In this document: positions 1 through 64,000 of the stretch, piece by piece | Layout: every line of letters starts with the position of its first letter | Numbering within the stretch: the first letter of the stretch is position 1 | From: Planctomycetota bacterium | Lineage (GTDB): Bacteria; Planctomycetota; Planctomycetia; Gemmatales; Gemmataceae | Length of the DNA: 64,000 bases | Assembly (NCBI GenBank): GCA_016873095.1 | Contig: VGYC01000001.1 | Location: 62,001 to 126,000 of the forward strand | Direction: 5' to 3' | Program-made: the position numbers and the translations under genes | Notes under the pieces: generated by a model | Seen by the model: only the letters and a program-made list of their open reading frames with translations | Told to the model about the DNA's origin: nothing | The model's database searches: none

Positions 1-780
1 ATGCAGGGGCAGGACTTCACGCGCAAGCCGGACGTTAATCGCGCCGCCCGGCACAACCCGCTGGGCGTATCGTTCTTGCAATTCCTGCTCACCGCCCTGC
101 TGGCCGGCTTTGCCGGAGTCATCCTCGGCCTGGGGCTCGATTTGCCGTTGTGGGCGGCAGTCGGACTCGGCGGCGCCGTGCTCGCCGCCTTGCTGCTCCT
201 GTACTTTCGCTACCATCGCCAGGCCGTCGCGCTGGCGTTTAAGAAAATTGCCGAGGACACGTGTGGGCCGGTCGAACGCAAGGAATGGCGTGATCACGTT
301 TCCAATAGCCTCGAGGATGCCAACCAGGGACTGCTGCACGAGCTCAGCTTTGTCGGCCTAATCATGTTCTCGATGTTCGAGAAGATTGCCGGCTTGAAGA
401 AGATCAGCCGCGACTTCGCCGGTCCTGCCTACGACGACATCCTATTCTACGGTCCGTGGGTCTACAGCTTGCTGATGATGGTGACGTGCCTGTTCGGCTT
501 GCTCGTCTACCTGCGCATCCGCGTCGCCATTGGCACGCTGTCGCTGCAACTGGACCCAAACGACCGCCCGTTCCGGCCATTGCGCATGACCGATTCGCTG
601 CTGGGCTATCTGCTGCTTGCCTTCCTGTTCGCCGTCTCGCTGCACATGGTGCTGATCGTGCTCGTTCCCCAACTGCATCAGCAGCGAGTCCTGCTCGTCG
701 CCATCGACGCCGCAGCCCTGGGACTGGCTGTGCTCGCGGAACAGTTGACGCTGGTGGTGGCAGGACGCAAGAACAGCTAG
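1..780 (+). CDS. Multi-pass membrane protein of unknown function
   Basis: A 259-residue protein with about five predicted membrane segments (near residues 22-44, 48-67, 147-170, 200-222 and 228-252) and a soluble loop of roughly 80 residues between the second and third. The loop is mixed-charge and contains a short hydrophobic patch near residue 115. I recognise no enzyme motif and no family. The ATG is the very first base of the window, so neither the ribosome binding site nor a possible upstream extension can be judged. It ends 85 bases before a membrane-bound glycosyltransferase on the same strand, so a shared envelope role is possible but is only inference. Coding is supported by the uninterrupted frame and the clear hydrophobic pattern. 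Confidence 0.7.
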   Translation: MQGQDFTRKPDVNRAARHNPLGVSFLQFLLTALLAGFAGVILGLGLDLPLWAAVGLGGAVLAALLLLYFRYHRQAVALAFKKIAEDTCGPVERKEWRDHVSNSLEDANQGLLHELSFVGLIMFSMFEKIAGLKKISRDFAGPAYDDILFYGPWVYSLLMMVTCLFGLLVYLRIRVAIGTLSLQLDPNDRPFRPLRMTDSLLGYLLLAFLFAVSLHMVLIVLVPQLHQQRVLLVAIDAAALGLAVLAEQLTLVVAGRKNS

Positions 781-865
781 CCGCGTCGCGGCCCACCAGT
801 TTTTTGGCATTTTCCGCGACGAGGCATCCTGGGTAAGATGGCGGTTCATGGACGGGAAGTCTCCA

Positions 866-2332
866 ATGCGGAAGGATCCGCCGATCTGGTTCTGCTGGCT
901 CGTGCTGTCGATGTGGTGCGCCGCTCTGTTTTTCTATGGCATGGCGGCCGCCGAGTTGTGGCGGACGGAAAGCTTGCGGGCCATCATCGCCGAGGGGATG
1001 TTGCGCACCGGCAACTGGCTGGTGCCGACGCTCTATGGCGAGCCGTTGTTCACCAAGCCGCCGGGCATGTACATGGCCATCGCGCTATGCAGCCTGCCCT
1101 GGGGGGAGGTGACGGAATTCAGCGCCCGGCTGCCGTCGGCACTTGCGGCGAGCGTGACTGTCTTTCTCTTCTATCATCTCTTCACGCGTTACCTTGGCCG
1201 AGCCGCGGGTTTGCTGGCAGGGTTGATGCTGCCCATGTCAGTCATGTATCTCGACAAGGCGCCTGCCGCCGAAATTGACATGCTGCAGGTCGCCTGGGTT
1301 GCTGGGGCGATGCTTTGTTTTTTGCGCGCAGTGGAGAACCGGCGCCGCGAGTTCGTGACAGGCGCCGGCTGGTGGCTGGGTGCGCTGCTGTGCGTCGCCG
1401 GCGGCTTCCTGACGAAGTGGACCGCGCCGGCTTTTTTTTACATCACGGCTGGCTCGCTGCTGTGGTGGCGCGGTGAGCTGCGCTTGCTGTGGTCGAGGCA
1501 ACATCTCCTGAGCGCGCTGGTCGCCGGTTGCTTGTGTCTGACTTGGGTCGTGGCGGCGGCGTGTTTGACGGGATGGGATGTGTTCGTGAATACAGTCCTG
1601 TCCGAGGCGCTGCCGAGGTTGTGGGTACCCGCCAGCAGTCCCCAGCATCAACGCCTCAGCTATGGCTGGGGCGCGGCAGTATATCCGTGGTGGATTCTGG
1701 CGGCCATGCTCCCGTGGTCCATCGTCGCGCTCTACTCGCTGCGACCAAGTTTTTTGCGGGCGTGGGATGAAAAAACTCAGCTGCTGCTGCTGTTGTTCCA
1801 CTGCTGGGCGTGGCCGAACCTGCTCTTCTGGACGCTGATGGCCGACCACACCCCCCGCTATTGCTTTCCGCTGTGCCCCGCAATTGCTGGCTTGGCGGCG
1901 CTGGTCCTGCACGGCTGGTGGACGAGGCGCGTCCCGTTGCCATGGCCGAGGATTCCACCTCGACGACTGCTCATCAGCTGGCTGGCCGTGTGGCTGGTGG
2001 TGAAGGTTGCGTTCGTGGAGCACGTGATGCCAGCGCGCAATGGCCCGCGCGAGCCGCGCGTCAAGGGCCGACTGCTGGCCTCGTTAGTTCCCGCCGGCGC
2101 CACCCTGTACCTGTTCCGCATCAAGGACGAAGGCATCATGTTCTATTTCGGCGGTGAGGTCGTTCGCCTTGCATCTCCGGATTGGCTGCCCTCGTCCGGC
2201 GAACCCGTCTACTGTATCCTGAACCCTGCCGAGTGCGACGCGTTGCGACAACAGCGTTGCGTGCGACTCGTCAGCCATATGCACGATGAACAAGGCGCGC
2301 CCATCGTGCTGGTACAGGTTTCCAATCAATAA
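866..2332 (+). CDS. GT39/ArnT-like membrane glycosyltransferase
   Basis: A polytopic membrane protein of about 488 residues that looks like the dolichyl-phosphate-mannose/ArnT glycosyltransferase superfamily (GT-C fold), which moves sugars from polyprenyl-phosphate donors to proteins or lipid A-type acceptors outside the cytoplasmic membrane. Visible support: an N-terminal membrane helix, then the first extracytoplasmic loop with the pattern TESLRAIIAEGML ... GEPLFTKPPG, where an acidic residue and the lysine-proline-proline turn are typical of the family. Around ten further hydrophobic stretches follow, then a short soluble C-terminus. ATG 866 is preferred over ATG 848 because GGGAAG lies just upstream of it. 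Acceptor and donor cannot be told from sequence. Confidence 0.8.
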   Translation: MRKDPPIWFCWLVLSMWCAALFFYGMAAAELWRTESLRAIIAEGMLRTGNWLVPTLYGEPLFTKPPGMYMAIALCSLPWGEVTEFSARLPSALAASVTVFLFYHLFTRYLGRAAGLLAGLMLPMSVMYLDKAPAAEIDMLQVAWVAGAMLCFLRAVENRRREFVTGAGWWLGALLCVAGGFLTKWTAPAFFYITAGSLLWWRGELRLLWSRQHLLSALVAGCLCLTWVVAAACLTGWDVFVNTVLSEALPRLWVPASSPQHQRLSYGWGAAVYPWWILAAMLPWSIVALYSLRPSFLRAWDEKTQLLLLLFHCWAWPNLLFWTLMADHTPRYCFPLCPAIAGLAALVLHGWWTRRVPLPWPRIPPRRLLISWLAVWLVVKVAFVEHVMPARNGPREPRVKGRLLASLVPAGATLYLFRIKDEGIMFYFGGEVVRLASPDWLPSSGEPVYCILNPAECDALRQQRCVRLVSHMHDEQGAPIVLVQVSNQ

Positions 2333-2429
2333 GCAGGCGTCCGCTTGCGTGCGGTTTTTCGCACCAGACCGCGTGCGCCAATGTGCCGAAACGAGCGAGT
2401 CGCGTTACGCAGGCCCGGTCAACACCGCC

Positions 2430-3647
2430 ATGGAAAGTGACTATCCTCTTTTTGCTGATGAGCCGAAGATGTGCACGGTCACGGAGCTGACCTTGCAGAT
2501 CAAGGATCTCGTGGAAGAAGGTTTTCGCTCGGTATGGGTGTGTGGCGAGATCGGCACCGTGTCGCGGCCCAGTTCCGGGCATCTTTACTTCACGCTCAAG
2601 GACAAGCAGGCGCAGATCCGGGCGGTGCTGTGGCGACTGAAGGCGCAGCGCTTCCGGCAGCTGGTCCGCGAAGGGCATGAGGTCATCGTCCGCGGCTCAC
2701 TGAGTGTTTATCCGCCGCGCGGGGATTATCAGCTCGTCATCGAGGACTTGCAGCCGCGCGGCGAAGGGGCGCAGGACCTGGCCCTGCGGAAGCTGAAGGA
2801 GAAGCTGGCCCGGCTGGGATTTTTCCTGCCGGAGCGCAAGCGGCCGTTGCCGTCGTTTCCGCGACACATTGCGCTGATCACCAGCCCGTCCGGGGCCGCG
2901 ATTCGCGACATGCTCGAGATTCTCTCGCGCCGTTGGCCGCCGGCGCAGGTGTGGGTCTGCCCGGTGCGCGTCCAGGGTGAGGAAGCGCCGCGCGAGATCG
3001 CCTGGGCCATCGACATGGTCAACCGCGTGGCGCACATGGAGGTACTTATCCTGGGCCGCGGTGGCGGCAGTGCCGAAGACCTGGCCGCGTTCAATCATGA
3101 AGGCGTGGCACAGGCGATCTTTGCGTCGCGCGTGCCGGTCGTATCGGCCGTTGGCCACGAGATCGACGTCACCATCGCGGACATGGTCGCCGATCGCCGG
3201 GCCCTCACTCCCAGCGAGGCAGCCGAGCTGGTAACACCGGATCGCGACCAACTCCTGCAAGTCTTGCAGGCCGGCCGGCTGCGCATGCAGCGCTTGCTGG
3301 AGCGCCGGCTCGAGCTGGCGCGGCAACGCCTTCGCGACTTGCAAGGCCGGCGGTCGCTCGCCAGGCCGCTGGAACCGATCCGCGTCCGTGAGGAGCGGCT
3401 CGACGATCTGGAAGGGCGTCTCAGCCGGGCCATCCGCCAGCAATGGAATCGGGCCCGGCAAAGACTCGACGCGGGCGCCGCCAGGCTCGACGCCCTGAGC
3501 CCCTTGAACGTATTAGCGCGTGGTTATAGTTTAACGCGCAGGGAAAAGGACCACCTCGTGCTCCGCGAGCCCGGCCAGGTCGAGCCCGGCGACCGCATCG
3601 TCACCGTGCTAGCCAAGGGCACCATCGCCTCCCGCGTGGAACCATGA
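2430..3647 (+). CDS. xseA: Exodeoxyribonuclease VII large subunit
   Basis: Catalytic subunit of exonuclease VII, which with XseB degrades single-stranded DNA from either end into oligonucleotides. The 405-residue product has an N-terminal OB-fold with SSGHLYFTLKD, the catalytic-domain blocks LITSPSGAAIRDM, ILGRGGGSAEDLAAFN and SAVGHEIDVTIADMVADRRA, a long charged coiled-coil region, and a C-terminal LNVLARGYSLTR block, all in the usual order. The frame is open further upstream to 2286, but ATG 2430 gives a family-typical N-terminus and avoids overlapping the preceding gene. The stop overlaps the xseB start by four bases (ATGA), indicating translational coupling. Confidence 0.95.
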   Translation: MESDYPLFADEPKMCTVTELTLQIKDLVEEGFRSVWVCGEIGTVSRPSSGHLYFTLKDKQAQIRAVLWRLKAQRFRQLVREGHEVIVRGSLSVYPPRGDYQLVIEDLQPRGEGAQDLALRKLKEKLARLGFFLPERKRPLPSFPRHIALITSPSGAAIRDMLEILSRRWPPAQVWVCPVRVQGEEAPREIAWAIDMVNRVAHMEVLILGRGGGSAEDLAAFNHEGVAQAIFASRVPVVSAVGHEIDVTIADMVADRRALTPSEAAELVTPDRDQLLQVLQAGRLRMQRLLERRLELARQRLRDLQGRRSLARPLEPIRVREERLDDLEGRLSRAIRQQWNRARQRLDAGAARLDALSPLNVLARGYSLTRREKDHLVLREPGQVEPGDRIVTVLAKGTIASRVEP

Positions 3648-3898
3648 CCTCCCCCGAAAACTTGACGTTCGAGCAAGCCCTCGCCGAGCTAGAAAAGGTC
3701 GTCCGCGACCTGGAAGACGGCCAAACGGGACTGGAGGAAGCGCTGGCGCGATATGAAGTGGGCGTATCGCTATTGCGGCGGTGCCACGGATTGTTGCAGC
3801 ACGCCGAGCAACGGATCGTCAAGCTCGTCGGCGTCGACACCGAGGGCAAGCCGCTGACGCAGCCGTTCGAGCACACCGCCAAGGTGGAAAAAAGTTGA
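3644..3898 (+). CDS. xseB: Exodeoxyribonuclease VII small subunit
   Basis: Small helical subunit of exonuclease VII, 84 residues, the usual length. It has the family start LTFEQALAELEKVVRDLEDG followed by a second helix with YEVGVSLLRRC. It binds the coiled-coil of the large subunit and restrains its activity (known for the family). It starts within the xseA stop codon, and ispA begins 74 bases downstream. This xseA-xseB-ispA-dxs order occurs in many bacteria, so a single operon is likely. Confidence 0.95.
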   Translation: MTSPENLTFEQALAELEKVVRDLEDGQTGLEEALARYEVGVSLLRRCHGLLQHAEQRIVKLVGVDTEGKPLTQPFEHTAKVEKS

Positions 3899-3972
3899 CG
3901 GCCTCTGAAGCTTGAGCGAGGGTTACGATTTACCGGGCTTGAGCATCAAGCTCTGTAACGCGGAGGACGCGC

Positions 3973-4875
3973 TTGCCGCTTGATTTGCGAGCCAGGCAGT
4001 TGCTGGTTGAGGAATCGCTCCGGCGTCAACTGGACGCAGAGAAGGATTGTCCATCGACGCTCGCGGAGGCCATGGGTTACAGTCTGCTTGCGCCCGGCAA
4101 GCGAATGCGGCCGATCCTTGTGATGCTTTCGGCCCAGGCTTGCGGCGGCGAGGAACACCAGGCACTTCCCGCAGCCTGCGCCATCGAGATGGTGCATACC
4201 TACTCGCTGATTCACGACGACCTGCCCGCGATGGACGATGACGATCTACGCCGCGGTCTGCCCACCTGTCACAAGAAATTTGGCGAGGCCACGGCAATCC
4301 TGGCGGGGGACGCGTTGCTGACGCTGGCGTTCCAGGTGCTGGCCAGCAGTTATCCGCCGGCCACGGCCTGCGGTTGCAGTCTGGAGCTGGCGCGTGGCGC
4401 AGGCGCCTGCGGCATGGTAGCCGGGCAGGCCCTCGATTTGGCCTGGGAAGCCGGCGCGACGTCGGCCTTGCCAAGAAATCTCGAATCGCTGGAGCGAATT
4501 CACGCCCAGAAGACGGGCGCGCTCTTTCGTGCCTGCCTGCGAATGGGAACTTGGGTCGCGCAGGGCGAGCGCCCCGGCGGGCCGGATCGGGGCACGCTCG
4601 AGGCCGTCGATTCCTTCGGCCGTTGCCTGGGCATGATCTTTCAAATCACGGATGATTTGCTCGACGTGGAAGGGACCGAGGAGCAGACCGGCAAGCGTGT
4701 CGGCAAGGATGCAGTACGCGGAAAGTTGACCTATCCCGGCCTGCTGGGAGTGGCGGAGAGCCGGCAACGGGCACGAGACTTTCATGAGCGAGCGCGGGCG
4801 GCGCTGGCGCCGTTGCAAGGACGTGGAGACGGGTTGATTGCCATCGTCGAGCGGTTGCTGGAGAGGAGTTCGTAG
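3973..4875 (+). CDS. ispA: Short-chain polyprenyl diphosphate synthase (farnesyl/geranylgeranyl type)
   Basis: Cytoplasmic trans-isoprenyl diphosphate synthase of about 300 residues that condenses IPP with allylic diphosphates to C15 or C20 products. The first aspartate-rich motif is HDDLPAMDDDDLRRG (residues 81-95) and the second is TDDLLD (residues 226-231); the GKRMRP substrate-binding lysine/arginine block is at 42-47. The start is TTG at 3973, chosen because a strong CGGAGG site lies at 3961-3966, six bases upstream, and the N-terminus fits the family. Product chain length is not certain from sequence. The position between xseB and dxs supports a role in isoprenoid supply. Confidence 0.93.
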   Translation: MPLDLRARQLLVEESLRRQLDAEKDCPSTLAEAMGYSLLAPGKRMRPILVMLSAQACGGEEHQALPAACAIEMVHTYSLIHDDLPAMDDDDLRRGLPTCHKKFGEATAILAGDALLTLAFQVLASSYPPATACGCSLELARGAGACGMVAGQALDLAWEAGATSALPRNLESLERIHAQKTGALFRACLRMGTWVAQGERPGGPDRGTLEAVDSFGRCLGMIFQITDDLLDVEGTEEQTGKRVGKDAVRGKLTYPGLLGVAESRQRARDFHERARAALAPLQGRGDGLIAIVERLLERSS

Positions 4876-5091
4876 CCGTCTGGGTGCGGTGCGCGAAACC
4901 GCCAAGCGAGCGGAGATCACGCCTCTCCGAGGGACAAAGGTGGGAAGAAAACGCGGAATCGATATTACAATTTCCAGGGAGAATGGGTAATCTCTGGAAA
5001 TAGAGAAAAGGGGCTGGGGACACGGAGAGTTCCCTCACGCTCGCGCGGAGCGCGGGCCGGATGGATTCTATAACCGTGAAAGGATGGGACG
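4876..5091 (+). other. ispA-dxs spacer with a small hairpin and possible -10 box
   Basis: This 216-base gap contains no gene. It holds an imperfect inverted repeat, 4970-4982 with 4991-5001 (ATTTCCAG matching CTGGAAAT), and TATAAC at 5069-5074, a possible -10 element close to the dxs start. AGGATGGG just upstream of ATG 5092 is a plausible ribosome binding site. No rho-independent terminator with a T-run is visible after ispA, so read-through into dxs is possible. Confidence 0.35.
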
Positions 5092-6996
5092 ATGAGCGAG
5101 TTACTAGCGACGATCCGCGAGCCAAGCGATTTGCAGCGCCTTTCCGAGGCCGAGTTGCTGCAACTGGCGCAAGAGATGCGGAACGAGCTGGTGCGCGTGC
5201 TGAGCGTCCGGCCGGCCCACTTCGCCAGCAATCTCGGCGTTGTCGAGTTATGCCTGGCCTTGCACCTCACCTTTGATTTCCGCAAGGACCGGCTCATCTG
5301 GGACACCGGGCATCAGATTTACCCGCAAAAGCTGATCACGGGCCGCTTTGACCGTTTTGACACCATCCGCACGCGCGGCGGACTCATGGGCTATCCGAAC
5401 CCGGATGAGAGCCCGTTTGACCTGTTCATGACCGGTCACGCCGGGTGCAGCATCTCGTGCGCCCTGGGCCTCAAGGTCGGCGATGAGTTGCTGGGCCAGG
5501 ACGACGGTCACAGCGTGGCGGTGATCGGCGACGGCGCGCTCCCTTCCGGAATCGTCTTCGAGGCGCTCAATCATGCCGGCCACCTCAACAAGAAACTGCT
5601 GGTCATCCTCAATGACAACGAGATGTCCATCTGCCCGCGCGTCGGCGCCCTGGCCCAGTGCCTGGACCGGGCCCGGTTGACCAGCTTTTACCGCGGCTCC
5701 AAGCGAAATCTGCAAAAGCTGATTTCCAAGATTCCGCTCGTCGGCGAACGCGCCAACCAGGCCATCCACCACGTGACCGACGGCCTGAAGGCCGTGCTCA
5801 CCGGTGGCATGCTCTTCGAAGAACTTGGTTTCCACTACATCGGGCCCATTGATGGCCACGATCTTCCGGGACTCCGTAGCTGGCTGCAAAAAGTCAAGGA
5901 CCAGCCCGGCCCGATCCTGCTGCATGTGCTGACGGTGAAGGGGCAGGGCGTCCCGCAGGCCAGCGCGGACCCTGTGACCTTCCACACGCCGCCCGTCTTC
6001 GAAAAGGTGGGACCGGATCGCACGATCCTGTCTCTCAAGCGAGGCGGCTCCAAGGCCTACACAGATGCCATCAGTTCCGCCATCCATCAGGCGATGCAAC
6101 AGGATTCCCGTGTCACGGTGATGACGGCGGCCATGTGCCAGGGAAACAAGCTGGAAAAGGTCCGCGAGGATTTTCCGGACCGGTTTTTCGACGTGGGCAT
6201 CTGCGAATCGCACGCGGTCGCCTTCGCGGCCGGGCAGGCCAAGAGCGGTGCTCGACCGATCTGCGCCATCTACTCGACTTTCCTGCAACGCTCGTTCGAC
6301 CAGCTCTTTCAGGAAGTCGCGCTGCAAAACTTGCCAGTGACGTTTTGCCTGGACCGCTCCGGTCTCACCGGGCCGGACGGGCCGACGCACCACGGAGTCT
6401 TCGACACCACGTATCTGCGGTTGTTCCCGAGTTTCACGGTCATGGCGCCCGGCGACGAGCTGGACGTGGCCCCGATGCTCAAGTTCGCCCTGGCACATAA
6501 CGGCCCGGCGTCGCTGCGTTATCCCAAGGCTAACCTGGAGAAGGTCGAACGCGGTGTGGCGCCGATGGAACTGGGCCAGGCCGAGGTCTACGAGTGGGGC
6601 AGCGACGGCATGATCGTCGCCTACGGCAGCCTGTTCCCGACGTGCGTGAAAGCCGCCGACAAGCTTCGCCTCGAGGGACTGGATATTGGCGTCATCAACG
6701 CCCGCTTCGCCAAGCCGCTGGATAAGTCAACGATCCTGCGGGCCGTCGAGGAAGCGCCGCTGGTGATCACTGTGGAAGAGGGGACGGTCGAAGGCGGCTT
6801 CGGTTCCGCCGTGCTGGAAGCTGCCAATGCCGCCGGCCTCGACGCCCGCCATGTCTTGCGGCTGGGCATACCCGACCGCTTCATCGAACACGCCGAGCGT
6901 CCCGAACTACTCGCCAGCCTCGGCCTCGACGTGGATGGTCTATGCACTACCATCCGGCAATCGCTGCGCCGCAGCGAGTTCAGCGAGGCTCGGTGA
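5092..6996 (+). CDS. dxs: 1-deoxy-D-xylulose-5-phosphate synthase
   Basis: First enzyme of the MEP isoprenoid pathway: condenses pyruvate and glyceraldehyde 3-phosphate using thiamine diphosphate. The 634-residue protein has the N-terminal ThDP domain (H43 in PAHFASNLG, GDGAL near 146-150, NDNEMS near 174-179), the pyrimidine-binding domain with GICESHAVAFAAG carrying the catalytic glutamate, STFLQRSFDQ, DRSGLTGPDGPTHHG, and a C-terminal transketolase domain. Several positions differ from the common pattern: GHAGCSIS rather than GHSSTSIS, and AAMCQGNKL where many DXS have AAMPxGTGL. The length and the remaining blocks make DXS far more likely than transketolase. It follows ispA on the same strand. 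Confidence 0.93.
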   Translation: MSELLATIREPSDLQRLSEAELLQLAQEMRNELVRVLSVRPAHFASNLGVVELCLALHLTFDFRKDRLIWDTGHQIYPQKLITGRFDRFDTIRTRGGLMGYPNPDESPFDLFMTGHAGCSISCALGLKVGDELLGQDDGHSVAVIGDGALPSGIVFEALNHAGHLNKKLLVILNDNEMSICPRVGALAQCLDRARLTSFYRGSKRNLQKLISKIPLVGERANQAIHHVTDGLKAVLTGGMLFEELGFHYIGPIDGHDLPGLRSWLQKVKDQPGPILLHVLTVKGQGVPQASADPVTFHTPPVFEKVGPDRTILSLKRGGSKAYTDAISSAIHQAMQQDSRVTVMTAAMCQGNKLEKVREDFPDRFFDVGICESHAVAFAAGQAKSGARPICAIYSTFLQRSFDQLFQEVALQNLPVTFCLDRSGLTGPDGPTHHGVFDTTYLRLFPSFTVMAPGDELDVAPMLKFALAHNGPASLRYPKANLEKVERGVAPMELGQAEVYEWGSDGMIVAYGSLFPTCVKAADKLRLEGLDIGVINARFAKPLDKSTILRAVEEAPLVITVEEGTVEGGFGSAVLEAANAAGLDARHVLRLGIPDRFIEHAERPELLASLGLDVDGLCTTIRQSLRRSEFSEAR

Positions 6997-7004
6997 TCGG
7001 ATTC

Positions 7005-7037
7005 GGAGCCGCTTGTGCTCTCAGCACAAGCGGCTCC
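7005..7037. terminator. Perfect 15-bp palindrome between convergent genes
   Basis: Arms 7005-7019 and 7023-7037 are exact reverse complements around a three-base loop. The palindrome sits between dxs (plus, ends 6996) and the WD40 gene (minus, ends 7052), so it could stop transcription from both sides. There is no T-run on either strand, so it may instead be a dispersed REP-like repeat. Confidence 0.6.
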
Positions 7038-7051
7038 CTTGTCAGACCTGC

Positions 7052-8032
7052 TCAGTTTTCTCCCAGGTCCCACACACGAATCGTACGGTCACCGCCGCCG
7101 CTGGCCAGGAAGCGGCCATCGGGCGAAATCGCCACCGCAAACACCGGGCCGTCATGTCCGGTCAGCGTGCGTTTCAACTCGTTGGTTTTCGTGTCCCAGA
7201 GCCGGACGGTTCGGTCGTCGCTGGTGGTTGCCAGCAGGTTATTCTTCGGGCAGAAAGCGGCGCCGTAGACCTGGTCGTTATGGCCTTTCAGGACGCCGGC
7301 CGACTTGCCGGTAGCGACGTTCCACAGTCGAACGCTACGATCCTGGCTGGCAGAGGCAAGAATGCTGCCGCGTGGAGCGAAGGCGCAGCGGTAGACGTGG
7401 TTGCCGTGGCCTTCAAGAACTTGCAACGCCGTTCCGGTCTTGACTTCCCAGACGCGCACGGTCTTGTCGCTGCTCGAGGAGGCAAGCGTCGTGCCGTCGG
7501 CAGAGAAGGCGATGCCGTAGACAGGCCGGCGGTGTCCCTTGAACGGCGGCTCCGGCTCACCCGTTTTCAGGTTCCAGATCTTGCAGGTGAAATCGTCCTC
7601 TCCGCCGCCGGTAGCCAAGGTGCCGCCCGCGGGCGAGAAGGCAAGAGAGTAGACGGGGCCGGTGTGGCCGATGAGCGTCGAGCCGGCCTTGTCGGACTTG
7701 CCGTCCCACAGGCGGACTTTCTTGTCGCCGCTGGCGGTGGCGAGCGTGCTGCCGTCGGGACTGTAGGCCACGCAGTAGGCCGGACCGTCGTGCTTGAGCA
7801 TGGCGATTTGCTTGCCGGTCTCGAGGGACCAGGTGCGGACGGTGTCGTCCGCTGCCGCCGAGGCCAGCATCTTGCCGGTGGCATCGAAGGCGAGAGAATA
7901 GACGTTCTTCTTGTGGCCGTTAAGTGTTTTCACGGGTTTCTGGGCCGCCGGATCCTGGCTGAGCGCCGGCAGGGCGAGCGACGCCAAGCCGGCTGCGGAA
8001 ACAGCGACTACAAGCAAGACGGATGTTCGCAT
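7052..8032 (-). CDS. Secreted WD40-repeat beta-propeller protein
   Basis: A 326-residue protein with a cleavable signal peptide (hydrophobic residues 4-24, likely cleavage after LPALSQ) and then about seven WD40 repeats filling the rest. The repeats are easy to see as recurring LASASxDxTVRxW and GHxxxVYxxAF units; the last ends in RTIRVWDLGEN. It probably forms one seven-bladed propeller acting as a protein-binding scaffold outside the cytoplasm. No enzymatic domain is attached, which is unusual only in that many planctomycete WD40 arrays are fused to kinases or cytochromes. It is divergent from the LolA-like gene at 8167, across a 134-base spacer. The binding partner is unknown. Confidence 0.88.
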   Translation of the reverse strand: MRTSVLLVVAVSAAGLASLALPALSQDPAAQKPVKTLNGHKKNVYSLAFDATGKMLASAAADDTVRTWSLETGKQIAMLKHDGPAYCVAYSPDGSTLATASGDKKVRLWDGKSDKAGSTLIGHTGPVYSLAFSPAGGTLATGGGEDDFTCKIWNLKTGEPEPPFKGHRRPVYGIAFSADGTTLASSSSDKTVRVWEVKTGTALQVLEGHGNHVYRCAFAPRGSILASASQDRSVRLWNVATGKSAGVLKGHNDQVYGAAFCPKNNLLATTSDDRTVRLWDTKTNELKRTLTGHDGPVFAVAISPDGRFLASGGGDRTIRVWDLGEN

Positions 8033-8107
8033 GACTTTCCCCCCTCCATTAGGTCAGGCCTGTCAGACCGTGGTAAAGGGCGGGCCTTTCCGTGGCACGC
8101 CGCGACG

Positions 8108-8113
8108 TATAAT
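8108..8113 (+). promoter_or_regulatory. Candidate -10 element TATAAT
   Basis: A perfect TATAAT lies 53 bases before the ATG at 8167. No good -35 hexamer is found 16-18 bases upstream, so the assignment rests on the -10 alone. Confidence 0.35.
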
Positions 8114-8166
8114 AGCCCGGTCTCGTCAAAAGCTGAAAGGCGACTTTCCTATCTGGAGGCTTTCCC

Positions 8167-8922
8167 ATGTTCGCACGTCTCGTCATCGTGTGCGGTTGTC
8201 TGGGCTTGTTTGCCATGGCCGGTTCGGCGCAGGACGACCAGGCTGAACTACGCAAGCTCGTCGACCGTGCCATCAAGGCCCAGGGCGGGGCAGAAGTGCT
8301 CGGAAAGTTCAAGGCGACGAAGGTGAAGTTCAAGGGCAAGTTCTACGGCATGGGCGAGGGCATCGAATACACTGGCGACATGGCCTACGACCTCCCGGAC
8401 AAGTTCCGCTTCGAGATCGGCATGGATATCATGGGCATGAAGATCAGCATCGTGCAGGTTTCCAATGGCAAGAAGGGCTGGGCCAAGATCATCAACGATG
8501 TCAAGGAACTGGACAAGGAACAGCAGGCGGAAGTGGAGCAAGGGCTGCACGTCATCCGCGCCTCGCATCTGATCGACCTCAAGGGCAAGGACTTCAAGCT
8601 CTCCCCGCTTGGCGAATCCAAGGTGGAAGGCAAGGCCGTGATCGGCGTGCGCGTATCCTCGAAAGGCCGCCGCGACGTGAACCTGTTCTTCGGCAAGGAC
8701 GATGCACTTCTGCGCAAGATCGAAACCGTCGTCAAGGACTCGATGGCCGGTGGCCAGGAATTCAGCCAGGAAACCATCTACGACAACTACAAGCAAGTCC
8801 AGGGGAAGTTCGTGCCCATGAAGCTGGCGATCCGCCGCGACGGCAAGCTGTTCGTCGATGGCGAAACCACCAGTGTCGAGCACGCCGAGAAGCTGGACGA
8901 CGCAGTGTTTGGCCGGCCGTGA
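8167..8922 (+). CDS. Secreted LolA/LppX-fold-like protein
   Basis: A 251-residue protein with an N-terminal signal peptide (hydrophobic residues 4-20, ending FAMAGSAQ). The mature part begins with a helix containing AIKAQGGAEVLGKFKATKVKFKG and continues as alternating charged beta-strand-like segments (YTGDMAYDLPDKFRFEI, GKKGWAKIIND, VIGVRVSSKG, VNLFFGKDDALLRKIE). This resembles the half-barrel outer-membrane-lipoprotein-sorting (LolA-like) fold common in periplasmic proteins of planctomycetes and acidobacteria. I assign the fold only; lipoprotein transport is not shown. CTGGAGG precedes the ATG. It ends 42 bases before a convergent transporter gene. Confidence 0.75.
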   Translation: MFARLVIVCGCLGLFAMAGSAQDDQAELRKLVDRAIKAQGGAEVLGKFKATKVKFKGKFYGMGEGIEYTGDMAYDLPDKFRFEIGMDIMGMKISIVQVSNGKKGWAKIINDVKELDKEQQAEVEQGLHVIRASHLIDLKGKDFKLSPLGESKVEGKAVIGVRVSSKGRRDVNLFFGKDDALLRKIETVVKDSMAGGQEFSQETIYDNYKQVQGKFVPMKLAIRRDGKLFVDGETTSVEHAEKLDDAVFGRP

Positions 8923-8964
8923 CTCTGGCAGGCTGCGCTGGCAGCGTCGCCCATGAAGGTTGCC

Positions 8965-10221
8965 TCAGCGTAGCGCGTCGCGATAGGTCTCGCGCATGGT
9001 GAGGATGACACCGAGCGATATCGCCCCCGTCAGCATCAGGAAGTAGGCGGGGGCGAAGTCGTCGGCGGTTCGCTCGATGAGATAGGTCGCGATCAGTGGC
9101 GTCAGGCCGCCGATGACGCCAACCGACAGATTGTAGCCGACCGACAGCGCTGTGCAGCGAACCCTGGCAGGCAGCACCTCGACCATCGTCGTCGGCCCCG
9201 CCCCGGAAAACATGGCTATCAGCACGGCGAATCCCATCTGACCAATGAGGATCAACACCGCATCGCGATGGTGCATCATCCAGAAGCAGGGATACGAAAG
9301 CGCCACCAGTCCGAGGGTCGCTGCCACGAGCACGGGCTTGCGGCCAATCCGGTCGGAAAGCAGGCCCATCAGCGGCACCAGTGCCAGCATCACCAGCATG
9401 TTGACGGTGTTGATGTCGAGCGCCTCCTTCGCCGAGGCGTGCACGATGGTCTCGAGGTAGGTGGCCGCGTAGACAAACACCATGTAAAAGCCGACGGCCA
9501 GTGCGAGATTGAAGCCGACAATCTTGAAGATGGCACGCCATTCGGTGCGGAAGGCCTCGACGATGGGCGCCGCCGCGCGTTCCATCTTGTCCAGGGCTGG
9601 CGGCTCCGGGATGTGGCGGCGGATGTAGAGTCCGGCGAGACCGACGATGAGACCGAGAAGAAACGGCAGTCGCCACCCCCAGCTCGCAACGTCTTCTCTG
9701 GGCAGGAGCAAGTTGACGACTGCGCCGGTGGCCGAACCCAGCAAGATGCCCGAACCGGCGCCAAACGGACTCCAGCTACCGGCCAGGCCGCGACGCTGCG
9801 ACGGCGCGCTTTCCACCAGGAAGATCACCGAGTTCGTGTATTCGCCGCCGACCGATAATCCCTGAACCATACGCATCGCCACCAGCAAGATGGCCGCCAT
9901 GCCGCCAATTTGCTCGTGAACCGGCAAGATGCCGATGAGGAAAGTGGGGATGGCCATCGCGAGCACGGAAATGGTGAGGGCGGCTCTGCGGCTGACGCGG
10001 TCGCCAATGTGGCCGAAGATTACCCCGCCGACCGGCCGCATCACAAAGCCGGCGGCGAACGCACCGAACGAGGCGATCAGCGAGCTGGCGGGGTCGCGCG
10101 ACGGGAAAAACTGCTCGCCGATGTCCTTGGCGAAGTAGCCATAGACGGCAAAGTCGTACCATTCCATGACGTTGCCAGCGATGCCGGCAATCACGGTCCG
10201 CCGCCGAGCTGCATGGTGCAT
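8965..10221 (-). CDS. MFS transporter, metabolite:H+ symporter (MHS) family
   Basis: A twelve-helix major facilitator of about 418 residues. NVMEWYDFAVYGYFA in helix 1, RPVGGVIFGHIGDRVSRR after helix 2 and MVQGLSVGGEYTNS in helix 5 are hallmarks of the MHS subgroup, which includes ProP (proline/betaine), KgtP (2-oxoglutarate) and citrate carriers. The substrate cannot be chosen from sequence. The start at 10221 is preferred because AGGGG lies just upstream; in-frame ATGs also exist at 10233 and 10281. It is divergent from nadK, with only about 90 bases between the starts. Confidence 0.87.
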   Translation of the reverse strand: MHHAARRRTVIAGIAGNVMEWYDFAVYGYFAKDIGEQFFPSRDPASSLIASFGAFAAGFVMRPVGGVIFGHIGDRVSRRAALTISVLAMAIPTFLIGILPVHEQIGGMAAILLVAMRMVQGLSVGGEYTNSVIFLVESAPSQRRGLAGSWSPFGAGSGILLGSATGAVVNLLLPREDVASWGWRLPFLLGLIVGLAGLYIRRHIPEPPALDKMERAAAPIVEAFRTEWRAIFKIVGFNLALAVGFYMVFVYAATYLETIVHASAKEALDINTVNMLVMLALVPLMGLLSDRIGRKPVLVAATLGLVALSYPCFWMMHHRDAVLILIGQMGFAVLIAMFSGAGPTTMVEVLPARVRCTALSVGYNLSVGVIGGLTPLIATYLIERTADDFAPAYFLMLTGAISLGVILTMRETYRDALR

Positions 10222-10310
10222 GCGACCCCTCATGCAAACGAAGACTCCGATCTCGTTCGAGTGTTGGCAGATCGGAATCATGCTCCACGCTCGGATTATA
10301 CAATGGCATC

Positions 10311-11162
10311 ATGAGAATCCTTGTGCTGGGTAATGCGAACCGGCCGGGCGTCAAGGAAGAGGCGGAGCGCATCTTGCCTTTTCTGCAGCAACATTGCGAG
10401 ATCGTGCTCGTGGATCTGTATCAAGAGTGCGATCTGTCCACCGTGCCGCAGGCTGATCTGGCGCTGGTGCTCGGAGGTGATGGAGCGATCCTGCGGGCTG
10501 CACGGCAAATGGGCTATCGTCAGGTGCCGGTGCTGGGGGTCAACCTCGGCCGACTAGGGTTTCTTGCCGACCTCGATCCGGAAGACCTGCGCACTTGCTT
10601 CCCGCGCGTCAGCCAGGGGGAGTACAAGATCACGCGGCATGTGATGATCGAGTGTCGCCTGGATGGTCCAGCCCCGAAATCGTTCCTCGGCCTGAACGAG
10701 GTCGTCGTCCATTCCTTGCCTCCCTTCCACATGCTTGATCTGCATCTGGCGGCGGACGGTGATGCGGTCGCGCGATTCTCCGGCGACGGCCTGATTGTCA
10801 GCACGCCGGTCGGCTCGACGGCCCACAGTCTCTCGGCGGGAGGCCCGATCCTCGGGCAAGAGCTGCCGGTGTTCGTTGTCACGCCGATTTGCCCGCATTC
10901 GTTGACCTATCGGCCGGTGGTGGACTCGGCCGACAAGGAGTACATTATTACCCTGGGCTCGCGCTCCGAGGCCGCATCGCTGATCGTCGATGGTCAGGAA
11001 AGCGTGACCCTTGCCGCCGGACAGCGGGTGTTGATCCGGCGGGCAGCGGTTGCCTTCGAGCGGGTCAAGGTCGCAGGCAGAGGATTCTATCAGACGTTGC
11101 GGGAGAAGCTGAGCTGGGGCGTGCTGCCGACGTACCGTGATGAACCAAAATCAGCTCGCTAG
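10311..11162 (+). CDS. nadK: NAD kinase
   Basis: Phosphorylates NAD to NADP in the cytoplasm. The 283-residue protein has the GGDG motif at residues 55-58 (ALVLGGDGAILRAAR), the LGFLADL block, the LNEVVVH segment that positions a catalytic/NAD-binding asparagine-glutamate pair, and the glycine-rich STPVGSTAHSLSAGGPI block near 164-180. Length and domain order are normal. TTATAC at 10296-10301 may be part of its promoter. The acylphosphatase gene follows 32 bases downstream. Confidence 0.95.
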   Translation: MRILVLGNANRPGVKEEAERILPFLQQHCEIVLVDLYQECDLSTVPQADLALVLGGDGAILRAARQMGYRQVPVLGVNLGRLGFLADLDPEDLRTCFPRVSQGEYKITRHVMIECRLDGPAPKSFLGLNEVVVHSLPPFHMLDLHLAADGDAVARFSGDGLIVSTPVGSTAHSLSAGGPILGQELPVFVVTPICPHSLTYRPVVDSADKEYIITLGSRSEAASLIVDGQESVTLAAGQRVLIRRAAVAFERVKVAGRGFYQTLREKLSWGVLPTYRDEPKSAR

Positions 11163-11194
11163 CGTACAACGCATGCATGACATGTGGGACATAC

Positions 11195-11461
11195 ATGGTT
11201 GCCAAGCTTGTGCATTATTCCGGCCGCGTCCAGGGAGTGGGCTTCCGTTACACGTCGTGCAGTCTCGCCGAGGGGCTGCCGCTTGCCGGCCATGTTCGAA
11301 ATCTGCCCGACGGCCGCGTGGAACTCTTCGTGCAAGGGGACGAAGCGGTGGTAGCCGGGTTTCTGGCTGTGGTGCAGCGGCGCCTGGCTTCGGCGATCGC
11401 GGAGCATGTGATCGAGGAACGCGAACCTGAGGAATTGACTGGCTTTACGATTCGTTATTAG
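11195..11461 (+). CDS. acyP: Acylphosphatase
   Basis: A small cytoplasmic enzyme of 88 residues that hydrolyses acyl phosphates such as carbamoyl phosphate and 1,3-bisphosphoglycerate. It carries the signature SGRVQGVGFRYTS with the phosphate-binding arginine, and GHVRNLPDGRVELFVQG with the catalytic asparagine. ATG 11195 gives the family-typical start; an in-frame ATG six codons upstream (11177) is possible. It lies between nadK and an ABC transporter pair and may be cotranscribed with nadK. Confidence 0.93.
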   Translation: MVAKLVHYSGRVQGVGFRYTSCSLAEGLPLAGHVRNLPDGRVELFVQGDEAVVAGFLAVVQRRLASAIAEHVIEEREPEELTGFTIRY

Positions 11462-11485
11462 CGTCACGGTCAACGGGGTCAGTAA

Positions 11486-12679
11486 ATGTCGAGTACGGTG
11501 AGTTTCATCATCGCATGCGTGCTTCTGGAAACGCTCCAGTTCCTGGCGGCTCTGCCCTGGCTGCTGGCGATTGACCTGCGAGCGCGAACGCGCTGGCGGC
11601 AGCCAGCCAGCTGGGGAAAGGCGGCGCTGGTGTTGCTGGGAATCGGCATCGGTTCGGGATTGATTCTCGACGCCAACAGCGGTACCGCCTTGCTGAGAGG
11701 ACTTGGACGGCTGTACATGTCAGTATTGCATTTGCAACTGGCGGCCGACTTTCTGGTACTGTGCTTCTTCCTGCTTCTGAAATTCTGGCCCAAGGGAGGC
11801 GCCGTCGCCCTGAGCGCCTTTCGGGAGGGCGTGCGGCAGCCGATGTTCTGGCTTCTGGCCGTGGCGGCGCTCTTTTTCATGCTCATTTCGCCGGTCGTCC
11901 CCTACTTCACCTTCGGCGAAGACCTGAAAATGGTCATCGAGTTGTGCTATGCGTTCACGATGATGGCGCCGGCGCTGTTCGGCGTGGTGGCGGCCAGCAT
12001 GTCGGTGAGCGAGGAGATTGAAGGGCGGACCGCCATCACCGTGATGAGCAAGCCGATCTCGCGACGGCAATTCCTGCTAGGCAAGTTCCTGGGCATCCTT
12101 TCCGCCGCGCTGCTGATGACGTTCATTCTGGGCTGGGTCCTCATCTGGATCAGTGTTTTTGGCCGTGGCTATGTGCGCTTGCCGGCGCAGCCGGAGTTTC
12201 CCGACCCGGCCTGGGTCGTTGACGCCGCGCAGACCTGGTTTCCCGAGAGCAGTCTCGCCGATCTCGCGCTCGGCATGGGTCTCTGGTTCGATGACGTGCA
12301 GATGTCCACACCAGGACTGGTGATCGGCTTCTGTCAGGTCATGGTGTTGCTGGCGATCGCGGTCGCGCTGGCAACGCGCTTGCCGATGGTCGTCAATTTC
12401 CCGATCTGCATGCTCGTTTATTTCCTGGGTCATTTGACGCCGATCTTGACGGAGGTGAGCCGCAATAACAGATTGGTCTATTTCGTCGCGCAGCTTTTCG
12501 ATAATCTTTTACCAGGGCTCGATTTGTTCGACGTGGGCACGGCGGTGGTGCGCGAGACGCCACTTCCACTGGGCGAATACGCATTGTACACGCTCAACGT
12601 GAGCGTCTACGCTGTCATCTATGCGTCAATCGCCTTGTTATTCGGGCTGATCTTGTTTGAGGATCGCGACCTGGCTTGA
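11486..12679 (+). CDS. ABC-2 type transporter permease
   Basis: A 397-residue membrane protein with roughly eight to nine hydrophobic segments. The cytoplasmic loop EEIEGRTAITVMSKPISRRQFLLGKFLG is typical of ABC-2/NatB-type permeases, where a conserved glutamate-glycine-T pattern precedes the helix that contacts the ATPase. A soluble loop of about 60 residues (around residues 230-275) probably faces outward. The stop codon abuts the next gene, an ABC exporter-type protein (TTGA overlap if that gene starts at TTG 12676), so the two are translated together. No classical stand-alone ATPase for this permease is in the window. Substrate unknown. Confidence 0.8.
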   Translation: MSSTVSFIIACVLLETLQFLAALPWLLAIDLRARTRWRQPASWGKAALVLLGIGIGSGLILDANSGTALLRGLGRLYMSVLHLQLAADFLVLCFFLLLKFWPKGGAVALSAFREGVRQPMFWLLAVAALFFMLISPVVPYFTFGEDLKMVIELCYAFTMMAPALFGVVAASMSVSEEIEGRTAITVMSKPISRRQFLLGKFLGILSAALLMTFILGWVLIWISVFGRGYVRLPAQPEFPDPAWVVDAAQTWFPESSLADLALGMGLWFDDVQMSTPGLVIGFCQVMVLLAIAVALATRLPMVVNFPICMLVYFLGHLTPILTEVSRNNRLVYFVAQLFDNLLPGLDLFDVGTAVVRETPLPLGEYALYTLNVSVYAVIYASIALLFGLILFEDRDLA

Positions 12680-12684
12680 CGATC

Positions 12685-14886
12685 ATGGGAAACGCCGCCT
12701 TCGTCCGTGCTCGCCGCTTCCTGAACTACAATCCCCTGGCCAAGTGGGCGGCGCTGGCCGGTGGAACTCTCACCGGCATCCTCTATGTCGTACTTCTCCT
12801 GGTGCTCGCCCTGTTCATCGACCTGATGGTGGATCGCGGCGAGATCCCCGCCTTTGCCGACCTTTCTCTGCCAGCACAGAATCAGTTCTTGAATGAGTCG
12901 CTGGACGCGGATGATGCCCGCAAGGAATTGATCGGGATGGGCATGACCGGCTCCCTGTTACGGCTGCTGAATCCCGAGCCGCAACAGGGGTGGTCGGCAC
13001 GCGAACTGGAATTGCGCCAGGGCCTTCTCTGGTACGGAAGCGTTGGGCCGCATCTTGAGAGCCATGTCAATGCGGACGCCGCCTCTGCATTTCGCGAAGC
13101 GCTGACGCGACGCATTAGCAACCTCGGACCGGAACTTGCCGTGAGCCGTAACCTGGCCGACTTTGCCGCGCTGGGCCGCGTTGTCAGGACGCGGGGCACC
13201 CTGTCGGGAAATCTGCTGGCGGCGCTGGTTTCATGGAACAGCTGGATGTGGATGTACGGCAATCAGACGTATCTCATAGGATTGTTTGCGGTGGCCGTGT
13301 CGCTGGCCTTGTTGCGCAGCATCTTGATGTTCTTCGCCGGCTACATGGCGGCACGGGCCACGACCGAGGCGGCCACCCGGCTCCGACGCGCCGTCTACCA
13401 TCATACCTATCGCCGGGGCACGCTGGCCTTTCGCGCCCTGGGGCCCAGCGAGGCCGTCGGTGTATCGACGCGACATCTCGAGGCTGTTCACGACGGACTC
13501 TACGGCTGGCTGACGCTGTTCTTTCGTGAACCGATCAAGCTCGGCTTGTTGCTGGCCTGCGCGATGGTGGTGCATTTCTGGCTGGCGCTGGCATTCATGC
13601 TGTTCGCGCTGATCGTGTGGCTGGTTGGAGGGCAAGTCGCCGCGTACTTTCGCCGCCAGGGCCGCTCCGCCGCCCACCGCGCCGCTGACCAGCTCGCTCT
13701 CATTCAAGAGAGCATCATGCTCATGCGACTGGTGAAGGTCTACTTGATGGAGCTGTTCAACCAGGCCCGTGTGGAACGGCAGCTGGCACGCTACAATTCA
13801 GCGCAGATCCGGCGTTTTCGCGGCGAGGCCTTTTACCGCGCGGTCTTTCTGTTTCTGGGCCTGGCGGCTGCGCTGGTACTCTTGCTACTCATGGGCGTGA
13901 TCGTCCTTGAAGGCCGCCTCGGCGTGACCAGTGGACTCGTGCTCGTATCGATCCTGATCAGCATGTACTGGCCGCTCGCCTCGTGGCTGGAGCAACGCCG
14001 GCTGATTCGCCGGGGCCGCGAATCGGCGGCGATTCTTTTCAGCTTTCTGGACCGGCCCAAGGACATCGGGCAAGTGGTCGAGGCCGAGTTTTTGCCGGCC
14101 CTCAGCAAGCAGATCGAGTTCGATGAAGTGTCGCTCGAAGAACCCGGCACGGGACGCAAGCTTCTTCAAGGAGTGTCGCTCACCATCCCGGCCGGGCAGC
14201 GCATTGCCATCGTCGGACCGGAAGACATGGAGAAGCACGCCCTGGTCTACCTGATTCCGCGCTTTCTGGACCCGAGTTCCGGGGAGATCCGCATCGATCG
14301 CAAGAACCTGCGCTGGGTCACGCTCGACTCGCTGCGTGCCCAGATCGCCATCGTCTTGCAGCATAACCTGGTGTTCAACGACACGGTGGCCAACAACATT
14401 GGTTGCGGCGACCCCAGCTTCAACCTGCCCAAGATCATCGAGGCGGCCAAGATCGCCCACGCCCATCAGTTCATCCAGAAACTGCCGCAAGGTTACGAGA
14501 CGCTCATCGGCGAGATGGGCGAACCGCTGCGCATCGGCGCGCAGTTTCGCATCGCCCTGGCCCGGGCGATCCTCCGCGATCCGGCGTTGCTCATCATCGA
14601 GGAACCGCCGGTCACGCTCGACGACGACACCAAGTCGTTGCTCGACGACACGTATGCCCGCGTCTTGCCTGGCCGGACGACGATTTTCCTGCCCCATCGC
14701 CTGTCCACGATTCGCAACTGCGACCGCGTGTTTTTCCTGTACAACGGCAAGGTCGAGGCGGCCGGCGAGCACCGCGAACTGCTGACGCAGAATGAGCTGT
14801 ACAGACATCTGCAGTACATGGAGTTCAACGAGTTCGCCGGCATGTTTGATAATCTTGCCCCGAATTCGCCCATTCCGGAACTTTAA
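12685..14886 (+). CDS. ABC exporter-like protein with degenerate nucleotide-binding domain
   Basis: A protein of about 733 residues laid out like a type IV ABC exporter: a membrane domain with about six helices (the first near residues 25-50, the others between 205 and 440) and a C-terminal nucleotide-binding domain from about residue 470. An extra region of about 140 residues sits between helix 1 and helix 2. The ATPase motifs are badly eroded. The Walker A position reads IVGPEDMEKHAL, with no GK[ST]; the signature reads LRIGAQ instead of LSGGQ; the Walker B position reads LLIIEEPPVTLDDD, with Glu in place of Asp. The H-loop FLPHRLST and the D-loop region remain. ATP hydrolysis therefore looks unlikely. 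The start may be ATG 12685 or TTG 12676. It is coupled to the ABC-2 permease upstream. Confidence 0.85.
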   Translation: MGNAAFVRARRFLNYNPLAKWAALAGGTLTGILYVVLLLVLALFIDLMVDRGEIPAFADLSLPAQNQFLNESLDADDARKELIGMGMTGSLLRLLNPEPQQGWSARELELRQGLLWYGSVGPHLESHVNADAASAFREALTRRISNLGPELAVSRNLADFAALGRVVRTRGTLSGNLLAALVSWNSWMWMYGNQTYLIGLFAVAVSLALLRSILMFFAGYMAARATTEAATRLRRAVYHHTYRRGTLAFRALGPSEAVGVSTRHLEAVHDGLYGWLTLFFREPIKLGLLLACAMVVHFWLALAFMLFALIVWLVGGQVAAYFRRQGRSAAHRAADQLALIQESIMLMRLVKVYLMELFNQARVERQLARYNSAQIRRFRGEAFYRAVFLFLGLAAALVLLLLMGVIVLEGRLGVTSGLVLVSILISMYWPLASWLEQRRLIRRGRESAAILFSFLDRPKDIGQVVEAEFLPALSKQIEFDEVSLEEPGTGRKLLQGVSLTIPAGQRIAIVGPEDMEKHALVYLIPRFLDPSSGEIRIDRKNLRWVTLDSLRAQIAIVLQHNLVFNDTVANNIGCGDPSFNLPKIIEAAKIAHAHQFIQKLPQGYETLIGEMGEPLRIGAQFRIALARAILRDPALLIIEEPPVTLDDDTKSLLDDTYARVLPGRTTIFLPHRLSTIRNCDRVFFLYNGKVEAAGEHRELLTQNELYRHLQYMEFNEFAGMFDNLAPNSPIPEL

Positions 14887-15003
14887 GCGCGCGTTGTTCG
14901 CGCACGCCGCGCACTTCGCGTGCTGAATGCGGCACACGGAGCGTGCCGGTTACATTCTCGGACCGCCCTGGATGGCGGCCCTACAAGTGAAAGGCATCCT
15001 GGC

Positions 15004-15813
15004 ATGCACGAACGCGAACTTGAGATTGCGCTGGCAGCCGCTCGGCTGGCGGGTCAGCACCTTGTCGCCGAGTACGAACGCTTCAAGGCCATCCCCAACG
15101 CGCCCGCCGACATCACCACCGACGCGGATCGTCAGGCCCAGGACATCATCATCGAGCACATCGGCGCGCACTTTCCCGGCGATGCCTTTTGCGCCGAGGA
15201 GCAGACGGCGAAGGTCGCCGGCAAGCCAAGCACCGGCCAGCGTCTGTGGATCATCGACCCCATCGACGGCACGCGCGGCTTTGCCCAGAAGAACGGTGAA
15301 TTCTCGGTGATGATCGGCTTCGTCGAAGGCGGCGAAACGGTGGCCGGCCTGGTGGCGCAGCCGGCATCGGGACGACTGACCTATGCCACGCGCGGCAAGG
15401 GTTGCTGGCGAAAGGATGGTGATGCCGCGCCGGTACGCTGCGAGGTTGCCGGCACGACCGAACTGTCGAAGTCAACGCTGGTGCAGAGCCGCTCGCGGAC
15501 GCCGGGAAAAGCGTCGAAGACCACGGCCGCCATCGCGCCTGCGCACATCGTCGAGACGTACTCGGCCGGAATCAAGCTTGCCCTGGTCGCGCGCGGCGAG
15601 GTGGATATCTACCTCAACACCTACACCGAATTCCACGACTGGGACATCTGCGCCGGCCACATCCTCGTCACCGAGGCCGGCGGCAAGGTCAGCGGCCTGA
15701 AAGGCGAAACGCTCAGATACGGCTTGCCCGGCGCCTGGCAGCGCCACGGCCTGCTGGCAACGAATGGCAAGATCCACGACGCCGCGCTCGACCGCTTGCG
15801 CTCGGCCGGATGA
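15004..15813 (+). CDS. Inositol-monophosphatase/CysQ-family phosphatase
   Basis: A lithium-sensitive-type Mg-dependent phosphatase of 269 residues. Metal-binding blocks are visible in order: the acidic FCAEEQ segment, WIIDPIDGTRGF, and HDWDICAGHILVTEAGGKVSG. The family covers inositol monophosphatase, 3'(2'),5'-bisphosphate nucleotidase (CysQ/HAL2), histidinol phosphatase and fructose bisphosphatase. The GTRGF after the DPIDGT motif, where inositol monophosphatases usually have GTxNF, favours a HAL2/CysQ-like nucleotidase or histidinol-phosphatase-like activity, but this is not decisive. ATG 15004 gives a family-typical N-terminus; longer upstream frames run through a repeat-like spacer and were not used. 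Confidence 0.85.
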   Translation: MHERELEIALAAARLAGQHLVAEYERFKAIPNAPADITTDADRQAQDIIIEHIGAHFPGDAFCAEEQTAKVAGKPSTGQRLWIIDPIDGTRGFAQKNGEFSVMIGFVEGGETVAGLVAQPASGRLTYATRGKGCWRKDGDAAPVRCEVAGTTELSKSTLVQSRSRTPGKASKTTAAIAPAHIVETYSAGIKLALVARGEVDIYLNTYTEFHDWDICAGHILVTEAGGKVSGLKGETLRYGLPGAWQRHGLLATNGKIHDAALDRLRSAG

Positions 15814-15943
15814 GCCGCGCTGCTTCGACCATTCGACGAGAGACCGGCGTTGACTTGCCCGGTTGCTGGCCGCCGGCGTGACTCTAGCCGATGATTGCAT
15901 CGTCGAATCGCAATGAGCAGAACTTGCGTGGAGGGAACATGCC

Positions 15944-16342
15944 ATGCCGACCGTCAAGCTTGTCGATGAGAACAGCGCTCATCCCATCGTCCGCGAGGTG
16001 TTCGCGGACATCAAGGCGACGAAGAAGATCGATTTCATTCCCAACATCTGGCGAGCCCTGGCCTCGCACCCGGAGCATTTGCGGCTGTGCTGGACCCGCC
16101 TCAAGGCCATCATGGCGCCGGGCAAGGTCGATGCGCTGACCAAGGAGATCATTGCCCTGGCCGTGTCCGCGACCAACGGTTGCAACTACTGCATCAATTC
16201 GCACACCGCCGCCACGCAGAAGCTTGGCCTGGACAACGAGGGCCTCGGCGAGGTTCTCGCCGTCGTTGGGCTTTTCAACCAGATGAACAAGCTCGCCGAC
16301 GCGTACCAGGTCGAGCCGGACATTTTGCCGGCGCCGCGGTGA
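15944..16342 (+). CDS. AhpD-like / carboxymuconolactone decarboxylase-family protein
   Basis: A 132-residue helical protein of the carboxymuconolactone decarboxylase/AhpD superfamily. The redox motif NGCNYCINSHTAA (C80, C83, H87) is the CxxCxxxH pattern of alkylhydroperoxidase AhpD-type proteins, which reduce peroxides using thiols. The rest (IWRALASHPEHLR, LTKEIIALAVSATNGC) matches the peroxidase-related subgroup. GAGGGA upstream of the ATG is a good ribosome binding site. No peroxiredoxin partner is adjacent. A palindromic element starting 58 bases after the stop may act as a terminator. Confidence 0.88.
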   Translation: MPTVKLVDENSAHPIVREVFADIKATKKIDFIPNIWRALASHPEHLRLCWTRLKAIMAPGKVDALTKEIIALAVSATNGCNYCINSHTAATQKLGLDNEGLGEVLAVVGLFNQMNKLADAYQVEPDILPAPR

Positions 16343-16400
16343 GGGGAGCGGTACGCCTGTCGACGTCCAGGATCAATAGCGTCCGCCCCGAGAAACACTC

Positions 16401-16492
16401 TGGCCGCAAGAGACGCAAAAAGCGTACGAAAGGAAAAACGCCGCGCCAAGCTTTTTCTGCTTCTTTGCGCCTTTTTGCGTTACTTGCGGCCA
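16401..16492. repeat. 92-bp palindromic element, copy 1
   Basis: Terminal inverted repeats 16401-16422 and 16471-16492 match at 20 of 22 positions; the left arm begins TGGCCGCAAGAGACGCAAAA. The interior is also partly self-complementary, so the whole element could fold into one long hairpin. Related elements lie at about 17008-17100 and 17192-17284 on the other side of the GxxExxY gene. No transposase is present. It may be a MITE/REP-like mobile palindrome, or a terminator for the AhpD-like gene. Confidence 0.7.
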
Positions 16493-16566
16493 ATCCCGCG
16501 CTTCCGCCCCTTCAGGCATGCTCAGTCTGCTCGGTGATGGGATTGCTTAGCGACATCGCGTACTTT

Positions 16567-16932
16567 TTAATTAATTGCGAAGCGCCCGGCGCCGAAGTTC
16601 AGCAATAGCCCGTGCTCGACACGCGCGGCCCGCAAGTATCCGAGGACTTGAGCGATGTGTTCGTCGGCCATGGTTCTGGCCGCCTTCAATTCGACGATGA
16701 GGATGCCCTCGACAAACAGGTCGGCGAAATACTCGCCCAGCGCAAAGCCGTCTTCGTCGAACACCTGGAGTGGATGCTGGGGCGAGACATTCAAGTTAAG
16801 CTTGCGAAGTCGATGCACGAGCGCATTTTCGTAAACCTTTTCCAGATGTCCCGGCCCAAGATACTTGTGAATCGCAAAGGCCGTCTCGCGGATCTGGTCG
16901 CACAGCACAAACACCCGATCTTTCTCTTGCAT
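16567..16932 (-). CDS. GxxExxY family protein
   Basis: A 121-residue protein with the name-giving motif GHLEKVYENAL (G28, E31, Y34), preceded by AIHKYLGPG. Its C-terminal half contains ADLFVEGILIVELKA, a pattern like the PD-(D/E)xK nuclease core (acidic residue near 71, then ExK at 81-83), and ends GLLLNFGAGRFAIN. The family is often annotated only by its motif; a nuclease-like fold is suggested but activity is not established. ATG 16932 starts a family-typical N-terminus, although the frame stays open upstream through repeat sequence. It is the only gene between 16343 and 17450 and is flanked on both sides by palindromic elements of one family. Confidence 0.85.
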   Translation of the reverse strand: MQEKDRVFVLCDQIRETAFAIHKYLGPGHLEKVYENALVHRLRKLNLNVSPQHPLQVFDEDGFALGEYFADLFVEGILIVELKAARTMADEHIAQVLGYLRAARVEHGLLLNFGAGRFAIN

Positions 16933-16978
16933 GATAATCCTCTTGAAGAAAGGCCGCCGCCAAGGCGACACTTGAAAT

Positions 16979-17108
16979 TGACCTGCCGGCGAACGGTTTG
17001 GGAAATCGCCGCAAGAAACGCAAAAAACCGCAGAAGGCGACGCCAGAACACCTGCACCCTTGCAAGGATGACTTTTGCGCCTCTTTGAGTTTTTTGCGGC
17101 TATCGAAA
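16979..17108. repeat. 130-bp direct repeat, copy A, containing palindromic element
   Basis: This stretch recurs at 17163-17292 with about three base differences and no gaps, an exact 184-base period. Inside it, 17008-17100 has ends GCCGCAAGAAACGC and TTTTTTGCGGC that are imperfect inverted repeats of the same family as 16401-16492. Similarity extends upstream of the 130 bases with one indel, so the region upstream of the GxxExxY gene appears to have been tandemly duplicated. Confidence 0.8.
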
Positions 17109-17162
17109 GCCAAGTCGCCAGCCAATCAAATGTTATTGAAGTAAGGCTGCTGCCGAGGCGAA

Positions 17163-17292
17163 TGACCTGCCGGCGAACGGTTTGGGAAATCGCCGCAAGA
17201 AACGCAAAAAACCGCAGAAGGCAACGCCAAAACACCTGCACCCTTGCAAGGATGACTTTTGCGCCTTTTTGAGTTTTTTGCGGCTATCGAAA
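17163..17292. repeat. 130-bp direct repeat, copy B
   Basis: Second copy of 16979-17108, offset by 184 bases, with the palindromic part at 17192-17284. The rest of the space from 17293 to 17450 shows no gene and no clear structure. Confidence 0.8.
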
Positions 17293-17450
17293 AGCAACGA
17301 CTCGGGCAAAAAGCTGTCAAGGTCGGTCGGCGCGTTTTTCTGAAAGTCGAGACGGTGTCACTCTCGCGAAACTTGGCCGACCACTCTTGGTTTGGCTCCA
17401 CCACCCCGGCAATCGGACGTGCCGGATCATTAACCCGCGATCAACTGACA

Positions 17451-18449
17451 TCATGACACCGGCTGTTCGATGGCTGCGGTTTGCTCGCTCATCTGTCGAG
17501 CGGGCATGGCCATATGCTTGTCCACCTCGAAGTAGGTCCGGTGGATGGCATCGCCGATGTCGTGGATGCGATCGACGACGCTGGTCAGGCCCTCGTGCAG
17601 TCCGGCACGGATGAAGTCCTCGATCTGCACCAGGTAGAGCCAGCCGACCAGGTCTTGCAGCTGATGTTCCACGTCGTTGCCGGGTCGAGACAGTTGCCGG
17701 CCGGATATGGCGTGGGCTGCCTCCTGGCATTCGATCAGGCAGTGCCGGACCGAGCGCGGGAAGTGAGGATCGTAGATGAGGAAGTCCGGCACGGACGTCT
17801 CCGGTTCGGCCAGGGAGCGCTGCTTGTGATAGGGTTCGTAGGCGGAACAGCTATTAAGGATGGCCATCCAGTGGGCATTGTCCACCGGCGTGCCCAGGTG
17901 CTGCGGCGTGGGCAAGAGGATGTGATACTTGACGTCGAGAATACGGGCCGTAAGGCTGGCACGTTCCAGAAACTTGCCGAGCTGGATAAACTCCCACGGC
18001 TCGCCGTGCGACATCGTTCCGTCGGTGAGACCGTGAAAAAGCTGGTTGATTCGCTTGATCTGGTTGTAGAACTCTGCGCGATCGCGGTTGTAGAGGTTCT
18101 GCGCCGCAGGACTGGACAGCCAGAGGTGATAGTAATTGAGCCGTTCCCACATGTCGGCGCTGATGACCTCGCGCATGACGCGGGCGTTCTCGCGGGCTGA
18201 CGCCAGTGAGGAGACGATGCTGCTCGCGTTCTTCTCCTCCCAGGTCATGTAATGCTGCACGGCCTCGGCATCGTCGCCTGGCAAGTCGTGGATGCCGCTG
18301 ATGATGAGGAGTGGTTTCCATTGTTGCTCGGTCGGCACATCGAAATCCAGGAGCAGCGTCTGATTGACCTCGAGGATGCGGGCGGTGTTCTCGGCCCGTT
18401 CGAGGTAGCGGCTCATCCAGAAGCAATGCTCGGCAACGCGCGAGATCAT
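17451..18449 (-). CDS. Alpha-E domain protein (DUF403)
   Basis: A 332-residue, almost entirely helical protein starting [24 protein letters not shown] in shortened form ([20 protein letters not shown]), the hallmark of the alpha-E/DUF403 family. In many bacteria these proteins are encoded beside a circularly permuted ATP-grasp protein and a transglutaminase-like protein, in a predicted peptide-synthesis or modification system. Here the start overlaps the stop of the ATP-grasp gene by four bases (ATGA), so they are translationally coupled. No transglutaminase gene is seen nearby. The biochemical role is unproven. Confidence 0.9.
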
Positions 18450-19918
18450 CGGCCGTCCTCCATGACCCACGTGTCCTTGCTGCCGCCCCCCTGGCTGGAG
18501 TTGACGACCAGCGAGCCCTTGACCAGGGCCGTCCGCGTCAGGCCGCCGGGTGCGATCCAGATTGACTTGCCGCTGATAATGTACGGCCGCAGATCGACGT
18601 GCCGCGGCGCCGGACCGTCATCCGTCCAGGTCGGGCACGTTGACAGCGTCACGACCGGTTGCGCGATGTAGTTGCGCGGATTGGCCTGGATGCTTTCCCT
18701 GAAACTGGCGCGTTGCTCGGCAGTCGAGGCCGGGCCGACCAGCATGCCGTAGCCGCCCGATTCGTTGACGGCCTTCACAACGAGGTTTTCGAGATTCTCG
18801 ACGACGAAGCCGCGATCCGCGTCGCGGGCACAGATGTGCGTCGGTACATTGGCCAGGATGGGCTCCTCCGTGAGGTAGAAACGGATCATGTCCTCAACGA
18901 AAGGATAGATAGCCTTGTCGTCGGCGACACCGGTGCCGACCGCGTTGGCCAGCGTGACGTTGCCGGCACGGTAGGCGCGCATCAAGCCCGGGACACCGAG
19001 CAGGCTTTCCGATCGAAAAACTTCCGGATCGAGAAAATCATCGTCAATCCGTCGATAGATCACATCGACGCGCTGTGGCCCCTGCGTCGTCTTGAGAAAG
19101 ACCTGATCGTCGTGGACGAACAGGTCCTGCCCCAGCACCAGTTCGATACCCATCTTGCGGGCCAGAAAGGTATGTTCAAAGTAAGCGGAATTGTACGGCC
19201 CCGGCGACAGCAGCACCAGGCACGGCGAGTGGTCGGCCGAGGGCGGCGACACGGACAGCAGCGCCTCGCGCAGCCGCTGTGGATAATCCTCCACGCGTCT
19301 TACCCGACAGTGCCGGAAAAGCTCGGGGAAGACCTTCTTCATCACCGCGCGGTTTTCGAGGACGTAGCTGACGCCGGACGGTGTGCGGCCATTGTCTTCC
19401 AGGACCAGAAACTGCCCCCTGGCGTCGCGAACCAGGTCGGTGCCGACGATGTGGATGTACTGCTGGCCGGGCGGATCGAAGCCGGCCATCTCGGGACGAT
19501 ATCCCTTCGACTGCAACACCAGTTCCGCCGGGATGAGTCCCTCGCGCAGGATGCGCTGCTCGTGGTAGATGTCATGAATGAAGAGGTTGAGGGCGGTGAT
19601 ACGCTGCACGAGGCCCCGCTCCAGCACGGCCCACTCGCCGGCCGCGACAGGACGCGGAATCAAGTCAAATGGAAAAATCTTCTCGACGCCGCGGCGATCC
19701 GAGTAAACGGAGAAGGTGATGCCCTGGTTAAAGAAGGCCAGGTCAGCGGTGGCGCGGCGCTGGACGAACTCCTGCGTCCCCAGCCGGCCCAGACAGTCGG
19801 CCAGCACCTGGCAACTCGTGTGCGACCTGCCGGCAGCACGAAACATCTCGTCCCAGGCCGTTGCGTGCAGCCGATAGTCCACGAACAGAGGCGCGTCGGC
19901 CTTGGAGTCGGCGACCAT
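18446..19918 (-). CDS. Circularly permuted type 2 ATP-grasp protein (DUF404/DUF407)
   Basis: A predicted ATP-dependent carboxylate-amine ligase of about 490 residues. Visible family blocks are AWDEMF near the N-terminus, [69 protein letters not shown] and [11 protein letters not shown]. These match the circularly permuted ATP-grasp enzymes that pair with alpha-E proteins. ATG 19918 has AGGA nine bases upstream; ATG 19924 is two codons earlier, and the frame is open back to 20059. The downstream alpha-E gene overlaps its stop. The substrate is unknown; peptide or glutamyl ligation is inferred from the family. Confidence 0.9.
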
Positions 19919-20083
19919 GATCATCAGTCCTGGGAACGGCATCGGGAGAGGTCTATGAAAGATTATGCGGCGAGCCGGGGATCGTGCAAGAGCAGCTTTC
20001 GCAAGTCGTGGCTGACCCCGCCAACCAGCGCTTGCACGCGATACAATCATGGTGAACAATCATGTCGCCGAGAATCTAGAATT

Positions 20084-20371
20084 GGCGAGAGTCTGCGACT
20101 TCCAGCCGCCGCCGGCTCGCTGTCGCATTTCCGCGCCTGGGTCCATTCCGACGATTTCCCGGAGCGCGGGCGAATCTCCCTCATCAACAATGTCATTCAC
20201 ATCGACATGAACCCAGACGAACTCGAACACCATGACAAGGTGAGACATGCAATCGACCTGGGTATTGCCAGCGTCGCTCGCTTTGCTCGGTACTTCTCGC
20301 GGCGATGGTTTCGGATCACGGGCAAGCCGAACCGGATGAGGCGCTGGAGCTGCCGTCTCGACAGTCGCTAA
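20084..20371 (+). pseudogene. Remnant of an Uma2-type (DUF820) gene
   Basis: In this frame the stretch HFRAWVHSDDFPERGRISL followed by HIDMNPDELEHHDKV closely resembles the N-terminal part of Uma2/DUF820 proteins, a PD-(D/E)xK nuclease-like family abundant in planctomycetes and cyanobacteria. The frame has no suitable start codon, and similarity fades after about 50 residues. The remaining 45 residues up to the stop are arginine-rich and unlike the family. The catalytic core is missing, so this is a decayed fragment. It lies between the ATP-grasp gene and pstS. Confidence 0.6.
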
Positions 20372-20396
20372 GTCTCATCCAGAATTAAGGTTGCGA

Positions 20397-20429
20397 CTTC
20401 ATCATTTCTTCACCCAATCCTCACGCGGC
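20397..20429 (+). promoter_or_regulatory. Candidate Pho box upstream of pstS
   Basis: Three consecutive 11-base units, CTTCATCATTT, CTTCACCCAAT and CCTCACGCGGC, share the core yTTCAyc/CTCAC at helical-turn spacing. PhoB/PhoP sites are direct repeats with 11-base period in front of pst operons, so this is a reasonable candidate operator. It ends 57 bases before the pstS ATG. Confidence 0.45.
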
Positions 20430-20486
20430 GGTCCCGGCCGACCAGTAGATTCTCTCCTGAATCAACCATCCACAGGAGGCACTGCC

Positions 20487-21425
20487 ATGAGGCGCTTGTT
20501 GTTGATCGTGGGCATCGCAAGCCTTGCCGCGCTGGCGTGGTCGGGCATGGGCCTGGCCGGCGATTCTGCCTTGAAGGGGGAGATCAAGATCGACGGATCC
20601 AGCACGGTCTACCTCATTTCCGAGGCGGCGGCGACGCGTTTCCGCAAGCTGCATCCCAAGGTCAACATCACCGTCGGCATCGGCGGCACCGGCGGCGGCT
20701 TCAAGAAATTCTATAACGGCGAAACCGACATCTCCGACGCCTCGCGGCGCATCAAGCCCAACGAGGTCGATGAATGCAAGAAGATGGGGATCGAGTATGT
20801 CGAATTGCAAGTCGCCTGGGATGGCCTCGCCGTGGTCATCCACAAGGAAAACGACTGGGCCACCAAGATGACGGTCGAGCAACTCAAGAAGATCTGGCAT
20901 CCCGACACAGCGGCCAAGAAGTGGAGCGACGTGGATCCGAACTGGCCGGCAGAGGAAATCAAGCTTTACGGCCCCGGCCCGGACTCCGGCACGTTCGATT
21001 ACTTCACAGAGGTCATCAACGGCAAGGAACGGCTCAGCCGTCGAGACTTCGTCGCGGATGAGAACGACAACGCGCTGGTGCAGGGCGTGGCACGCAACAA
21101 GACGGCACTCGGCTACTTCGGCCTCGCGTATTTTGAGGCCAACAAGGACAAGCTGCAAGTCGTCGCGGTCAAGGGCAAGGGGCAGAAGGACTACGTCATC
21201 CCGACACAGAAGTCGGTCCTCGAGGGAGACTACACGCCCCTGGGCCGACCGCTGTTCATTTATGTCAAGAAAGCGTCGTTGGCACGTCCCGAGATCCGCG
21301 AGTTCGCTGATTACTACACACGGCGTTGCAAGGATCTTGCCGAGGCCGTCAAGTATGTGCCCCTGGACAACCGCCAGCAAATCCGTGAGCGCAAGAAGCT
21401 GACCACGGCGCTGAAAGGCATCTAG
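20487..21425 (+). CDS. pstS: Phosphate ABC transporter substrate-binding protein
   Basis: High-affinity periplasmic phosphate-binding protein of 312 residues. It has a signal peptide (MRRLLLIVGIASLAALAW, likely cleavage after GLAG). The mature N-terminus is IKIDGSSTVYLISEAAATRF, the first phosphate-binding loop. GIGGTGGGFKKFYNGETDI and DASRRIKPNE follow, then the GPGPDSGTFDYF segment that closes over phosphate. CAGGAGG at 20473-20479 fixes the ATG at 20487. pstC and pstA follow on the same strand. A candidate Pho box lies upstream. The sequence resembles the PstS subgroup found outside enterobacteria. Confidence 0.93.
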   Translation: MRRLLLIVGIASLAALAWSGMGLAGDSALKGEIKIDGSSTVYLISEAAATRFRKLHPKVNITVGIGGTGGGFKKFYNGETDISDASRRIKPNEVDECKKMGIEYVELQVAWDGLAVVIHKENDWATKMTVEQLKKIWHPDTAAKKWSDVDPNWPAEEIKLYGPGPDSGTFDYFTEVINGKERLSRRDFVADENDNALVQGVARNKTALGYFGLAYFEANKDKLQVVAVKGKGQKDYVIPTQKSVLEGDYTPLGRPLFIYVKKASLARPEIREFADYYTRRCKDLAEAVKYVPLDNRQQIRERKKLTTALKGI

Positions 21426-21432
21426 AAATCGC

Positions 21433-21533
21433 GTGCCATGCTACGGCTTTGCGTGAGCATGGCGAGTTCGGCTGCCCGGCATATATGAATCGGTGTGCGC
21501 CAGCATGCCCACGCAAAGCCGTGGGCATGGCAC
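21433..21533. repeat. Pair of inverted REP-like palindromes between pstS and pstC
   Basis: Arms 21433-21461 and 21504-21533 are near-perfect reverse complements of each other (one indel, one substitution). Each arm is itself a hairpin: in the right arm ATGCCCACG pairs with CGTGGGCAT around CAAAGC. The result is a REPIN-like double palindrome. It may partly terminate transcription or protect the pstS message from decay, so that more PstS is made than PstC and PstA (inference). Confidence 0.75.
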
Positions 21534-21557
21534 CACATAGCACCTGGGGTGAATACT

Positions 21558-22535
21558 TTGGCCAGCGCCGTACTTGAGGAGAATCCCCGCACCCCGTTGC
21601 CCATGCGCGGCACACGGCCGCTCCAGCGCGTCTGGGAAAAGCTCATCGAGTTCGCTCTGCTGTGCTGCGGGCTGCTGTCGGTGGTTGTGACCCTTTCCAT
21701 CGCGGTCGTGCTGATCGTCGGCTCGGCGCAGTTCTTCACGCTGCAAGACGGCGAGCCGATGGCGCTGGGCGACATCCTCGAGCGCGTCAGGTATTTCTTC
21801 ACCGGCAGCGAATGGACGGCGGGCTTCGCCAATCCGACCTACGGCATCCTGCCGTTGCTGGTCGGTTCGTTGATGATATCCGGCATCGCGGCGCTGGTGG
21901 CGCTGCCCATCGGTTTGGCGACGGCCATCTATCTGAGCGAGTACGCTCAGCCGCGCGTGCGCGGCATCGCCAAGCCGACCCTGGAACTTCTGGCCGGCAT
22001 TCCCACCGTGATTTACGGCTTCTTCGCCTTGACGACGGTCACGCCGTTTCTCGAGTACTTCATACCCGGCCTGAATTCCAGCAATCAGCTGAGCGGCGGC
22101 ATCATCGTGGGCATCATGATTATTCCAATGGTGGCATCGCTGAGCGAGGATGCCCTGCGGGCCGTGCCGCGTTCGCTGCGCGACGGGGCCATAGCCCTGG
22201 GCGCCAACAAGTTCGAGACATCGGTCAAGGTCGTGGTCCCCGCCGCGCTTTCCGGCGTGACGGCATCGTTCCTGCTCGCCATCTCCCGAGCCCTGGGAGA
22301 GACCATGGCGGTCAGCCTTGCTTGCGGCAACAAGGTGGAACTGATCTTCGATCCGCGCGACGGCGTGGCCACCATGACCAGCTTCATCGTCCGCATGGCC
22401 ACCGGCGACCAACCGCACGGCACCACCGATTTCAACAGCCTGTTCGCGGTCGGAGCTGTCCTGTTCTTCATGACCTTGGGCATGAACATCGTGGCCCAGC
22501 GCTTCATGAGACGTTACCGCCAGGTGTACCAATGA
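21558..22535 (+). CDS. pstC: Phosphate ABC transporter permease PstC
   Basis: Inner-membrane permease of about 325 residues. It has one helix near residues 30-53, then five helices in the MetI-like domain. The ATPase-contact loop is visible as EDALRAVPRSLRDGAIALGANKFET, matching the family EAA motif. PLLVGSLMISGIAALVALPIG and ELLAGIPTVIYGF are typical PstC blocks. The start is uncertain: TTG 21558 is chosen because GGGGTG precedes it; GTG 21549 and ATG 21603 are alternatives. The stop overlaps the pstA start by four bases (ATGA). Confidence 0.9.
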   Translation: MASAVLEENPRTPLPMRGTRPLQRVWEKLIEFALLCCGLLSVVVTLSIAVVLIVGSAQFFTLQDGEPMALGDILERVRYFFTGSEWTAGFANPTYGILPLLVGSLMISGIAALVALPIGLATAIYLSEYAQPRVRGIAKPTLELLAGIPTVIYGFFALTTVTPFLEYFIPGLNSSNQLSGGIIVGIMIIPMVASLSEDALRAVPRSLRDGAIALGANKFETSVKVVVPAALSGVTASFLLAISRALGETMAVSLACGNKVELIFDPRDGVATMTSFIVRMATGDQPHGTTDFNSLFAVGAVLFFMTLGMNIVAQRFMRRYRQVYQ

Positions 22536-24031
22536 CGAGCCGGGACGCGCCTTACCTGTTGCGGCAGCCTGCACCGGAGCCGGTGGGGCGACTGGCCTTG
22601 CGCTCGCTCGCCTGGTCCCTCGTCGTCAGCACATGTGTGGCCGGCGGCGTCGCGCTGATTTCCCTGCTGACCTCGCTCGATCAGTTTGACGTGCTCTGGT
22701 CCTTGCTGGTCGGAGCGCGCGCGGGGCTGCTCGCCCTGGCGCCGGCGTTCCTGGGTCGTCTCTTCTTTCTGTCGCGCAGCGTTGCGGACCGAGGCTTTGC
22801 CTGGATCGGCTTACTAGCAACTTTTTTCGGACTCGGCATCCTGCTGGTATTCTTCGCGCAGCTAGGATTCGAGGCCATCGCCTGGTTTCGCGTCAGCCCC
22901 GAATTGATCGAAGAGCACAATCGCATGCTGCGCGAAACCGGCAAGAATTACATCGAGCAAGAAAAGGCCGCTTTTTTCCAGCAAGAACTGCCGCGCGCCA
23001 TCGCCGACGAGGAAAGGAAGCTGAAGAAGCGCTTCGCGGACGACCCCGCCATCCTGGCCAGGAAGCTGGAAGAGGCGCGGCAAGAAATCCGTCAGGAATT
23101 TGAGGAAGCTCTGCCCGAACGCATGGAAACCTGGGCGAAAAACGCCCAGGAAAAGCAGATCGAGAAAGAAAAAGGCATCCGCACCGACACAAGCCCGGGC
23201 GCCCTCCTGGAAAACTTCCTGACGCAAGGCCCAGGCGACGTGGGCCAGGATGCGGGCATCTTCCCCGCGCTCCTGGGCAGCTTGTGGATGGCCATCATTA
23301 CCATCTGCCTGGCCGTGCCCATCGGCGTCGGCGCCGCGGTCTACCTTGAAGAGTACAAGCAGGGCGGCTGGCTGGGGCACATCATTCAGGTCAACATCAA
23401 CAATCTCGCGGGCGTGCCCTCCGTGGTTTATGGCATTCTGGGAGGCTTCGTCTTCGTCGAGATGATCTTCAAGCCGATGGAGCAAAACCAGGCAGCGGCA
23501 CTGGCCGAACTGGCGCTCAATCCGGCAGCGCTCACGTTCTGGGACCGCGTATTGTTATGGTTGCCCACGATCTCGGCACGCAATGTTTTGGGCGGCGGCA
23601 TGACGCTGGCCCTGCTCACCCTGCCGGTCATCATCGTCTCGGCCCAGGAAGCGATCCGCGCCGTGCCGCCGTCGATCCGTCAAGGCGCCTACGCGCTGGG
23701 CGCTACGCGCTGGCAAGTGATCTGGCACCAGGTGCTGCCGCTGGCCCGGCCCGGCATCATGACCGGCACGATCCTGGCCGTCGCCCGCGCCATCGGCGAG
23801 GCGGCTCCGCTGATTCTCTTCGGCGCCTTGCTCCTGGTGCAGCAAAACCCGTCGCTCTTCAGCCAGTTCACGGTCATGCCCATGCAGATCTTCGGCTGGG
23901 CCGATCGTCCTGGCAAGATCTGGCACCACAATGCCGGCATGGCCAGCATCCTGCTGCTCATCGTCCTGCTCGGCCTCAACGCCGTCGCCATCGTGCTGCG
24001 CAACCGGGCGCAGAGGAAGATGCGCTGGTAG
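22532..24031 (+). CDS. pstA: Phosphate ABC transporter permease PstA with long coiled-coil insertion
   Basis: At 499 residues this is about 200 longer than usual for PstA. The C-terminal MetI-like domain is normal: LLGSLWMAIITICLAVPIG, NINNLAGVPSVVYGILG, and the EAA loop EAIRAVPPSIRQGAYALGATR. N-terminal to it are three hydrophobic segments (near 25-48, 55-80 and 90-118), then residues 121-235, a highly charged helix rich in Glu, Lys and Arg that looks like a coiled coil. By position the insertion should be extracytoplasmic, but this is inference. pstB is not found after the gene; the next gene is on the opposite strand. Confidence 0.88.
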   Translation: MTSRDAPYLLRQPAPEPVGRLALRSLAWSLVVSTCVAGGVALISLLTSLDQFDVLWSLLVGARAGLLALAPAFLGRLFFLSRSVADRGFAWIGLLATFFGLGILLVFFAQLGFEAIAWFRVSPELIEEHNRMLRETGKNYIEQEKAAFFQQELPRAIADEERKLKKRFADDPAILARKLEEARQEIRQEFEEALPERMETWAKNAQEKQIEKEKGIRTDTSPGALLENFLTQGPGDVGQDAGIFPALLGSLWMAIITICLAVPIGVGAAVYLEEYKQGGWLGHIIQVNINNLAGVPSVVYGILGGFVFVEMIFKPMEQNQAAALAELALNPAALTFWDRVLLWLPTISARNVLGGGMTLALLTLPVIIVSAQEAIRAVPPSIRQGAYALGATRWQVIWHQVLPLARPGIMTGTILAVARAIGEAAPLILFGALLLVQQNPSLFSQFTVMPMQIFGWADRPGKIWHHNAGMASILLLIVLLGLNAVAIVLRNRAQRKMRW

Positions 24032-24100
24032 ATTGTTTACGTATCGCGTTCAAAACATCCCGTCGAGGAACACAATCGGCGAGCGCGGAACGCAAGCCGG

Positions 24101-26635
24101 TCAATGGGACATCAAGAAATCACGGCTGTTGAGCAGCGCCCACATCAGGTCCTGGGCGGCCTCCAGGCGGCGATCGCCTCTGCGGGGCGAACGGCTGTAG
24201 AGAAAGGCGCTCATCACGTCCTGGGCTGCGTACAGCCGGCCATAGCTGCCGATGAAGTCCAGGGCGACTTGCATTTCCTTGGCGGTGGGGTTGCGCGCCA
24301 GGGACCAGAGATAGAGCTCGGTCACGATCTGCGGATCGGTGCGCTTGTCGCGCAACAACAGTGCCGGCCGGGCGCTTGGGTTCTGCACACGGCCAAGGAT
24401 GCTCTTGCCGTTGATGAAATTCAGGGCTTGCAGCATGTTCGAGCTGTTGTCGCGCTCGCACTCGCAGGCATCCGCGCGCTGCGGCTTGCCAAAGAGCTGC
24501 AGAAACGGGCTATCGACGTTGGCATCTGGAAGCTGGGCGGCGCGGAAGCCGGCGGGGGCGCCGCCGATGTTCTCGGCCACGCCGGTCGCCTGGATCAGCG
24601 AATCGAGGAGTGCCTCGGCGGGGACGCGGCGCGGAATGGCGTGCGAGAAATTCTGCTCGTCGCGCCGGTTCGACGCCGTCGGCACGCTGCTGCGCTGGTA
24701 CGTCGCCGAGGTCGTGATTCGCCTTATCAGATGGCGCACATCGAAGCGCTGCTCGATGAAGTCCCTGGTGAGCGCGTCCAGAAGCGCGGGATTGATGGGT
24801 GGATTGGTGTTGCGAATGTCATCCACCGGATCGATGATGCCGCGATGGAAGAAGTAGCTCCAGATGCGATTGACCAGTCCACGGGCGAAGAACGGATTCT
24901 TCGTTGAGGTGAGCCAGCGTGCGTAGGCCTCACGGCGGTCGGCGCCCGCGGGCAGCTTTGGTTCCTCGCCGCCGAGAAAGCGCGGCGGTTGTGGTTGGCC
25001 CGTGCGCGGATGGACGGCGTTGCCCGCGGCCAGGTTCACCTGTACCAGCTTGCTGTTGGTGTTCGGGAATCGGCCATCCTGCCGGGTGCTCACCTGGCTG
25101 AAGAAGCTGGCGAGCCCGTAGTAGTCGGCTTGCGTCCAGTTCTCCATCGGGTGGGCGTGGCAGCGGGCGCAGAGCATGCGCACGCCGCAGAAGACCTGTG
25201 TCGTCCGCTCGACGGTGTCGCTGGCATCCTTGCTGATGGCGAAGAAGACGCTGGCAGGCTCATCGACGATGCCGCCCCGGGCTGTCAGCAGTCGGCGGGC
25301 AAACTCATCCAGCGGCATGTTCGACGAGACCGCGCCGCGCAGGAATTCGCGGAACAGGAAGACCGCCTGTGGGCTGGTCAGATTTCGCGAGTTCTGCAGC
25401 AGGTCGCCCCACTTCAACGACCAGTGATCGACATATTCAGACCTCTGAAAAAGGCCGTCGATGACTTTGGCACGCTTCTTATCGTCCTTGTCGGCCAGGA
25501 ACGACTTGATCTCGTCCGGCTTCGGTTGGACGCCGATGACATCGAGATAGACGCGTCGCAGAAACTCCTCGTCGCCGGCCAGCGGCGACGGCGTGATCTT
25601 CAGGCGATTGAGCTTGTCGACGACATGCTTATCGATGAAGTTGTCTGCCGGCACCGGCGTGGGCACGAACTTCGGATCGGGACTGAGCACGAGCACATCG
25701 CTGGCGGCGAAAGTGCGCTCGAAGCGGGCGACGATGGCCGTCTCGCCGGCGTCGGCGGCGGTCACCAGGCCGTCGTCGTCCACGTCGGCGAACTGCGTGT
25801 TGTTGGCGGTGAAGTTGCCCAGGCGCGTGACATCGCGGGTCGTGCCGTCGTTGTAGTCAGCAATGAGCTGAAGCTGGTATTTCTGGTTAGGCTGCAGGAC
25901 GAGCTTGTCCGGGATCAGGCGGACGCCGACGACGCGTGCCTTGTCCGCCAGGTCTTCCGGCGCGCCCTGGCGAATCCAGTTGACGAGAATCTCGTTCGAC
26001 AGGCTGTTGCGTGCAAAGCGCACGCCGCCTTCGTGCGGGGCATCGCCGCGCGGCTTGGCGATCAACGCGCTTGCTTCGGCCGTGGGCAAACTCAGGCGCC
26101 GGCCCAGCGCGTCGCGCGTGATGGCCAGGTAGTCGTCCTCCGGGTCCGAGCCGCGCAGCGACAGCTTGAAGCCATTCTTGCCAAGGGAGTAACCGTGGCA
26201 GGCTCCCATGTTGCAGCCAGCCCGCGACAGCACGGCCATTACTTCATGGCGGAAGCTGTACGGTGGCGTCTCCTTCGGCAGTTGCACCTTCACGGCGATC
26301 GTTTTTGTCTGCCCGGCGACGGCCACGGTCACCTGCGTTTGCCCGTTGCCGACAGGCCGCACCCAGCCAAGCGCATCCACGGCGGCGATCTTCGGATCGG
26401 CGCTGGTGAACCTGGCCTGGCCACGGAGATCGAGCGAGTAGCCGTCAGTGCTCGTGCCCATGACCTGCACGGAATGCGGCTGCCGTGGATGGCGCAAATC
26501 GAGCGACAGCGGATGGACGACGATGGACGTGGGCGTCGGTGGCTGCGCCTGCGATGTGAGAAATCTGCCGCCGACAAGCAGCGCGACGAAGAAGAAGGAA
26601 GCACAACAGGCGCGGCGATATCGATAAAGGATCAT
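24101..26635 (-). CDS. DUF1549/DUF1553 cytochrome-like surface protein with Ig-like domains
   Basis: An 844-residue exported protein of a family greatly expanded in planctomycetes. Order: signal/anchor segment (residues 10-30), a BIG2-like Ig domain (about 35-118), a region with CNMGACHGYSLG (C141, C146, H147; a CxxxxCH motif), a second Ig-like domain (about 235-320), DUF1549 (from FIDKHVVDKLNRL), a CARCHAHPMENW motif (CxxCH), and C-terminal DUF1553. The CxxCH could bind haem, but this is unproven. The C-terminus holds a short internal duplication (AAQDVMSAFLYSR and AAQDLMWALLNSR). It is the last gene of a minus-strand set with the PPC-domain and DUF1501 genes. Confidence 0.9.
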   Translation of the reverse strand: MILYRYRRACCASFFFVALLVGGRFLTSQAQPPTPTSIVVHPLSLDLRHPRQPHSVQVMGTSTDGYSLDLRGQARFTSADPKIAAVDALGWVRPVGNGQTQVTVAVAGQTKTIAVKVQLPKETPPYSFRHEVMAVLSRAGCNMGACHGYSLGKNGFKLSLRGSDPEDDYLAITRDALGRRLSLPTAEASALIAKPRGDAPHEGGVRFARNSLSNEILVNWIRQGAPEDLADKARVVGVRLIPDKLVLQPNQKYQLQLIADYNDGTTRDVTRLGNFTANNTQFADVDDDGLVTAADAGETAIVARFERTFAASDVLVLSPDPKFVPTPVPADNFIDKHVVDKLNRLKITPSPLAGDEEFLRRVYLDVIGVQPKPDEIKSFLADKDDKKRAKVIDGLFQRSEYVDHWSLKWGDLLQNSRNLTSPQAVFLFREFLRGAVSSNMPLDEFARRLLTARGGIVDEPASVFFAISKDASDTVERTTQVFCGVRMLCARCHAHPMENWTQADYYGLASFFSQVSTRQDGRFPNTNSKLVQVNLAAGNAVHPRTGQPQPPRFLGGEEPKLPAGADRREAYARWLTSTKNPFFARGLVNRIWSYFFHRGIIDPVDDIRNTNPPINPALLDALTRDFIEQRFDVRHLIRRITTSATYQRSSVPTASNRRDEQNFSHAIPRRVPAEALLDSLIQATGVAENIGGAPAGFRAAQLPDANVDSPFLQLFGKPQRADACECERDNSSNMLQALNFINGKSILGRVQNPSARPALLLRDKRTDPQIVTELYLWSLARNPTAKEMQVALDFIGSYGRLYAAQDVMSAFLYSRSPRRGDRRLEAAQDLMWALLNSRDFLMSH

Positions 26636-26707
26636 CGAGATTCTCCAAACACGGCGCGGGGTGAACGAGCCGCAAGCTGAATCAACCGCAAGCGTTAGCC
26701 ACCTTCG

Positions 26708-29008
26708 CTACTTCCCCGCCTTCACCACCAACGTCAATTCTACCTCACGGCTCCGGACACGAACATTCGGTTGCTTGGGATCGACGACGGCGGTCCCGGA
26801 CAGCCGGAGCTCGCGGAACTCGCCCGACGTCAAGTTGGGCGGCAGAACCAGGTCGATGGTGAAGGCGGTAGTTCCGGCCTTGACGTTGACGGCCCCCGCC
26901 CGCGTCCCCGGCGGCAGGCCCTTCAACTCGACCGTCACGTCGCTCTTCAGCCCTTCCTTGCGCTCTACCAGGCCCGCGATCTTGACGATCGTTTCCTTCT
27001 TCGGGTCCAAAACCTTCTCCAGTCGCGGCGGCCCGACAAGGCGTACCAGAACTGGCATGCGCACCGCCAGCCGGCGCACGGGAGCATAGGCCACGGCCAG
27101 TACGCGCTTGTCTGGAGCAAGCATCTCAGCCTTCACGCTCAGGTCATACGAGGGCGAAGGTAGCTCCGCTGGAATGAAAAGAGACGGATTACCGTCGGCG
27201 ATCTTGGCAGCCAATTCCTCTGTCTTTTCGAAGCGGATTGTCCTGTTCGGGTCCGGCTGATTATTCACGAGCGGAGGCAGCTGGCTGGTAAGAAGAGTAA
27301 GCCGCACCGATGTCTTGGGATCCAACCGCGCAACCCTCACCGGTAGCGTCAGCTTGCGCCCTGGAACGATGCCGGCGTCGATGGGCAAGCTACGCCAGTC
27401 CACCTGAAAGTCGCTCGCCTTGTCGGCAGTCGTCGCCAGCGCGACCTCGCTGGCCAGCCAGGGTTGCAGGCGTCGCAGCGGATGATCCTTGATGAAGACC
27501 GGCCGCTCCTGGCCATCGCTACACTTGCCTCGCCAATGAATGAGTGTTGCGTCGCTGCTCGGCGTGCCACGCTGAATGGTCATGAGAGTGCCGTCCGCAC
27601 CGTCAACGATGCTGTTGCCTTCGAGTTTGAAACCGCCCGGCAGAGCGGCGGACAGATCGATCTTGCCTGCCGCTATCTTGCGCTTGACCCACACGGGCAC
27701 GACACAGCGTCCTGCCATCGGCAGGTCGATGGTGGATACCGAAGTCGTCAGTTGCCAATCAGGCGCTGGCGACTGCTGCGGATCAACGACCAGGCGATAC
27801 ACGCCACGCGGTCCGCCCCGGCCCTGCGCTTCCACGACTCCGACAACGATGAACGATGTCTTGGCAGGCACGGCGTATTCCAGCGTTGGATCGAGAGTGC
27901 CTGGACCGTCTTCGGCACGGGCAATAAGCTCGCCTTTCTCATTGCGAATGACCAGCGCGCAATCGAGCGGCGACCCGAGCCGCTCGGCGAACACGTCAAG
28001 CTTGACCTTCGTCCCGGGTACGACCGCGAGGCGATAGCGGTCTTCCTCGTTTGCCATCAGCAGCCGGCCACTGACCGCGATCGCGCCCGTCGGCAGTTCC
28101 TGCAACTTGCTTGACGACGACTGCTCGACGAACTCGGGACGGGCGCTGACGCGTACAAATGGACGAGGCCCGCTCCATCGTCCATTCTTGGGCCAGTTCA
28201 GCGGTTGCACGCCAGTCGTGGCAGAGTTCAACTCGACACGCTTCGTCTCCGACATGCCCAGCAACTCCAGCGCTCGCAGCTGTCCCTTCGCGATCACTGG
28301 TGGAAAAACCTGATCGACGTAGGCCCACTGTCCAAGGCGCAATCGGAAGTGCCCCGGTGCCTGCCCGGCATATTCCGCGTCGTGGATGGTCAGCGTGTAA
28401 CTGCCGTCCTGCGGCAGGGTCGCTTCCAGCCTGGCGTCACCGTGCAGCGCCGGCGTGGTCCACGCCCATGCGACCTGCCGGCGCTTGGGATCGTGAAGAT
28501 GGACGATGGGCCGGAGCTTGCTTCCCAGCCGCTGGGCTTCGACCTCGACCAGTACTTTCTGGCCGGCCTTGCCGGTGAAGCGCGTCTCCAGCGTCGTGCT
28601 GCCCGTCAAGTTGCCGTGCATGGCGACCGGCAATGGTTGCTCGATCGCCGCGGCAAAGGGTAACTGCGGCATGTCATCGACGGCGATCACGACCGGCAAA
28701 CTCGCACCGGCCTCGGTGAGCAGTCGCGCCTGGTAGTATCCGGGGACAATTGCGGCATCGAGCGTCACGTCGAATGTCGCCTGGTTGCGGGTCGATTTCG
28801 GTTTCAAGTCCTGCCTGGCCGCGAAGGGAAGAAGCAACCGTGGCGCTGCGCCGAAGTCGTTGCCGTCGAAGGTCACGGTCGTCGTCCCGCCGCTGCGCAG
28901 CCCGCGAACATTGACGTTCGCGATGACGGGAACGGCGGCATGCACAAGCAGCGGACCGGCCAGGAACATTGCCAGCGAAAGAAAGCCGCAGTTCCGTAGA
29001 TGAGGCAT
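26708..29008 (-). CDS. Secreted multi-domain protein with pre-peptidase C-terminal-like domains
   Basis: A 766-residue exported protein. The signal peptide is visible (hydrophobic residues 9-24, likely cleavage after VHAA). The mature protein is a string of beta-rich domains: an N-terminal IPT/TIG-like segment (VRGLRSGGTTTVTFDGNDFG), then repeated PPC-like units such as GKAGQKVLVEVEAQRLGS ... LPQDGSYTLTIHDAEYAG and a second at VPGTKVKLDVFAERLGSPLD. No catalytic motif is seen. In planctomycetes such proteins are often next to DUF1549/DUF1553 and DUF1501 genes, as here, and probably work outside the cell with them. The function is unknown. Confidence 0.82.
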   Translation of the reverse strand: MPHLRNCGFLSLAMFLAGPLLVHAAVPVIANVNVRGLRSGGTTTVTFDGNDFGAAPRLLLPFAARQDLKPKSTRNQATFDVTLDAAIVPGYYQARLLTEAGASLPVVIAVDDMPQLPFAAAIEQPLPVAMHGNLTGSTTLETRFTGKAGQKVLVEVEAQRLGSKLRPIVHLHDPKRRQVAWAWTTPALHGDARLEATLPQDGSYTLTIHDAEYAGQAPGHFRLRLGQWAYVDQVFPPVIAKGQLRALELLGMSETKRVELNSATTGVQPLNWPKNGRWSGPRPFVRVSARPEFVEQSSSSKLQELPTGAIAVSGRLLMANEEDRYRLAVVPGTKVKLDVFAERLGSPLDCALVIRNEKGELIARAEDGPGTLDPTLEYAVPAKTSFIVVGVVEAQGRGGPRGVYRLVVDPQQSPAPDWQLTTSVSTIDLPMAGRCVVPVWVKRKIAAGKIDLSAALPGGFKLEGNSIVDGADGTLMTIQRGTPSSDATLIHWRGKCSDGQERPVFIKDHPLRRLQPWLASEVALATTADKASDFQVDWRSLPIDAGIVPGRKLTLPVRVARLDPKTSVRLTLLTSQLPPLVNNQPDPNRTIRFEKTEELAAKIADGNPSLFIPAELPSPSYDLSVKAEMLAPDKRVLAVAYAPVRRLAVRMPVLVRLVGPPRLEKVLDPKKETIVKIAGLVERKEGLKSDVTVELKGLPPGTRAGAVNVKAGTTAFTIDLVLPPNLTSGEFRELRLSGTAVVDPKQPNVRVRSREVELTLVVKAGK

Positions 29009-29043
29009 GGTGGCTCAGTTCTCAGGCTTGTAGACAAGCGTGA

Positions 29044-29123
29044 GTGAGCATCGCCAGGCGGTCTTGCACGCGTTGACCAGCGCGAAACCGCCGAGCGAGG
29101 TTCAGGCACGCGTGTCTGCTCAC
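29044..29123. other. Structured spacer downstream of the DUF1501 gene
   Basis: GTGAGCA at 29044-29050 pairs with TGCTCAC at 29117-29123, and GGCGGT/ACCGCC pairs lie inside, giving a nested stem-loop that touches the DUF1501 stop codon. It may stabilise or terminate the upstream message; there is no T-run. Confidence 0.35.
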
Positions 29124-30499
29124 GCAAACAGCTGGCGGATCGGCTCGGCTTCGACGAGGCGGATGGGCCGGTCGCCGGGGCCGGGCATCATGGTGTTGTC
29201 GAGATCGATGCCCATGCCGTGATAGATTGAGGCGAGGACTTGCGGCGGCTCAATCGGGAAGTTGTGCGGCCGCGAGCCGATGCGATCCGTGGAGCCGATC
29301 GCCTGTCCGCCGCGGATGTTGGCGCCGCACAGGAAGTTGGTCCAGGCGTCGGGGTAATGGTCGCGGCCGCCGCGAGCATTGAGACGCGGCGTGCGGCCGA
29401 ACTCGCTCAGAACGGCCACCACCGTGTCTTGCAGCAGGCCCTTTTGTTCCAGATCTTCTATGAGCGCCGTGAACCCCCAGTCGAACTGCGGGCACAGATG
29501 CCGCTCGTAATCCAGGTAGGTATTGTTGAGCCCGCCGCCGTCGGCGTGCATGTCCCAGCACGAAAGGTTGAAGACTGTGTCGAAGTGGTTGACCGTCACA
29601 TAGCGGACGCCACCTTCAATGAGCCTGCGGGCGAGCAAGCAACTCTGGCCAAAGGTGTTGCGGCCGTAGCGATCGCGCAGCCGATCCGGTTCGCGTGACA
29701 GGTCGAAGGCCGCTCTTGCGCGCGCGGATGTCAGCAAGCGGAAGGCGCGATGGTAGGCGCTATCGTGCATCTGCGTGGTGCGCGAGTCCGTGCGGCGTTG
29801 TAGATCGTCGATCTGCGCCAGCAGGCGATGACGGGCGTCGAGCCGGGTTCCGGACTGCCCGCTCGGAACTTCCAGATCAGCGACGCGGAAATTGGCCTGC
29901 GCGGGGTCGGCATTGAGAAAGAATGGCTCATGGGCGCTGCCGAGGTATCCGGAGGTCTGCCCGTGGAGCGGGCCGGCGCCGGTGTTGCCAATGGGCCCGG
30001 GCAGGATCACATTGGGCGGCAACTCGCTCCTTGGACCGAAGACGCGCGAAATCACGCTGCCGGAGTGCGGCTTGACGCTGTCGGCGTTGAAGTCGTGAGC
30101 CGTCATCATCCAGCGCTGGCCGTTCTCGTGGGTTGCGCCGGTACGATAGTGCAGACTGCGAATGAGGGCGACCTTGTGCATCATCCGAGCCATGAGCGGA
30201 AAGTGCTCACAAATCTGGATGCCGGGGACGCTGGTGCGAATCGGCCGAAACTTGCCGCGCACCTCGGCGGGGGCGTCGGGCTTCATGTCCCAGGTGTCGA
30301 GATGCCCGGGCGAGCCGACCAGAAAGATGGTGATGCAGTTGCGAATCCGCGCCCGGGCGGGTTCGACGGCACCGGCTCGCTCCAGGTTCAGCAGGTTCGG
30401 CAGCGACAGGCCGGTTAATCCCGTGGCGCCAACTTGCAGGAACCCGCGGCGCGTCACGCCGTGGCACACCGGCACGTTTACCTTGCCCACGTTCAGCAT
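29120..30499 (-). CDS. DUF1501 protein (sulfatase-like fold, Tat-type signal)
   Basis: A 459-residue protein with a twin-arginine-like leader (GVTRRGFLQVGATGLTGLSL near residues 13-32), then the DUF1501 region. Family blocks include FLVGSPGHLDTWDMKPDAP, HEN-type GATHENGQRWMMTAHDF, GVRYVTVNHF, DTVVAVLSEFGRTPRLN and GRDHYPDAW. The fold is related to alkaline phosphatase/sulfatases, but the catalytic Cys/Ser is not conserved in the usual place and no activity is known. ATG 30499 is preceded by AGGAGA. It sits 28 bases after the small gene 30528-30833 and upstream of the PPC and DUF1549/DUF1553 genes, so the four probably form one operon. Confidence 0.9.
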   Translation of the reverse strand: MLNVGKVNVPVCHGVTRRGFLQVGATGLTGLSLPNLLNLERAGAVEPARARIRNCITIFLVGSPGHLDTWDMKPDAPAEVRGKFRPIRTSVPGIQICEHFPLMARMMHKVALIRSLHYRTGATHENGQRWMMTAHDFNADSVKPHSGSVISRVFGPRSELPPNVILPGPIGNTGAGPLHGQTSGYLGSAHEPFFLNADPAQANFRVADLEVPSGQSGTRLDARHRLLAQIDDLQRRTDSRTTQMHDSAYHRAFRLLTSARARAAFDLSREPDRLRDRYGRNTFGQSCLLARRLIEGGVRYVTVNHFDTVFNLSCWDMHADGGGLNNTYLDYERHLCPQFDWGFTALIEDLEQKGLLQDTVVAVLSEFGRTPRLNARGGRDHYPDAWTNFLCGANIRGGQAIGSTDRIGSRPHNFPIEPPQVLASIYHGMGIDLDNTMMPGPGDRPIRLVEAEPIRQLFA

Positions 30500-30527
30500 T
30501 GCGGTATCTCCTTCAGGCGGCGCGACG

Positions 30528-30833
30528 TCAGATCGTGTAGCTGACCTTGTTCGAGATGTCGATGAACCGACTGGCAATGAACTCGCCGTCCGGGCGCTTG
30601 CGGTAGTCGATGTACTTCCACATCTGCAGGACAATCTCGTATCGGCCGGGAACGGTGTCGGGATGCTGGTAACTGCTATCGAGGCGGGCATTGGGGGTGG
30701 CGATGACCTGCCCATTGCGGCGGACCTCCCATTGCAGGCGCAGGCCCCAGTCGTGCGTCACGTCGCCGCGCGTCACGCGCCGGCCATCAAGGCGGATCTC
30801 CGCGCGGGGGTTGCCTTCGTAGCGTTGTTCCAT
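30528..30833 (-). CDS. Small hypothetical protein heading the DUF1501 operon
   Basis: A 101-residue protein with no signal peptide. It is beta-rich and polar, with EIRLDGRRVTRGDVTHDWGLRLQW shortened here to WGLRLQWEVRRNGQ, and ends RFIDISNKVSYTI, which looks like a single small beta-sandwich. I do not recognise the family. GGAGAG precedes ATG 30833; a longer frame back to 30926 would overlap the histidine kinase gene. The 28-base gap to the DUF1501 gene suggests cotranscription. Confidence 0.65.
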   Translation of the reverse strand: MEQRYEGNPRAEIRLDGRRVTRGDVTHDWGLRLQWEVRRNGQVIATPNARLDSSYQHPDTVPGRYEIVLQMWKYIDYRKRPDGEFIASRFIDISNKVSYTI

Positions 30834-30897
30834 GCGAATCTCTCCGAAACGGCGGGACTGCTTGCGGTGGGTCGTCGCGGCATCATTCCACAGAGTA

Positions 30898-32721
30898 TTA
30901 TGGTGATGGGCACTTCGGCGTGTCAATCATACAAATCGGAATTTGCGTTTCGACAGGCGCGGCCGGCAGCATCACGGTGAAGCTGCTGCCCTGACCCAGC
31001 TGGCTGGTTGCCTGCACGCTTCCCTTCATGGCCTGCACGAGGTGCTTGACGATGGACAACCCCAGACCGGTGCCGCCCAGTTCGCGGGAGCGGGCCTTGT
31101 CCACGCGATAGAAACGTTCGAAGATGCGCGACATGTCCTGTTCCGGGATGCCAATGCCTGTGTCCTCGACGCGCACGAATGTCCTGGCATCGGCCTGATC
31201 CCAACCCACACGGACGCTGCCGCCCTCCGGCGTGTACTTGAGCGCGTTATCGACCAGATTGTCGAGGATCTGAGAGACCGCCTCCTCGTCGGCCCAGGCG
31301 GCAATCGGCTCACGCCGCTCAGGCGGCACCAGGACGAGTTGCTGGTTCTTCCCCTCGGCAAGGGTGCGATGACGCTCCAGGCATGAACGCACCGCCTTCT
31401 CGAGCGACACGGCCTGCAGATCGAAGATCTCTGTCTCGGCCTCGATGCGTGCCAGCGTCAACAGATCCAGGATCAGGCGATGCAGGCGATGGGCCTGGTC
31501 GTTGATGCGCTGCAGAAATGTCTCGCGTGCAGCGGGGTCATCGGCGCCGGCGTCGATCAGCGTTTCGGCACACGCCTGGATGACAGCCAACGGCGTCTTT
31601 AGTTCGTGCGATACGTTGGCGACGAACTCCTGCCGGATCGTCTCCAGCCGCCGCAAATCCGTGATGTCGTGAAAAACGAGGACGGCGCCGCGAGGCGGGG
31701 CGCCTGGCAGGCCGGCCACGTGCAACGACAGAATCCTGCCCTCCAGCTCGTTCCAGGCAAATTCCCGGCCCTTGACCGGCTCGCCGTTGATGCTGCCGCT
31801 CTCCAGGGCGGAACGGACCGCTTCCTGGATGGGCCGATGGCGGACGACCTCCCACAGCCGGCGGCCGACCACGTTGCTCGCACCGAAGTCAAGCAAATGC
31901 CTGGCCCGATCGTTGGCGAAGAGGATCTGCTGCTCGGCATCGATGGCCAGCACGCCCTCGACCATGCTGCTGAGGACGGTGCGCAGCTGCTGGCGATCCT
32001 GTTCGAGCTGGGAGAACTGCTCTGCCAGCCGCATGCTCATCTCGTTGAAGGTGGAGGCAAGCTGGCCGACCTCGCCTTGCTGGCTGGTGTAGACCTTGTG
32101 TCCGAAGCCGCCGGAAGCGATGTGGCGGGCGCCGGCGGTGAGTTCTTGCAGCGGCCGCGTTGTGCGCCGCGCCAGCCAGAATGCCAGTCCCAGCGACAGG
32201 GCCGCGGTCAGCCCCGCCGTGGTCCAGATCATGCCACGGAGGAAAGTCACCTGTTCGCGGATGTCTCCAACCGGCAAAGCCACCCGAACAAAGGCAACTG
32301 AAGAGTCGGCATTGCTGACAGCCAGGTACATCATGGTCTGGCCAACCGAAGAGCTGTAGCGCGTCGCCGTCCCCGTGCCTTGCTCGCACGCGGCAATAAT
32401 CTCCGGCCGGTCACCGTGGTTCTCCAGGCTCTCGGCGTCGCGAACTGAGTCGGCAAGAACGCGTCCGTCCGAGGCGATCAAGGTGATACGCGTGTCGCTG
32501 GGGCCTGCCAGCCTTTGCCAGAGTCGCTTCTCGTCGCCGGTGTCAGCCGCCGCAAGCAGGCCATTGACATACTTGGCCCTGGACAGCAGCCGTGCCTCCA
32601 CATGGCGAAGCTCGGCCTTTTCGGCGCGGCTGGTCACGATCAGGCCGACCATGCCAATCGCAAGCAGGTTCAGCGCGCCAAAGGCGGCAAAGATCTCCCA
32701 GAACATCCGTGAGCGCAACAT
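30898..32721 (-). CDS. Membrane sensor histidine kinase (PhoR-like)
   Basis: A 607-residue sensor kinase. The order is: helix 1 (about residues 8-30), an extracytoplasmic domain of about 135 residues, helix 2 (about 165-185), a HAMP linker (ARRTTRPLQELTAGARHIA), a PAS domain (about 245-345), the HisKA dimerisation helix with the phospho-accepting His in FVANVSHELKTPLAVIQ, and a HATPase domain with NLVDNALKYTPEGG, DTGIGIPEQD, FERFYRVDKARS and GGTGLGLSIVKHLV. This architecture is that of PhoR-type kinases. No cognate response regulator is adjacent, so a link to the pst genes 7 kb away is only a guess. Start chosen at ATG 32721, just before helix 1. Confidence 0.9.
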   Translation of the reverse strand: MLRSRMFWEIFAAFGALNLLAIGMVGLIVTSRAEKAELRHVEARLLSRAKYVNGLLAAADTGDEKRLWQRLAGPSDTRITLIASDGRVLADSVRDAESLENHGDRPEIIAACEQGTGTATRYSSSVGQTMMYLAVSNADSSVAFVRVALPVGDIREQVTFLRGMIWTTAGLTAALSLGLAFWLARRTTRPLQELTAGARHIASGGFGHKVYTSQQGEVGQLASTFNEMSMRLAEQFSQLEQDRQQLRTVLSSMVEGVLAIDAEQQILFANDRARHLLDFGASNVVGRRLWEVVRHRPIQEAVRSALESGSINGEPVKGREFAWNELEGRILSLHVAGLPGAPPRGAVLVFHDITDLRRLETIRQEFVANVSHELKTPLAVIQACAETLIDAGADDPAARETFLQRINDQAHRLHRLILDLLTLARIEAETEIFDLQAVSLEKAVRSCLERHRTLAEGKNQQLVLVPPERREPIAAWADEEAVSQILDNLVDNALKYTPEGGSVRVGWDQADARTFVRVEDTGIGIPEQDMSRIFERFYRVDKARSRELGGTGLGLSIVKHLVQAMKGSVQATSQLGQGSSFTVMLPAAPVETQIPICMIDTPKCPSP

Positions 32722-32933
32722 GCTTTCAGCATAAACAGCCGCGCGGAAACCGCAAGACCGCGAGGTCGATGATACCTCGGCACGCGGCGCCTGCCGCATT
32801 TCCGCTAGAGTCGCGGAGCGAGCCACATCATATTCTGTCTCGGCGCGGGTACTTTCTCTATTAGACGCCAGGTCTGCCTGCTAGACTGACGTAGGCTGCG
32901 TGCTTGCATTTCGACGCACTTCCTGGAGAGAAG

Positions 32934-34715
32934 ATGAAGCATCTTGCCATTCCCGTATTGACGGCTTTGCTGGCTGCGACCGCGATGAGTCAGGCCCCGG
33001 TGAAGATGTACACCCGGCCGACGCCGCCCAGCCGCGAGGTGCTGGAGCGGCTTGGTCTGGTCAAGGCCTGGCATGTACGTGTGCCGACCGATGGCCAGCG
33101 CGACGGTATTTTCAGCATCCAGGTCCTGCCTCATCGCGACAAATTCCAGGTCGCCGTGCAGACGCACTCCGGGACAGTCACGCTGCTCGATGCCGAGACA
33201 GGCGACACGGTCTGGCAAGTCAACCCGGGTTCGGCATTCTGGACGCCGCAGCCGGTGGCATACAATTCCAGCTCGATCCTGGCAACGCGAAGAGAGCGGC
33301 TGTACATATTAGATCGCGCCAATGGCAAGCAGCGCGCCTACACGATTGAGAAAACGACGAAACTCCCCGTGTACGGCTACCAGCTGATTTTCCCACCCAA
33401 CGTGCTGTTCGTGCCCACGGCCGCCCCGGTCGCGAGCGAGGACGATCTCTTTGTCTGCTTCGACAATCGCGTCATTGCCTATGACTTGCCCAACTATGCG
33501 CTGATCGAGCGCCTTGCCAAGGGCGGCAAGTCGGGCGGCGGCAAGGATTATGGTAACGACGGCGATGGCGTCGAGATTGACGGGAAGACGTACGAAAAGA
33601 AAGGGCGCGGCAAGGAGGAAGCCAGGACGGACGACACGCCATTGGCGGCCAAGGACGAAGAATCGCTGATGCCCGAGCAGACCTGGAGCCATCTGTTTGC
33701 CAGGGAGCGCATTCACTTGCCGCCTTTGCTGGCGTCGAACCAACTCGGCGTGATGGCCAATGATGGCACATTCTATTCGCTGCAACGCTACAAGCCGCTC
33801 AAGGCCAACCAGCCTCAGGATCGCTACGACTACCAATTCAACAAGGATGTGACGGCACCGATGGGACAGCATGGTGAGGTGGCGTACATCGGTTCTGAGG
33901 ATTCCGGTGTGTATGCGCTCAACATGGTCAGCGGCAAGCTGTTGTGGCGCTTGCTGGCGGAAGCGCCGATTCGCCTTCAGCCGGCAGTGACGGAAACGGA
34001 TGTCTACGCGACGTCGTTTCGCCGCGGCATGTTCCGCGTCGATCGCGAGACCGGCCGCGAGCACTGGCACAATCGCAACGCCGAACAGTACTTGACCAGC
34101 AATAGCAAGTTCGTCTACGCCACTGACCGTGTCGGCCAATTGCTGATCATCGACAAGACCCGCGGCATCGCTCAGGCCCGCTATGACATCAGCGACTTTG
34201 TCGTCCCCGTAAGTAATGAGTGGACTGACAGAATCTATCTGGCCAGCCATGACGGGCAGATCCTATGCCTCCGCAGCCGCGACGAACCGCTGCCGCTAAT
34301 CAACAAGAAAGCGCCCACCGCCAGGCAGCCAAAAGACAAGAAAGACCCAGACGAAGGCAAGGCGAAAGACAAAGACAAGGACAAGGAAAAAGAGAAAGAC
34401 AAGGAGAAAGACAAAGAGAAGGACAAGGAAAAGGATGCCCGCTTACCGGTTCCGGCCGGGTCAATCGTCGGCCAAGCTTCTCAGTGGCAAGTCGATGGGC
34501 ACACCTTGTTCGGCGCTCAGGGCGACGGCTTCGGTGAACTCCATGTAGGCGACGCCGGCGGCAAAGGTGGTAAACTCGATGGGCGAGCCGGTGCGGATCG
34601 CCTCGACGAATTCGGCCTCGACCCGCCAGCCACGTTCCTTCTCGGCCGGGATAGGAATGGGCTCAAGCTCGCCCGCGCCACTCTGCCGGTTGACCCCAAA
34701 AATTCGGTCGTTTGA
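32934..34715 (+). CDS. Secreted PQQ-like beta-propeller protein with Lys-Asp/Glu tail
   Basis: A protein of about 593 residues with a signal peptide (MKHLAIPVLTALLAATAMSQ) and PQQ-binding-like propeller blades such as GTVTLLDAETGDTVWQVNPG, RLYILDRANGKQRAY, SGVYALNMVSGKLLWRLL and GMFRVDRETGREHW. No cytochrome or dehydrogenase residues are seen, so it is probably a structural or binding propeller. After the last blade comes a 40-residue run of alternating Lys, Asp and Glu (34330-34437). The final ~90 codons, from 34440 on, are read antisense to the Gfo/Idh/MocA gene; their composition is unlike the rest and may not be native protein. GGAGAG at 32925-32930 fixes the start. Confidence 0.82.
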   Translation: MKHLAIPVLTALLAATAMSQAPVKMYTRPTPPSREVLERLGLVKAWHVRVPTDGQRDGIFSIQVLPHRDKFQVAVQTHSGTVTLLDAETGDTVWQVNPGSAFWTPQPVAYNSSSILATRRERLYILDRANGKQRAYTIEKTTKLPVYGYQLIFPPNVLFVPTAAPVASEDDLFVCFDNRVIAYDLPNYALIERLAKGGKSGGGKDYGNDGDGVEIDGKTYEKKGRGKEEARTDDTPLAAKDEESLMPEQTWSHLFARERIHLPPLLASNQLGVMANDGTFYSLQRYKPLKANQPQDRYDYQFNKDVTAPMGQHGEVAYIGSEDSGVYALNMVSGKLLWRLLAEAPIRLQPAVTETDVYATSFRRGMFRVDRETGREHWHNRNAEQYLTSNSKFVYATDRVGQLLIIDKTRGIAQARYDISDFVVPVSNEWTDRIYLASHDGQILCLRSRDEPLPLINKKAPTARQPKDKKDPDEGKAKDKDKDKEKEKDKEKDKEKDKEKDARLPVPAGSIVGQASQWQVDGHTLFGAQGDGFGELHVGDAGGKGGKLDGRAGADRLDEFGLDPPATFLLGRDRNGLKLARATLPVDPKNSVV

Positions 34716-35528
34716 CAGATCATAGAACAACGAGCCTGCGCTGCCATCGAGGCGGATGCCGGTTCCTTGCCCGAAAGGGACGACGCCGCTGAAGTGATAG
34801 GTGGCGCGAGCGCCGTTCTCGAGCACGGCCAGCACCTGAACCGAGTCGGGCGTGCCGACAGCGCGGCGCACGCCGCTCTGCGGATCGATGCGCGTGGCCA
34901 GGTGCGCATGGGCCTGAGCCAGTACACGGACCGGCGGCGGGGCCCAGCGCAACAACGTCTCGTGCACGATGCCCAGGGTCAACATGTTGAATCCGGACAG
35001 TGCCGCATCCTGACGCCAGGAAAGTGGCGCGGCGGCATCCGCCAGCGCGGCGCTGCGGCTATAGGCGTGCACTTCGCGAAGTTCACCCAGATAGCCCTGT
35101 GCGATCAACTCGCACATCACCTCGTGCCCCTTGAAGCCAAATGGGCTGGGGACAATCTGCGTCACCAGCTGCGAGTGACGCTCGGCCGCCTCGTGCATGC
35201 GATGCGCCTCGGAGGCGTTCATGCTCATGCGCGCCTCGGTGAGCACATGCTTGCCGGCCTCGAGCGCAGCCAGGGTGATCGGGCAGTGCAAGTAGGGCCA
35301 GGTGCCGATGACCACTGCGTCGATATCCGGCAGGGCCACAACTGCCTCCCAGTGCGTGCAGATGACCGGGACATTGTGCTCGCGGGCTATCGCCACGCTG
35401 GATTCGTGTCGGCGATTGCACACCGCCACGATCTCGACGTTGGCACAGGCACGAAGTCCGGGGATATGCCGCAAGCGCGTGTTGGCGCCGGCGCCGATCA
35501 GCCCCACGCGCAGAGTTGCATGAGTCAT
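34461..35528 (-). CDS. Gfo/Idh/MocA-family oxidoreductase
   Basis: A 355-residue NAD(P)-dependent oxidoreductase of the glucose-fructose oxidoreductase family. The Rossmann fingerprint GLIGAGANTRLRHIPG is at residues 9-24, and the C-terminal alpha/beta domain follows. The motif normally reading EKP reads TEARMSMNASEA here, so the usual active-site Lys is changed to Ala; this could alter chemistry or mean a binding role. The sugar or inositol substrate is unknown. GGAGA precedes ATG 35528. The 3' end overlaps the plus-strand PQQ gene for 255 bases, and the start is divergent from panB. Confidence 0.87.
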   Translation of the reverse strand: MTHATLRVGLIGAGANTRLRHIPGLRACANVEIVAVCNRRHESSVAIAREHNVPVICTHWEAVVALPDIDAVVIGTWPYLHCPITLAALEAGKHVLTEARMSMNASEAHRMHEAAERHSQLVTQIVPSPFGFKGHEVMCELIAQGYLGELREVHAYSRSAALADAAAPLSWRQDAALSGFNMLTLGIVHETLLRWAPPPVRVLAQAHAHLATRIDPQSGVRRAVGTPDSVQVLAVLENGARATYHFSGVVPFGQGTGIRLDGSAGSLFYDLSNDRIFGVNRQSGAGELEPIPIPAEKERGWRVEAEFVEAIRTGSPIEFTTFAAGVAYMEFTEAVALSAEQGVPIDLPLRSLADD

Positions 35529-35674
35529 GGCATCTCCAGGGTTAATGGGGGGCCGCCCAGGCGACCTGCGATTGCAGAATCCGGCCGCCTCTCGGCTTCT
35601 CGCTAAATTACAAGGAATCTTCAGGTACGCCAATTCCCACATTGATTGGCGCTGCGTGCCTTGTGCCCGATCGC

Positions 35675-35680
35675 TATAAT
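35675..35680 (+). promoter_or_regulatory. Candidate -10 element for panB
   Basis: TATAAT within CGCTATAATC, 36 bases before the panB ATG. No TTGACA-like -35 at proper distance, so the support is moderate. Confidence 0.4.
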
Positions 35681-35716
35681 CTTCTCAGGCAATTTCCTTC
35701 TCTCTGGGAGCTGCGC

Positions 35717-36559
35717 ATGACCCCCGTCTCGCCTGGGAAATTCAGCGGATCGTGCAGCACCCCCGTCGAAGCCCGGCTGATGACGGTGCCGGACTTCCAG
35801 AACGCCAAGCAACGCGGCCTGCGGCTGACGATGTTGACCGCGTATGACTACACCATGGCCCGGTTGCTCGATGCCGCGGACGTGGACGGCATCCTGGTCG
35901 GCGACTCACTTGGCATGGTCATCCAGGGCAACGACAACTCGCTGACGGTGACGCTGGACGAAATCATCTACCACACGCGCATGGTGTCGCGAGGCATCAC
36001 GCGCAGCCTGCTGGTTGCCGACATGCCGTTCATGAGTTTCCAGGTGACACCACAGCAAGCGCTGGTCAACGCCGGCCGGCTCATCAAGGAAGGAGGAGCC
36101 CACGCCGTGAAGGTCGAGGGAGGCGTTCGCAGCGCCGAGGCAATCGCCGCCATCACGCAGGCCGACATCCCAGTGATGGGGCATATCGGCTTGACTCCGC
36201 AGTCGATTCGTGCCTTCGGCGGCTTCCGGGTGCAGCGTGCCGCGGAGCGCTTGCTCGAAGACGCTGTCGCCACAGAGCAAGCCGGCGCCTTCGCCGTCGT
36301 CATCGAATGTGTTCCCTCCGAACTTGCCGAACGCATCAGCAGCACGCTCAAGATTCCGACGATCGGCATCGGCGCCGGCGCCGGCTGCGATGGTCAGATT
36401 CTCGTCACTTACGACATGCTCGGCCTGTTCGACGAACTGCGGCCGCGCTTCGTCAAGCAATACGCCGAACTCGGCCAGCACATTCTCCAGGCTGTTGAAG
36501 CCTATTGCCAGGAGGTTCGCGAGGGAACCTTCCCGGCAGCGGAACATGAATTTCATTGA
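35717..36559 (+). CDS. panB: 3-methyl-2-oxobutanoate hydroxymethyltransferase
   Basis: First committed step of pantothenate/CoA synthesis: transfers a hydroxymethyl group from methylene-tetrahydrofolate to 2-oxoisovalerate. The 280-residue TIM-barrel protein shows MLTAYDYTMARLLDAADVD, GILVGDSLGMVIQGNDNSL with the Mg-binding Asp, VADMPFMSFQ, AVKVEGG, PVMGHIGLTPQS and PTIGIGAGAGCDGQILV, all family blocks in order. ATG 35717 is preceded by GGGAG; ATG 35780 is an alternative. panC and panD are not in the window. Confidence 0.95.
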   Translation: MTPVSPGKFSGSCSTPVEARLMTVPDFQNAKQRGLRLTMLTAYDYTMARLLDAADVDGILVGDSLGMVIQGNDNSLTVTLDEIIYHTRMVSRGITRSLLVADMPFMSFQVTPQQALVNAGRLIKEGGAHAVKVEGGVRSAEAIAAITQADIPVMGHIGLTPQSIRAFGGFRVQRAAERLLEDAVATEQAGAFAVVIECVPSELAERISSTLKIPTIGIGAGAGCDGQILVTYDMLGLFDELRPRFVKQYAELGQHILQAVEAYCQEVREGTFPAAEHEFH

Positions 36560-36733
36560 TCGACTCACTTTGGCGTGGGTCCGCGAGCTGCGCGGGAGAA
36601 TCGCATCGTCGCCTTGTCGGATCGGACTCGCTTTGACGCGTGCATTGGTACGCCAGGCGCGATCCGCCGCGCCTCTCCACTTTCCTCGCCCATCCAGGCG
36701 CTATAACATCCACGTAGACTCGATGATAAGTGC

Positions 36734-36762
36734 TTGACCCGGCCAGCGGCCCCTGAAACAAT
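36734..36762 (+). promoter_or_regulatory. Candidate sigma-70-type promoter for the receiver/RsbW-like gene
   Basis: TTGACC (36734-36739), a 17-base spacer, then AACAAT (36757-36762), 38 bases before the ATG at 36801. The rest of the 36560-36800 gap shows no gene. Confidence 0.4.
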
Positions 36763-36800
36763 GAAGGAATATGACACTGCGAGGACAAGCGAGGTGCTCC

Positions 36801-37682
36801 ATGACGCGCAAAGCCCTGGTCGTGGAAGATGAGAAAGACACCGGCTTTCTTCGTGCCGAACACCTGAAACGCTGGGGTTTCGAGCCCACGGTCCTCGAGC
36901 AGGGTAAGCCGGCTGTGGGCTGGGTGCGCGAGCACAGGCCAGTTCTTATCTTGCTGGACTTGCTGTTGCCCGATCTGGATGGTTTCTCGATCTGCGAGAC
37001 TTTGAAGCTCGATCGTGAGACCAACATGATCCCCGTGATCATGATCACGGCGCTATCCGGCGACGAGGACAGGGTGCACGGACTGCGCGTCGGCGCCAAT
37101 CGCTACCTCACCAAGCCGTTCACGCTCGACGAACTGAACCGCGCCATTCAGGATGCCTTCGACTGGCAAGAGGACATGCGCAAGCACGGCACCGACGGCG
37201 AGATCCATTTTCAGATGCAGAGCGACACGCGCTTCCTCGAAGAGCTCAACCACTTGCTATCGTCGCTCTTCCTCTTTAGCGGCTTGAGCCAGTCGCAGGC
37301 AAAGCAGCTGACGACGGCGGTCCAGGAGATGGGTACCAATGCCATCGAATGGGGACACCAGAAACAAATCGACCGCATCGTCCGCGTGGTCTATCGCATC
37401 GACCCGGAGAAGATCACCATTACGATCCGCGACAGCGGACCGGGATTCAACCCAGCCAACCTGCCTCACGCCGCCAACCCGGACGACCCGGTCGGGCACA
37501 TGATGGTCCGGGAAGCCCTGGGAATCCGCGAAGGCGGCTTCGGCATCCTCATGTCGCGCGGACTGGTGGACGATCTGAAATACAACGAGTCGGGCAACGA
37601 AGTGCAGCTCATCAAGTATTTCCCCCCTGGCGCCCATCTTCTCTCCGAGGCGGAACGTGCCGCCCGCGCCCAGCCATCCTAA
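36801..37682 (+). CDS. Response regulator fused to an RsbW-like histidine-kinase-type ATPase
   Basis: A 293-residue protein. Residues 1-120 form a CheY-like receiver (VVEDEKD acidic pocket, phospho-acceptor Asp in ILLDLLLPDLDG, switch Thr in MITALSG, conserved Lys in YLTKPF). Residues 150-280 form a GHKL ATPase of the anti-sigma-factor/serine-kinase type: N-box EMGTNAIEWGHQKQ, G1 box IRDSGPGFNP, G2 box REGGFGILMSRGLVDD. It has no H-box and no membrane segment, so it is likely a soluble partner-switching kinase or anti-sigma regulator gated by phosphorylation of its receiver (inference). GAGGTG precedes the ATG. No anti-anti-sigma (STAS) gene is nearby. Confidence 0.87.
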   Translation: MTRKALVVEDEKDTGFLRAEHLKRWGFEPTVLEQGKPAVGWVREHRPVLILLDLLLPDLDGFSICETLKLDRETNMIPVIMITALSGDEDRVHGLRVGANRYLTKPFTLDELNRAIQDAFDWQEDMRKHGTDGEIHFQMQSDTRFLEELNHLLSSLFLFSGLSQSQAKQLTTAVQEMGTNAIEWGHQKQIDRIVRVVYRIDPEKITITIRDSGPGFNPANLPHAANPDDPVGHMMVREALGIREGGFGILMSRGLVDDLKYNESGNEVQLIKYFPPGAHLLSEAERAARAQPS

Positions 37683-37703
37683 CAAGCTTCCTGTCGCTTC
37701 GCG

Positions 37704-37732
37704 TTGACCTTGCCGCCGGGATTCGCTATATC
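37704..37732 (+). promoter_or_regulatory. Candidate sigma-70-type promoter for gene 37769-38461
   Basis: TTGACC (37704-37709), a 17-base spacer and TATATC (37727-37732), 36 bases before the ATG. It is the best-scoring promoter pair by eye in this region. Confidence 0.5.
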
Positions 37733-37768
37733 CCGCGGCGACCTGCCCATTTCTCGGAAGGGCCAGCC

Positions 37769-38461
37769 ATGCGCGTGCGAAAGCGAACCGTTGTCGTCCT
37801 GGCGTCAGTTGTCGTCCTGGTGGTTCTGGGTTTGGGCGCCGGTCTGGCATTGCTGGTGCTGCACGAGCCGGGCTATTACGCTCGCTGTGAGGTTGCGCCG
37901 GGCGCCGAGCGGCTCGAGCTTTCCAAGAAGTGCGTCGGCACCATTTTCTCCATGGCCGGCAATATCGCCGGCGGCGCCCCGGAATGGGCCGGCGAAATCA
38001 CGCACGAGCAACTCAATAGCATGTTTGCCGAAGACTTCATGAAATGGGGAGAAGCCGAATCGCTACGGCGCGTGGGCATCACCAAGCCGCGCATCATCTT
38101 CGAGCAGGACCGCATGCGCCTGGCATTTCGTTACGGAACAGGGGTATTCAGCACCGTGATATCCCTCGATATCAAAGTCTGGCTGGCGCCGCAGGACACC
38201 AACGTTGTCGCTGTCGAGTTCCTTGGCCGCTACGCCGGGTCACTGCCCATCTCTGCGCACGCGCTCCTTGAGGTACTTTCCGCTCAGGCACGCGAGCAAA
38301 ACACCGAGGTCACCTGGTATCGTCACAACGGCAACCCTGTCGCGCTGGTCCGCTTCCAGGCCAATCGTCTCAGGCCAACCTTCCAGCTGCATCGCCTGGA
38401 ACTGCTCGACGGCAAGATTGCCATCGCGGGCAAGAATGTGCCCGAAGCGTCTACCTACTGA
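37769..38461 (+). CDS. Membrane-anchored protein of unknown function
   Basis: A 230-residue protein with a basic N-terminus (MRVRKR), one hydrophobic segment (about residues 8-31, Val/Leu rich), and a soluble extracytoplasmic domain of about 195 residues. It contains two cysteines (in ARCEVAP and KKCVGTIFS) that could form a disulfide. The remainder looks like a beta-rich domain (FEQDRMRLAFRYGTGVFST, VISLDIKVWLAP, VVAVEFLGRYAGSLP). I recognise no family. The start at 37769 has GAAGGG upstream and a good promoter pair in front; an apparently longer frame reaching back into the preceding gene is not needed. Confidence 0.75.
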   Translation: MRVRKRTVVVLASVVVLVVLGLGAGLALLVLHEPGYYARCEVAPGAERLELSKKCVGTIFSMAGNIAGGAPEWAGEITHEQLNSMFAEDFMKWGEAESLRRVGITKPRIIFEQDRMRLAFRYGTGVFSTVISLDIKVWLAPQDTNVVAVEFLGRYAGSLPISAHALLEVLSAQAREQNTEVTWYRHNGNPVALVRFQANRLRPTFQLHRLELLDGKIAIAGKNVPEASTY

Positions 38462-38462
38462 T

Positions 38463-38837
38463 TCATACCTGCCGATCGACCGCGTCCCGGGCAAAGCACC
38501 AGTCGTCTGCAGACAGCCATTCAAGCGAGACGGGACCGGCAATGCGCCGGCCGAGCAGGCGCACGCGCACATGCCGGCGATCGCCAGCCGCGCCGGCGCT
38601 GTCCTCGAAATATTCTCCGCCATCCCAGCGCACCACGGTGCCACGACCGCCGCTGACAGGGCCTTCGTAGTCCAGGTAAAGGATGCGATGGTCGCCGAGC
38701 GCCGTTGCCGCGATCGGTCCCTGGTCGGTCAGTGGCTCGCGTTCCAGCCGCCAGGCGCGCAGCACATCTCCGGTTTCAAGCATGAAGTCCCAGTGCAGAT
38801 GCGGATGATCGTGCTGCAGGATCACGAAGCGAGGCAT
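38463..38837 (-). CDS. Standalone LigD 3'-phosphoesterase-like domain
   Basis: A 124-residue protein matching the phosphoesterase (PE) module of bacterial DNA ligase D. The opening MPRFVILQHDHPHLHWDFML contains the metal-binding HDxxHxHxD pattern (consensus HxxxHLHyDfRLE), then LRAWRLEREP and the acidic YLDYEGPVSGGRG and WDGGEYFE segments. In LigD this module trims 3'-phosphate or ribonucleotide ends during non-homologous end joining. No ligase, polymerase or Ku gene is near, so here it acts alone or has another role. It ends one base after the stop of the plus-strand gene before it, which is convergent. Confidence 0.82.
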   Translation of the reverse strand: MPRFVILQHDHPHLHWDFMLETGDVLRAWRLEREPLTDQGPIAATALGDHRILYLDYEGPVSGGRGTVVRWDGGEYFEDSAGAAGDRRHVRVRLLGRRIAGPVSLEWLSADDWCFARDAVDRQV

Positions 38838-38941
38838 GACGTTTCCCGGCGCATGTGAGACCATAAGATGGCAAAGGAATTGTATGTGGTGCTGGAAGGA
38901 AGCTGGCGCGGCGCCAGCGTCAACGGGTCGAGGAAATCACC

Positions 38942-39937
38942 ATGAAAGCTGCTTACTTCGAGGCCCCCGGCAAGCCGGACGTCATCCGCCATGGCGACCT
39001 GCCGACACCCAGCCCTGGAAAGGGCGAGGTTCTCGTCAAGGTCGGAGCGGCGTCGCTCAACCCCATAGACACCTACATTCGCTCCGGCCTTGTGAACATG
39101 ACGCTGCCCAGGCCCTTCATCCCCGGTTGCGACCTGGCCGGCACGGTGACCGCGGTCGGTAGCGGGGTCAGCCGCTTCAAGCCTGGCGATCGCGTGTGGG
39201 GTTCCAATCAGGGTTTGCTCGGTCGTCAGGGAACGTTTGCCGAGTTCGCCAACGTCAATGAGGATTGGCTTTACCCTACGCCAGCGGGAGTAAGCGATGC
39301 GGAAGCGGCGGCCGTCGCCCTCGTTGGCATCACCGCACATCTCGGGCTCTTCCGCTGCGCGCAACTGCAAAATGGCGAGACGGTGTTCGTCAACGGCGGC
39401 ACCGGCGGCGTCGGCTCGATGGTCGCGCAGATGGCCCGCGCCGCCGGCGCGCGGGCGATTGCCACAGTCGGCTCCCAGGTCAAGGCCGACCTGTGCCGTT
39501 CCTGGGGCATCGATCTCGTCCTCAACTACAAGACCGATGACGTGCCCGCCCGCATCCGCGATTTCACCAACGGCCTGGGCGTGCAAGTCTGGTACGAAAC
39601 GCAGCGCGAGCCGGATTTTCAGAAGACGGTGGAATTGCTGTCGCGTCGGGGCCGGATGATCATCATGGCCGGCCGGCAAGCGCAGCCGATCTTTCCCGTC
39701 GGCCCGTTCTACGTCAAGGATTGTTCCCTTTTCGGCTTCGCCATGTTCAACGCCACTCCCGACGAGCAACGCGTTTGCGCCGATGACATCAACCGCTGGC
39801 TGGCAGCGAAAAAACTGCAAGTGCCGATCGGCAAGACTTTTGCATTCTCCGAGGCGGCCGCCGCCCATCAATTCCTGGAGGACAACACGCTGAACAAGGC
39901 CGGGACGCTGACAGGCAAGATCGTGCTGGTGCCATGA
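38942..39937 (+). CDS. Zinc-independent MDR-family quinone oxidoreductase
   Basis: A 331-residue NADPH-dependent medium-chain dehydrogenase/reductase of the quinone oxidoreductase group. It has the GroES-like N-terminal domain (SLNPIDTYIRSG, IPGCDLAGTVTAVGSGV), the Rossmann motif VNGGTGGVGSMVAQMARAAGA, and no catalytic zinc ligands, since the positions normally occupied by Cys and His are not present. It probably reduces quinones or other unsaturated carbonyls in the cytoplasm. GAGG lies upstream of the ATG. No operon partner is evident; the Ser/Thr kinase begins 119 bases downstream. Confidence 0.88.
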   Translation: MKAAYFEAPGKPDVIRHGDLPTPSPGKGEVLVKVGAASLNPIDTYIRSGLVNMTLPRPFIPGCDLAGTVTAVGSGVSRFKPGDRVWGSNQGLLGRQGTFAEFANVNEDWLYPTPAGVSDAEAAAVALVGITAHLGLFRCAQLQNGETVFVNGGTGGVGSMVAQMARAAGARAIATVGSQVKADLCRSWGIDLVLNYKTDDVPARIRDFTNGLGVQVWYETQREPDFQKTVELLSRRGRMIIMAGRQAQPIFPVGPFYVKDCSLFGFAMFNATPDEQRVCADDINRWLAAKKLQVPIGKTFAFSEAAAAHQFLEDNTLNKAGTLTGKIVLVP

Positions 39938-40056
39938 CCAGACTCCGCGACGCGGCGACGCGCCCGGAAAACGGATACTTGTTGCCAGGCGGCGAAAAAG
40001 ATGAAATAATCGCAAGAACTTCGCAATGCTGCACATGAAGAAACGGTGGGTTGCGC

Positions 40057-41898
40057 ATGTCAGCTCCAGACGACAGCCTGCAACGCTCCATCCACGCTTC
40101 TACCAACGACGGCTTCAGCGGCTCCGCGGCGGATGGCTTCCACAGCGCCTCGACCCGCGCTCACTCGCGAGCGCCTGGCACGCCAACTCCGATCATTCCC
40201 GGCACGCACGTTTCCCTTCGAGGACAGACCATCGGCAAGTACGAGTTGATTGAGGAACTGGGCGCCGGCGGCATGGGAGTGGTTTACAAGGCATTCGATC
40301 CCGGCCTCAAGCGCCTGGTGGCCCTGAAACGCATGCGCTGGAGCAGCCCGGCCCACGCCAGTGAAGTGAACCGGTTTGTGAAGGAAGGCGAGGCCCTGGC
40401 ACGCGTCAAGCATCCCCATGTCGTGCCGATCCACGACGCGGGCCAGCACGAAGGGCAACCTTTCTTCGTCATGGAACTGCTCGCCGGCGGCAGCCTGGCC
40501 AGGAAATTGCAGATTTATCACGACCCCTGTGCCGCCGTGATGCTTATAGAGAAGATAGCCCGCGCCGTGCACTACCTGCATGAACAGAACATGCTGCACC
40601 GCGACCTTAAGCCGGCCAACGTCTTGCTGGATGGGTCAGGCGAGCCGTTCATCAGCGACTTCGGCCTCGTCAAGCTCATGGATCAGGGCGTTGACCTGAC
40701 GCGCACCAACCAGCGCGTCGGTACGCCGGTATACATGGCCCCGGAACAAACGGGGCTGATCCAGTCGCGGCTGTCGCCCGCAACCGATGTCTGGGCTATC
40801 GGCGTCATCCTGTTTGAACTGCTGGCCGGCAGACGGCCCTTTGCCGCGCCGCTCGAGTCCGATCTGTACCAGCAAATTGTCGGCGCGGATCCACCGTCCT
40901 TGCGCGGCCTTCGCCCGGGAGTGGATCCAGGGCTGGAAGCAGTGATTGCCAGGTGCCTGGCCAAGGAGCCAGGCAAGCGGTTTGCGAGCGCGCAGGAGCT
41001 TGCCGATGAGCTGGGACGCTGGGGTCGCGGCGAGCCACTGCGAACCCGACCGGAAGGCCGATTGCGCCGTCTACGCCGTCACTGCCGACGGCATCCTCTT
41101 CTGACGGGGGCGAGTGTGGTCCTGGCGCTAATGGCGGCGGCGGTCGTAATTGCTGCGATCTGGCTCGACCCAGACAGGCCGCTACGCGCGCTGGAAGAGA
41201 GGTTGTCAGCCGGCGAAACGGTCGAGTTGATCGACGGCCAGGGGCAACCGGTCTGGCATCGCTGGAGGCTCAACCGGAAGGCGGCAATCTCCTCGATCCA
41301 TGCCGGCGCATTCACGATTCGCTCCGAGGATTGCAGCCTGCTGGAGTTGGTGAAGGATCCTAGAATGGAATCATTTCGCTTGCGCGCCCAGGTTCGCCAC
41401 GAGCGGGGCGATGTGCAGGCCCAGGCGGGCCTGTACGTTCTCGGCGCCAGCACGGAGGCCCCTTCAGGCCAGCACAGTGACAGCGTCGTTCACAGTTTCG
41501 TGGAGCTGTCCTTCAATGAAACGACCTTCCTGAACGCGCCGAAGAAGAATCCGGTGCGCTTTCGTCCCCGGCTCCTCATGGTGCCCGGCCCGATGGACGT
41601 CAAGCTGGGTGGCTTTTCGCCACGTCTTGTGCAGCCGGCCGGGCTCAATGGCGGCGACTGGAATGCACTGCGAATCGATGTATCGCCGTCGAAGTTGACT
41701 GCGCTGTGGAATGGCATCTCGATAGGCGAGCATAGCTCACAACAAACGGAAGCCGACATACAACAGAGCTTACGCAGAAACAGCGACAGCCTGGCCGCTT
41801 TCAACTTTCCGTTGTCGCCAAGGCAAGGCGTTGGGCTAATCGTCAACCGAGGCACGGCCTCGTTTCGCAATGTTGTCATCGAACCCCTGATTCAGTGA
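40057..41898 (+). CDS. Membrane Ser/Thr protein kinase (Hanks type) with extracytoplasmic sensor domain
   Basis: A 613-residue eukaryotic-type kinase. A polar, Ser-rich leader of about 60 residues precedes the kinase domain: P-loop ELGAGGMGVVYKA, invariant Lys in VALKRM, catalytic HRDLKPANVLL, SDFGLVKLM, activation-segment end GTPVYMAPEQTG. A single membrane helix near residues 345-368 (LLTGASVVLALMAAAVVIA) follows a basic stretch. The extracytoplasmic part is a DUF1080/LamG-like beta sandwich (SFRLRAQVRHERGDVQAQAGLYV, GLIVNRGTASFRNVVI), a likely sugar- or ligand-binding sensor. GGTGGG precedes ATG 40057. The stop is convergent with the amine oxidase. Confidence 0.93.
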   Translation: MSAPDDSLQRSIHASTNDGFSGSAADGFHSASTRAHSRAPGTPTPIIPGTHVSLRGQTIGKYELIEELGAGGMGVVYKAFDPGLKRLVALKRMRWSSPAHASEVNRFVKEGEALARVKHPHVVPIHDAGQHEGQPFFVMELLAGGSLARKLQIYHDPCAAVMLIEKIARAVHYLHEQNMLHRDLKPANVLLDGSGEPFISDFGLVKLMDQGVDLTRTNQRVGTPVYMAPEQTGLIQSRLSPATDVWAIGVILFELLAGRRPFAAPLESDLYQQIVGADPPSLRGLRPGVDPGLEAVIARCLAKEPGKRFASAQELADELGRWGRGEPLRTRPEGRLRRLRRHCRRHPLLTGASVVLALMAAAVVIAAIWLDPDRPLRALEERLSAGETVELIDGQGQPVWHRWRLNRKAAISSIHAGAFTIRSEDCSLLELVKDPRMESFRLRAQVRHERGDVQAQAGLYVLGASTEAPSGQHSDSVVHSFVELSFNETTFLNAPKKNPVRFRPRLLMVPGPMDVKLGGFSPRLVQPAGLNGGDWNALRIDVSPSKLTALWNGISIGEHSSQQTEADIQQSLRRNSDSLAAFNFPLSPRQGVGLIVNRGTASFRNVVIEPLIQ

Positions 41899-41933
41899 CG
41901 GAGGCAGGTTCTCCAATCATCGCCAGGCGCCAC

Positions 41934-41953
41934 GCGAGCGCGAAACGTAAACA
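41934..41953. repeat. Short dispersed repeat, also found at 54743-54762
   Basis: This 20-base stretch, beginning GCGAGCGCGAAACGT, matches 54743-54762 at 18 of 20 positions. Both lie in spacers right next to a gene end. It may be part of a small dispersed palindrome family. Confidence 0.4.
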
Positions 41954-41965
41954 AGCGCGCTTCGC

Positions 41966-44020
41966 TCACTTCACCGGCGGCACATCCAGCGCCGGGTTCC
42001 TGGCAAAGAACCCATCCGGCCGTAGCGCGAAGCCGATGGACGCCACGGGCATCACCGGCCAATCTTCCGGCCTCGGCACGTGCATGTGCGCGAAGACGTA
42101 CCACGCGACCACGTCGGTATCGGCGACCTTGCGGTTGGCGGCGGTCCAGCGCGGCAGGCCGTCGCCGCCGGGATGCTGGTTCGGGTAGTCGCCGGCTGGA
42201 TACTTCTCGTCGCGCTGGAACGGCGTCACCCACAGGCGCTGGGCGGCGAAGCCGGCGCGGCGCATGACGGCGGCATCCGGCTGCACGAAGGTCGGACTGT
42301 TCTCGCCGGGGACCAGTCGATAGCCGACCGGCGTCCCGAGGCGATTCTTGCTGTGGGGATTGATGATCCGCCAGAAGCGCGCCGTGTCACTGCGTGTGGC
42401 GCGCATCGCTTGCTTCTCGTTCGCCAGCAACGTGGCACTGGCGCGGAAGGCGTTGCCATGGGGATTGTCCGGCCCGCGCGGCACGCGCGCGGTGTTCAAT
42501 TCCTGCACCGAGTTCTTGAGGCCATCCACGGCCATGTCGAGGCGCGCGGCGAAGATGTGTTGATGAAACGTGGCGTTCAGTTGCGGCGCGACCTCGATGC
42601 CATAGGCCGATTTCTCCTTCGGCTTGAGGGCCGTCGTGTTCATGATGCCGGTGAGCTTGACCTCGCATTGCAGGCTGCCGTCCTGGTAGAAGTGCCAGTA
42701 GAAGCCGTAGTCGTAGTTGCCGACCGTGGCGATGAATGAAGCCGACAGTCGTCGCGAACGGCGCACCTCCGTCTGGTTCGTCCGCCAGTCTGTGTGCTTC
42801 CAGAGAATGCCGGCGTCCTCCTCGTGCAGGCAGATGGCGTTCTTGAGCGTGATGACCTTGCCACGGCTATCCAGGTAATTCGCGTCAAAGTAGCGGATGG
42901 AACCCAGGCAATCGCAGCCGAGCTGCAGCGAGTTGACCAGCGTGCCGATGCCATACTCGCCGATGTCGAAGGCGTTCTTGCGATAGTACTGCTCGCCTGG
43001 GTCGCCGTAGGGAACGACCATCTCGGTGATCGAACCGCGATAGAGGATGGAGCGGAATGTGCCGGCATCGTTGTAGCCGACGGTGTGCAGCACGAGCCCC
43101 TCGCGCGGCGTGAAGCCCAGACGAAAGCGCCAGTTCTGCCAGCGAACCTCGTTGCCCGTCACGGTGAAGCTCGGGCCGTCCGGCTGGACGATATCGATTG
43201 GCTTGAGCCCGCCGCGCATCTTCGGGATGTAGTCGCGGGCCCAGTTGCCCGCCTCCGGCGGCAGCGGCGTCACGCCGTAGTCCTCGATGCGGATCACCTT
43301 CATCGTGTTGAGATCGACGATGACAACAACGCCGTCGAGCGGCCGGGCGAAGCCGTTGTCCCTGGGCTCGCTGCGGACGAAACACAGGGCGCGCATGAGC
43401 CGGCGACCCTTGTCGGCGGCCGGCTCGGTTCCATAATTGCCGGCCGACCACGGCTCGACCATGACCAGGCTGGCATCGGCGACGCCGCGCTTCTTGAGCG
43501 CGGCCAGGAATTCCGGCGACTTCTTGACTGCTTCCTCGCACTCGCCGAATTCATCCAGCATGATCGCCGGCTGAATACCCTTCGGCAATGCAGCGAAGCG
43601 GACGACCGCCCTCTTCGCGAGATCAACGATGGCCTCATGGCCGATGCCGGTGGCGTTGTCGAGCAACACGAGAAATGCGCGGCGTGGAACTTCCTGCCCG
43701 GGCCTGTGCGCCAGCACCAAGGCCTTGTCCGGTTCATCCAGCGTGCAGGAGACGAAGCGGAAGGACTGCGCCAGCTTCCTGTCGCGGCGCAGCATGTCGA
43801 CGGCGGTCGCCATCTCGGTCGCGGAAAGCGGATCGAGTGGATGCGCTGGTTGCTTGACGGCGCTGGTCGGCTTCTTGTCGCCGGACAGCGCTGCGACCAG
43901 CAGGCGCTTCGCGAGCGCTCGCACTTGTTCCGGCTTGCCTCGCCGTGGTCCGTCCTCAGCGCCAGGCAAGGACTGGACGAACAAGGCGAAGCCAGCGATC
44001 GAGAGAATCCAGGCACGCAT
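41966..44020 (-). CDS. Copper-containing primary amine oxidase
   Basis: A 684-residue exported copper amine oxidase. Signal peptide MRAWILSIAGFALFVQSLPG is followed by N-terminal domains (about residues 30-225) and the large beta-sandwich catalytic domain. The TPQ precursor motif is TVGNYDYGFYWHF, with the Tyr that becomes topaquinone. The catalytic base is the Asp in KNAFDIGEYG, a copper-binding pair is NATFHQHIFAARLDM, and the third copper His is in the C-terminal WYVFAHMHVPRPEDWPVMP. It oxidises primary amines to aldehydes with release of ammonia and H2O2. GGAGAA precedes the ATG. It is convergent with the Ser/Thr kinase. Confidence 0.93.
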   Translation of the reverse strand: MRAWILSIAGFALFVQSLPGAEDGPRRGKPEQVRALAKRLLVAALSGDKKPTSAVKQPAHPLDPLSATEMATAVDMLRRDRKLAQSFRFVSCTLDEPDKALVLAHRPGQEVPRRAFLVLLDNATGIGHEAIVDLAKRAVVRFAALPKGIQPAIMLDEFGECEEAVKKSPEFLAALKKRGVADASLVMVEPWSAGNYGTEPAADKGRRLMRALCFVRSEPRDNGFARPLDGVVVIVDLNTMKVIRIEDYGVTPLPPEAGNWARDYIPKMRGGLKPIDIVQPDGPSFTVTGNEVRWQNWRFRLGFTPREGLVLHTVGYNDAGTFRSILYRGSITEMVVPYGDPGEQYYRKNAFDIGEYGIGTLVNSLQLGCDCLGSIRYFDANYLDSRGKVITLKNAICLHEEDAGILWKHTDWRTNQTEVRRSRRLSASFIATVGNYDYGFYWHFYQDGSLQCEVKLTGIMNTTALKPKEKSAYGIEVAPQLNATFHQHIFAARLDMAVDGLKNSVQELNTARVPRGPDNPHGNAFRASATLLANEKQAMRATRSDTARFWRIINPHSKNRLGTPVGYRLVPGENSPTFVQPDAAVMRRAGFAAQRLWVTPFQRDEKYPAGDYPNQHPGGDGLPRWTAANRKVADTDVVAWYVFAHMHVPRPEDWPVMPVASIGFALRPDGFFARNPALDVPPVK

Positions 44021-44099
44021 GTCACTTCTCCACAAGAGTCGATGTCAAAGATGTCGGCCAGCGATAGTTATAGCCCATTGCAAACTCATGAGGCGTCGC

Positions 44100-44624
44100 A
44101 TGCGCACGGCTCTTTCTTTCTGGCAAATGCCCGAGGATGACCAGGCGTTCATGGACTTTCTGCGCAGCACCGGCCGCGTCATGGCCAGGCGCCATCGGTC
44201 GCTGCCGGCCGAGCAGGCGATCGAGTTTGAGCCGCTGTCAGCCTTCCGCCGCAGGGGATCGGGGCTGTACCTGCTCTGTCGCGATGTGGATCTCGACTCG
44301 CTGAAGATCGATGTCTACCAGGCTTACGGTCAGTCCTGGCGCACGGTCTGTCCATTCGGATCCCAGATCCTCACGCTTGCGCGCAAGAAGCCCGTGCGTG
44401 GCCACTTGCCGCGATGCTCCATCGGCGCTCACTGGCACGACCGGCATAGTCATCCGCCGGGCAAGCCGAAGAAGGATCGCGACTTCATCAAGTGGGGCAA
44501 GTCGGTCATTGCCTGGGTGCAGGCTCGCTGCTCAGAGAAGTGCCGGCTGCACGGCTTCGACTACCCGGCGACCCCGGCGGTGGTCGAAGCTCTGGAAGCC
44601 GGAGAGATCGCACTCGGCAGCTAG
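44100..44624 (+). CDS. Conserved-looking hypothetical protein
   Basis: A 174-residue protein with no signal peptide or membrane segment. It is rich in Arg, His and Trp, with MRTALSFWQMPEDDQAFMDF at the start, LPRCSIGAHWHDRHSHPPGKPKKDRDF in the middle (shortened here to AHWHDRHSH), which could bind metal, and two cysteines in ARCSEKCRLHGFDYP. ATG 44100 is preceded by GAGG; ATG 44088 is possible. I do not recognise the family. Compact size, solubility and a cysteine/histidine-rich middle resemble small immunity or DNA-associated proteins, but this is speculation. Confidence 0.6.
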   Translation: MRTALSFWQMPEDDQAFMDFLRSTGRVMARRHRSLPAEQAIEFEPLSAFRRRGSGLYLLCRDVDLDSLKIDVYQAYGQSWRTVCPFGSQILTLARKKPVRGHLPRCSIGAHWHDRHSHPPGKPKKDRDFIKWGKSVIAWVQARCSEKCRLHGFDYPATPAVVEALEAGEIALGS

Positions 44625-44692
44625 TGCCTTTCGCGGATCGATTGATGTTGCATGCACCGCAGGACCAGGCGACGGCGCGGCAGAAGCTTGGC

Positions 44693-44762
44693 GGCTCGGC
44701 AGGAGCCTCGCCCTCCCGATTCACCATTCCATAACCACGCCCTCCCGACTCAGCATTCCATA
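44693..44762. repeat. Dispersed short repeat with partial tandem duplication
   Basis: GGCTCGG at 44693 begins a 27-base unit also present at 50051-50077 with one mismatch. The unit folds as GGCTC/GAGCC. Its second half then recurs in tandem (44709-44733 and 44738-44762, 29-base period, 23 of 25 identical). It lies in the gap 44625-44952, which has no gene. Confidence 0.65.
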
Positions 44763-44792
44763 AAATGTTCACCAAGACGCACCAAAAAAATG

Positions 44793-44898
44793 AACCACGG
44801 ATCACACGGATAGAACGGATCAGTCCAATAGGCAGTGCCCATGCCGTGTTCGCCATTTCGCCAGTGTTTTATCCGTGCCATCTGTGCAATCCGTGGTC
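44793..44898. repeat. 106-bp element with imperfect inverted ends
   Basis: Ends 44793-44820 and 44871-44898 are imperfect inverted repeats sharing ACCACGGAT and ACGGAT with about the same spacing. The element is not coding and has no transposase. It fills the rest of the gap before the PQQ-like gene and may carry the message leader or promoter of that gene. Confidence 0.5.
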
Positions 44899-44952
44899 TC
44901 TTTGTTTAAGGCGAGCTTAAAAGAGTCGCCTCCTGCACTGAGGGAATGGGAA

Positions 44953-46323
44953 ATGATCACACGCCGGACGATTAGCCTCTTGCTGTTTGTCGGTACGCTG
45001 CCGATGTCGGCGGCGATCGCTGATGACTGGCCGCAATGGCTTGGCCCGAAGCGCGACGGCGTCTGGCGCGAGACCGGCATCGCCGCGCGGTTCCCGGCGG
45101 AGGGGCCGAAAATTCGCTGGCGCGCGAAGATCAGCGAGGGCTACTCCGGACCGGCGGTTGCCCAGGGCAAGGTCATCGTCACGGACCGCGTCCTCCGGGC
45201 AGGCGCCAGAAATCCAAAGAATGCGTTCAGCAGGAGTCGCGTGGCCGGCAAGGAGCGCGTGCTGTGCCTCGACGAGAGCAGCGGCAAGGCGCTGTGGGTT
45301 CATGAGTATGATTGCCCCTACGAGGTGAGCTACGCCGCCGGGCCGCGGACCACGCCGGTCATCGCCGGCGATCGGGTTTACACCCTGGGCACGATGGGCG
45401 ACCTGCTGTGCCTGAACCTCGCGGACGGCAAGGTCGTCTGGTCGAAGAACTTCGTGCGCGACTACGATGCGCCGGTGCCGCTCTGGGGCTTTGCCGCCCA
45501 TCCATTGCTGGATGGCGACCGGCTCGTCTGCCTCGTCGGCGCCAAGGGCGGGCTGGCGATGGCCTTCGACAAGATTAGCGGCAAGGAACTCTGGAAAGCA
45601 CTGGACTCCGAGGAACCCGGCTACGCGCCGCCGATGCTGTTCACGGCCGGCGGCCAGCGGCAGCTTCTCATCTGGCACCCGGAATCGGTCAACTCGCTGG
45701 AACCGGAGACGGGCAAGGTCAACTGGACATTTCCGTTCACGGGACGGAACAACCGCAAGCTGAAGGCCGGCCTGTCGATCCCGACGCCGCGGCTCGACGG
45801 CGGTCGGCTGTTCCTCACCGCGTTCTATGACGGTTCCTTGCTGCTCAAGCTCAACGGCATCGAGAAGCCGGAACAGGTGTGGCGCAGCAAGGGGCGCAGC
45901 GAGCAACCCGACGGCACCGACGCACTGCACAGCATCATGAGCACGCCGTACATCAAGGACGGCCACATCTACGGCGTGTGCAGCTACGGCGAGCTGCGCT
46001 GCCTGGACGAGGCCGCGGGCAAGCGCTTGTGGAGCAGCCACCAGGCCACCGGCGGCAAATCGCTGCGCTGGGCGAACGCTTTTCTGGTACCGCAAGGCGA
46101 GCGTTGTTTCCTCTTCAACGAACTGGGCGACCTCATCATCGCCAGGCTCAGCCCCAAAGGCTACGAGGAGATCAGCCGGGCGAACATCCTGACGCCGACG
46201 AATACGATGGCGCCGCCCGCCGGCCGCCGCGTCATCTGGTCACACCCCGCCTTCGCGAATCGCTGCTGCTACGCGCGCAACGATGAGGAGATCGTGTGCG
46301 TGGATCTGGCGGAGCGGAAATGA
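44953..46323 (+). CDS. Secreted PQQ-like beta-propeller protein
   Basis: A 456-residue exported protein. The signal peptide is MITRRTISLLLFVGTLPMSA. The mature part opens DDWPQWLGPKRDGVWRETG, the common start of planctomycete PQQ-like (pyrrolo-quinoline-quinone beta-propeller repeat) proteins. Blades recur as DGKVVWSKNF, SGKELWKAL, TGKVNWTFPF and GKRLWSSHQA with the alternating pattern A-x-D/G-G-K-x-x-W. No haem or calcium dehydrogenase residues are obvious, so the protein probably does not hold PQQ as a cofactor. The ATG at 44953 follows GGGAAT. It is followed by a broken prepilin gene. Function unknown. Confidence 0.85.
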   Translation: MITRRTISLLLFVGTLPMSAAIADDWPQWLGPKRDGVWRETGIAARFPAEGPKIRWRAKISEGYSGPAVAQGKVIVTDRVLRAGARNPKNAFSRSRVAGKERVLCLDESSGKALWVHEYDCPYEVSYAAGPRTTPVIAGDRVYTLGTMGDLLCLNLADGKVVWSKNFVRDYDAPVPLWGFAAHPLLDGDRLVCLVGAKGGLAMAFDKISGKELWKALDSEEPGYAPPMLFTAGGQRQLLIWHPESVNSLEPETGKVNWTFPFTGRNNRKLKAGLSIPTPRLDGGRLFLTAFYDGSLLLKLNGIEKPEQVWRSKGRSEQPDGTDALHSIMSTPYIKDGHIYGVCSYGELRCLDEAAGKRLWSSHQATGGKSLRWANAFLVPQGERCFLFNELGDLIIARLSPKGYEEISRANILTPTNTMAPPAGRRVIWSHPAFANRCCYARNDEEIVCVDLAERK

Positions 46324-46371
46324 GCTTTAGTTCACGGCTCTTTTTCCGTGCAAAAGGACATGGAGGTTGCG

Positions 46372-46868
46372 ATGCAGACTCGCTGCTCAGTACCGCGAGG
46401 GTTCTCGCTGCTTGAATTGATCGTCGTCCTGGCGATCGTGGGGGTATTGCTCGCACTGGTGGCAACGGCAATCCACAGCGCGCGAATCCGCTGCCAGGCT
46501 GCAAAGTGCCAACAACCTGCGGCAGATTGGGCTGGCAACTCAAAACTATGCGCTGGTCAACGAGAATTATCTGCCGAATGTGCGGGGGATCAACAACAAC
46601 GGCCAATTTCGCCGAGAAAAATAGCAAGGACATTTATCCGATTACCATCGACAGAGTTTCCAAAGGCTCGGTAGGCGGGCTCACCTTTCAAGTTCGGCCG
46701 GCCCTAAGCGACTGCGACCCGCGGTTGGCCCAGACGCCCCATCGCGAAGGCATGTTGGTCTCGCTGGGTGACGGCAGCGTCCGAACCCTGGCCGCAGGAA
46801 TGTCGGGGACGACCTATTGGGCCGCTGTGACGCCGGCGGCGGGTGAGGTTTTGGGATTGGATTGGTAG
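46372..46868 (+). pseudogene. Frameshifted DUF1559-type prepilin gene
   Basis: The first frame gives a prepilin N-terminus, RGFSLLELIVVLAIVGVLL, with the cleavage/methylation site before Phe. Near 46500 the family block continues in another frame (NNLRQIGLATQNYALVNENY), which runs to a stop at about 46624. From about 46630 a third frame gives GLTFQVRPALSDCDP and the H-x-DG-like tail HREGMLVSLGDGSVRTLAAG typical of DUF1559. So at least two frame changes separate otherwise recognisable pieces, and the middle is far shorter than the family's ~300 residues. GGAGG precedes the ATG. Either a decayed gene or an assembly error. Confidence 0.75.
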
Positions 46869-47192
46869 TTGTCAACTTCTGCTGGCCGCGTACAGTAACG
46901 CCGCCCCCCACGCCGGGAACGACGGGAGGGGAGGACCTACGGACAAAAGGTAGCACAGTGTTATACCTGACGTCCGCATTCTGCCGATTCGTCCAGCCAA
47001 TGGCAGGTCGTCACGCGCTCCCATCAGCATGTTTCATGGCGACAGCCTTTGGGTTCTCCGTAACTGAAAGCCCCTTAACGCGTTGCGGCGGAGAGTGTCC
47101 GCCGCCCTGGTGGCGGATCGGCGGAGCCAAGATGCGCCGAGGGGGTATATGTCAATAACTGGACGAATCCTGGACGAATCCTTGTGCGCGGT
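46869..47192. other. Spacer before feoA with palindromes and a tandem repeat
   Basis: No gene in these 324 bases. GCGGCGGA and TCCGCCGC flank a five-base loop near 47090, and an 11-base unit TGGACGAATCC is repeated in tandem near 47161-47182, directly before the feoA start. It could be an operator or leader element for iron control, but no Fur-like consensus is recognised. Confidence 0.4.
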
Positions 47193-47423
47193 ATGACTTC
47201 ACTCGATCAGCTTCGACCTGGACAAAAAGCCTGTGTTCAGGGAATCGCCGGCGACGATGCGCTGGTTCAACGGTTGCTGGAGATGGGCATCTTTGAGGGG
47301 GAGGAGGTCGAGGTCATCGGCTTCGCGCCGTTTGGCGACCCGATGGAGATTCGCCTCGGCGATTACCGCCTGAGCCTGCGCCGCCACGAGGCGGCCCGCG
47401 TTTCGGTTCGAAACCTGCCATAA
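47193..47423 (+). CDS. feoA: Ferrous iron transport protein A
   Basis: A 76-residue SH3-like cytoplasmic protein, FeoA type, with LDQLRPGQKACVQGI, DDALVQRLLEMGIFEGEEVEVI and GDPMEIRLGDYRLSLRRHEA in the usual order. FeoA works with FeoB in ferrous iron uptake (family knowledge). The start is ATG 47193; a GTG three codons earlier is also possible, and no strong ribosome binding site is seen. feoB starts 8 bases after its stop, so they share one message. Confidence 0.93.
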   Translation: MTSLDQLRPGQKACVQGIAGDDALVQRLLEMGIFEGEEVEVIGFAPFGDPMEIRLGDYRLSLRRHEAARVSVRNLP

Positions 47424-47431
47424 TAATCTTG

Positions 47432-49753
47432 ATGAGCAATCCCACCGTTGCCCTGGTCGGCAATCCCAACACCGGCAAGACGACGCTGTTCAACGCGCTG
47501 GCCGGCATGAACCAGCGCGTCGGCAACTATCCCGGCGTGACCGTCGAGATCAAGAAGGGGCGAGTCCACCACCGGCATCACGCCTACGAACTCCTCGACC
47601 TGCCGGGGACCTACAGTCTCGCGGCGCGCAGTCCGGACGAGATGCTTGTCGTGGAGTTGCTGCTTGGCGAATGCGCCGGCGAACGACGGCCGGACGTGGT
47701 GCTGGCCATCGTCGATGCCTCCAACCTCGACCGCAATCTTTACCTGGTCACGCAGGTCCTCGAGCTAGGGATTCCCGTGGTCGTGGCGCTGAACATGGTG
47801 GACGTGGCTGCCGGACAGGGCATCACCGTCGATCACGAGGGGCTGTCGCGCAGACTGGGAGTGCCGGTGACCCCCATCCAGGCCAACAGGGGCAAAGGCC
47901 TGGAGGCTCTCAAGCAGACCGTCGCGACTGCGATCGGCGCTGGACCGCCGGGCCGCGGCGCCTCGTTTCCCGAGATTTTCGATCGCGAGCTGGCGGCACT
48001 CGACAGCCACCTGGACCGGAAAGTGCCGCCCTTTCTGGTGCGGCGGCTGCTCGTCGATGTCGGCGGATACACGGAGAAGCTCGTCCACGACCGCCTGGGC
48101 GATAGCTGGACGGCGGAGCTGACGGCGGCACGCAGACGGCTCGTCGAGGCCGGCTGCGGCGTCCCCGAGATGGAGGTTCGCTCGCGCTATCGCTGGATTC
48201 GCGAGGCCACGCGCGAGTGCGTCCGCCGGCCCGAACAGCGACCACTCACCTGGACCGATCGCATCGACCGCGTGCTCACGCATCCCGTCTGGGGCATCCT
48301 GGTCTTTCTGTTGCTGATGTTCATCGTGTTCGAATCGATCTTTGTCTGGGCCAAGCCGCTCATGCAGTTGATCAGCTTCGGCAAGGACCAGATGAGCGAG
48401 CTGGTCAAGAGTTTCATGTCGCCGGGGCCGCTGCGCAGCCTGCTGACGGATGGCATCATTGCCGGCGTCGGCGGCGTGCTGGTCTTCTTGCCGCAGATCA
48501 TGATCCTGTTCGCCTTCATCGCCGTGCTGGAGGACTGCGGCTACATGGCCCGGGCCGCCTACCTGATGGACCGCGTCATGGCGTCCTGCGGGCTCAACGG
48601 CAAGTCGTTCATCCCGCTGCTGTCGTCGGTGGCCTGTGCCGTTCCCGGCATCATGGCGACGCGCGTCATCGAAAACCGTCGCGATCGCCTGGCGACGATT
48701 TTGGTGGCGCCGCTGATGAGCTGCTCGGCACGCTTGCCGGTCTATGCCCTGCTGATCGGGGCGTTCCTCAGTCCGGAGCAGGGATATGCGATCTGGGTCC
48801 CGGGCGTCACGCTGTTCGGACTCTATCTGCTCGGGTTGATCGTGGCGACCCTGGTGGCGCTTCTGCTCAAGCGGACGTTACTGCGTGGCGAAACGCCGGT
48901 GTTCCTGATGGAGATGCCGCTCTACAAGAGGCCGTCGCTGTACACCGTCTGGCAGCGGATGGCGGAGAGTGGGCACATGTTCATCATCCGCGCAGGGACG
49001 CTGATTCTCGCCAGCATGATCCTCGTCTGGGCCTTGCTGTATTTCCCGAGCGCCGTGCCCGGCGGCGGCAATTTCGATGAGCTGACCAGCAAGCTGGACG
49101 ACCAACTTGATGAAGTCCGCAAGGAAATCCCCGAGCTCAAGGAGAGCCTGAACCGAGTCGAACAAGAAAAGGCAGAGGTGGAACGCGACGCCAAGCCGGG
49201 CAGCAAGGAGCAGGTTCGCGCCGCCAGCCTTGGCGAGGCGATTGCCGTCATGCAGAAGCGGCTTGCCGAACACGAGGCCAGCGTGGAGCCACTGGAGGAA
49301 CAGTTGAAGCAGAAGCAACGTGAGTGGAAGGCGCAAAGCTGGCTTGGCAAGGCCGGCAAGACCATCGAACCTCTGGTGCAACCCCTTGGCTGGGACTGGC
49401 GCGTCGGCATGGCGGCGCTGGCGAGCTTTCCGGCTCGCGAGGTTTTCGTGGGCACCATGGGCATCATTTACAGCCAAGGCAAGGGCGAGGCAGACGACGA
49501 GAACTTTACCGGCGCCCTTGGCAAAACGCTGCAAGTCGAGAAGCGCGACGACGGCGGCAAGGCGTTCACCATTCCTGTGGTGCTGTCGATCATGGTCTTC
49601 TTCGCACTGTGCTGCCAGTGCGCCTCGACGCTGGCGGTCATCAAGCGCGAGACGAATAGCTGGTTCTGGCCGGCCTTCACGTTCGTTTACATGACGGTGC
49701 TGGCCTATCTGGGCGCCCTGGTCGTGTACCAGGCCGCGAGCTGGATCGCTTAG
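47432..49753 (+). CDS. feoB: Ferrous iron transporter B with coiled-coil insertion
   Basis: A GTP-dependent inner-membrane Fe(II) transporter of 773 residues. The N-terminal G domain has G1 GNPNTGKTTLFNAL, switch I GNYPGVTVE, G3 DLPGTYSL, G4 NMVD. The membrane domain has the family GCSAR-like block with CSARLPVYALLIGAF, and FPAREVFVGTMGIIY. Between the last two membrane parts, about residues 545-632, is a long charged helix (SKLDDQLDEVRKEIPELK ... EEQLKQKQREWKAQSW) that most FeoB proteins lack. ATG 47432 is preceded by a TTG in frame. It is the middle gene of feoA-feoB-(Cys protein). Confidence 0.93.
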   Translation: MSNPTVALVGNPNTGKTTLFNALAGMNQRVGNYPGVTVEIKKGRVHHRHHAYELLDLPGTYSLAARSPDEMLVVELLLGECAGERRPDVVLAIVDASNLDRNLYLVTQVLELGIPVVVALNMVDVAAGQGITVDHEGLSRRLGVPVTPIQANRGKGLEALKQTVATAIGAGPPGRGASFPEIFDRELAALDSHLDRKVPPFLVRRLLVDVGGYTEKLVHDRLGDSWTAELTAARRRLVEAGCGVPEMEVRSRYRWIREATRECVRRPEQRPLTWTDRIDRVLTHPVWGILVFLLLMFIVFESIFVWAKPLMQLISFGKDQMSELVKSFMSPGPLRSLLTDGIIAGVGGVLVFLPQIMILFAFIAVLEDCGYMARAAYLMDRVMASCGLNGKSFIPLLSSVACAVPGIMATRVIENRRDRLATILVAPLMSCSARLPVYALLIGAFLSPEQGYAIWVPGVTLFGLYLLGLIVATLVALLLKRTLLRGETPVFLMEMPLYKRPSLYTVWQRMAESGHMFIIRAGTLILASMILVWALLYFPSAVPGGGNFDELTSKLDDQLDEVRKEIPELKESLNRVEQEKAEVERDAKPGSKEQVRAASLGEAIAVMQKRLAEHEASVEPLEEQLKQKQREWKAQSWLGKAGKTIEPLVQPLGWDWRVGMAALASFPAREVFVGTMGIIYSQGKGEADDENFTGALGKTLQVEKRDDGGKAFTIPVVLSIMVFFALCCQCASTLAVIKRETNSWFWPAFTFVYMTVLAYLGALVVYQAASWIA

Positions 49754-49755
49754 GA

Positions 49756-50025
49756 ATGGACCGGGACATGACACTACAACTTGGGCTGGCACTCCTCCTG
49801 GTCGCCGCGGCAACTTCGTACCTGGGCTGGACGTGGTGGAAAAGCTGGCGAAAGTTCGGCAGCGGAGGGTGCTGTGGGAAAGCGCGGACGGGGCCGGACA
49901 CGAACGTGACCTTCGTTCCCTCGGAAAGCTTGGAACTGAAACGCGATCGCCGGCCGGACAACGGGCGACTCAGCAGCAGTCAATCGTTGGAGGGCGAGTC
50001 GGGCGAAGCTCCTGCCAGGCCGTGA
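49756..50025 (+). CDS. FeoB-associated small Cys-containing membrane protein
   Basis: An 89-residue protein starting just 2 bases after feoB stops. One membrane helix (about residues 7-26, LQLGLALLLVAAATSYLGW) is followed by WWKSWRKFGSGGCCGKA, a glycine-cysteine-cysteine motif like the FeoB-associated Cys-rich membrane proteins found beside feoB in many bacteria. The C-terminal half is polar and disordered. It may help with iron handling or FeoB assembly (inference from position). ATG 49768 is an alternative start with GGGA upstream. Confidence 0.75.
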   Translation: MDRDMTLQLGLALLLVAAATSYLGWTWWKSWRKFGSGGCCGKARTGPDTNVTFVPSESLELKRDRRPDNGRLSSSQSLEGESGEAPARP

Positions 50026-50050
50026 ACCCAATTGGCACTTGTCGCTCCAT

Positions 50051-50077
50051 GGCTCGGAAGGAGCCTCGCCCTCCCGA
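50051..50077. repeat. Second copy of the GGCTCGG dispersed repeat
   Basis: It matches 44693-44719 in 26 of 27 bases and lies just downstream of the feo genes. Confidence 0.65.
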
Positions 50078-50154
50078 GACTCGGGGAGAATTCTGGGCTA
50101 GCGATCCAGGTTCACACGCCTGGCAAGTTTTTTGCCATTTTTTTGATATTTCAC

Positions 50155-50183
50155 TTGACACGCTTTTCGCGGGCGTTGATACT
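50155..50183 (+). promoter_or_regulatory. Candidate promoter for a small transcript
   Basis: TTGACA (50155-50160), 17 bases, then GATACT (50178-50183). Just downstream is a strong terminator (50216-50259), and there is no open reading frame in between, so a short RNA of about 70 bases could be made. Confidence 0.45.
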
Positions 50184-50215
50184 CATCCAATACTTCTGCC
50201 TCTTCTCTGTTCCGG

Positions 50216-50259
50216 CCCCGCTGATCGACCTGCTTGCAGGGAGTTCAGCGGGGTTTTTT
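50216..50259 (+). terminator. Rho-independent terminator
   Basis: CCCCGCTGA (50216-50224) pairs with TCAGCGGGG (50245-50253), followed at once by six T (50254-50259). An inner CCTG/CAGG stem adds to the structure. It ends either the feo message or a small RNA starting near 50190. Its direction is plus only; the minus strand has no T-run for the cvpA-like gene. Confidence 0.8.
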
Positions 50260-50262
50260 ACG

Positions 50263-50916
50263 TTACGGGTGCAACTCGTGCTCAAACTCACCCATGTACG
50301 GCAGAGGATTGGTTGATTCGGTGAAACGGCGGTGGCGCAGGTAACGGAGCTCGAAGGTAGCACCCCGGTCGAAGGTCGGCTGCTGCTCATACGGGGATTC
50401 GGCATCGGGGCGATCGGCCCCGCGCGCAAAGGGATAGGCCCCGGCATGCCGCATAAGTGCGAGCCAGACGCGGTCCGGGGGAAAGGCGCGCGAGCCCTCG
50501 CCGGCGGCGCGCGGCTTCCAATCCACGAAGTTCTGGTGCCAGGGAAGAGTCTGCAAGGCGCAAATCAAGAAGCCGGCCACCAAGTAACCATTCAAGAGGC
50601 CGACAGCCGCCCCGCCAATCTGGTTCAAGCGGGCGGCGAACTGAATCTGGTAGTTGGCGAGATTGTTGGTCGCCATGCGCAGCAGCGCCAGCGTGATGCA
50701 GAAAAGCGCGATCATGAAGATGAAGTCCAGGTAATCATCCAGAAAACCGCCGCCGATCATCGGTTCCGCCAGGCCGCACAAAGGTTCCCAGAAATTGAAC
50801 GTCACCACGCCGGCAAGCAGGATGTTCACCAGGATTGTGAGCGACGTGAAGATTCCTTCCCGGAACGCCGAATAGGCGACGATGAGCATGATCAGAATGG
50901 TCAGGGCTGTCAGCAT
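50263..50916 (-). CDS. CvpA-family membrane protein
   Basis: A 217-residue protein with four membrane helices (about residues 2-20, 25-45, 60-82 and 98-120) and a polar C-terminal tail of about 95 residues. The pattern LTILIMLIVAYSAFREG, FNFWEPL, LNQIGGAAVGLLNGYLVAGFL matches the CvpA family (colicin V production/envelope proteins). In other bacteria it affects envelope integrity or secretion. It starts 23 bases after the GspE-like gene on the same strand, so cotranscription is likely. The C-terminal tail is not typical of the family. Confidence 0.82.
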   Translation of the reverse strand: MLTALTILIMLIVAYSAFREGIFTSLTILVNILLAGVVTFNFWEPLCGLAEPMIGGGFLDDYLDFIFMIALFCITLALLRMATNNLANYQIQFAARLNQIGGAAVGLLNGYLVAGFLICALQTLPWHQNFVDWKPRAAGEGSRAFPPDRVWLALMRHAGAYPFARGADRPDAESPYEQQPTFDRGATFELRYLRHRRFTESTNPLPYMGEFEHELHP

Positions 50917-50939
50917 GTTGCTTGCACCATCCCTCGGGG

Positions 50940-52676
50940 CTATTTGCAGACGCGCAATAGTTCCTGGATCGAAGTCTTTCCTTCAATCACCTGGCGAAGG
51001 CCATCCTCGTAGAGATAGCGCATGCCGCTCTTGACGGCCTCCTGCTTGATGGCAGTCATGTTCGGGTTGTCGCGGATCATGTCGCGAATCTTTTCCGTGA
51101 TAACGAAGAGCTCGAAGACGCCGGTGCGTTTCTGGTAGCCGCTGCCGCCGCAATTCTCGCACACTTCCTCTTCGGATTCCTCACCGTCGTTCTGCTCGGG
51201 GGGCTTGTAGAAGAACTTGATCTTCTCGACGGGCAGGTTGGCCTTGCGCAGCAGCTCGGGATTCGGCTTGTAGCGCACCTTGCACTTGGGACAGAGCAGG
51301 CGAACCAGGCGCTGGCCGAGCACGCCAGAAAGTGCGCTGGCGATCATGAATGGCTGGACGCCGAGATCGATGAGTCGACCGAGTGCCGTCACGGCATCGT
51401 TGGCGTGCAGCGTCGTGAATACCATGTGCCCGGTCTGGGCAGCCTGGCAGGCGATCTCGGCTGTCTCCTTATCCCGAATCTCGCCGATCATGATGACATC
51501 GGGGTCCTGCCGCAGGATGCTGCGGAGTTCCGTGGCGAAAGTCTTGCCGGCCTTCGGGTTGACCTCGATCTGCGTGACGTTTTCGAGCTGGTATTCCACC
51601 GGGTTTTCGATGGTGATGATATTCTGCTGATATCGATCGATCTCGTTGAGGCAGGCGTACAGCGTCGTGCTCTTGCCGGCCCCGGTCGGTCCGCAGACGA
51701 TGAACAGGCCGTGCGGCTGGGTGACGATGCTGCGCAGCTGTGTGTGCATCTTCTCGCGCATGCCCAGCTGCTCGAGGCTGATGATCTGCTGAGAGGTATC
51801 GAGGATGCGCATGACCAGCTTTTCGCCGGAAACACTGCCGGAAGTTGCGACGCGGAAATCGACGACGTGGTCCTCCACTTGCGCAGACATGCTACCGTCC
51901 TGTGGCTTGCGTTTCTCGGTAATGTCCATGTTGCAGAGGACCTTGAAGATGCTGATTACCGCGTCGCCGGTGGCACGGCTGAAAGGATCGGCGGGCGTGA
52001 GCATGCCGTCGATGCGGAAGCGCACGGTCATCTCGCTCTTGGTCGGTTCCAAGTGGATGTCCGTCGCGCGGCGATTGCAAGCATCGTAAACCATTTCCTG
52101 CGCCGTCTTGTAGCCAACCGATTCCATGACTCGAGCCACACGATTGGGATCGTCGGGCTGACCCTCGCTGCGTCGGCCAAAGAAGCGCACCGGCACGCCG
52201 TCTCTTGCGGTGTCGTCGGATGCCTTGCCGAAGTCAAGCTTCAGGTAGCGGCGCGCCAGGCTGCGCAGATGGTCCGGCGTCAGCACGCGCTCCGGCGCCT
52301 TCACTTTTCGGTTGCGCACGCTGACGTAGTACAGGGATGGAGCGGCGAGCAGCAGCACGAAGACGAAGAAAGATAGCCAGAAGACCGGCATGATCCAGAT
52401 CATGATCAGGCTGAGCGCGCCGCCGGCGAGCATCAAGCCATTCCACATGTCGCCCGGCAGGCTCAATTCCTGGGCATCGCGGTCTACCCAGCTCGAGGTC
52501 TTGATCCAGGCGGCATAGATCGCCAGAAAAAGGATGACCGTGAAAATGTCGAAGTAGAAGCCTTCTCCACGTGGAAACGGCCCATCCGCGGCCCACGCGC
52601 CAGCGGGCAAGGCAAGCACGGCGATGACCACCGTTGCGAACAGGCGTGATTTGCGAACGAGGCGCTTGACTGACAT
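50940..52676 (-). CDS. GspE/PilB-type ATPase with membrane-anchored N-terminus
   Basis: A 578-residue type II secretion/type IV pilus assembly ATPase. The C-terminal half is standard: Walker A GPTGAGKSTTLYACL (about residue 325), Asp box and Walker B MIGEIRDKETAEIACQAAQTGH, His box, and a tetracysteine Zn site (CPKCKVRY near 462 and CENCGGSGY near 502). The N-terminus is unusual. Residues 10-30 look like a signal peptide (VVIAVLALPAGAWAADG), followed by two or three membrane helices (about 42-62 and 78-118) where GspE/PilB normally have a soluble N1E/MshEN domain. pilT lies just upstream and cvpA downstream. It is likely membrane-tethered (inference). Confidence 0.88.
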   Translation of the reverse strand: MSVKRLVRKSRLFATVVIAVLALPAGAWAADGPFPRGEGFYFDIFTVILFLAIYAAWIKTSSWVDRDAQELSLPGDMWNGLMLAGGALSLIMIWIMPVFWLSFFVFVLLLAAPSLYYVSVRNRKVKAPERVLTPDHLRSLARRYLKLDFGKASDDTARDGVPVRFFGRRSEGQPDDPNRVARVMESVGYKTAQEMVYDACNRRATDIHLEPTKSEMTVRFRIDGMLTPADPFSRATGDAVISIFKVLCNMDITEKRKPQDGSMSAQVEDHVVDFRVATSGSVSGEKLVMRILDTSQQIISLEQLGMREKMHTQLRSIVTQPHGLFIVCGPTGAGKSTTLYACLNEIDRYQQNIITIENPVEYQLENVTQIEVNPKAGKTFATELRSILRQDPDVIMIGEIRDKETAEIACQAAQTGHMVFTTLHANDAVTALGRLIDLGVQPFMIASALSGVLGQRLVRLLCPKCKVRYKPNPELLRKANLPVEKIKFFYKPPEQNDGEESEEEVCENCGGSGYQKRTGVFELFVITEKIRDMIRDNPNMTAIKQEAVKSGMRYLYEDGLRQVIEGKTSIQELLRVCK

Positions 52677-52704
52677 ACCGGCGGGAAACCTCTCGGATTG
52701 CGAC

Positions 52705-53832
52705 TCACAGAATGCCCGGCGTTGCCACCTTGATGCCCTTGAGCGCCATCTTTAGCTGTTCCGGATTGGGTGCGTATTCCAGGGCGGTTGCCCTGTCGAT
52801 GTCGCCGCGGTCCACCAGCTGCCGCAGATTTTCGGTGAAATCGACCATGCCTTCTTGCGAGCACATGCGGATGGCGTCCAAGATCTTCGAGTCTTCCCCC
52901 TCGCCGATCAGCTTGCGGACGATGGGGTTGACGATCATGATTTCATTCGTGGGGACGCGCGACACACCCGGCTTGATGCTCTTGACGAGCTTCTGGGCCA
53001 CGATCGCCTTGAGGTTGTTGGCCAAGGCTTGACGGATGGCATTGTGCTTGTCCGGCGGGAACAGGTCGAGGATGCGGTTGATGGTGGTGGCCGCACTGGC
53101 GGCGTGGATAGTGCCGAACACCAGGTGGCCTGTCTCGGCGGCATGAATGGCGGCCTCGAACGTCTCAATATCGCGCAACTCGCCGACCAGGATCACGTCA
53201 GGATCCTGCCGCACCGCATCCTTCAGCGCCTTGTGCCAGTTGATGCAGTCCAGGCCGATCTCGCGCTGATTGATGTACGCCTTCTTGTCCTCGAACGTGA
53301 ACTCGATCGGATCCTCGACGGTGAGGATATGCAATGGCTCGCGCGAATTGATGTAGTCGAGCATGGAGGCGATGGTCGTGCTCTTGCCGGAGCCGGTGAC
53401 GCCCGCCAGGATCACCAACCCCTCGGAGAAGTTGCACAGGCCTTCGATCGACGGTGGCAGACCGAGCTTTTCGAAGCTGGGGATGCTAGTGTTGACGCGG
53501 CGGGACACCAGCGACAGCCGGCCGCGCTGCCGGAACAAGCTGACGCGAAACCGGCACTCGTCCTGGCCCACGACGTAGGAAAAATCCACGCCGCCTTCCT
53601 CGTCAAGGATCTTGCGCTGCTTGTCCTTGAGGCAGGGAAGCAGCAGCCGTTCCATGTCGTCCTGGGTAAGCGGCCGCATTTCCATGCGGCGGATGTCGCC
53701 GCGCAAGCGCATCATCGGCGGCTGCCCCACCTTGAGATGCAAGTCGGATGCCTCATGCTTCATCACCATCCGAAACAGCTTGTTGACTTCCGGTTCCTTG
53801 CGAACCTCCGGGGGTGCTTCCGCCGTGGCCAT
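52705..53832 (-). CDS. pilT: Type IV pilus retraction ATPase
   Basis: A 375-residue hexameric ATPase that drives pilus retraction. It shows ASDLHLKVGQPPMMRLRG, Walker A GVTGSGKSTTIASML (about residue 145), Asp box TVEDPIEF, Walker B LVGELRDIETFEAAIHAAETGHLVFG and the His-box HAASAATTINRI. The AIRNLIRE-like C-terminal block of PilT (usual AIRNLIRE) is not exact here. The opening LFRMVMKHEASDLHL is family-typical. GAGGAG precedes the ATG. It sits between a GspE/PilB-like gene and hisF; the pilus inner-membrane protein PilC and the prepilin genes are not in the window, apart from the broken prepilin-like gene. Confidence 0.93.
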   Translation of the reverse strand: MATAEAPPEVRKEPEVNKLFRMVMKHEASDLHLKVGQPPMMRLRGDIRRMEMRPLTQDDMERLLLPCLKDKQRKILDEEGGVDFSYVVGQDECRFRVSLFRQRGRLSLVSRRVNTSIPSFEKLGLPPSIEGLCNFSEGLVILAGVTGSGKSTTIASMLDYINSREPLHILTVEDPIEFTFEDKKAYINQREIGLDCINWHKALKDAVRQDPDVILVGELRDIETFEAAIHAAETGHLVFGTIHAASAATTINRILDLFPPDKHNAIRQALANNLKAIVAQKLVKSIKPGVSRVPTNEIMIVNPIVRKLIGEGEDSKILDAIRMCSQEGMVDFTENLRQLVDRGDIDRATALEYAPNPEQLKMALKGIKVATPGIL

Positions 53833-53888
53833 GTTAGTCTCCTCGAGATGATGAACGAGGGTTCGTCGGTCATCATTCGTCGTTCATT

Positions 53889-54656
53889 CTAGATCCGTAC
53901 GGGCACGCCGCGTTCGGCAAGATACGCCTTGGTGGCGGCGATGCCATATTCATTGTAATGAAAAATACTGGCAGCTAAAGCGGCATCCGCTTTCCCTTCC
54001 GTCAAGACTTGCCGGAGATGCTCCGGCGCGCCTGCGCCGCCACTGGCTACCACGGGAATCGCCACGATCTCGGCCACCGCACGCGTCATCGGCAGATCGT
54101 AACCGGCCTTGGTGCCGTCCGCGTCCATGGACGTTAGCACGATCTCGCCGGCACCCAGTTCCTCAACCCGGCTGGCCCAGGCGACGGCCTCCAGTCCGGT
54201 GGACACGCGACCACCGTTGATGTGTACTTCCCAGAATTCCTTGCCATCTCTGAGCACCCGCCGCGGGTCGATGTTGACCACCGTGGCGCAACTGCCGAAC
54301 CTGCCTGCCACCTCCGTCACCAGGCCGGGGTTGCGAATGGCGGCCGAGTTGATGCTCACCTTTTCCGCTCCTGCCTGGATGAGCCGGGTCGCGTCGTCCA
54401 GTGTGCGGATGCCGCCGCCAACGGTAAACGGCATGAAGACTTCTTCCGAGACGCGACGCACGACGTCGAGCATGATCTCGCGGCCCTCGTGGCTGGCACT
54501 GATGTCGAGGAAGACGAGCTCGTCCGCGCCGGCCTCCTCGTAGCGGCGTGCGACCTCCACCGGATCGCCGGCATCGCGAAGGTTGAGGAAATTGATCCCC
54601 TTCACGACCCGGCCGCGGTTCACGTCCAGACACGGAATGATTCGCTTGGTGAGCAA
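53889..54656 (-). CDS. hisF: Imidazole glycerol phosphate synthase cyclase subunit
   Basis: Histidine biosynthesis: with HisH it turns PRFAR into IGP and AICAR. The 255-residue TIM barrel opens [20 protein letters not shown] with the catalytic Asp, then [31 protein letters not shown], the second catalytic Asp in [13 protein letters not shown], and VVASGGAG. The start codon is TTG (54656), supported by the family N-terminus and GGAA upstream. hisH and other his genes are not adjacent. Confidence 0.95.
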
Positions 54657-54704
54657 GGCGATTCCAATCTACTCGTTCGTGCCCGACAGGTCAACGCGCG
54701 GCTT

Positions 54705-54761
54705 GTTCACGTTTCGTGCTTCATTTCCCCCGACAGGAGCCAGCGAACGCGAAACGTGAAC
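54705..54761. terminator. Palindrome between the TPR/FG-GAP gene and hisF
   Basis: Arms 54705-54716 and 54750-54761 (GTTCACGTTTCG and its complement) are perfect over 12 bp with a 33-base loop, directly after the stop of the minus-strand gene 54765-58415. It may end that transcript before hisF. There is no T-run. One arm overlaps a repeat shared with 41934-41953. Confidence 0.45.
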
Positions 54762-54764
54762 AGG

Positions 54765-57700
54765 TCACTCCATCGTCCGCGTATTGTAGCGGCGCTGATA
54801 GTCGTGGTGGCGCGGCGTGCGCGGATAGTGCTCGGCCGGGCCGTAGGGGAAGCGGGACATGGCGCGGAAGGGCAGGGGGGCAATGTCACCGCCGGTCATG
54901 GTGAACGGCCCGCAACCCTTGCAGTAGCCGGCCGTGCGCAACACGAAGCTGCGCTGCCAGCCGCTGGGCAACGCCGGTAAGCCGCGGCCATCGAAGCGGA
55001 CCGAGACTTCCTCGCCGGGTCCGAAGATGACGAAGCAGTCGTCGCGCTCGCGCAGCAGTTCCGTCACCGAGCCCAGTCTGGTTAACTTGCCGTTCTGCCT
55101 GGTAAACGGCGGGCGTTCGAGCTGGTCGTAGTCGTAGAGGGCAGGCTGCCGGCCGTCAGGGGAGACTTCCTTCATGAAGCCGCGCTTCTCCAGTTCCGCG
55201 TCATGCACATCGAGCACGCGGCAATGCGATAATTGGCCGGGCTGGCCGCGCTGCGCGACGGGCGCGATGAAGGCCTGGTCCCAGAAGACGCACATGTTTG
55301 TCTTGATTCGTAGCACGCAGCGGCCGCCGCCAAGCTTGCCGGTAACATCGACGGCCATCATCCGCGGCAGCCCGGCGGGAAAACCCATGTCCGCGCTGAC
55401 GGCGGTCCATGTGCCGTCGCTGCCCAGCCGATGCAACGTCGGCGGTTGCAATGAAATGCCCGCCTGGTTTGCCGCCCACATCGAGTCCGGATAAGCGTAA
55501 TCGGTCCAGCCGGCGAGGAACAGCACCAGCGCGTCTTTTTGTGGGTACTTGGCGAGCTGCTCGCCGAAATCAAGCTCGACCCAGTGGTCTTCCGCGAAGC
55601 CGGTCCAAGCCCGCCGCGCGAAGCCGTTCACCATCTTGCGATCCCGGTGACGCAGCGTCTCGGTCACGTCGCGGCCACGATGATCACTCGCCTTGACGGG
55701 GAATACGCGCTGCCCGTCTCGAAATGCAAGCAAGTCCTGGCTGGGCGGCGGACCGGAGAGCGTGAAGCGCTCGTCGGGATAGACGCTGATACCGGGCGGC
55801 TGATCGATGACCGCGAGCTGCAAGTGATCCAGGTAGGTCACCTCGTCCATCGGCTCGGCGATCTTGAGGACGTAGAAGCCGTCGCGCGGCTTCAACTGTC
55901 GAGGCTCGATCTTGACGGTCTCCTCCGGCCGGGGTTGCATGCACGTGCCATCCGGCATGGCCTCGCCCAGCGTGCCGACCCCCAGAAAATCGGTGACGCA
56001 GGTGTAGCGCTCGCCGTCCCAGGTGAAGAGGACGGGGCAGGAATCCGGCTTACGGTTGCGCTGATCGATCATCAATGGCTTGCAGCTCGCGAGTTCAAGC
56101 TCGGCTTGCCAGCAGTTGTCCGGCCAGCGCAGGCGCAGGACTTCTGCCGAGTGCTTGCCGAGGCCGAGATGGATCGGCTGCAACGATTGGCCCAGGCCGG
56201 CCGAGAGCGTCGTGTACTCCAGCCCGGTCCAGAAATCCGCTGACTGGGCGACCACCCAGGTGCCGATGCCGTCGGCGTTGCAACGCACCGTCCGGCCTTC
56301 CGATTCAACCTTACGATGCCCTACTAGCGTGACATCGATCGCTCGCATTGCGTTGCCGAGGTTCCGGCGCCATTGCAAACCCTGTCCTTCGGACCAGATC
56401 AGCATGTCAGGAAAACAGGTCTCACCCAAGCTGACTGCGCCCAGCGCGATAATGTCATTAGGCCACGCGGCATCGCTTCCAAGCCCTTCCGAAGCGTGCG
56501 CCAGCTTCCCACCGCGATTGTGCAGCAGCACGGGACGTCCTTTCTCGGAAAGCCCAATGACGTCCGTCCAGCCGTCGTTATCGATATCGATGGCCTGCGC
56601 TTGGATCAGCGTCGGCGAATGGCATGGCCCTTCCTGGTACAGTTTTTCGAGGTTCTGCTCGGTGGCAATGGCCGGCTGGCTTAATAGCAAAATGGGCGGC
56701 GCGGCGGGACGGATGAGAAACAGGTCGGAACGCCGATCGTGGTTGGCATCAAGGACGAGAGCGCCGTTCCATGAATCGGTTCCGGTAAGCGCGGCCGGCA
56801 AAGATGCGGATCGCAAACGCAATAGACGGTCGTTTATCAAGGCTGATCCACCTGTGCGATCGGCGAGGACCAGCACGTCGGTATCCCGATCGCCGTCCAG
56901 ATCCACAGCGGCGACTGTCATGGCCGATTCAAATTCAGACAGCGATTTGGCGTCGAATTTGCGGAAGGCCGGCCGCAGCGGCGGCGCATCCTCCTTGACG
57001 TTCAAGGGAACCTTCGCTTCGCCCACGTTCAGAAAAACGCGTAGCCCTCCCGACGCGACACCCTTACCGGCCAGCGACTCAAGGGTTTCCTCGGAACTGG
57101 CAGCATACCGAGCGATCAGCAGATCGAGGTCCATGTCCTGGTCTAGGTCCACGAAGCAGCTACCCAGGCAGACGCCGCTCATCTTGTCGAGACCTGCTTC
57201 ACGCGTCACGTCGGCAAATACTGCTTTGGCACCTTTGTTGCGAGATTGATTCTGAAAGAGCCAGTTTCGCCCGGCCCCGGTAATGAAGATGTCTGGGTAG
57301 CCGTCATTGTCGAAGTCAGCGACGGTGCAGCCCAGGCTCGGTCGCGTTTCGGCGAGGCCCGCTTCATGCGTCACATCCTCGAAAGTCAGCCTACCCCTTT
57401 GGAATCCACGATTCTTCAGCAGTAGATCACGAACCTGATCGTCCTCGACTACGGCGCCAGCCAGAAAGAGGTCTGGAAGACCGTCGCGATTGAAATCCAG
57501 CACGACCATCGTGGCCCCGAATCGACGACGGATCTCGCGTCGAAGATTGGCAGTTGCGTCCTTGCCGAAATCAAGCGCCCGGGCCCAGCGGGCGCCCGTT
57601 TTCAACTTCACATCCAGCCTGTCATCTGGATGAAACAATGGAATCGGCCCGATGTTTGCGGCCTGGTGCTTCCTTGGCGGCGTTGAAATTACTTCAGAGT

Positions 57701-58415
57701 ATCTGCCTGGCTCGCCATATGCCGACTTCTCTTGGTCGTAAAAGCGATCCAGTGCTTTTTGAGCATTGTCGAGGCTGTCGGCACGTTTTTGGTCCGAGCC
57801 CTTGGGCGAGCGATGCAACATCTGCGCCAAACCGTAAATAGCCGATCGCAAATGAGGATCAAGCTGGACGGCTCTTTCAAGGCATTTCAGCTTCTCGTCG
57901 GCTTTGTCCAAATCAAGCATCAATCCGCGAAAATACCAGGCATGCGCGTCATTGGGATCGATTTGCGTTACTTTCTCGAAGTGCGGCAACGCTTTGTCGC
58001 GATCGCGGAAGTGGAGAATATAGCCAAGACAAAAATGGGCATGCGGCTCGTCCGGCTCTTTGTCCAGCACCTGGCGAAATATGGCGGTGGCTTGTTCTAG
58101 AAACTCGGGCTTATTGCGATTGTAGAGAGCGATTGCACGATTCACGTGTCCCGGCGTCCAGTCCGGCGCCATGCGGACCACCTCGGCGAAAGCCGCCGCC
58201 GCCTCCTCGTACTTGAATTGCTCCATCAGCCCCACGCCGCGATTGTTGACGCTGTAGACGGCTGACATGGCGGTCGTGTCGGCATCGGACCTGGACCAGT
58301 ACCACCAGGCAACGCTGCCGCCGGCAACCAGCACTCCCAGTGCCAGCCAGATCAGCCAGCCGCGCGCCGTCCGCGGTTGCGATGCATTCGATTGCCAGCC
58401 CGAAGATTGCGACAT
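54765..58415 (-). CDS. Giant TPR / FG-GAP / ASPIC-like protein
   Basis: A 1216-residue protein. A short basic leader is followed by one membrane helix (about residues 17-42, WLIWLALGVLVAGGSVAWWYW), then TPR units (about 55-225; GVGLMEQFKYEEAAAAFAEVV, YLHFRDRDKALPHFEKVTQ-like). Next are FG-GAP/VCBS calcium-binding repeats (DFNRDGLPDLFLAG, DFDNDGYPDIFITG, DIDNDGWTDVIGLS, ...) in a propeller-like middle. A C-terminal ASPIC/UnbV-like region contains VLRLRWPDNCW. A late CKGCGP motif is present. It is probably anchored in the membrane with the bulk outside. ATG 58415 has GAGG upstream; ATG 58430 is possible. It is divergent from the CRTAC1-like gene. Confidence 0.85.
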   Translation of the reverse strand: MSQSSGWQSNASQPRTARGWLIWLALGVLVAGGSVAWWYWSRSDADTTAMSAVYSVNNRGVGLMEQFKYEEAAAAFAEVVRMAPDWTPGHVNRAIALYNRNKPEFLEQATAIFRQVLDKEPDEPHAHFCLGYILHFRDRDKALPHFEKVTQIDPNDAHAWYFRGLMLDLDKADEKLKCLERAVQLDPHLRSAIYGLAQMLHRSPKGSDQKRADSLDNAQKALDRFYDQEKSAYGEPGRYSEVISTPPRKHQAANIGPIPLFHPDDRLDVKLKTGARWARALDFGKDATANLRREIRRRFGATMVVLDFNRDGLPDLFLAGAVVEDDQVRDLLLKNRGFQRGRLTFEDVTHEAGLAETRPSLGCTVADFDNDGYPDIFITGAGRNWLFQNQSRNKGAKAVFADVTREAGLDKMSGVCLGSCFVDLDQDMDLDLLIARYAASSEETLESLAGKGVASGGLRVFLNVGEAKVPLNVKEDAPPLRPAFRKFDAKSLSEFESAMTVAAVDLDGDRDTDVLVLADRTGGSALINDRLLRLRSASLPAALTGTDSWNGALVLDANHDRRSDLFLIRPAAPPILLLSQPAIATEQNLEKLYQEGPCHSPTLIQAQAIDIDNDGWTDVIGLSEKGRPVLLHNRGGKLAHASEGLGSDAAWPNDIIALGAVSLGETCFPDMLIWSEGQGLQWRRNLGNAMRAIDVTLVGHRKVESEGRTVRCNADGIGTWVVAQSADFWTGLEYTTLSAGLGQSLQPIHLGLGKHSAEVLRLRWPDNCWQAELELASCKPLMIDQRNRKPDSCPVLFTWDGERYTCVTDFLGVGTLGEAMPDGTCMQPRPEETVKIEPRQLKPRDGFYVLKIAEPMDEVTYLDHLQLAVIDQPPGISVYPDERFTLSGPPPSQDLLAFRDGQRVFPVKASDHRGRDVTETLRHRDRKMVNGFARRAWTGFAEDHWVELDFGEQLAKYPQKDALVLFLAGWTDYAYPDSMWAANQAGISLQPPTLHRLGSDGTWTAVSADMGFPAGLPRMMAVDVTGKLGGGRCVLRIKTNMCVFWDQAFIAPVAQRGQPGQLSHCRVLDVHDAELEKRGFMKEVSPDGRQPALYDYDQLERPPFTRQNGKLTRLGSVTELLRERDDCFVIFGPGEEVSVRFDGRGLPALPSGWQRSFVLRTAGYCKGCGPFTMTGGDIAPLPFRAMSRFPYGPAEHYPRTPRHHDYQRRYNTRTME

Positions 58416-58607
58416 GAGCCACCTCGCCATGCCAATGTTGCCAACGAAAGAATGAAAAAGCCGCGAGTCTCTACCCATGTCTACGGAAAAACGGGGCGCT
58501 GGTTCGTGCCGGCGATCCTTTTGCCGTTCACGGCGTATTGACACCAGCAACGATCGGCTCTTTACTTAAAGTATCCTTATTCCTTTCATCGCCGACGAGG
58601 GAGTTTC

Positions 58608-60626
58608 ATGCGCATCATCAACGCTAGCGTCGGGGGGGGGCGGATGCTCGTCCTCCTCCTGGTGTTGCTCGGAGCGATCGCGCCTTTTCTCGCGTCCTGC
58701 CAGAAAACGGTAGCGCCGGACGAACCCAAGAACGAGGAGTCCAAGAGCCTGCCGTTCTTTGAGGACGTGACCGCGGTTTCCGGCATCGATTTCATGTACC
58801 GCAACGGCGAGGAGGAACCCCACTATCCCAAGCGCCGGGAGAGCGACGGCAAGAAGATGAGCCCGCACTACGCAATCGTGGAATCGCTGGGCGGCGGGCT
58901 GGGAATGATCGACTACGACGGCGATGGCTTGCCCGATATTTTCATCGCCGGCGGCGGCTATTATGACGGCCCCGATCTCAAGCAGATGAAGGGGCATCCG
59001 AACCGCTTCTACAAGAACATGGGGAACTTTCAGTTCAAGGACGTGACCAAGGATGTGGGCCTGCACGAACCGCTGTTCTTCAGCCACGGCTGCGCCGTGG
59101 GCGACTACAACCGCGACGGCTGGCCGGACTTGCTGGTCACCGGCTATGGCCGGGTGGCCCTGTTCCGCAACGATTCGGACGGCAAGGGCGGGCGCAAGTT
59201 CACCGAGGTCACCAAGGAGGTCGGCCTGCTCGGCGACCATTTCTGGGCGACCAGCGCCGGCTTCGCCGACTTCGACGGCGACGGCTGGACCGACCTCTAC
59301 ATCTGCCAGTACGTGAACTGGTCCTTCCAGAACAATCCGAAGTGCGGTGGCTATCACGCCAAGGCCGTGCAAGACGTTTGTCCGCCGAAGACGTTTCAGG
59401 CGCGACCGCATGCCGTGTATCGCAACGACGGCAAGGGCCACTTTGTAAACGTGACACGCGAGTCGGGCATTCGCATCGATCGCCGGGCCGAGGTGCCTGG
59501 ATTGCAAGAAAAGCTCAAGCAGAAGCGCAAGGACCTCGAAGCCCGACAGGCGACGCTGGCGCCGCGGAAAAAGGGGGAAAAGATGGCGGCCGAGGCAGCC
59601 GAGCAAATTGCCGGCCTCGAACGTGACGTGGAGACACTGGAGCGCGACCTGGCCCGAGCCGAGAGCGACGAGTTCGGCAAGGGGTTGGGACTGGTTATCC
59701 TGGACGTCAACGGCGACGGCAAGCCGGACATCTACGTTGCCAACGATACGGTTGACAACTTTTTGTACCTCAATCGCAGCAAGCCGGGGATGATTCGCTT
59801 CGCCGAGGTCGGCATGGAGATGGGAGTTGCCAAGGATGATCAGGGCACGGCTCAGGGCAGCATGGGAGCCGACGCCGCCGATTTTGACGGCAGCGGCTGG
59901 CCGGCTCTGTGGGTCACGAATTACGAGGGCGAATTGCACGCCCTGTATCGCAACATTGTCAAGGGTGGACGGCAATATTTCGCGTTTGCGACGAGCATGG
60001 CCGGCATCGCCGCGATCGGCCAGCAGTTCGTCGGCTTCGGCACGGGCTTTCTGGATCTGGACAACGACGGCTGGGAAGACCTGTTCATCTCCAATGGGCA
60101 CGTGATTCGCCACCCGTTCCCGGCGCCGCTGGCGCAGCGACCGGTGCTGTTTCGCAACGCAGGACTGGGAAAGTTTCGTGAAGTCTCGAAGTCGGAAGGC
60201 AAGTATTTTCAGACGGGCCATCGCGGCCGGGGCGTCGCCATCGGCGATCTCAACAACGACGGCCTGCCAGATATCATTGTCAGCCATGTCCAGGAGTCCG
60301 TGGCCATCCTGCGCAACGTGACGGCGCCGGCGAACCACTGGGTTGGCGTGCAACTGGTCGGGCGGGACCGGCGCTCGGCCGTCGGCGCCAAGGTGACACT
60401 GGAAGCGAACAAGCGCACCTTGACGCGCTTCGCCAAGGGCGGCGCCAGCTATCTGTCAGCCAACGACAGCCGCATCATCTTTGGCCTTGGCCACGCCACG
60501 CAGGCCGGCAAGCTGGTCGTCCACTGGGATTCCGGCACGCCGCGCGTCGAATCGTGGCATGGACTGGCGACCGACACCTATCATCGCCTCGAGCAAGGCA
60601 AGGGGCAAGTGGTCGAGGTGAAATAG
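58608..60626 (+). CDS. CRTAC1-like FG-GAP/ASPIC-UnbV lipoprotein
   Basis: A 672-residue exported protein. The N-terminus has a lipoprotein signal (LLVLLGAIAPFLASCQK, lipobox LASC). FG-GAP/VCBS calcium-binding repeats follow (DYDGDGLPDIFIAGGG, DYNRDGWPDLLVTGYG, DFDGDGWTDLYICQY, DVNGDGKPDIYVANDT, DLNNDGLPDIIVSH). A charged coiled-coil helix (LQEKLKQKRKDLEARQATLA, about 298-340) interrupts the series. The C-terminus is an ASPIC/UnbV-like domain ending in HRLEQGKGQVVEVK. A run of nine G (58632-58640) lies within the signal peptide codons; an in-frame ATG at 58644 follows it. It is convergent with the heptaheme gene. Confidence 0.88.
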   Translation: MRIINASVGGGRMLVLLLVLLGAIAPFLASCQKTVAPDEPKNEESKSLPFFEDVTAVSGIDFMYRNGEEEPHYPKRRESDGKKMSPHYAIVESLGGGLGMIDYDGDGLPDIFIAGGGYYDGPDLKQMKGHPNRFYKNMGNFQFKDVTKDVGLHEPLFFSHGCAVGDYNRDGWPDLLVTGYGRVALFRNDSDGKGGRKFTEVTKEVGLLGDHFWATSAGFADFDGDGWTDLYICQYVNWSFQNNPKCGGYHAKAVQDVCPPKTFQARPHAVYRNDGKGHFVNVTRESGIRIDRRAEVPGLQEKLKQKRKDLEARQATLAPRKKGEKMAAEAAEQIAGLERDVETLERDLARAESDEFGKGLGLVILDVNGDGKPDIYVANDTVDNFLYLNRSKPGMIRFAEVGMEMGVAKDDQGTAQGSMGADAADFDGSGWPALWVTNYEGELHALYRNIVKGGRQYFAFATSMAGIAAIGQQFVGFGTGFLDLDNDGWEDLFISNGHVIRHPFPAPLAQRPVLFRNAGLGKFREVSKSEGKYFQTGHRGRGVAIGDLNNDGLPDIIVSHVQESVAILRNVTAPANHWVGVQLVGRDRRSAVGAKVTLEANKRTLTRFAKGGASYLSANDSRIIFGLGHATQAGKLVVHWDSGTPRVESWHGLATDTYHRLEQGKGQVVEVK

Positions 60627-60636
60627 CCTCGCCCAA

Positions 60637-62685
60637 TCAGGGCGACGGAAAGTGCACCTTGGTGGAAAGCACTTCCTTGCCGGTGGGCTCGGAACGGGAG
60701 AAGGCGGCGTTGGGATCGCCACGGTAACCGGTGCGTCGCAAGGCATCGAGCCAGGTCTTGCGGGCATCGGCGTTGCCCGGGTCCAGGTGAAGCCAGTGAC
60801 GGCTGTGCACAAGAACGCCTTGCCAGTCCTGCTTGCTGGCCAGCAAGCGGGCGAGGTTATCGCGATAATTAGCCATCCAGGGATTCACGGCAACCGCGCG
60901 CTGCCAGTAATCCGTTGCCGGTTCCAACCGGCCGAGGACTTGTGCGGCGGCCGCTGCCATGCTCAAGGAGATTTCGCGATTTGGTCTCTTCTGCAAGACG
61001 GTTTCGTAGGCTGCCAGACTCTCGGCCAGTCGGCGTTCAAGAAACAGGCCGTACGCTTTTATCTCCCAGGCCGTCACGTCATCGGGATCGTCCACGAGGG
61101 CTGATTCGAGGATGCGAATCGCCGACGATGTATGTCGCGGGTCGAGCTTTCCCTTGGCGATAAGCTGAATCATGGCAATGCCCAGATCGCGGCTCAGACT
61201 CTTATCGGCCAGGTCGATCTTGCCTCGGTGAAAATGTGCCAGCGGCAAGCCCTGGCCGTGCCCAGGCGGCGGCTCAGGCCCTTCCTTGTCGGGTGGCTGC
61301 GGCTTGCGCACAATGCGATGGTCGGTGGAAGCGGCGTGGGCAATGTCCGACGACGAATAGCGGGGCATATGGCAAGCCGCGCAGTTGTCCGCGTTGCGGC
61401 TTCGTTCGGCCAGGCTCAAACTGCAAGAAGTCCTTTCGTCACCCCCCTTGTCCTTCGCAACGGCGTGGCAGCGCAGGCAGCGTTCGCGATAATGGACGAC
61501 GGTTTCCTCGGGTCGCACGCGCTGGTGGGGGTTGTGACAAGTGATGCAGCCCAGCTTGTTATCCCCGTGGCTGCGCTCGAAACAGCGGCTGAGGTACATC
61601 TGCTCGACGTGATTGACGGCCTTCTTGTCCAGCCCGGTCTCGCGGGGATGGACAAAGGTCGAGACAAATTGGTCGAGCGGCATGCCGGGCCGATAATCAA
61701 ACAAGCCGCGTTGCCGCGGCAGAACGCGATTCTCCCCTTCCAGGTGGCATTGCTGGCAGACTGCCTCGCGCAGGTCGTGGCGTAGCTTGCCGGGATGCAC
61801 GATGGAAGCGTCAAGCCTTCTGACGCGTTCGCGCAGAAATGGCCGCATCTCCTCCGCAACCGATTGCAATCGCTGTTGCCGCACGTGCTTCTCGCCGGGC
61901 CCGTGGCAGCGTTCGCAGCCAATCGCGTGTCCGGAAATGTAGGGTGGCTCGAACTGATTGATGGTGTCCTCTCTGGGGAACGCCAGGTTCGTGTGGCAAA
62001 ACAGGCAGGCTCCCTTGACGGGCCGAAGTCTCTGCACCGTGAAGCCCGGCGAGTTATCCCAGATCTTCTTCTGCGAATACCAGCTGATGGCCGTCTGAAA
62101 CAAGAAGCCATCGCCCAGAAAGCTCAAGTACGAGTGCCCGTGGCTGCCGGAGCCGATGGCAAACTGGGCCTCGACGGCCGTTTCAAAATCCGGACGCTTG
62201 CTGGCGTCCAAATGGACTTCGTGGTGATAGACGCGCTTGCCGCGCCGTTCCACACGAAATGCCGACTCTTGAAACAAGAACGGATTGTTGCTGGCCTTGT
62301 CGTACGACTGCGAGCCGGATAGCTGGGCCATGGGAATCAACGACAACGCCATGGGCGAATGCAGATAGGTTCCTGCGATATCGTCGTGACAGCCGGCACA
62401 CGCATCCGTGCCCACGTACTTGACGTCCGGATGAACGTTCTGAAACGGCCCCAAATAGGATCGGCGCGGATCGGGAGCGGCTTCTTTCTCAATGATCGGA
62501 GGGTCGCTTCGAAAGAAGAATGGGAAAAAACGCTCAGCCAGCAAGGTGGCGGCGGCAATGAGTATGACGCCCAGAAAGGCAAGTCGAAGACCGGACCAGT
62601 GGGAGCGCGCGCTGATCGGCTGGGTCGTCTGAATCGGTTCGGGAAACTGCTCTTTGGAGCCAGTGTCCGCGTCGTCGCGATTCAT
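60637..62685 (-). CDS. Membrane-anchored heptaheme cytochrome c with C-terminal TPRs
   Basis: A 682-residue protein. One membrane helix lies near residues 32-52. Seven CxxCH haem sites follow in order: CAGCH, CLFCH, CERCH, CQQCH, CITCH, CLRCH and CAACH (about residues 95-450). They are spaced irregularly, in the cytochrome c554/c3-like style of multihaem proteins. From about residue 510 the protein becomes a TPR-like helical array (VLQKRPNREISLSMAAAAAQ, ATDYWQRAVAVNPWMANYRD). It has no catalytic lysine-haem site that I can recognise, so electron transfer is the safest call. The upstream TPR gene ends 21 bases before it. Confidence 0.87.
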   Translation of the reverse strand: MNRDDADTGSKEQFPEPIQTTQPISARSHWSGLRLAFLGVILIAAATLLAERFFPFFFRSDPPIIEKEAAPDPRRSYLGPFQNVHPDVKYVGTDACAGCHDDIAGTYLHSPMALSLIPMAQLSGSQSYDKASNNPFLFQESAFRVERRGKRVYHHEVHLDASKRPDFETAVEAQFAIGSGSHGHSYLSFLGDGFLFQTAISWYSQKKIWDNSPGFTVQRLRPVKGACLFCHTNLAFPREDTINQFEPPYISGHAIGCERCHGPGEKHVRQQRLQSVAEEMRPFLRERVRRLDASIVHPGKLRHDLREAVCQQCHLEGENRVLPRQRGLFDYRPGMPLDQFVSTFVHPRETGLDKKAVNHVEQMYLSRCFERSHGDNKLGCITCHNPHQRVRPEETVVHYRERCLRCHAVAKDKGGDERTSCSLSLAERSRNADNCAACHMPRYSSSDIAHAASTDHRIVRKPQPPDKEGPEPPPGHGQGLPLAHFHRGKIDLADKSLSRDLGIAMIQLIAKGKLDPRHTSSAIRILESALVDDPDDVTAWEIKAYGLFLERRLAESLAAYETVLQKRPNREISLSMAAAAAQVLGRLEPATDYWQRAVAVNPWMANYRDNLARLLASKQDWQGVLVHSRHWLHLDPGNADARKTWLDALRRTGYRGDPNAAFSRSEPTGKEVLSTKVHFPSP

Positions 62686-62706
62686 GTGCCTTCTCCCCTG
62701 AGCCTC

Positions 62707-64000
62707 TCAGCGCTCGAAAGCCTCGAGACGCGACGAGAAATAGCGCGTGGCCTGTCTGCTTGCCTCGGTCCTCGATTCCTCAAACAGAGCACCTGCCCGA
62801 CTGTTCCAGAAAGCGGCTGCCTCGCGAAAAGCGCCCTGTGCTTGGCGCAGGTCCCCCGCCTCGACGGCGAGCATCCCTTGCAAGACCTTGTTGCTGGCAC
62901 GCTGCTGCATCAGGGAGACGATGGACATGACCTGGCTGTTGAGGAAACTCACACCGGGAAACTGAAAGCGGGTAATCGTGGGCATCAACCGCCCAGGGCC
63001 GGCGCTCGCCTCATAGAGCAAGGTGTTTGCCACGGCCAGTCCCAGCAAGTCAGCAGGCGTGATGGGTCTATCGGCAACCATTTCAACAGCATCCATCTTG
63101 CCCAGAGCTTCAGCGGCGTCGCCATAGTTCCCCAGTGCAGCCTCCGACTGGGCTCGAATCAGGTAGTAGGTCGAGTTCGTCAACAAGCCACGGTGCTTGG
63201 GACTGAGCCAGTGCTTGACCTTGGCTGCCTCCCCGGCATTGAGCAGGAGCTTGAGTTCCATCTCCAGTCCGGCGGCGCCAAAGGCGGCAAGATCGGATGC
63301 GAGAAGCGTTTCCAGCGCCTTACCCGGGAGCCCAAGATTGCCGGCCATGTCGGCGCGGTCGGAAACGCGCATGTTCGCGGAATTCACGGCCCAGCGGTCA
63401 TTGAGCGACTTCAGTTCATTCTCGAGCACTTTCAAGCCCTTTTCCAGGTTTTGCATGCGGCTCTGAAACTGCTCTCTGGACTCGCCACGTGTCATGGTGC
63501 GATGCACGTAGCTCTCGCGCAGGTGAAAAAAAGTCAGATCGCGATATTCCATGGTCCGAAAGATCTCGGCCAGGCGCTCGTGGGCCCGCCAGTGCCGCGG
63601 ATCAAGTTCGATTGCCTGTCGATAAGCCGCGAGCGTCTGACTGGTGCGCAGATTGCCGACCAGAGATCCCCAGCTTCGTTCGCGCGAGAAGCGTCCGAGC
63701 CGATCGTATGTCTCACCAAGAAGAAAAAAGAGTTGCGCCTCGGTGGGATCGCGTGCAATGGCGCGGCGGGCGCTCCGTATCCCCAGATACAGAGCTTCGA
63801 TCGGACCGGCGTCAAACTGAGCGAGAAAGGCTTGCATGAGCGGCCGATTCGGGGCTGCCTGCGTCGTGCTCAGCAACCAGCAGGGGCCGCTCATGCCGCA
63901 GGCGGCCACGAACTCGGCGTATTCCTTGGCTCTGCCAAGCTGGACGGTCGAGGACGTGATATCTTCGAGAAAAGCATCGAAGTAGGTGAGCAGCGTCGCC
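62707..64000 (-). CDS. TPR-containing protein, 5' end beyond the window
   Basis: The frame is open from 62707 to the window edge (an internal GTG at 63909 is not needed), so the start is missing. About 430 residues are visible. They are helical throughout with TPR-like patterns (QLFFLLGETYDRLGRFSRE, TLAAYRQAIELDPRHWRAHERLAEIF, YLIRAQSEAALGNYGDAAEAL). No signal peptide can be judged. It ends 21 bases before the heptaheme cytochrome gene on the same strand, so they likely form an operon. The function is unknown. Confidence 0.7.
   Translation of the reverse strand, partial: ATLLTYFDAFLEDITSSTVQLGRAKEYAEFVAACGMSGPCWLLSTTQAAPNRPLMQAFLAQFDAGPIEALYLGIRSARRAIARDPTEAQLFFLLGETYDRLGRFSRERSWGSLVGNLRTSQTLAAYRQAIELDPRHWRAHERLAEIFRTMEYRDLTFFHLRESYVHRTMTRGESREQFQSRMQNLEKGLKVLENELKSLNDRWAVNSANMRVSDRADMAGNLGLPGKALETLLASDLAAFGAAGLEMELKLLLNAGEAAKVKHWLSPKHRGLLTNSTYYLIRAQSEAALGNYGDAAEALGKMDAVEMVADRPITPADLLGLAVANTLLYEASAGPGRLMPTITRFQFPGVSFLNSQVMSIVSLMQQRASNKVLQGMLAVEAGDLRQAQGAFREAAAFWNSRAGALFEESRTEASRQATRYFSSRLEAFER

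Follow-up and report, generated by a model that had tools for sequence, protein, structure and literature searches.

A heptahaem cytochrome with a TPR arm and CRTAC1-like propeller proteins: a candidate envelope electron-transfer module in Planctomycetota

FG-GAP/ASPIC proteins of the CRTAC1 type occur widely, from bacteria to humans, and we found no role for the bacterial ones in the literature. At the end of a 64,000-nt stretch of a Gemmataceae genome (hereafter the window), genes for such proteins stand beside that of a multihaem cytochrome, which raises the question of whether these neighbours serve electron transfer together. An earlier note on this DNA had proposed that four genes within positions 54765-64000 make up a surface electron-transfer or assembly system, and all four are present where it placed them.

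Gene layout and protein architecture

The leftmost gene, BIG (54765-58415, minus strand; its reading frame is open to 58550), encodes a TM-anchored protein in which Pfam searches revealed the TPR (TPR_2, 1e-9) and FG-GAP propeller modules (FG-GAP_3, 3e-21, in four stretches) already noted. The ASPIC-like module that completed that description is a weak match only, with 1.5e-3 and 18.8 bits in hmmscan and 24.4 bits in the genome search, against a curated cut-off of 23.4 bits. Conservation in BIG is highest over a long C-terminal region (approximately residues 820-1260), and the gene is present, nearly always as a single copy, in 31 of 59 relatives.

Its neighbour FGG (58608-60626, plus strand) matched both FG-GAP_3 (2e-42; 144 bits, curated cut-off 26.9) and ASPIC (8e-13; 48.6 bits) above cut-off, the combination that marks the CRTAC1/ASPIC-UnbV FG-GAP family, and it also matched the human CRTAC1 structure 9etn (3.8e-14). 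A lipobox (FLAS|C) lies at residue 31, and a coiled-coil insert (59478-59666, plus strand; approximately residues 291-353) has no counterpart in any of the four relatives aligned; both the lipoprotein character and the insert had been described before. What distinguishes the proteins studied here from CRTAC1/ASPIC-UnbV proteins, with which FGG shares its Pfam domains, is their linkage to OcwA-class and b/c cytochromes and, in one subfamily, an in-frame UGA. The source genome yielded 16 ASPIC hits, and no fusion of CYT (the cytochrome described below) with FG-GAP modules was found at the loci examined. Our search for literature linking FG-GAP/ASPIC/CRTAC1 proteins with multihaem proteins or selenoproteins returned a single relevant paper, in which a CRTAC1-type gene lies beside the hydrazine-synthase homologs of other bacteria (PMC12758564).

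Ten bases (CCTCGCCCAA), exactly the gap previously reported, separate FGG from the convergent gene CYT (60637-62685, minus strand). The CYT protein carries exactly seven CxxCH motifs (residues 96, 227, 257, 310, 380, 403 and 435), a single N-terminal TM helix (residues 29-58) and a C-terminal TPR superhelix (residues 495-665; 60691-61203, minus strand), all as anticipated from the letters; the superhelix is taken from a structure model with a pLDDT of 85.4 (86.5 for the haem domain). Membrane attachment is indicated across the family by a TM anchor or, for part of its members, by a lipobox. The co-oriented gene lying 21 bp upstream, TMTPR, runs on the minus strand from 62707 to the window end at 64000 and on to position 65901 outside it (C1:127901). 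Its TPR content and co-orientation with CYT had been recognized correctly, but the full-length protein has 1064 aa and combines several predicted TM segments with TPR; the "TPR protein" visible in the window is its C-terminal 430 aa. Neither Pfam nor NCBIfam holds an equivalog for CYT, for TMTPR or for PENTA, a further membrane cytochrome considered below.

Kinship of the cytochrome with known multihaem proteins

Searching with the full-length CYT profile returned TPR proteins only, and the haem domain (residues 82-478; 61252-62442, minus strand) was therefore searched alone. The profile of this domain, built on 73 homologs, retrieved OcwA (1.2e-23), an S-layer undecahaem cytochrome (3.7e-12), MccA (1.4e-9) and c554 (4.3e-9) from the PDB with hmmsearch, and fold comparison with VIA-align ranked OcwA (Z 16.5 over 311 residues) ahead of the undecahaem cytochrome of the Carboxydothermus ferrireducens S-layer (6qvm; Z 12.6 over 261 residues), with weaker matches to MccA (Z 9.4) and c554 (Z 6.6). 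These 73 homologs represent five phyla, and not one of the seven haem sites varies among them, which is beyond chance. H267, H387, H450, H456 and C368 are likewise invariant in all 73 sequences, and C421 is kept in 64 of them. Residue 112 is Met in 64 sequences and His in eight, as expected if this residue is an axial ligand. Haem 3 displays the CxxCHGPGxxH motif with its distal histidine, in which C257-H261, G262 and H267 are invariant and P263 and G264 are at least 90% conserved. Together with the profile and fold matches, this motif places CYT in the OcwA/NrfA/c554/MccA multihaem superfamily.

Within this superfamily, CYT can be compared with OcwA, the 6qvm cytochrome and MccA. It shares with OcwA the haem-domain fold and profile and the haem 3 motif, and CYT haems 1-4 and 5-7 align with OcwA haems 1-4 and 6-8. 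An extra beta domain within the haem domain, located in CYT between haems 1 and 2, is common to CYT, OcwA and MccA. However, CYT has seven haems rather than nine, with no counterpart of OcwA haems 5 and 9, and ends in a TPR superhelix where OcwA has its C-terminal three-helix bundle. CYT further differs in being anchored by an N-terminal TM helix and in having Met for His at residue 112. The 6qvm cytochrome has 11 haems in a larger chain, with no TPR arm reported in the match. The octahaem sulfite reductase MccA (4rkm/4rkn) has its catalytic haem 2 in an equivalent place; the CX15CH (CX12[NA]KGCH) site that is the signature of MccA/SirA (PMC6976685) was absent from CYT in a motif check of the protein, whose seven plain CxxCH sites contrast with eight haems and an extended site. 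By its fold, the membrane-anchored CYT belongs to the OcwA/c554/MccA class; it has lost two OcwA haems, exchanged the helix bundle for a TPR arm and kept haem 2, the site that is open in the other three. An OcwA-fold cytochrome on a TPR arm would extend this class to Planctomycetota, Acidobacteriota and Bacteroidota.

Gene neighbourhood, co-occurrence and competing readings

The co-occurrence check proposed with the four-gene idea was run on 59 relatives, where CYT, FG-GAP/ASPIC and BIG co-occur: counts were 28-3-5-23 for CYT and FG-GAP (p 1e-8) and 27-4-3-25 for BIG and PENTA, and the BIG/CYT pair gave p 4e-7, all in tests that ignore kinship and genome size. Near CYT, BIG and PENTA, FG-GAP/ASPIC genes are 10 to 35 times commoner than expected, with 30 seen against 2.9 expected near CYT in the named genomes, eight against 0.6 near CYT in the relatives, and 21 against 0.6 near BIG/PENTA; direct same-strand adjacency occurs in Acidobacteriota and Planctomycetota. 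The cluster is nevertheless not one conserved unit. The operon partner of CYT is TMTPR, adjoining it in seven of the relatives' 40 loci as well as in the window, with a DUF1559/lipoprotein/TPR cassette alongside, while BIG is partnered by another FG-GAP/ASPIC protein and PENTA.

The membrane protein PENTA combines a di-haem-b-like set of helices with five c haems and TPR, and its gene lies in the source genome with an FG-GAP/ASPIC gene away from the cluster (G000:C14). PENTA directly adjoins FG-GAP/ASPIC in 18 of 27 loci, and all 28 membrane-bound members retain H94, H112, H168 and H182. In architecture, PENTA resembles the quinone-facing cytochromes CbcL/MtrH/MtoC and ImcH (PMC6295460) in fusing membrane helices to a multihaem c domain and in its conserved TM histidines, but differs in its five c haems and TPR tail and in an N-terminal helix bundle followed by a C-terminal haem domain, whereas the CbcL type has its di-haem-b bundle C-terminal to the c-haem domain.

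We favour, at a probability of about 0.6, the reading that the cluster represents one local combination drawn from a larger extracytoplasmic module for electron transfer comprising CYT, FG-GAP/ASPIC partners and PENTA. As to the electron path and direction of flow, we infer that exchange with the quinone pool would take place via PENTA, encoded elsewhere beside another FG-GAP/ASPIC gene, while the CRTAC1-like lipoproteins would act as envelope accessory partners of CYT, possibly through docking of TPR arms and propellers. Extracellular electron transfer at the surface is plausible, provided that these proteins are exposed there. Several observations speak against this reading: 33 of the 40 CYT loci of relatives have no FG-GAP gene within ~10 kb, BIG and CYT are mostly unlinked, and CYT has relatives in Edaphobacter, Saprospira and Gemmata, for which, to our knowledge, no respiration of solids is known.

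The membership just mentioned, which includes genera of aerobic heterotrophs, would suit CYT being instead a periplasmic oxidoreductase acting at an open haem 2 on nitrite, hydroxylamine, sulfur species or an organic substrate, with FG-GAP proteins for assembly or delivery and no extracellular electron transfer. Haem 2 is the open, substrate-binding haem in OcwA, c554 and MccA; the extra cysteines C368 and C421 could build a metal site, and TonB-dependent receptors flank CYT at two loci from other phyla (L164 and L168). OcwA itself, the nonahaem terminal reductase in the outer cell wall of Thermincola (PDB 6i5b), also reduces nitrite and hydroxylamine (PMC6703420). The fold leaves the substrate of CYT undecided, because OcwA reduces small molecules as well and MccA reduces only these. 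We nonetheless regard the small-molecule enzyme as rather unlikely: the two closest structures belong to cytochromes of the cell surface or S-layer, the MccA-type site is missing, and no catabolic gene was recognized as recurring beside CYT among neighbours of which most were not annotated individually. The Gram-positive hosts of OcwA and the undecahaem cytochrome are studied for extracellular electron transfer. A more sceptical account, in which expanded modular planctomycete families (TPR, FG-GAP, DUF1559, multihaem) are neighbours by accident and share a replicon and a lifestyle but no complex, seems improbable to us. It draws on the multi-copy nature of these families, on statistics blind to phylogeny and genome size, on BIG lying far from CYT in complete genomes and unlinked to it in most relatives, and on the exact four-gene order of the window, which was not found again among the relatives' loci. 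The enrichment, with its same-strand adjacencies, and the BIG/PENTA counts argue against it, as do loci that reunite the families: in L160, PENTA-FGG-CYT is joined by a second FGG, DUF1559 and BIG, and CYT, BIG, PENTA and FGG meet again in L089. Under the electron-transfer module, the consistent link to multihaem cytochromes gives bacterial CRTAC1/ASPIC FG-GAP proteins a testable role.

An FG-GAP/ASPIC gene with an in-frame TGA

In the same cluster, 6.5 kb beyond the window, lies an FG-GAP/ASPIC gene interrupted by one in-frame TGA. The alignment puts the TGA at one and the same codon in 34 distinct loci, across a junction free of gaps, and the TGA was kept in eight of eight places in relatives and in 27 of 29 across the phylum, the remaining two having AAT. 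The candidate Sec site forms a U-x-C motif. A hairpin just 3' of the TGA keeps 98% of its pairs, with compensatory changes in three of six pairs, which none of 500 shuffles reached; RNAalifold recovered it unaided, and four-fold sites are conserved over it (codons +6 to +9 after the TGA). The case for this hairpin rests on covariation, because the 63-nt stretch of the source genome alone has a modest folding z-score (-1.26); RNA-model matches in L148 and L076 were weak, near noise level (13-15 bits), and Rfam gave no match at the hairpin. In the source genome, selB (2e-114) adjoins selA (1e-171; G000:C81), and of the 27 genomes that have the TGA gene, 22 carry a strong tRNA-Sec, compared with four of the 31 that lack the gene (p 1.6e-7).

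The in-frame UGA, the downstream hairpin and selA/selB in the genome are features shared with bacterial selenoproteins. The multihaem cytochrome (seleno)proteins ExtKL and MccSep differ from the product of this gene, which has an FG-GAP/ASPIC fold, no haem and the U-x-C motif. Pfam and NCBIfam contain no such family, and we found no earlier report of an FG-GAP/ASPIC selenoprotein, although a paper that lists planctomycete selenoproteins (PMC4807772) may mention one. The TGA could alternatively be a plain stop between separate FG-GAP and ASPIC genes, or the mark of a pseudogene, as the two ORFs given by ordinary callers, a start-like TTG downstream and the lack of a recognizable tRNA-Sec in the source draft genome (548 contigs) might suggest; set against its fixed codon position, the covarying hairpin with its conserved four-fold sites, the selB-selA pair and the tRNA-Sec association, this is very improbable. 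Judged from sequence, the gene is a strong candidate to represent a new family of selenoproteins, and selenocysteine would give the propellers a redox centre of their own. We only tentatively extend the electron-transfer module to an undescribed envelope system of Planctomycetes, and partly Acidobacteria, that would chain PENTA as quinone module, CYT and, as their redox partners, CRTAC1-type propellers, one subfamily of the propellers being a selenoprotein with a SECIS-like hairpin of its own that acts in this chain. UGA-containing FG-GAP/ASPIC genes are probably mis-annotated wherever present, because ordinary gene calling breaks them in two, as it did in nearly every locus here.

Four window genes and their recurring partners

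The window (G000:C1:62001-126000, C1 being a contig of the source genome, G000) lies within an 8.36-Mb draft genome, and all four neighboring genes that the earlier note had described were found in place, namely those for the TPR/FG-GAP protein BIG (54765-58415, minus strand), the FG-GAP/ASPIC protein FGG (58608-60626, plus strand), the TM-anchored cytochrome CYT (60637-62685, minus strand), and a protein encoded upstream of CYT (from 62707, minus strand). The seven CxxCH motifs of CYT and the 10-base convergent gap hold as claimed, and FGG carries both the lipobox of the proposed lipoprotein and the coiled-coil insert, the latter private to the window protein among those compared. The upstream gene, taken for that of a TPR protein, indeed encodes TPR repeats, but only its tail falls in the window; the whole product is a 1064-aa protein that also has several TM segments, and its gene starts 1.9 kb past the window end. 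The four-gene observation is thus confirmed, and its earlier interpretation is partly supported by what follows. Upstream of the cluster, beside hisF, two genes at 50940-53832 (minus strand) are predicted to encode PilB- and PilT-like ATPases of the secretion/pilus type.

Presence of the families was scored in 59 relatives, with statistics that ignore phylogeny. As anticipated, CYT, FGG, and BIG occur together, along with PENTA, a membrane protein encoded elsewhere in the source genome: presence tables were 27-4-3-25 for BIG/PENTA (p 2e-9) and 28-3-5-23 for CYT/FGG (p 1e-8), while BIG/CYT yielded p 4e-7. The multi-TM/TPR family is more widespread than these four and weakly associated with them. 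Contrary to the idea of a single four-gene neighborhood, BIG usually maps away from CYT in relatives, and in one locus out of three it neighbors PENTA together with an FG-GAP/ASPIC gene. The multi-TM/TPR gene immediately adjoins CYT in 7 of the 40 loci fetched around matches, and this pair is often accompanied by a DUF1559/lipoprotein/TPR cassette. In the source genome, the multi-TM/TPR gene is followed on the opposite strand by genes for a DUF1559 protein, a 167-aa lipoprotein, and two TPR proteins, and by two further FG-GAP genes. Together with the predicted pilus-type ATPase genes, the pilin-like nature of the DUF1559 proteins near CYT makes a link to a pseudopilus conceivable.

FG-GAP/ASPIC genes far exceeded the counts expected from measured gene density around CYT, both in relatives (8 observed, 0.6 expected) and in named genomes of several phyla (30 versus 2.9), as well as around BIG and PENTA (21 versus 0.6). 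PENTA lies next to such genes at L211 of the source genome (L211:8048-11524, plus strand, contig C14, which also carries an FGG) and in 26 loci of relatives, with immediate adjacency in 18 of 27. One locus (L160, CAIWZS010000274.1) unites PENTA, FGG, CYT, a second FGG, DUF1559, and BIG; L089 and L152 also place BIG close to CYT, and Edaphobacter lichenicola (L185) combines CYT and two FGG with a pentahaem/TPR protein devoid of the helix bundle. TonB-dependent receptors with carboxypeptidase-regulatory domains were seen near CYT in an acidobacterium (L164:6080-9760) and a marinimicrobium (L168:12851-16300).

PENTA (~1060 aa) comprises an N-terminal helix bundle, five CxxCH motifs, and TPR repeats, and had no equivalog in Pfam or NCBIfam. 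Its four bundle histidines are kept in 28/28 membrane-bound sequences. From sequence, we read the bundle as a putative di-haem b domain, which would make PENTA resemble CbcL in plan, although with a different domain order (PMC6295460).

The heptahaem cytochrome and its likely role

All seven haem sites are kept across 73 CYT homologs from Planctomycetota, Acidobacteriota, Bacteroidota, Marinimicrobia, and Ignavibacteria, as are H267, H387, H450, H456, M440, and C368. The latter, invariant in all 73, and C421, present in 64, are non-haem cysteines and may be linked as a disulfide or contribute to a metal site. A confident AlphaFold2 model (pLDDT 85.4) shows a TM helix followed by the haem domain, in which a beta domain sits between the first and second haems, and then by a TPR superhelix matching MamA (Z 19.4). 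Foldseek with the haem domain modeled alone (pLDDT 86.5) retrieved two matches below 0.001, both OcwA chains. VIA-align likewise ranked OcwA first (Z 16.5), followed by the S-layer undecahaem cytochrome of Carboxydothermus ferrireducens (12.6), MccA (9.4), and c554 (6.6), with all others at or below 5.3; the sequence profile (1.2e-23 to OcwA) agrees with the fold. The profile alignment pairs CYT haems 1-4 with OcwA haems 1-4 and CYT haems 5-7 with OcwA haems 6-8, and leaves OcwA haems 5 and 9 without counterparts. Residue 112, aligned with an OcwA/c554 histidine, is Met in 64/73 and His in 8/73 homologs, an exchange expected of an axial ligand; going by c554, we take it to serve haem 4. The family includes other haem numbers, as judged from weakly similar 8-haem genes adjoining CYT (L080, L173) and relatives with nine motifs (L184, L188).

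With the architecture, fold class, conservation, and linkage observed, the CYT, PENTA, and FG-GAP/ASPIC families are most likely parts of an envelope electron-transfer module, and the cluster represents a novel variation on known types of redox system. The route and direction of the electrons, the docking of the proteins, and their exposure at the surface are inferred: PENTA would stand at the quinone pool, CYT, carried on its TPR arm, would be an OcwA-like protein that distributes electrons or serves as terminal reductase, and the FG-GAP/ASPIC lipoproteins would be partners. CYT homologs also occur in Edaphobacter, Saprospira, and Gemmata, which are aerobic heterotrophs, rendering a simple metal-respiration account less likely. 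The main rival to the electron-transfer module is that CYT is a small-molecule oxidoreductase acting at haem 2, which is left open in OcwA, c554, and MccA (PMC6703420).

A candidate selenoprotein beyond the window

An FG-GAP/ASPIC gene belonging to this cluster, 6.5 kb past the window end (L010:7558-10011, G000:C1:132558-135011, plus strand), contains one in-frame TGA (9349-9351) that separates its FG-GAP part from its ASPIC part; a covarying hairpin lies 3' of this codon. The same TGA recurs in a second copy of the cassette (DUF1559/167-aa protein/TPR/TGA-containing FG-GAP/FG-GAP) on contig C19 (L301, G000:C19:22001-42000; hairpin 10757-10795). One internal TGA was found in 8/8 places, that is, these two and six homologs of relatives (43-62% identical), and in 27/29 across the phylum (392 genomes), the other two having Asn. 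Including L153, 34 distinct loci have TGA at one identical position in the codon alignment. Apart from single exceptions, the surrounding residues read PDG-U-x-C-[LVI]-W, or ED[LT]-U-xxxW among the members of a distant group.

The six-pair hairpin begins 14 nucleotides 3' of the TGA; its cells are 98% paired, with compensatory changes at 3/6 pairs, a level that 0/500 shuffles reached and no slid register approached. RNAalifold predicted it unaided, and third positions of four-fold codons are 0.60-0.76 conserved at +6 to +9 versus mostly 0.2-0.45 elsewhere. In most distant-group members, a different stem, capped by a GGUC or GGUCG loop, occupies roughly this position. A covariance model scored hairpin sites at 45-59 bits and everything else in 1.18 Mb at 15.1 bits or less. 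Rfam had no match to the element and NCBIfam no family matching the protein, and a literature search found no paper on this TGA-containing family.

The source draft genome carries an adjacent selB-selA pair; a search there for tRNA-Sec found none. Strong tRNA-Sec (at least 65 bits, a line drawn between two clear score groups) occurred in 22/27 genomes with the TGA gene versus 4/31 without (p 1.6e-7). Two separate genes split by a stop would not explain the one invariant stop type, the ungapped junction, or the covarying hairpin. Collectively, these data make a strong case for the gene as a candidate member of a new family of selenoproteins. At L153 the TGA gene is once more near CYT, and its product may work together with the cytochrome.
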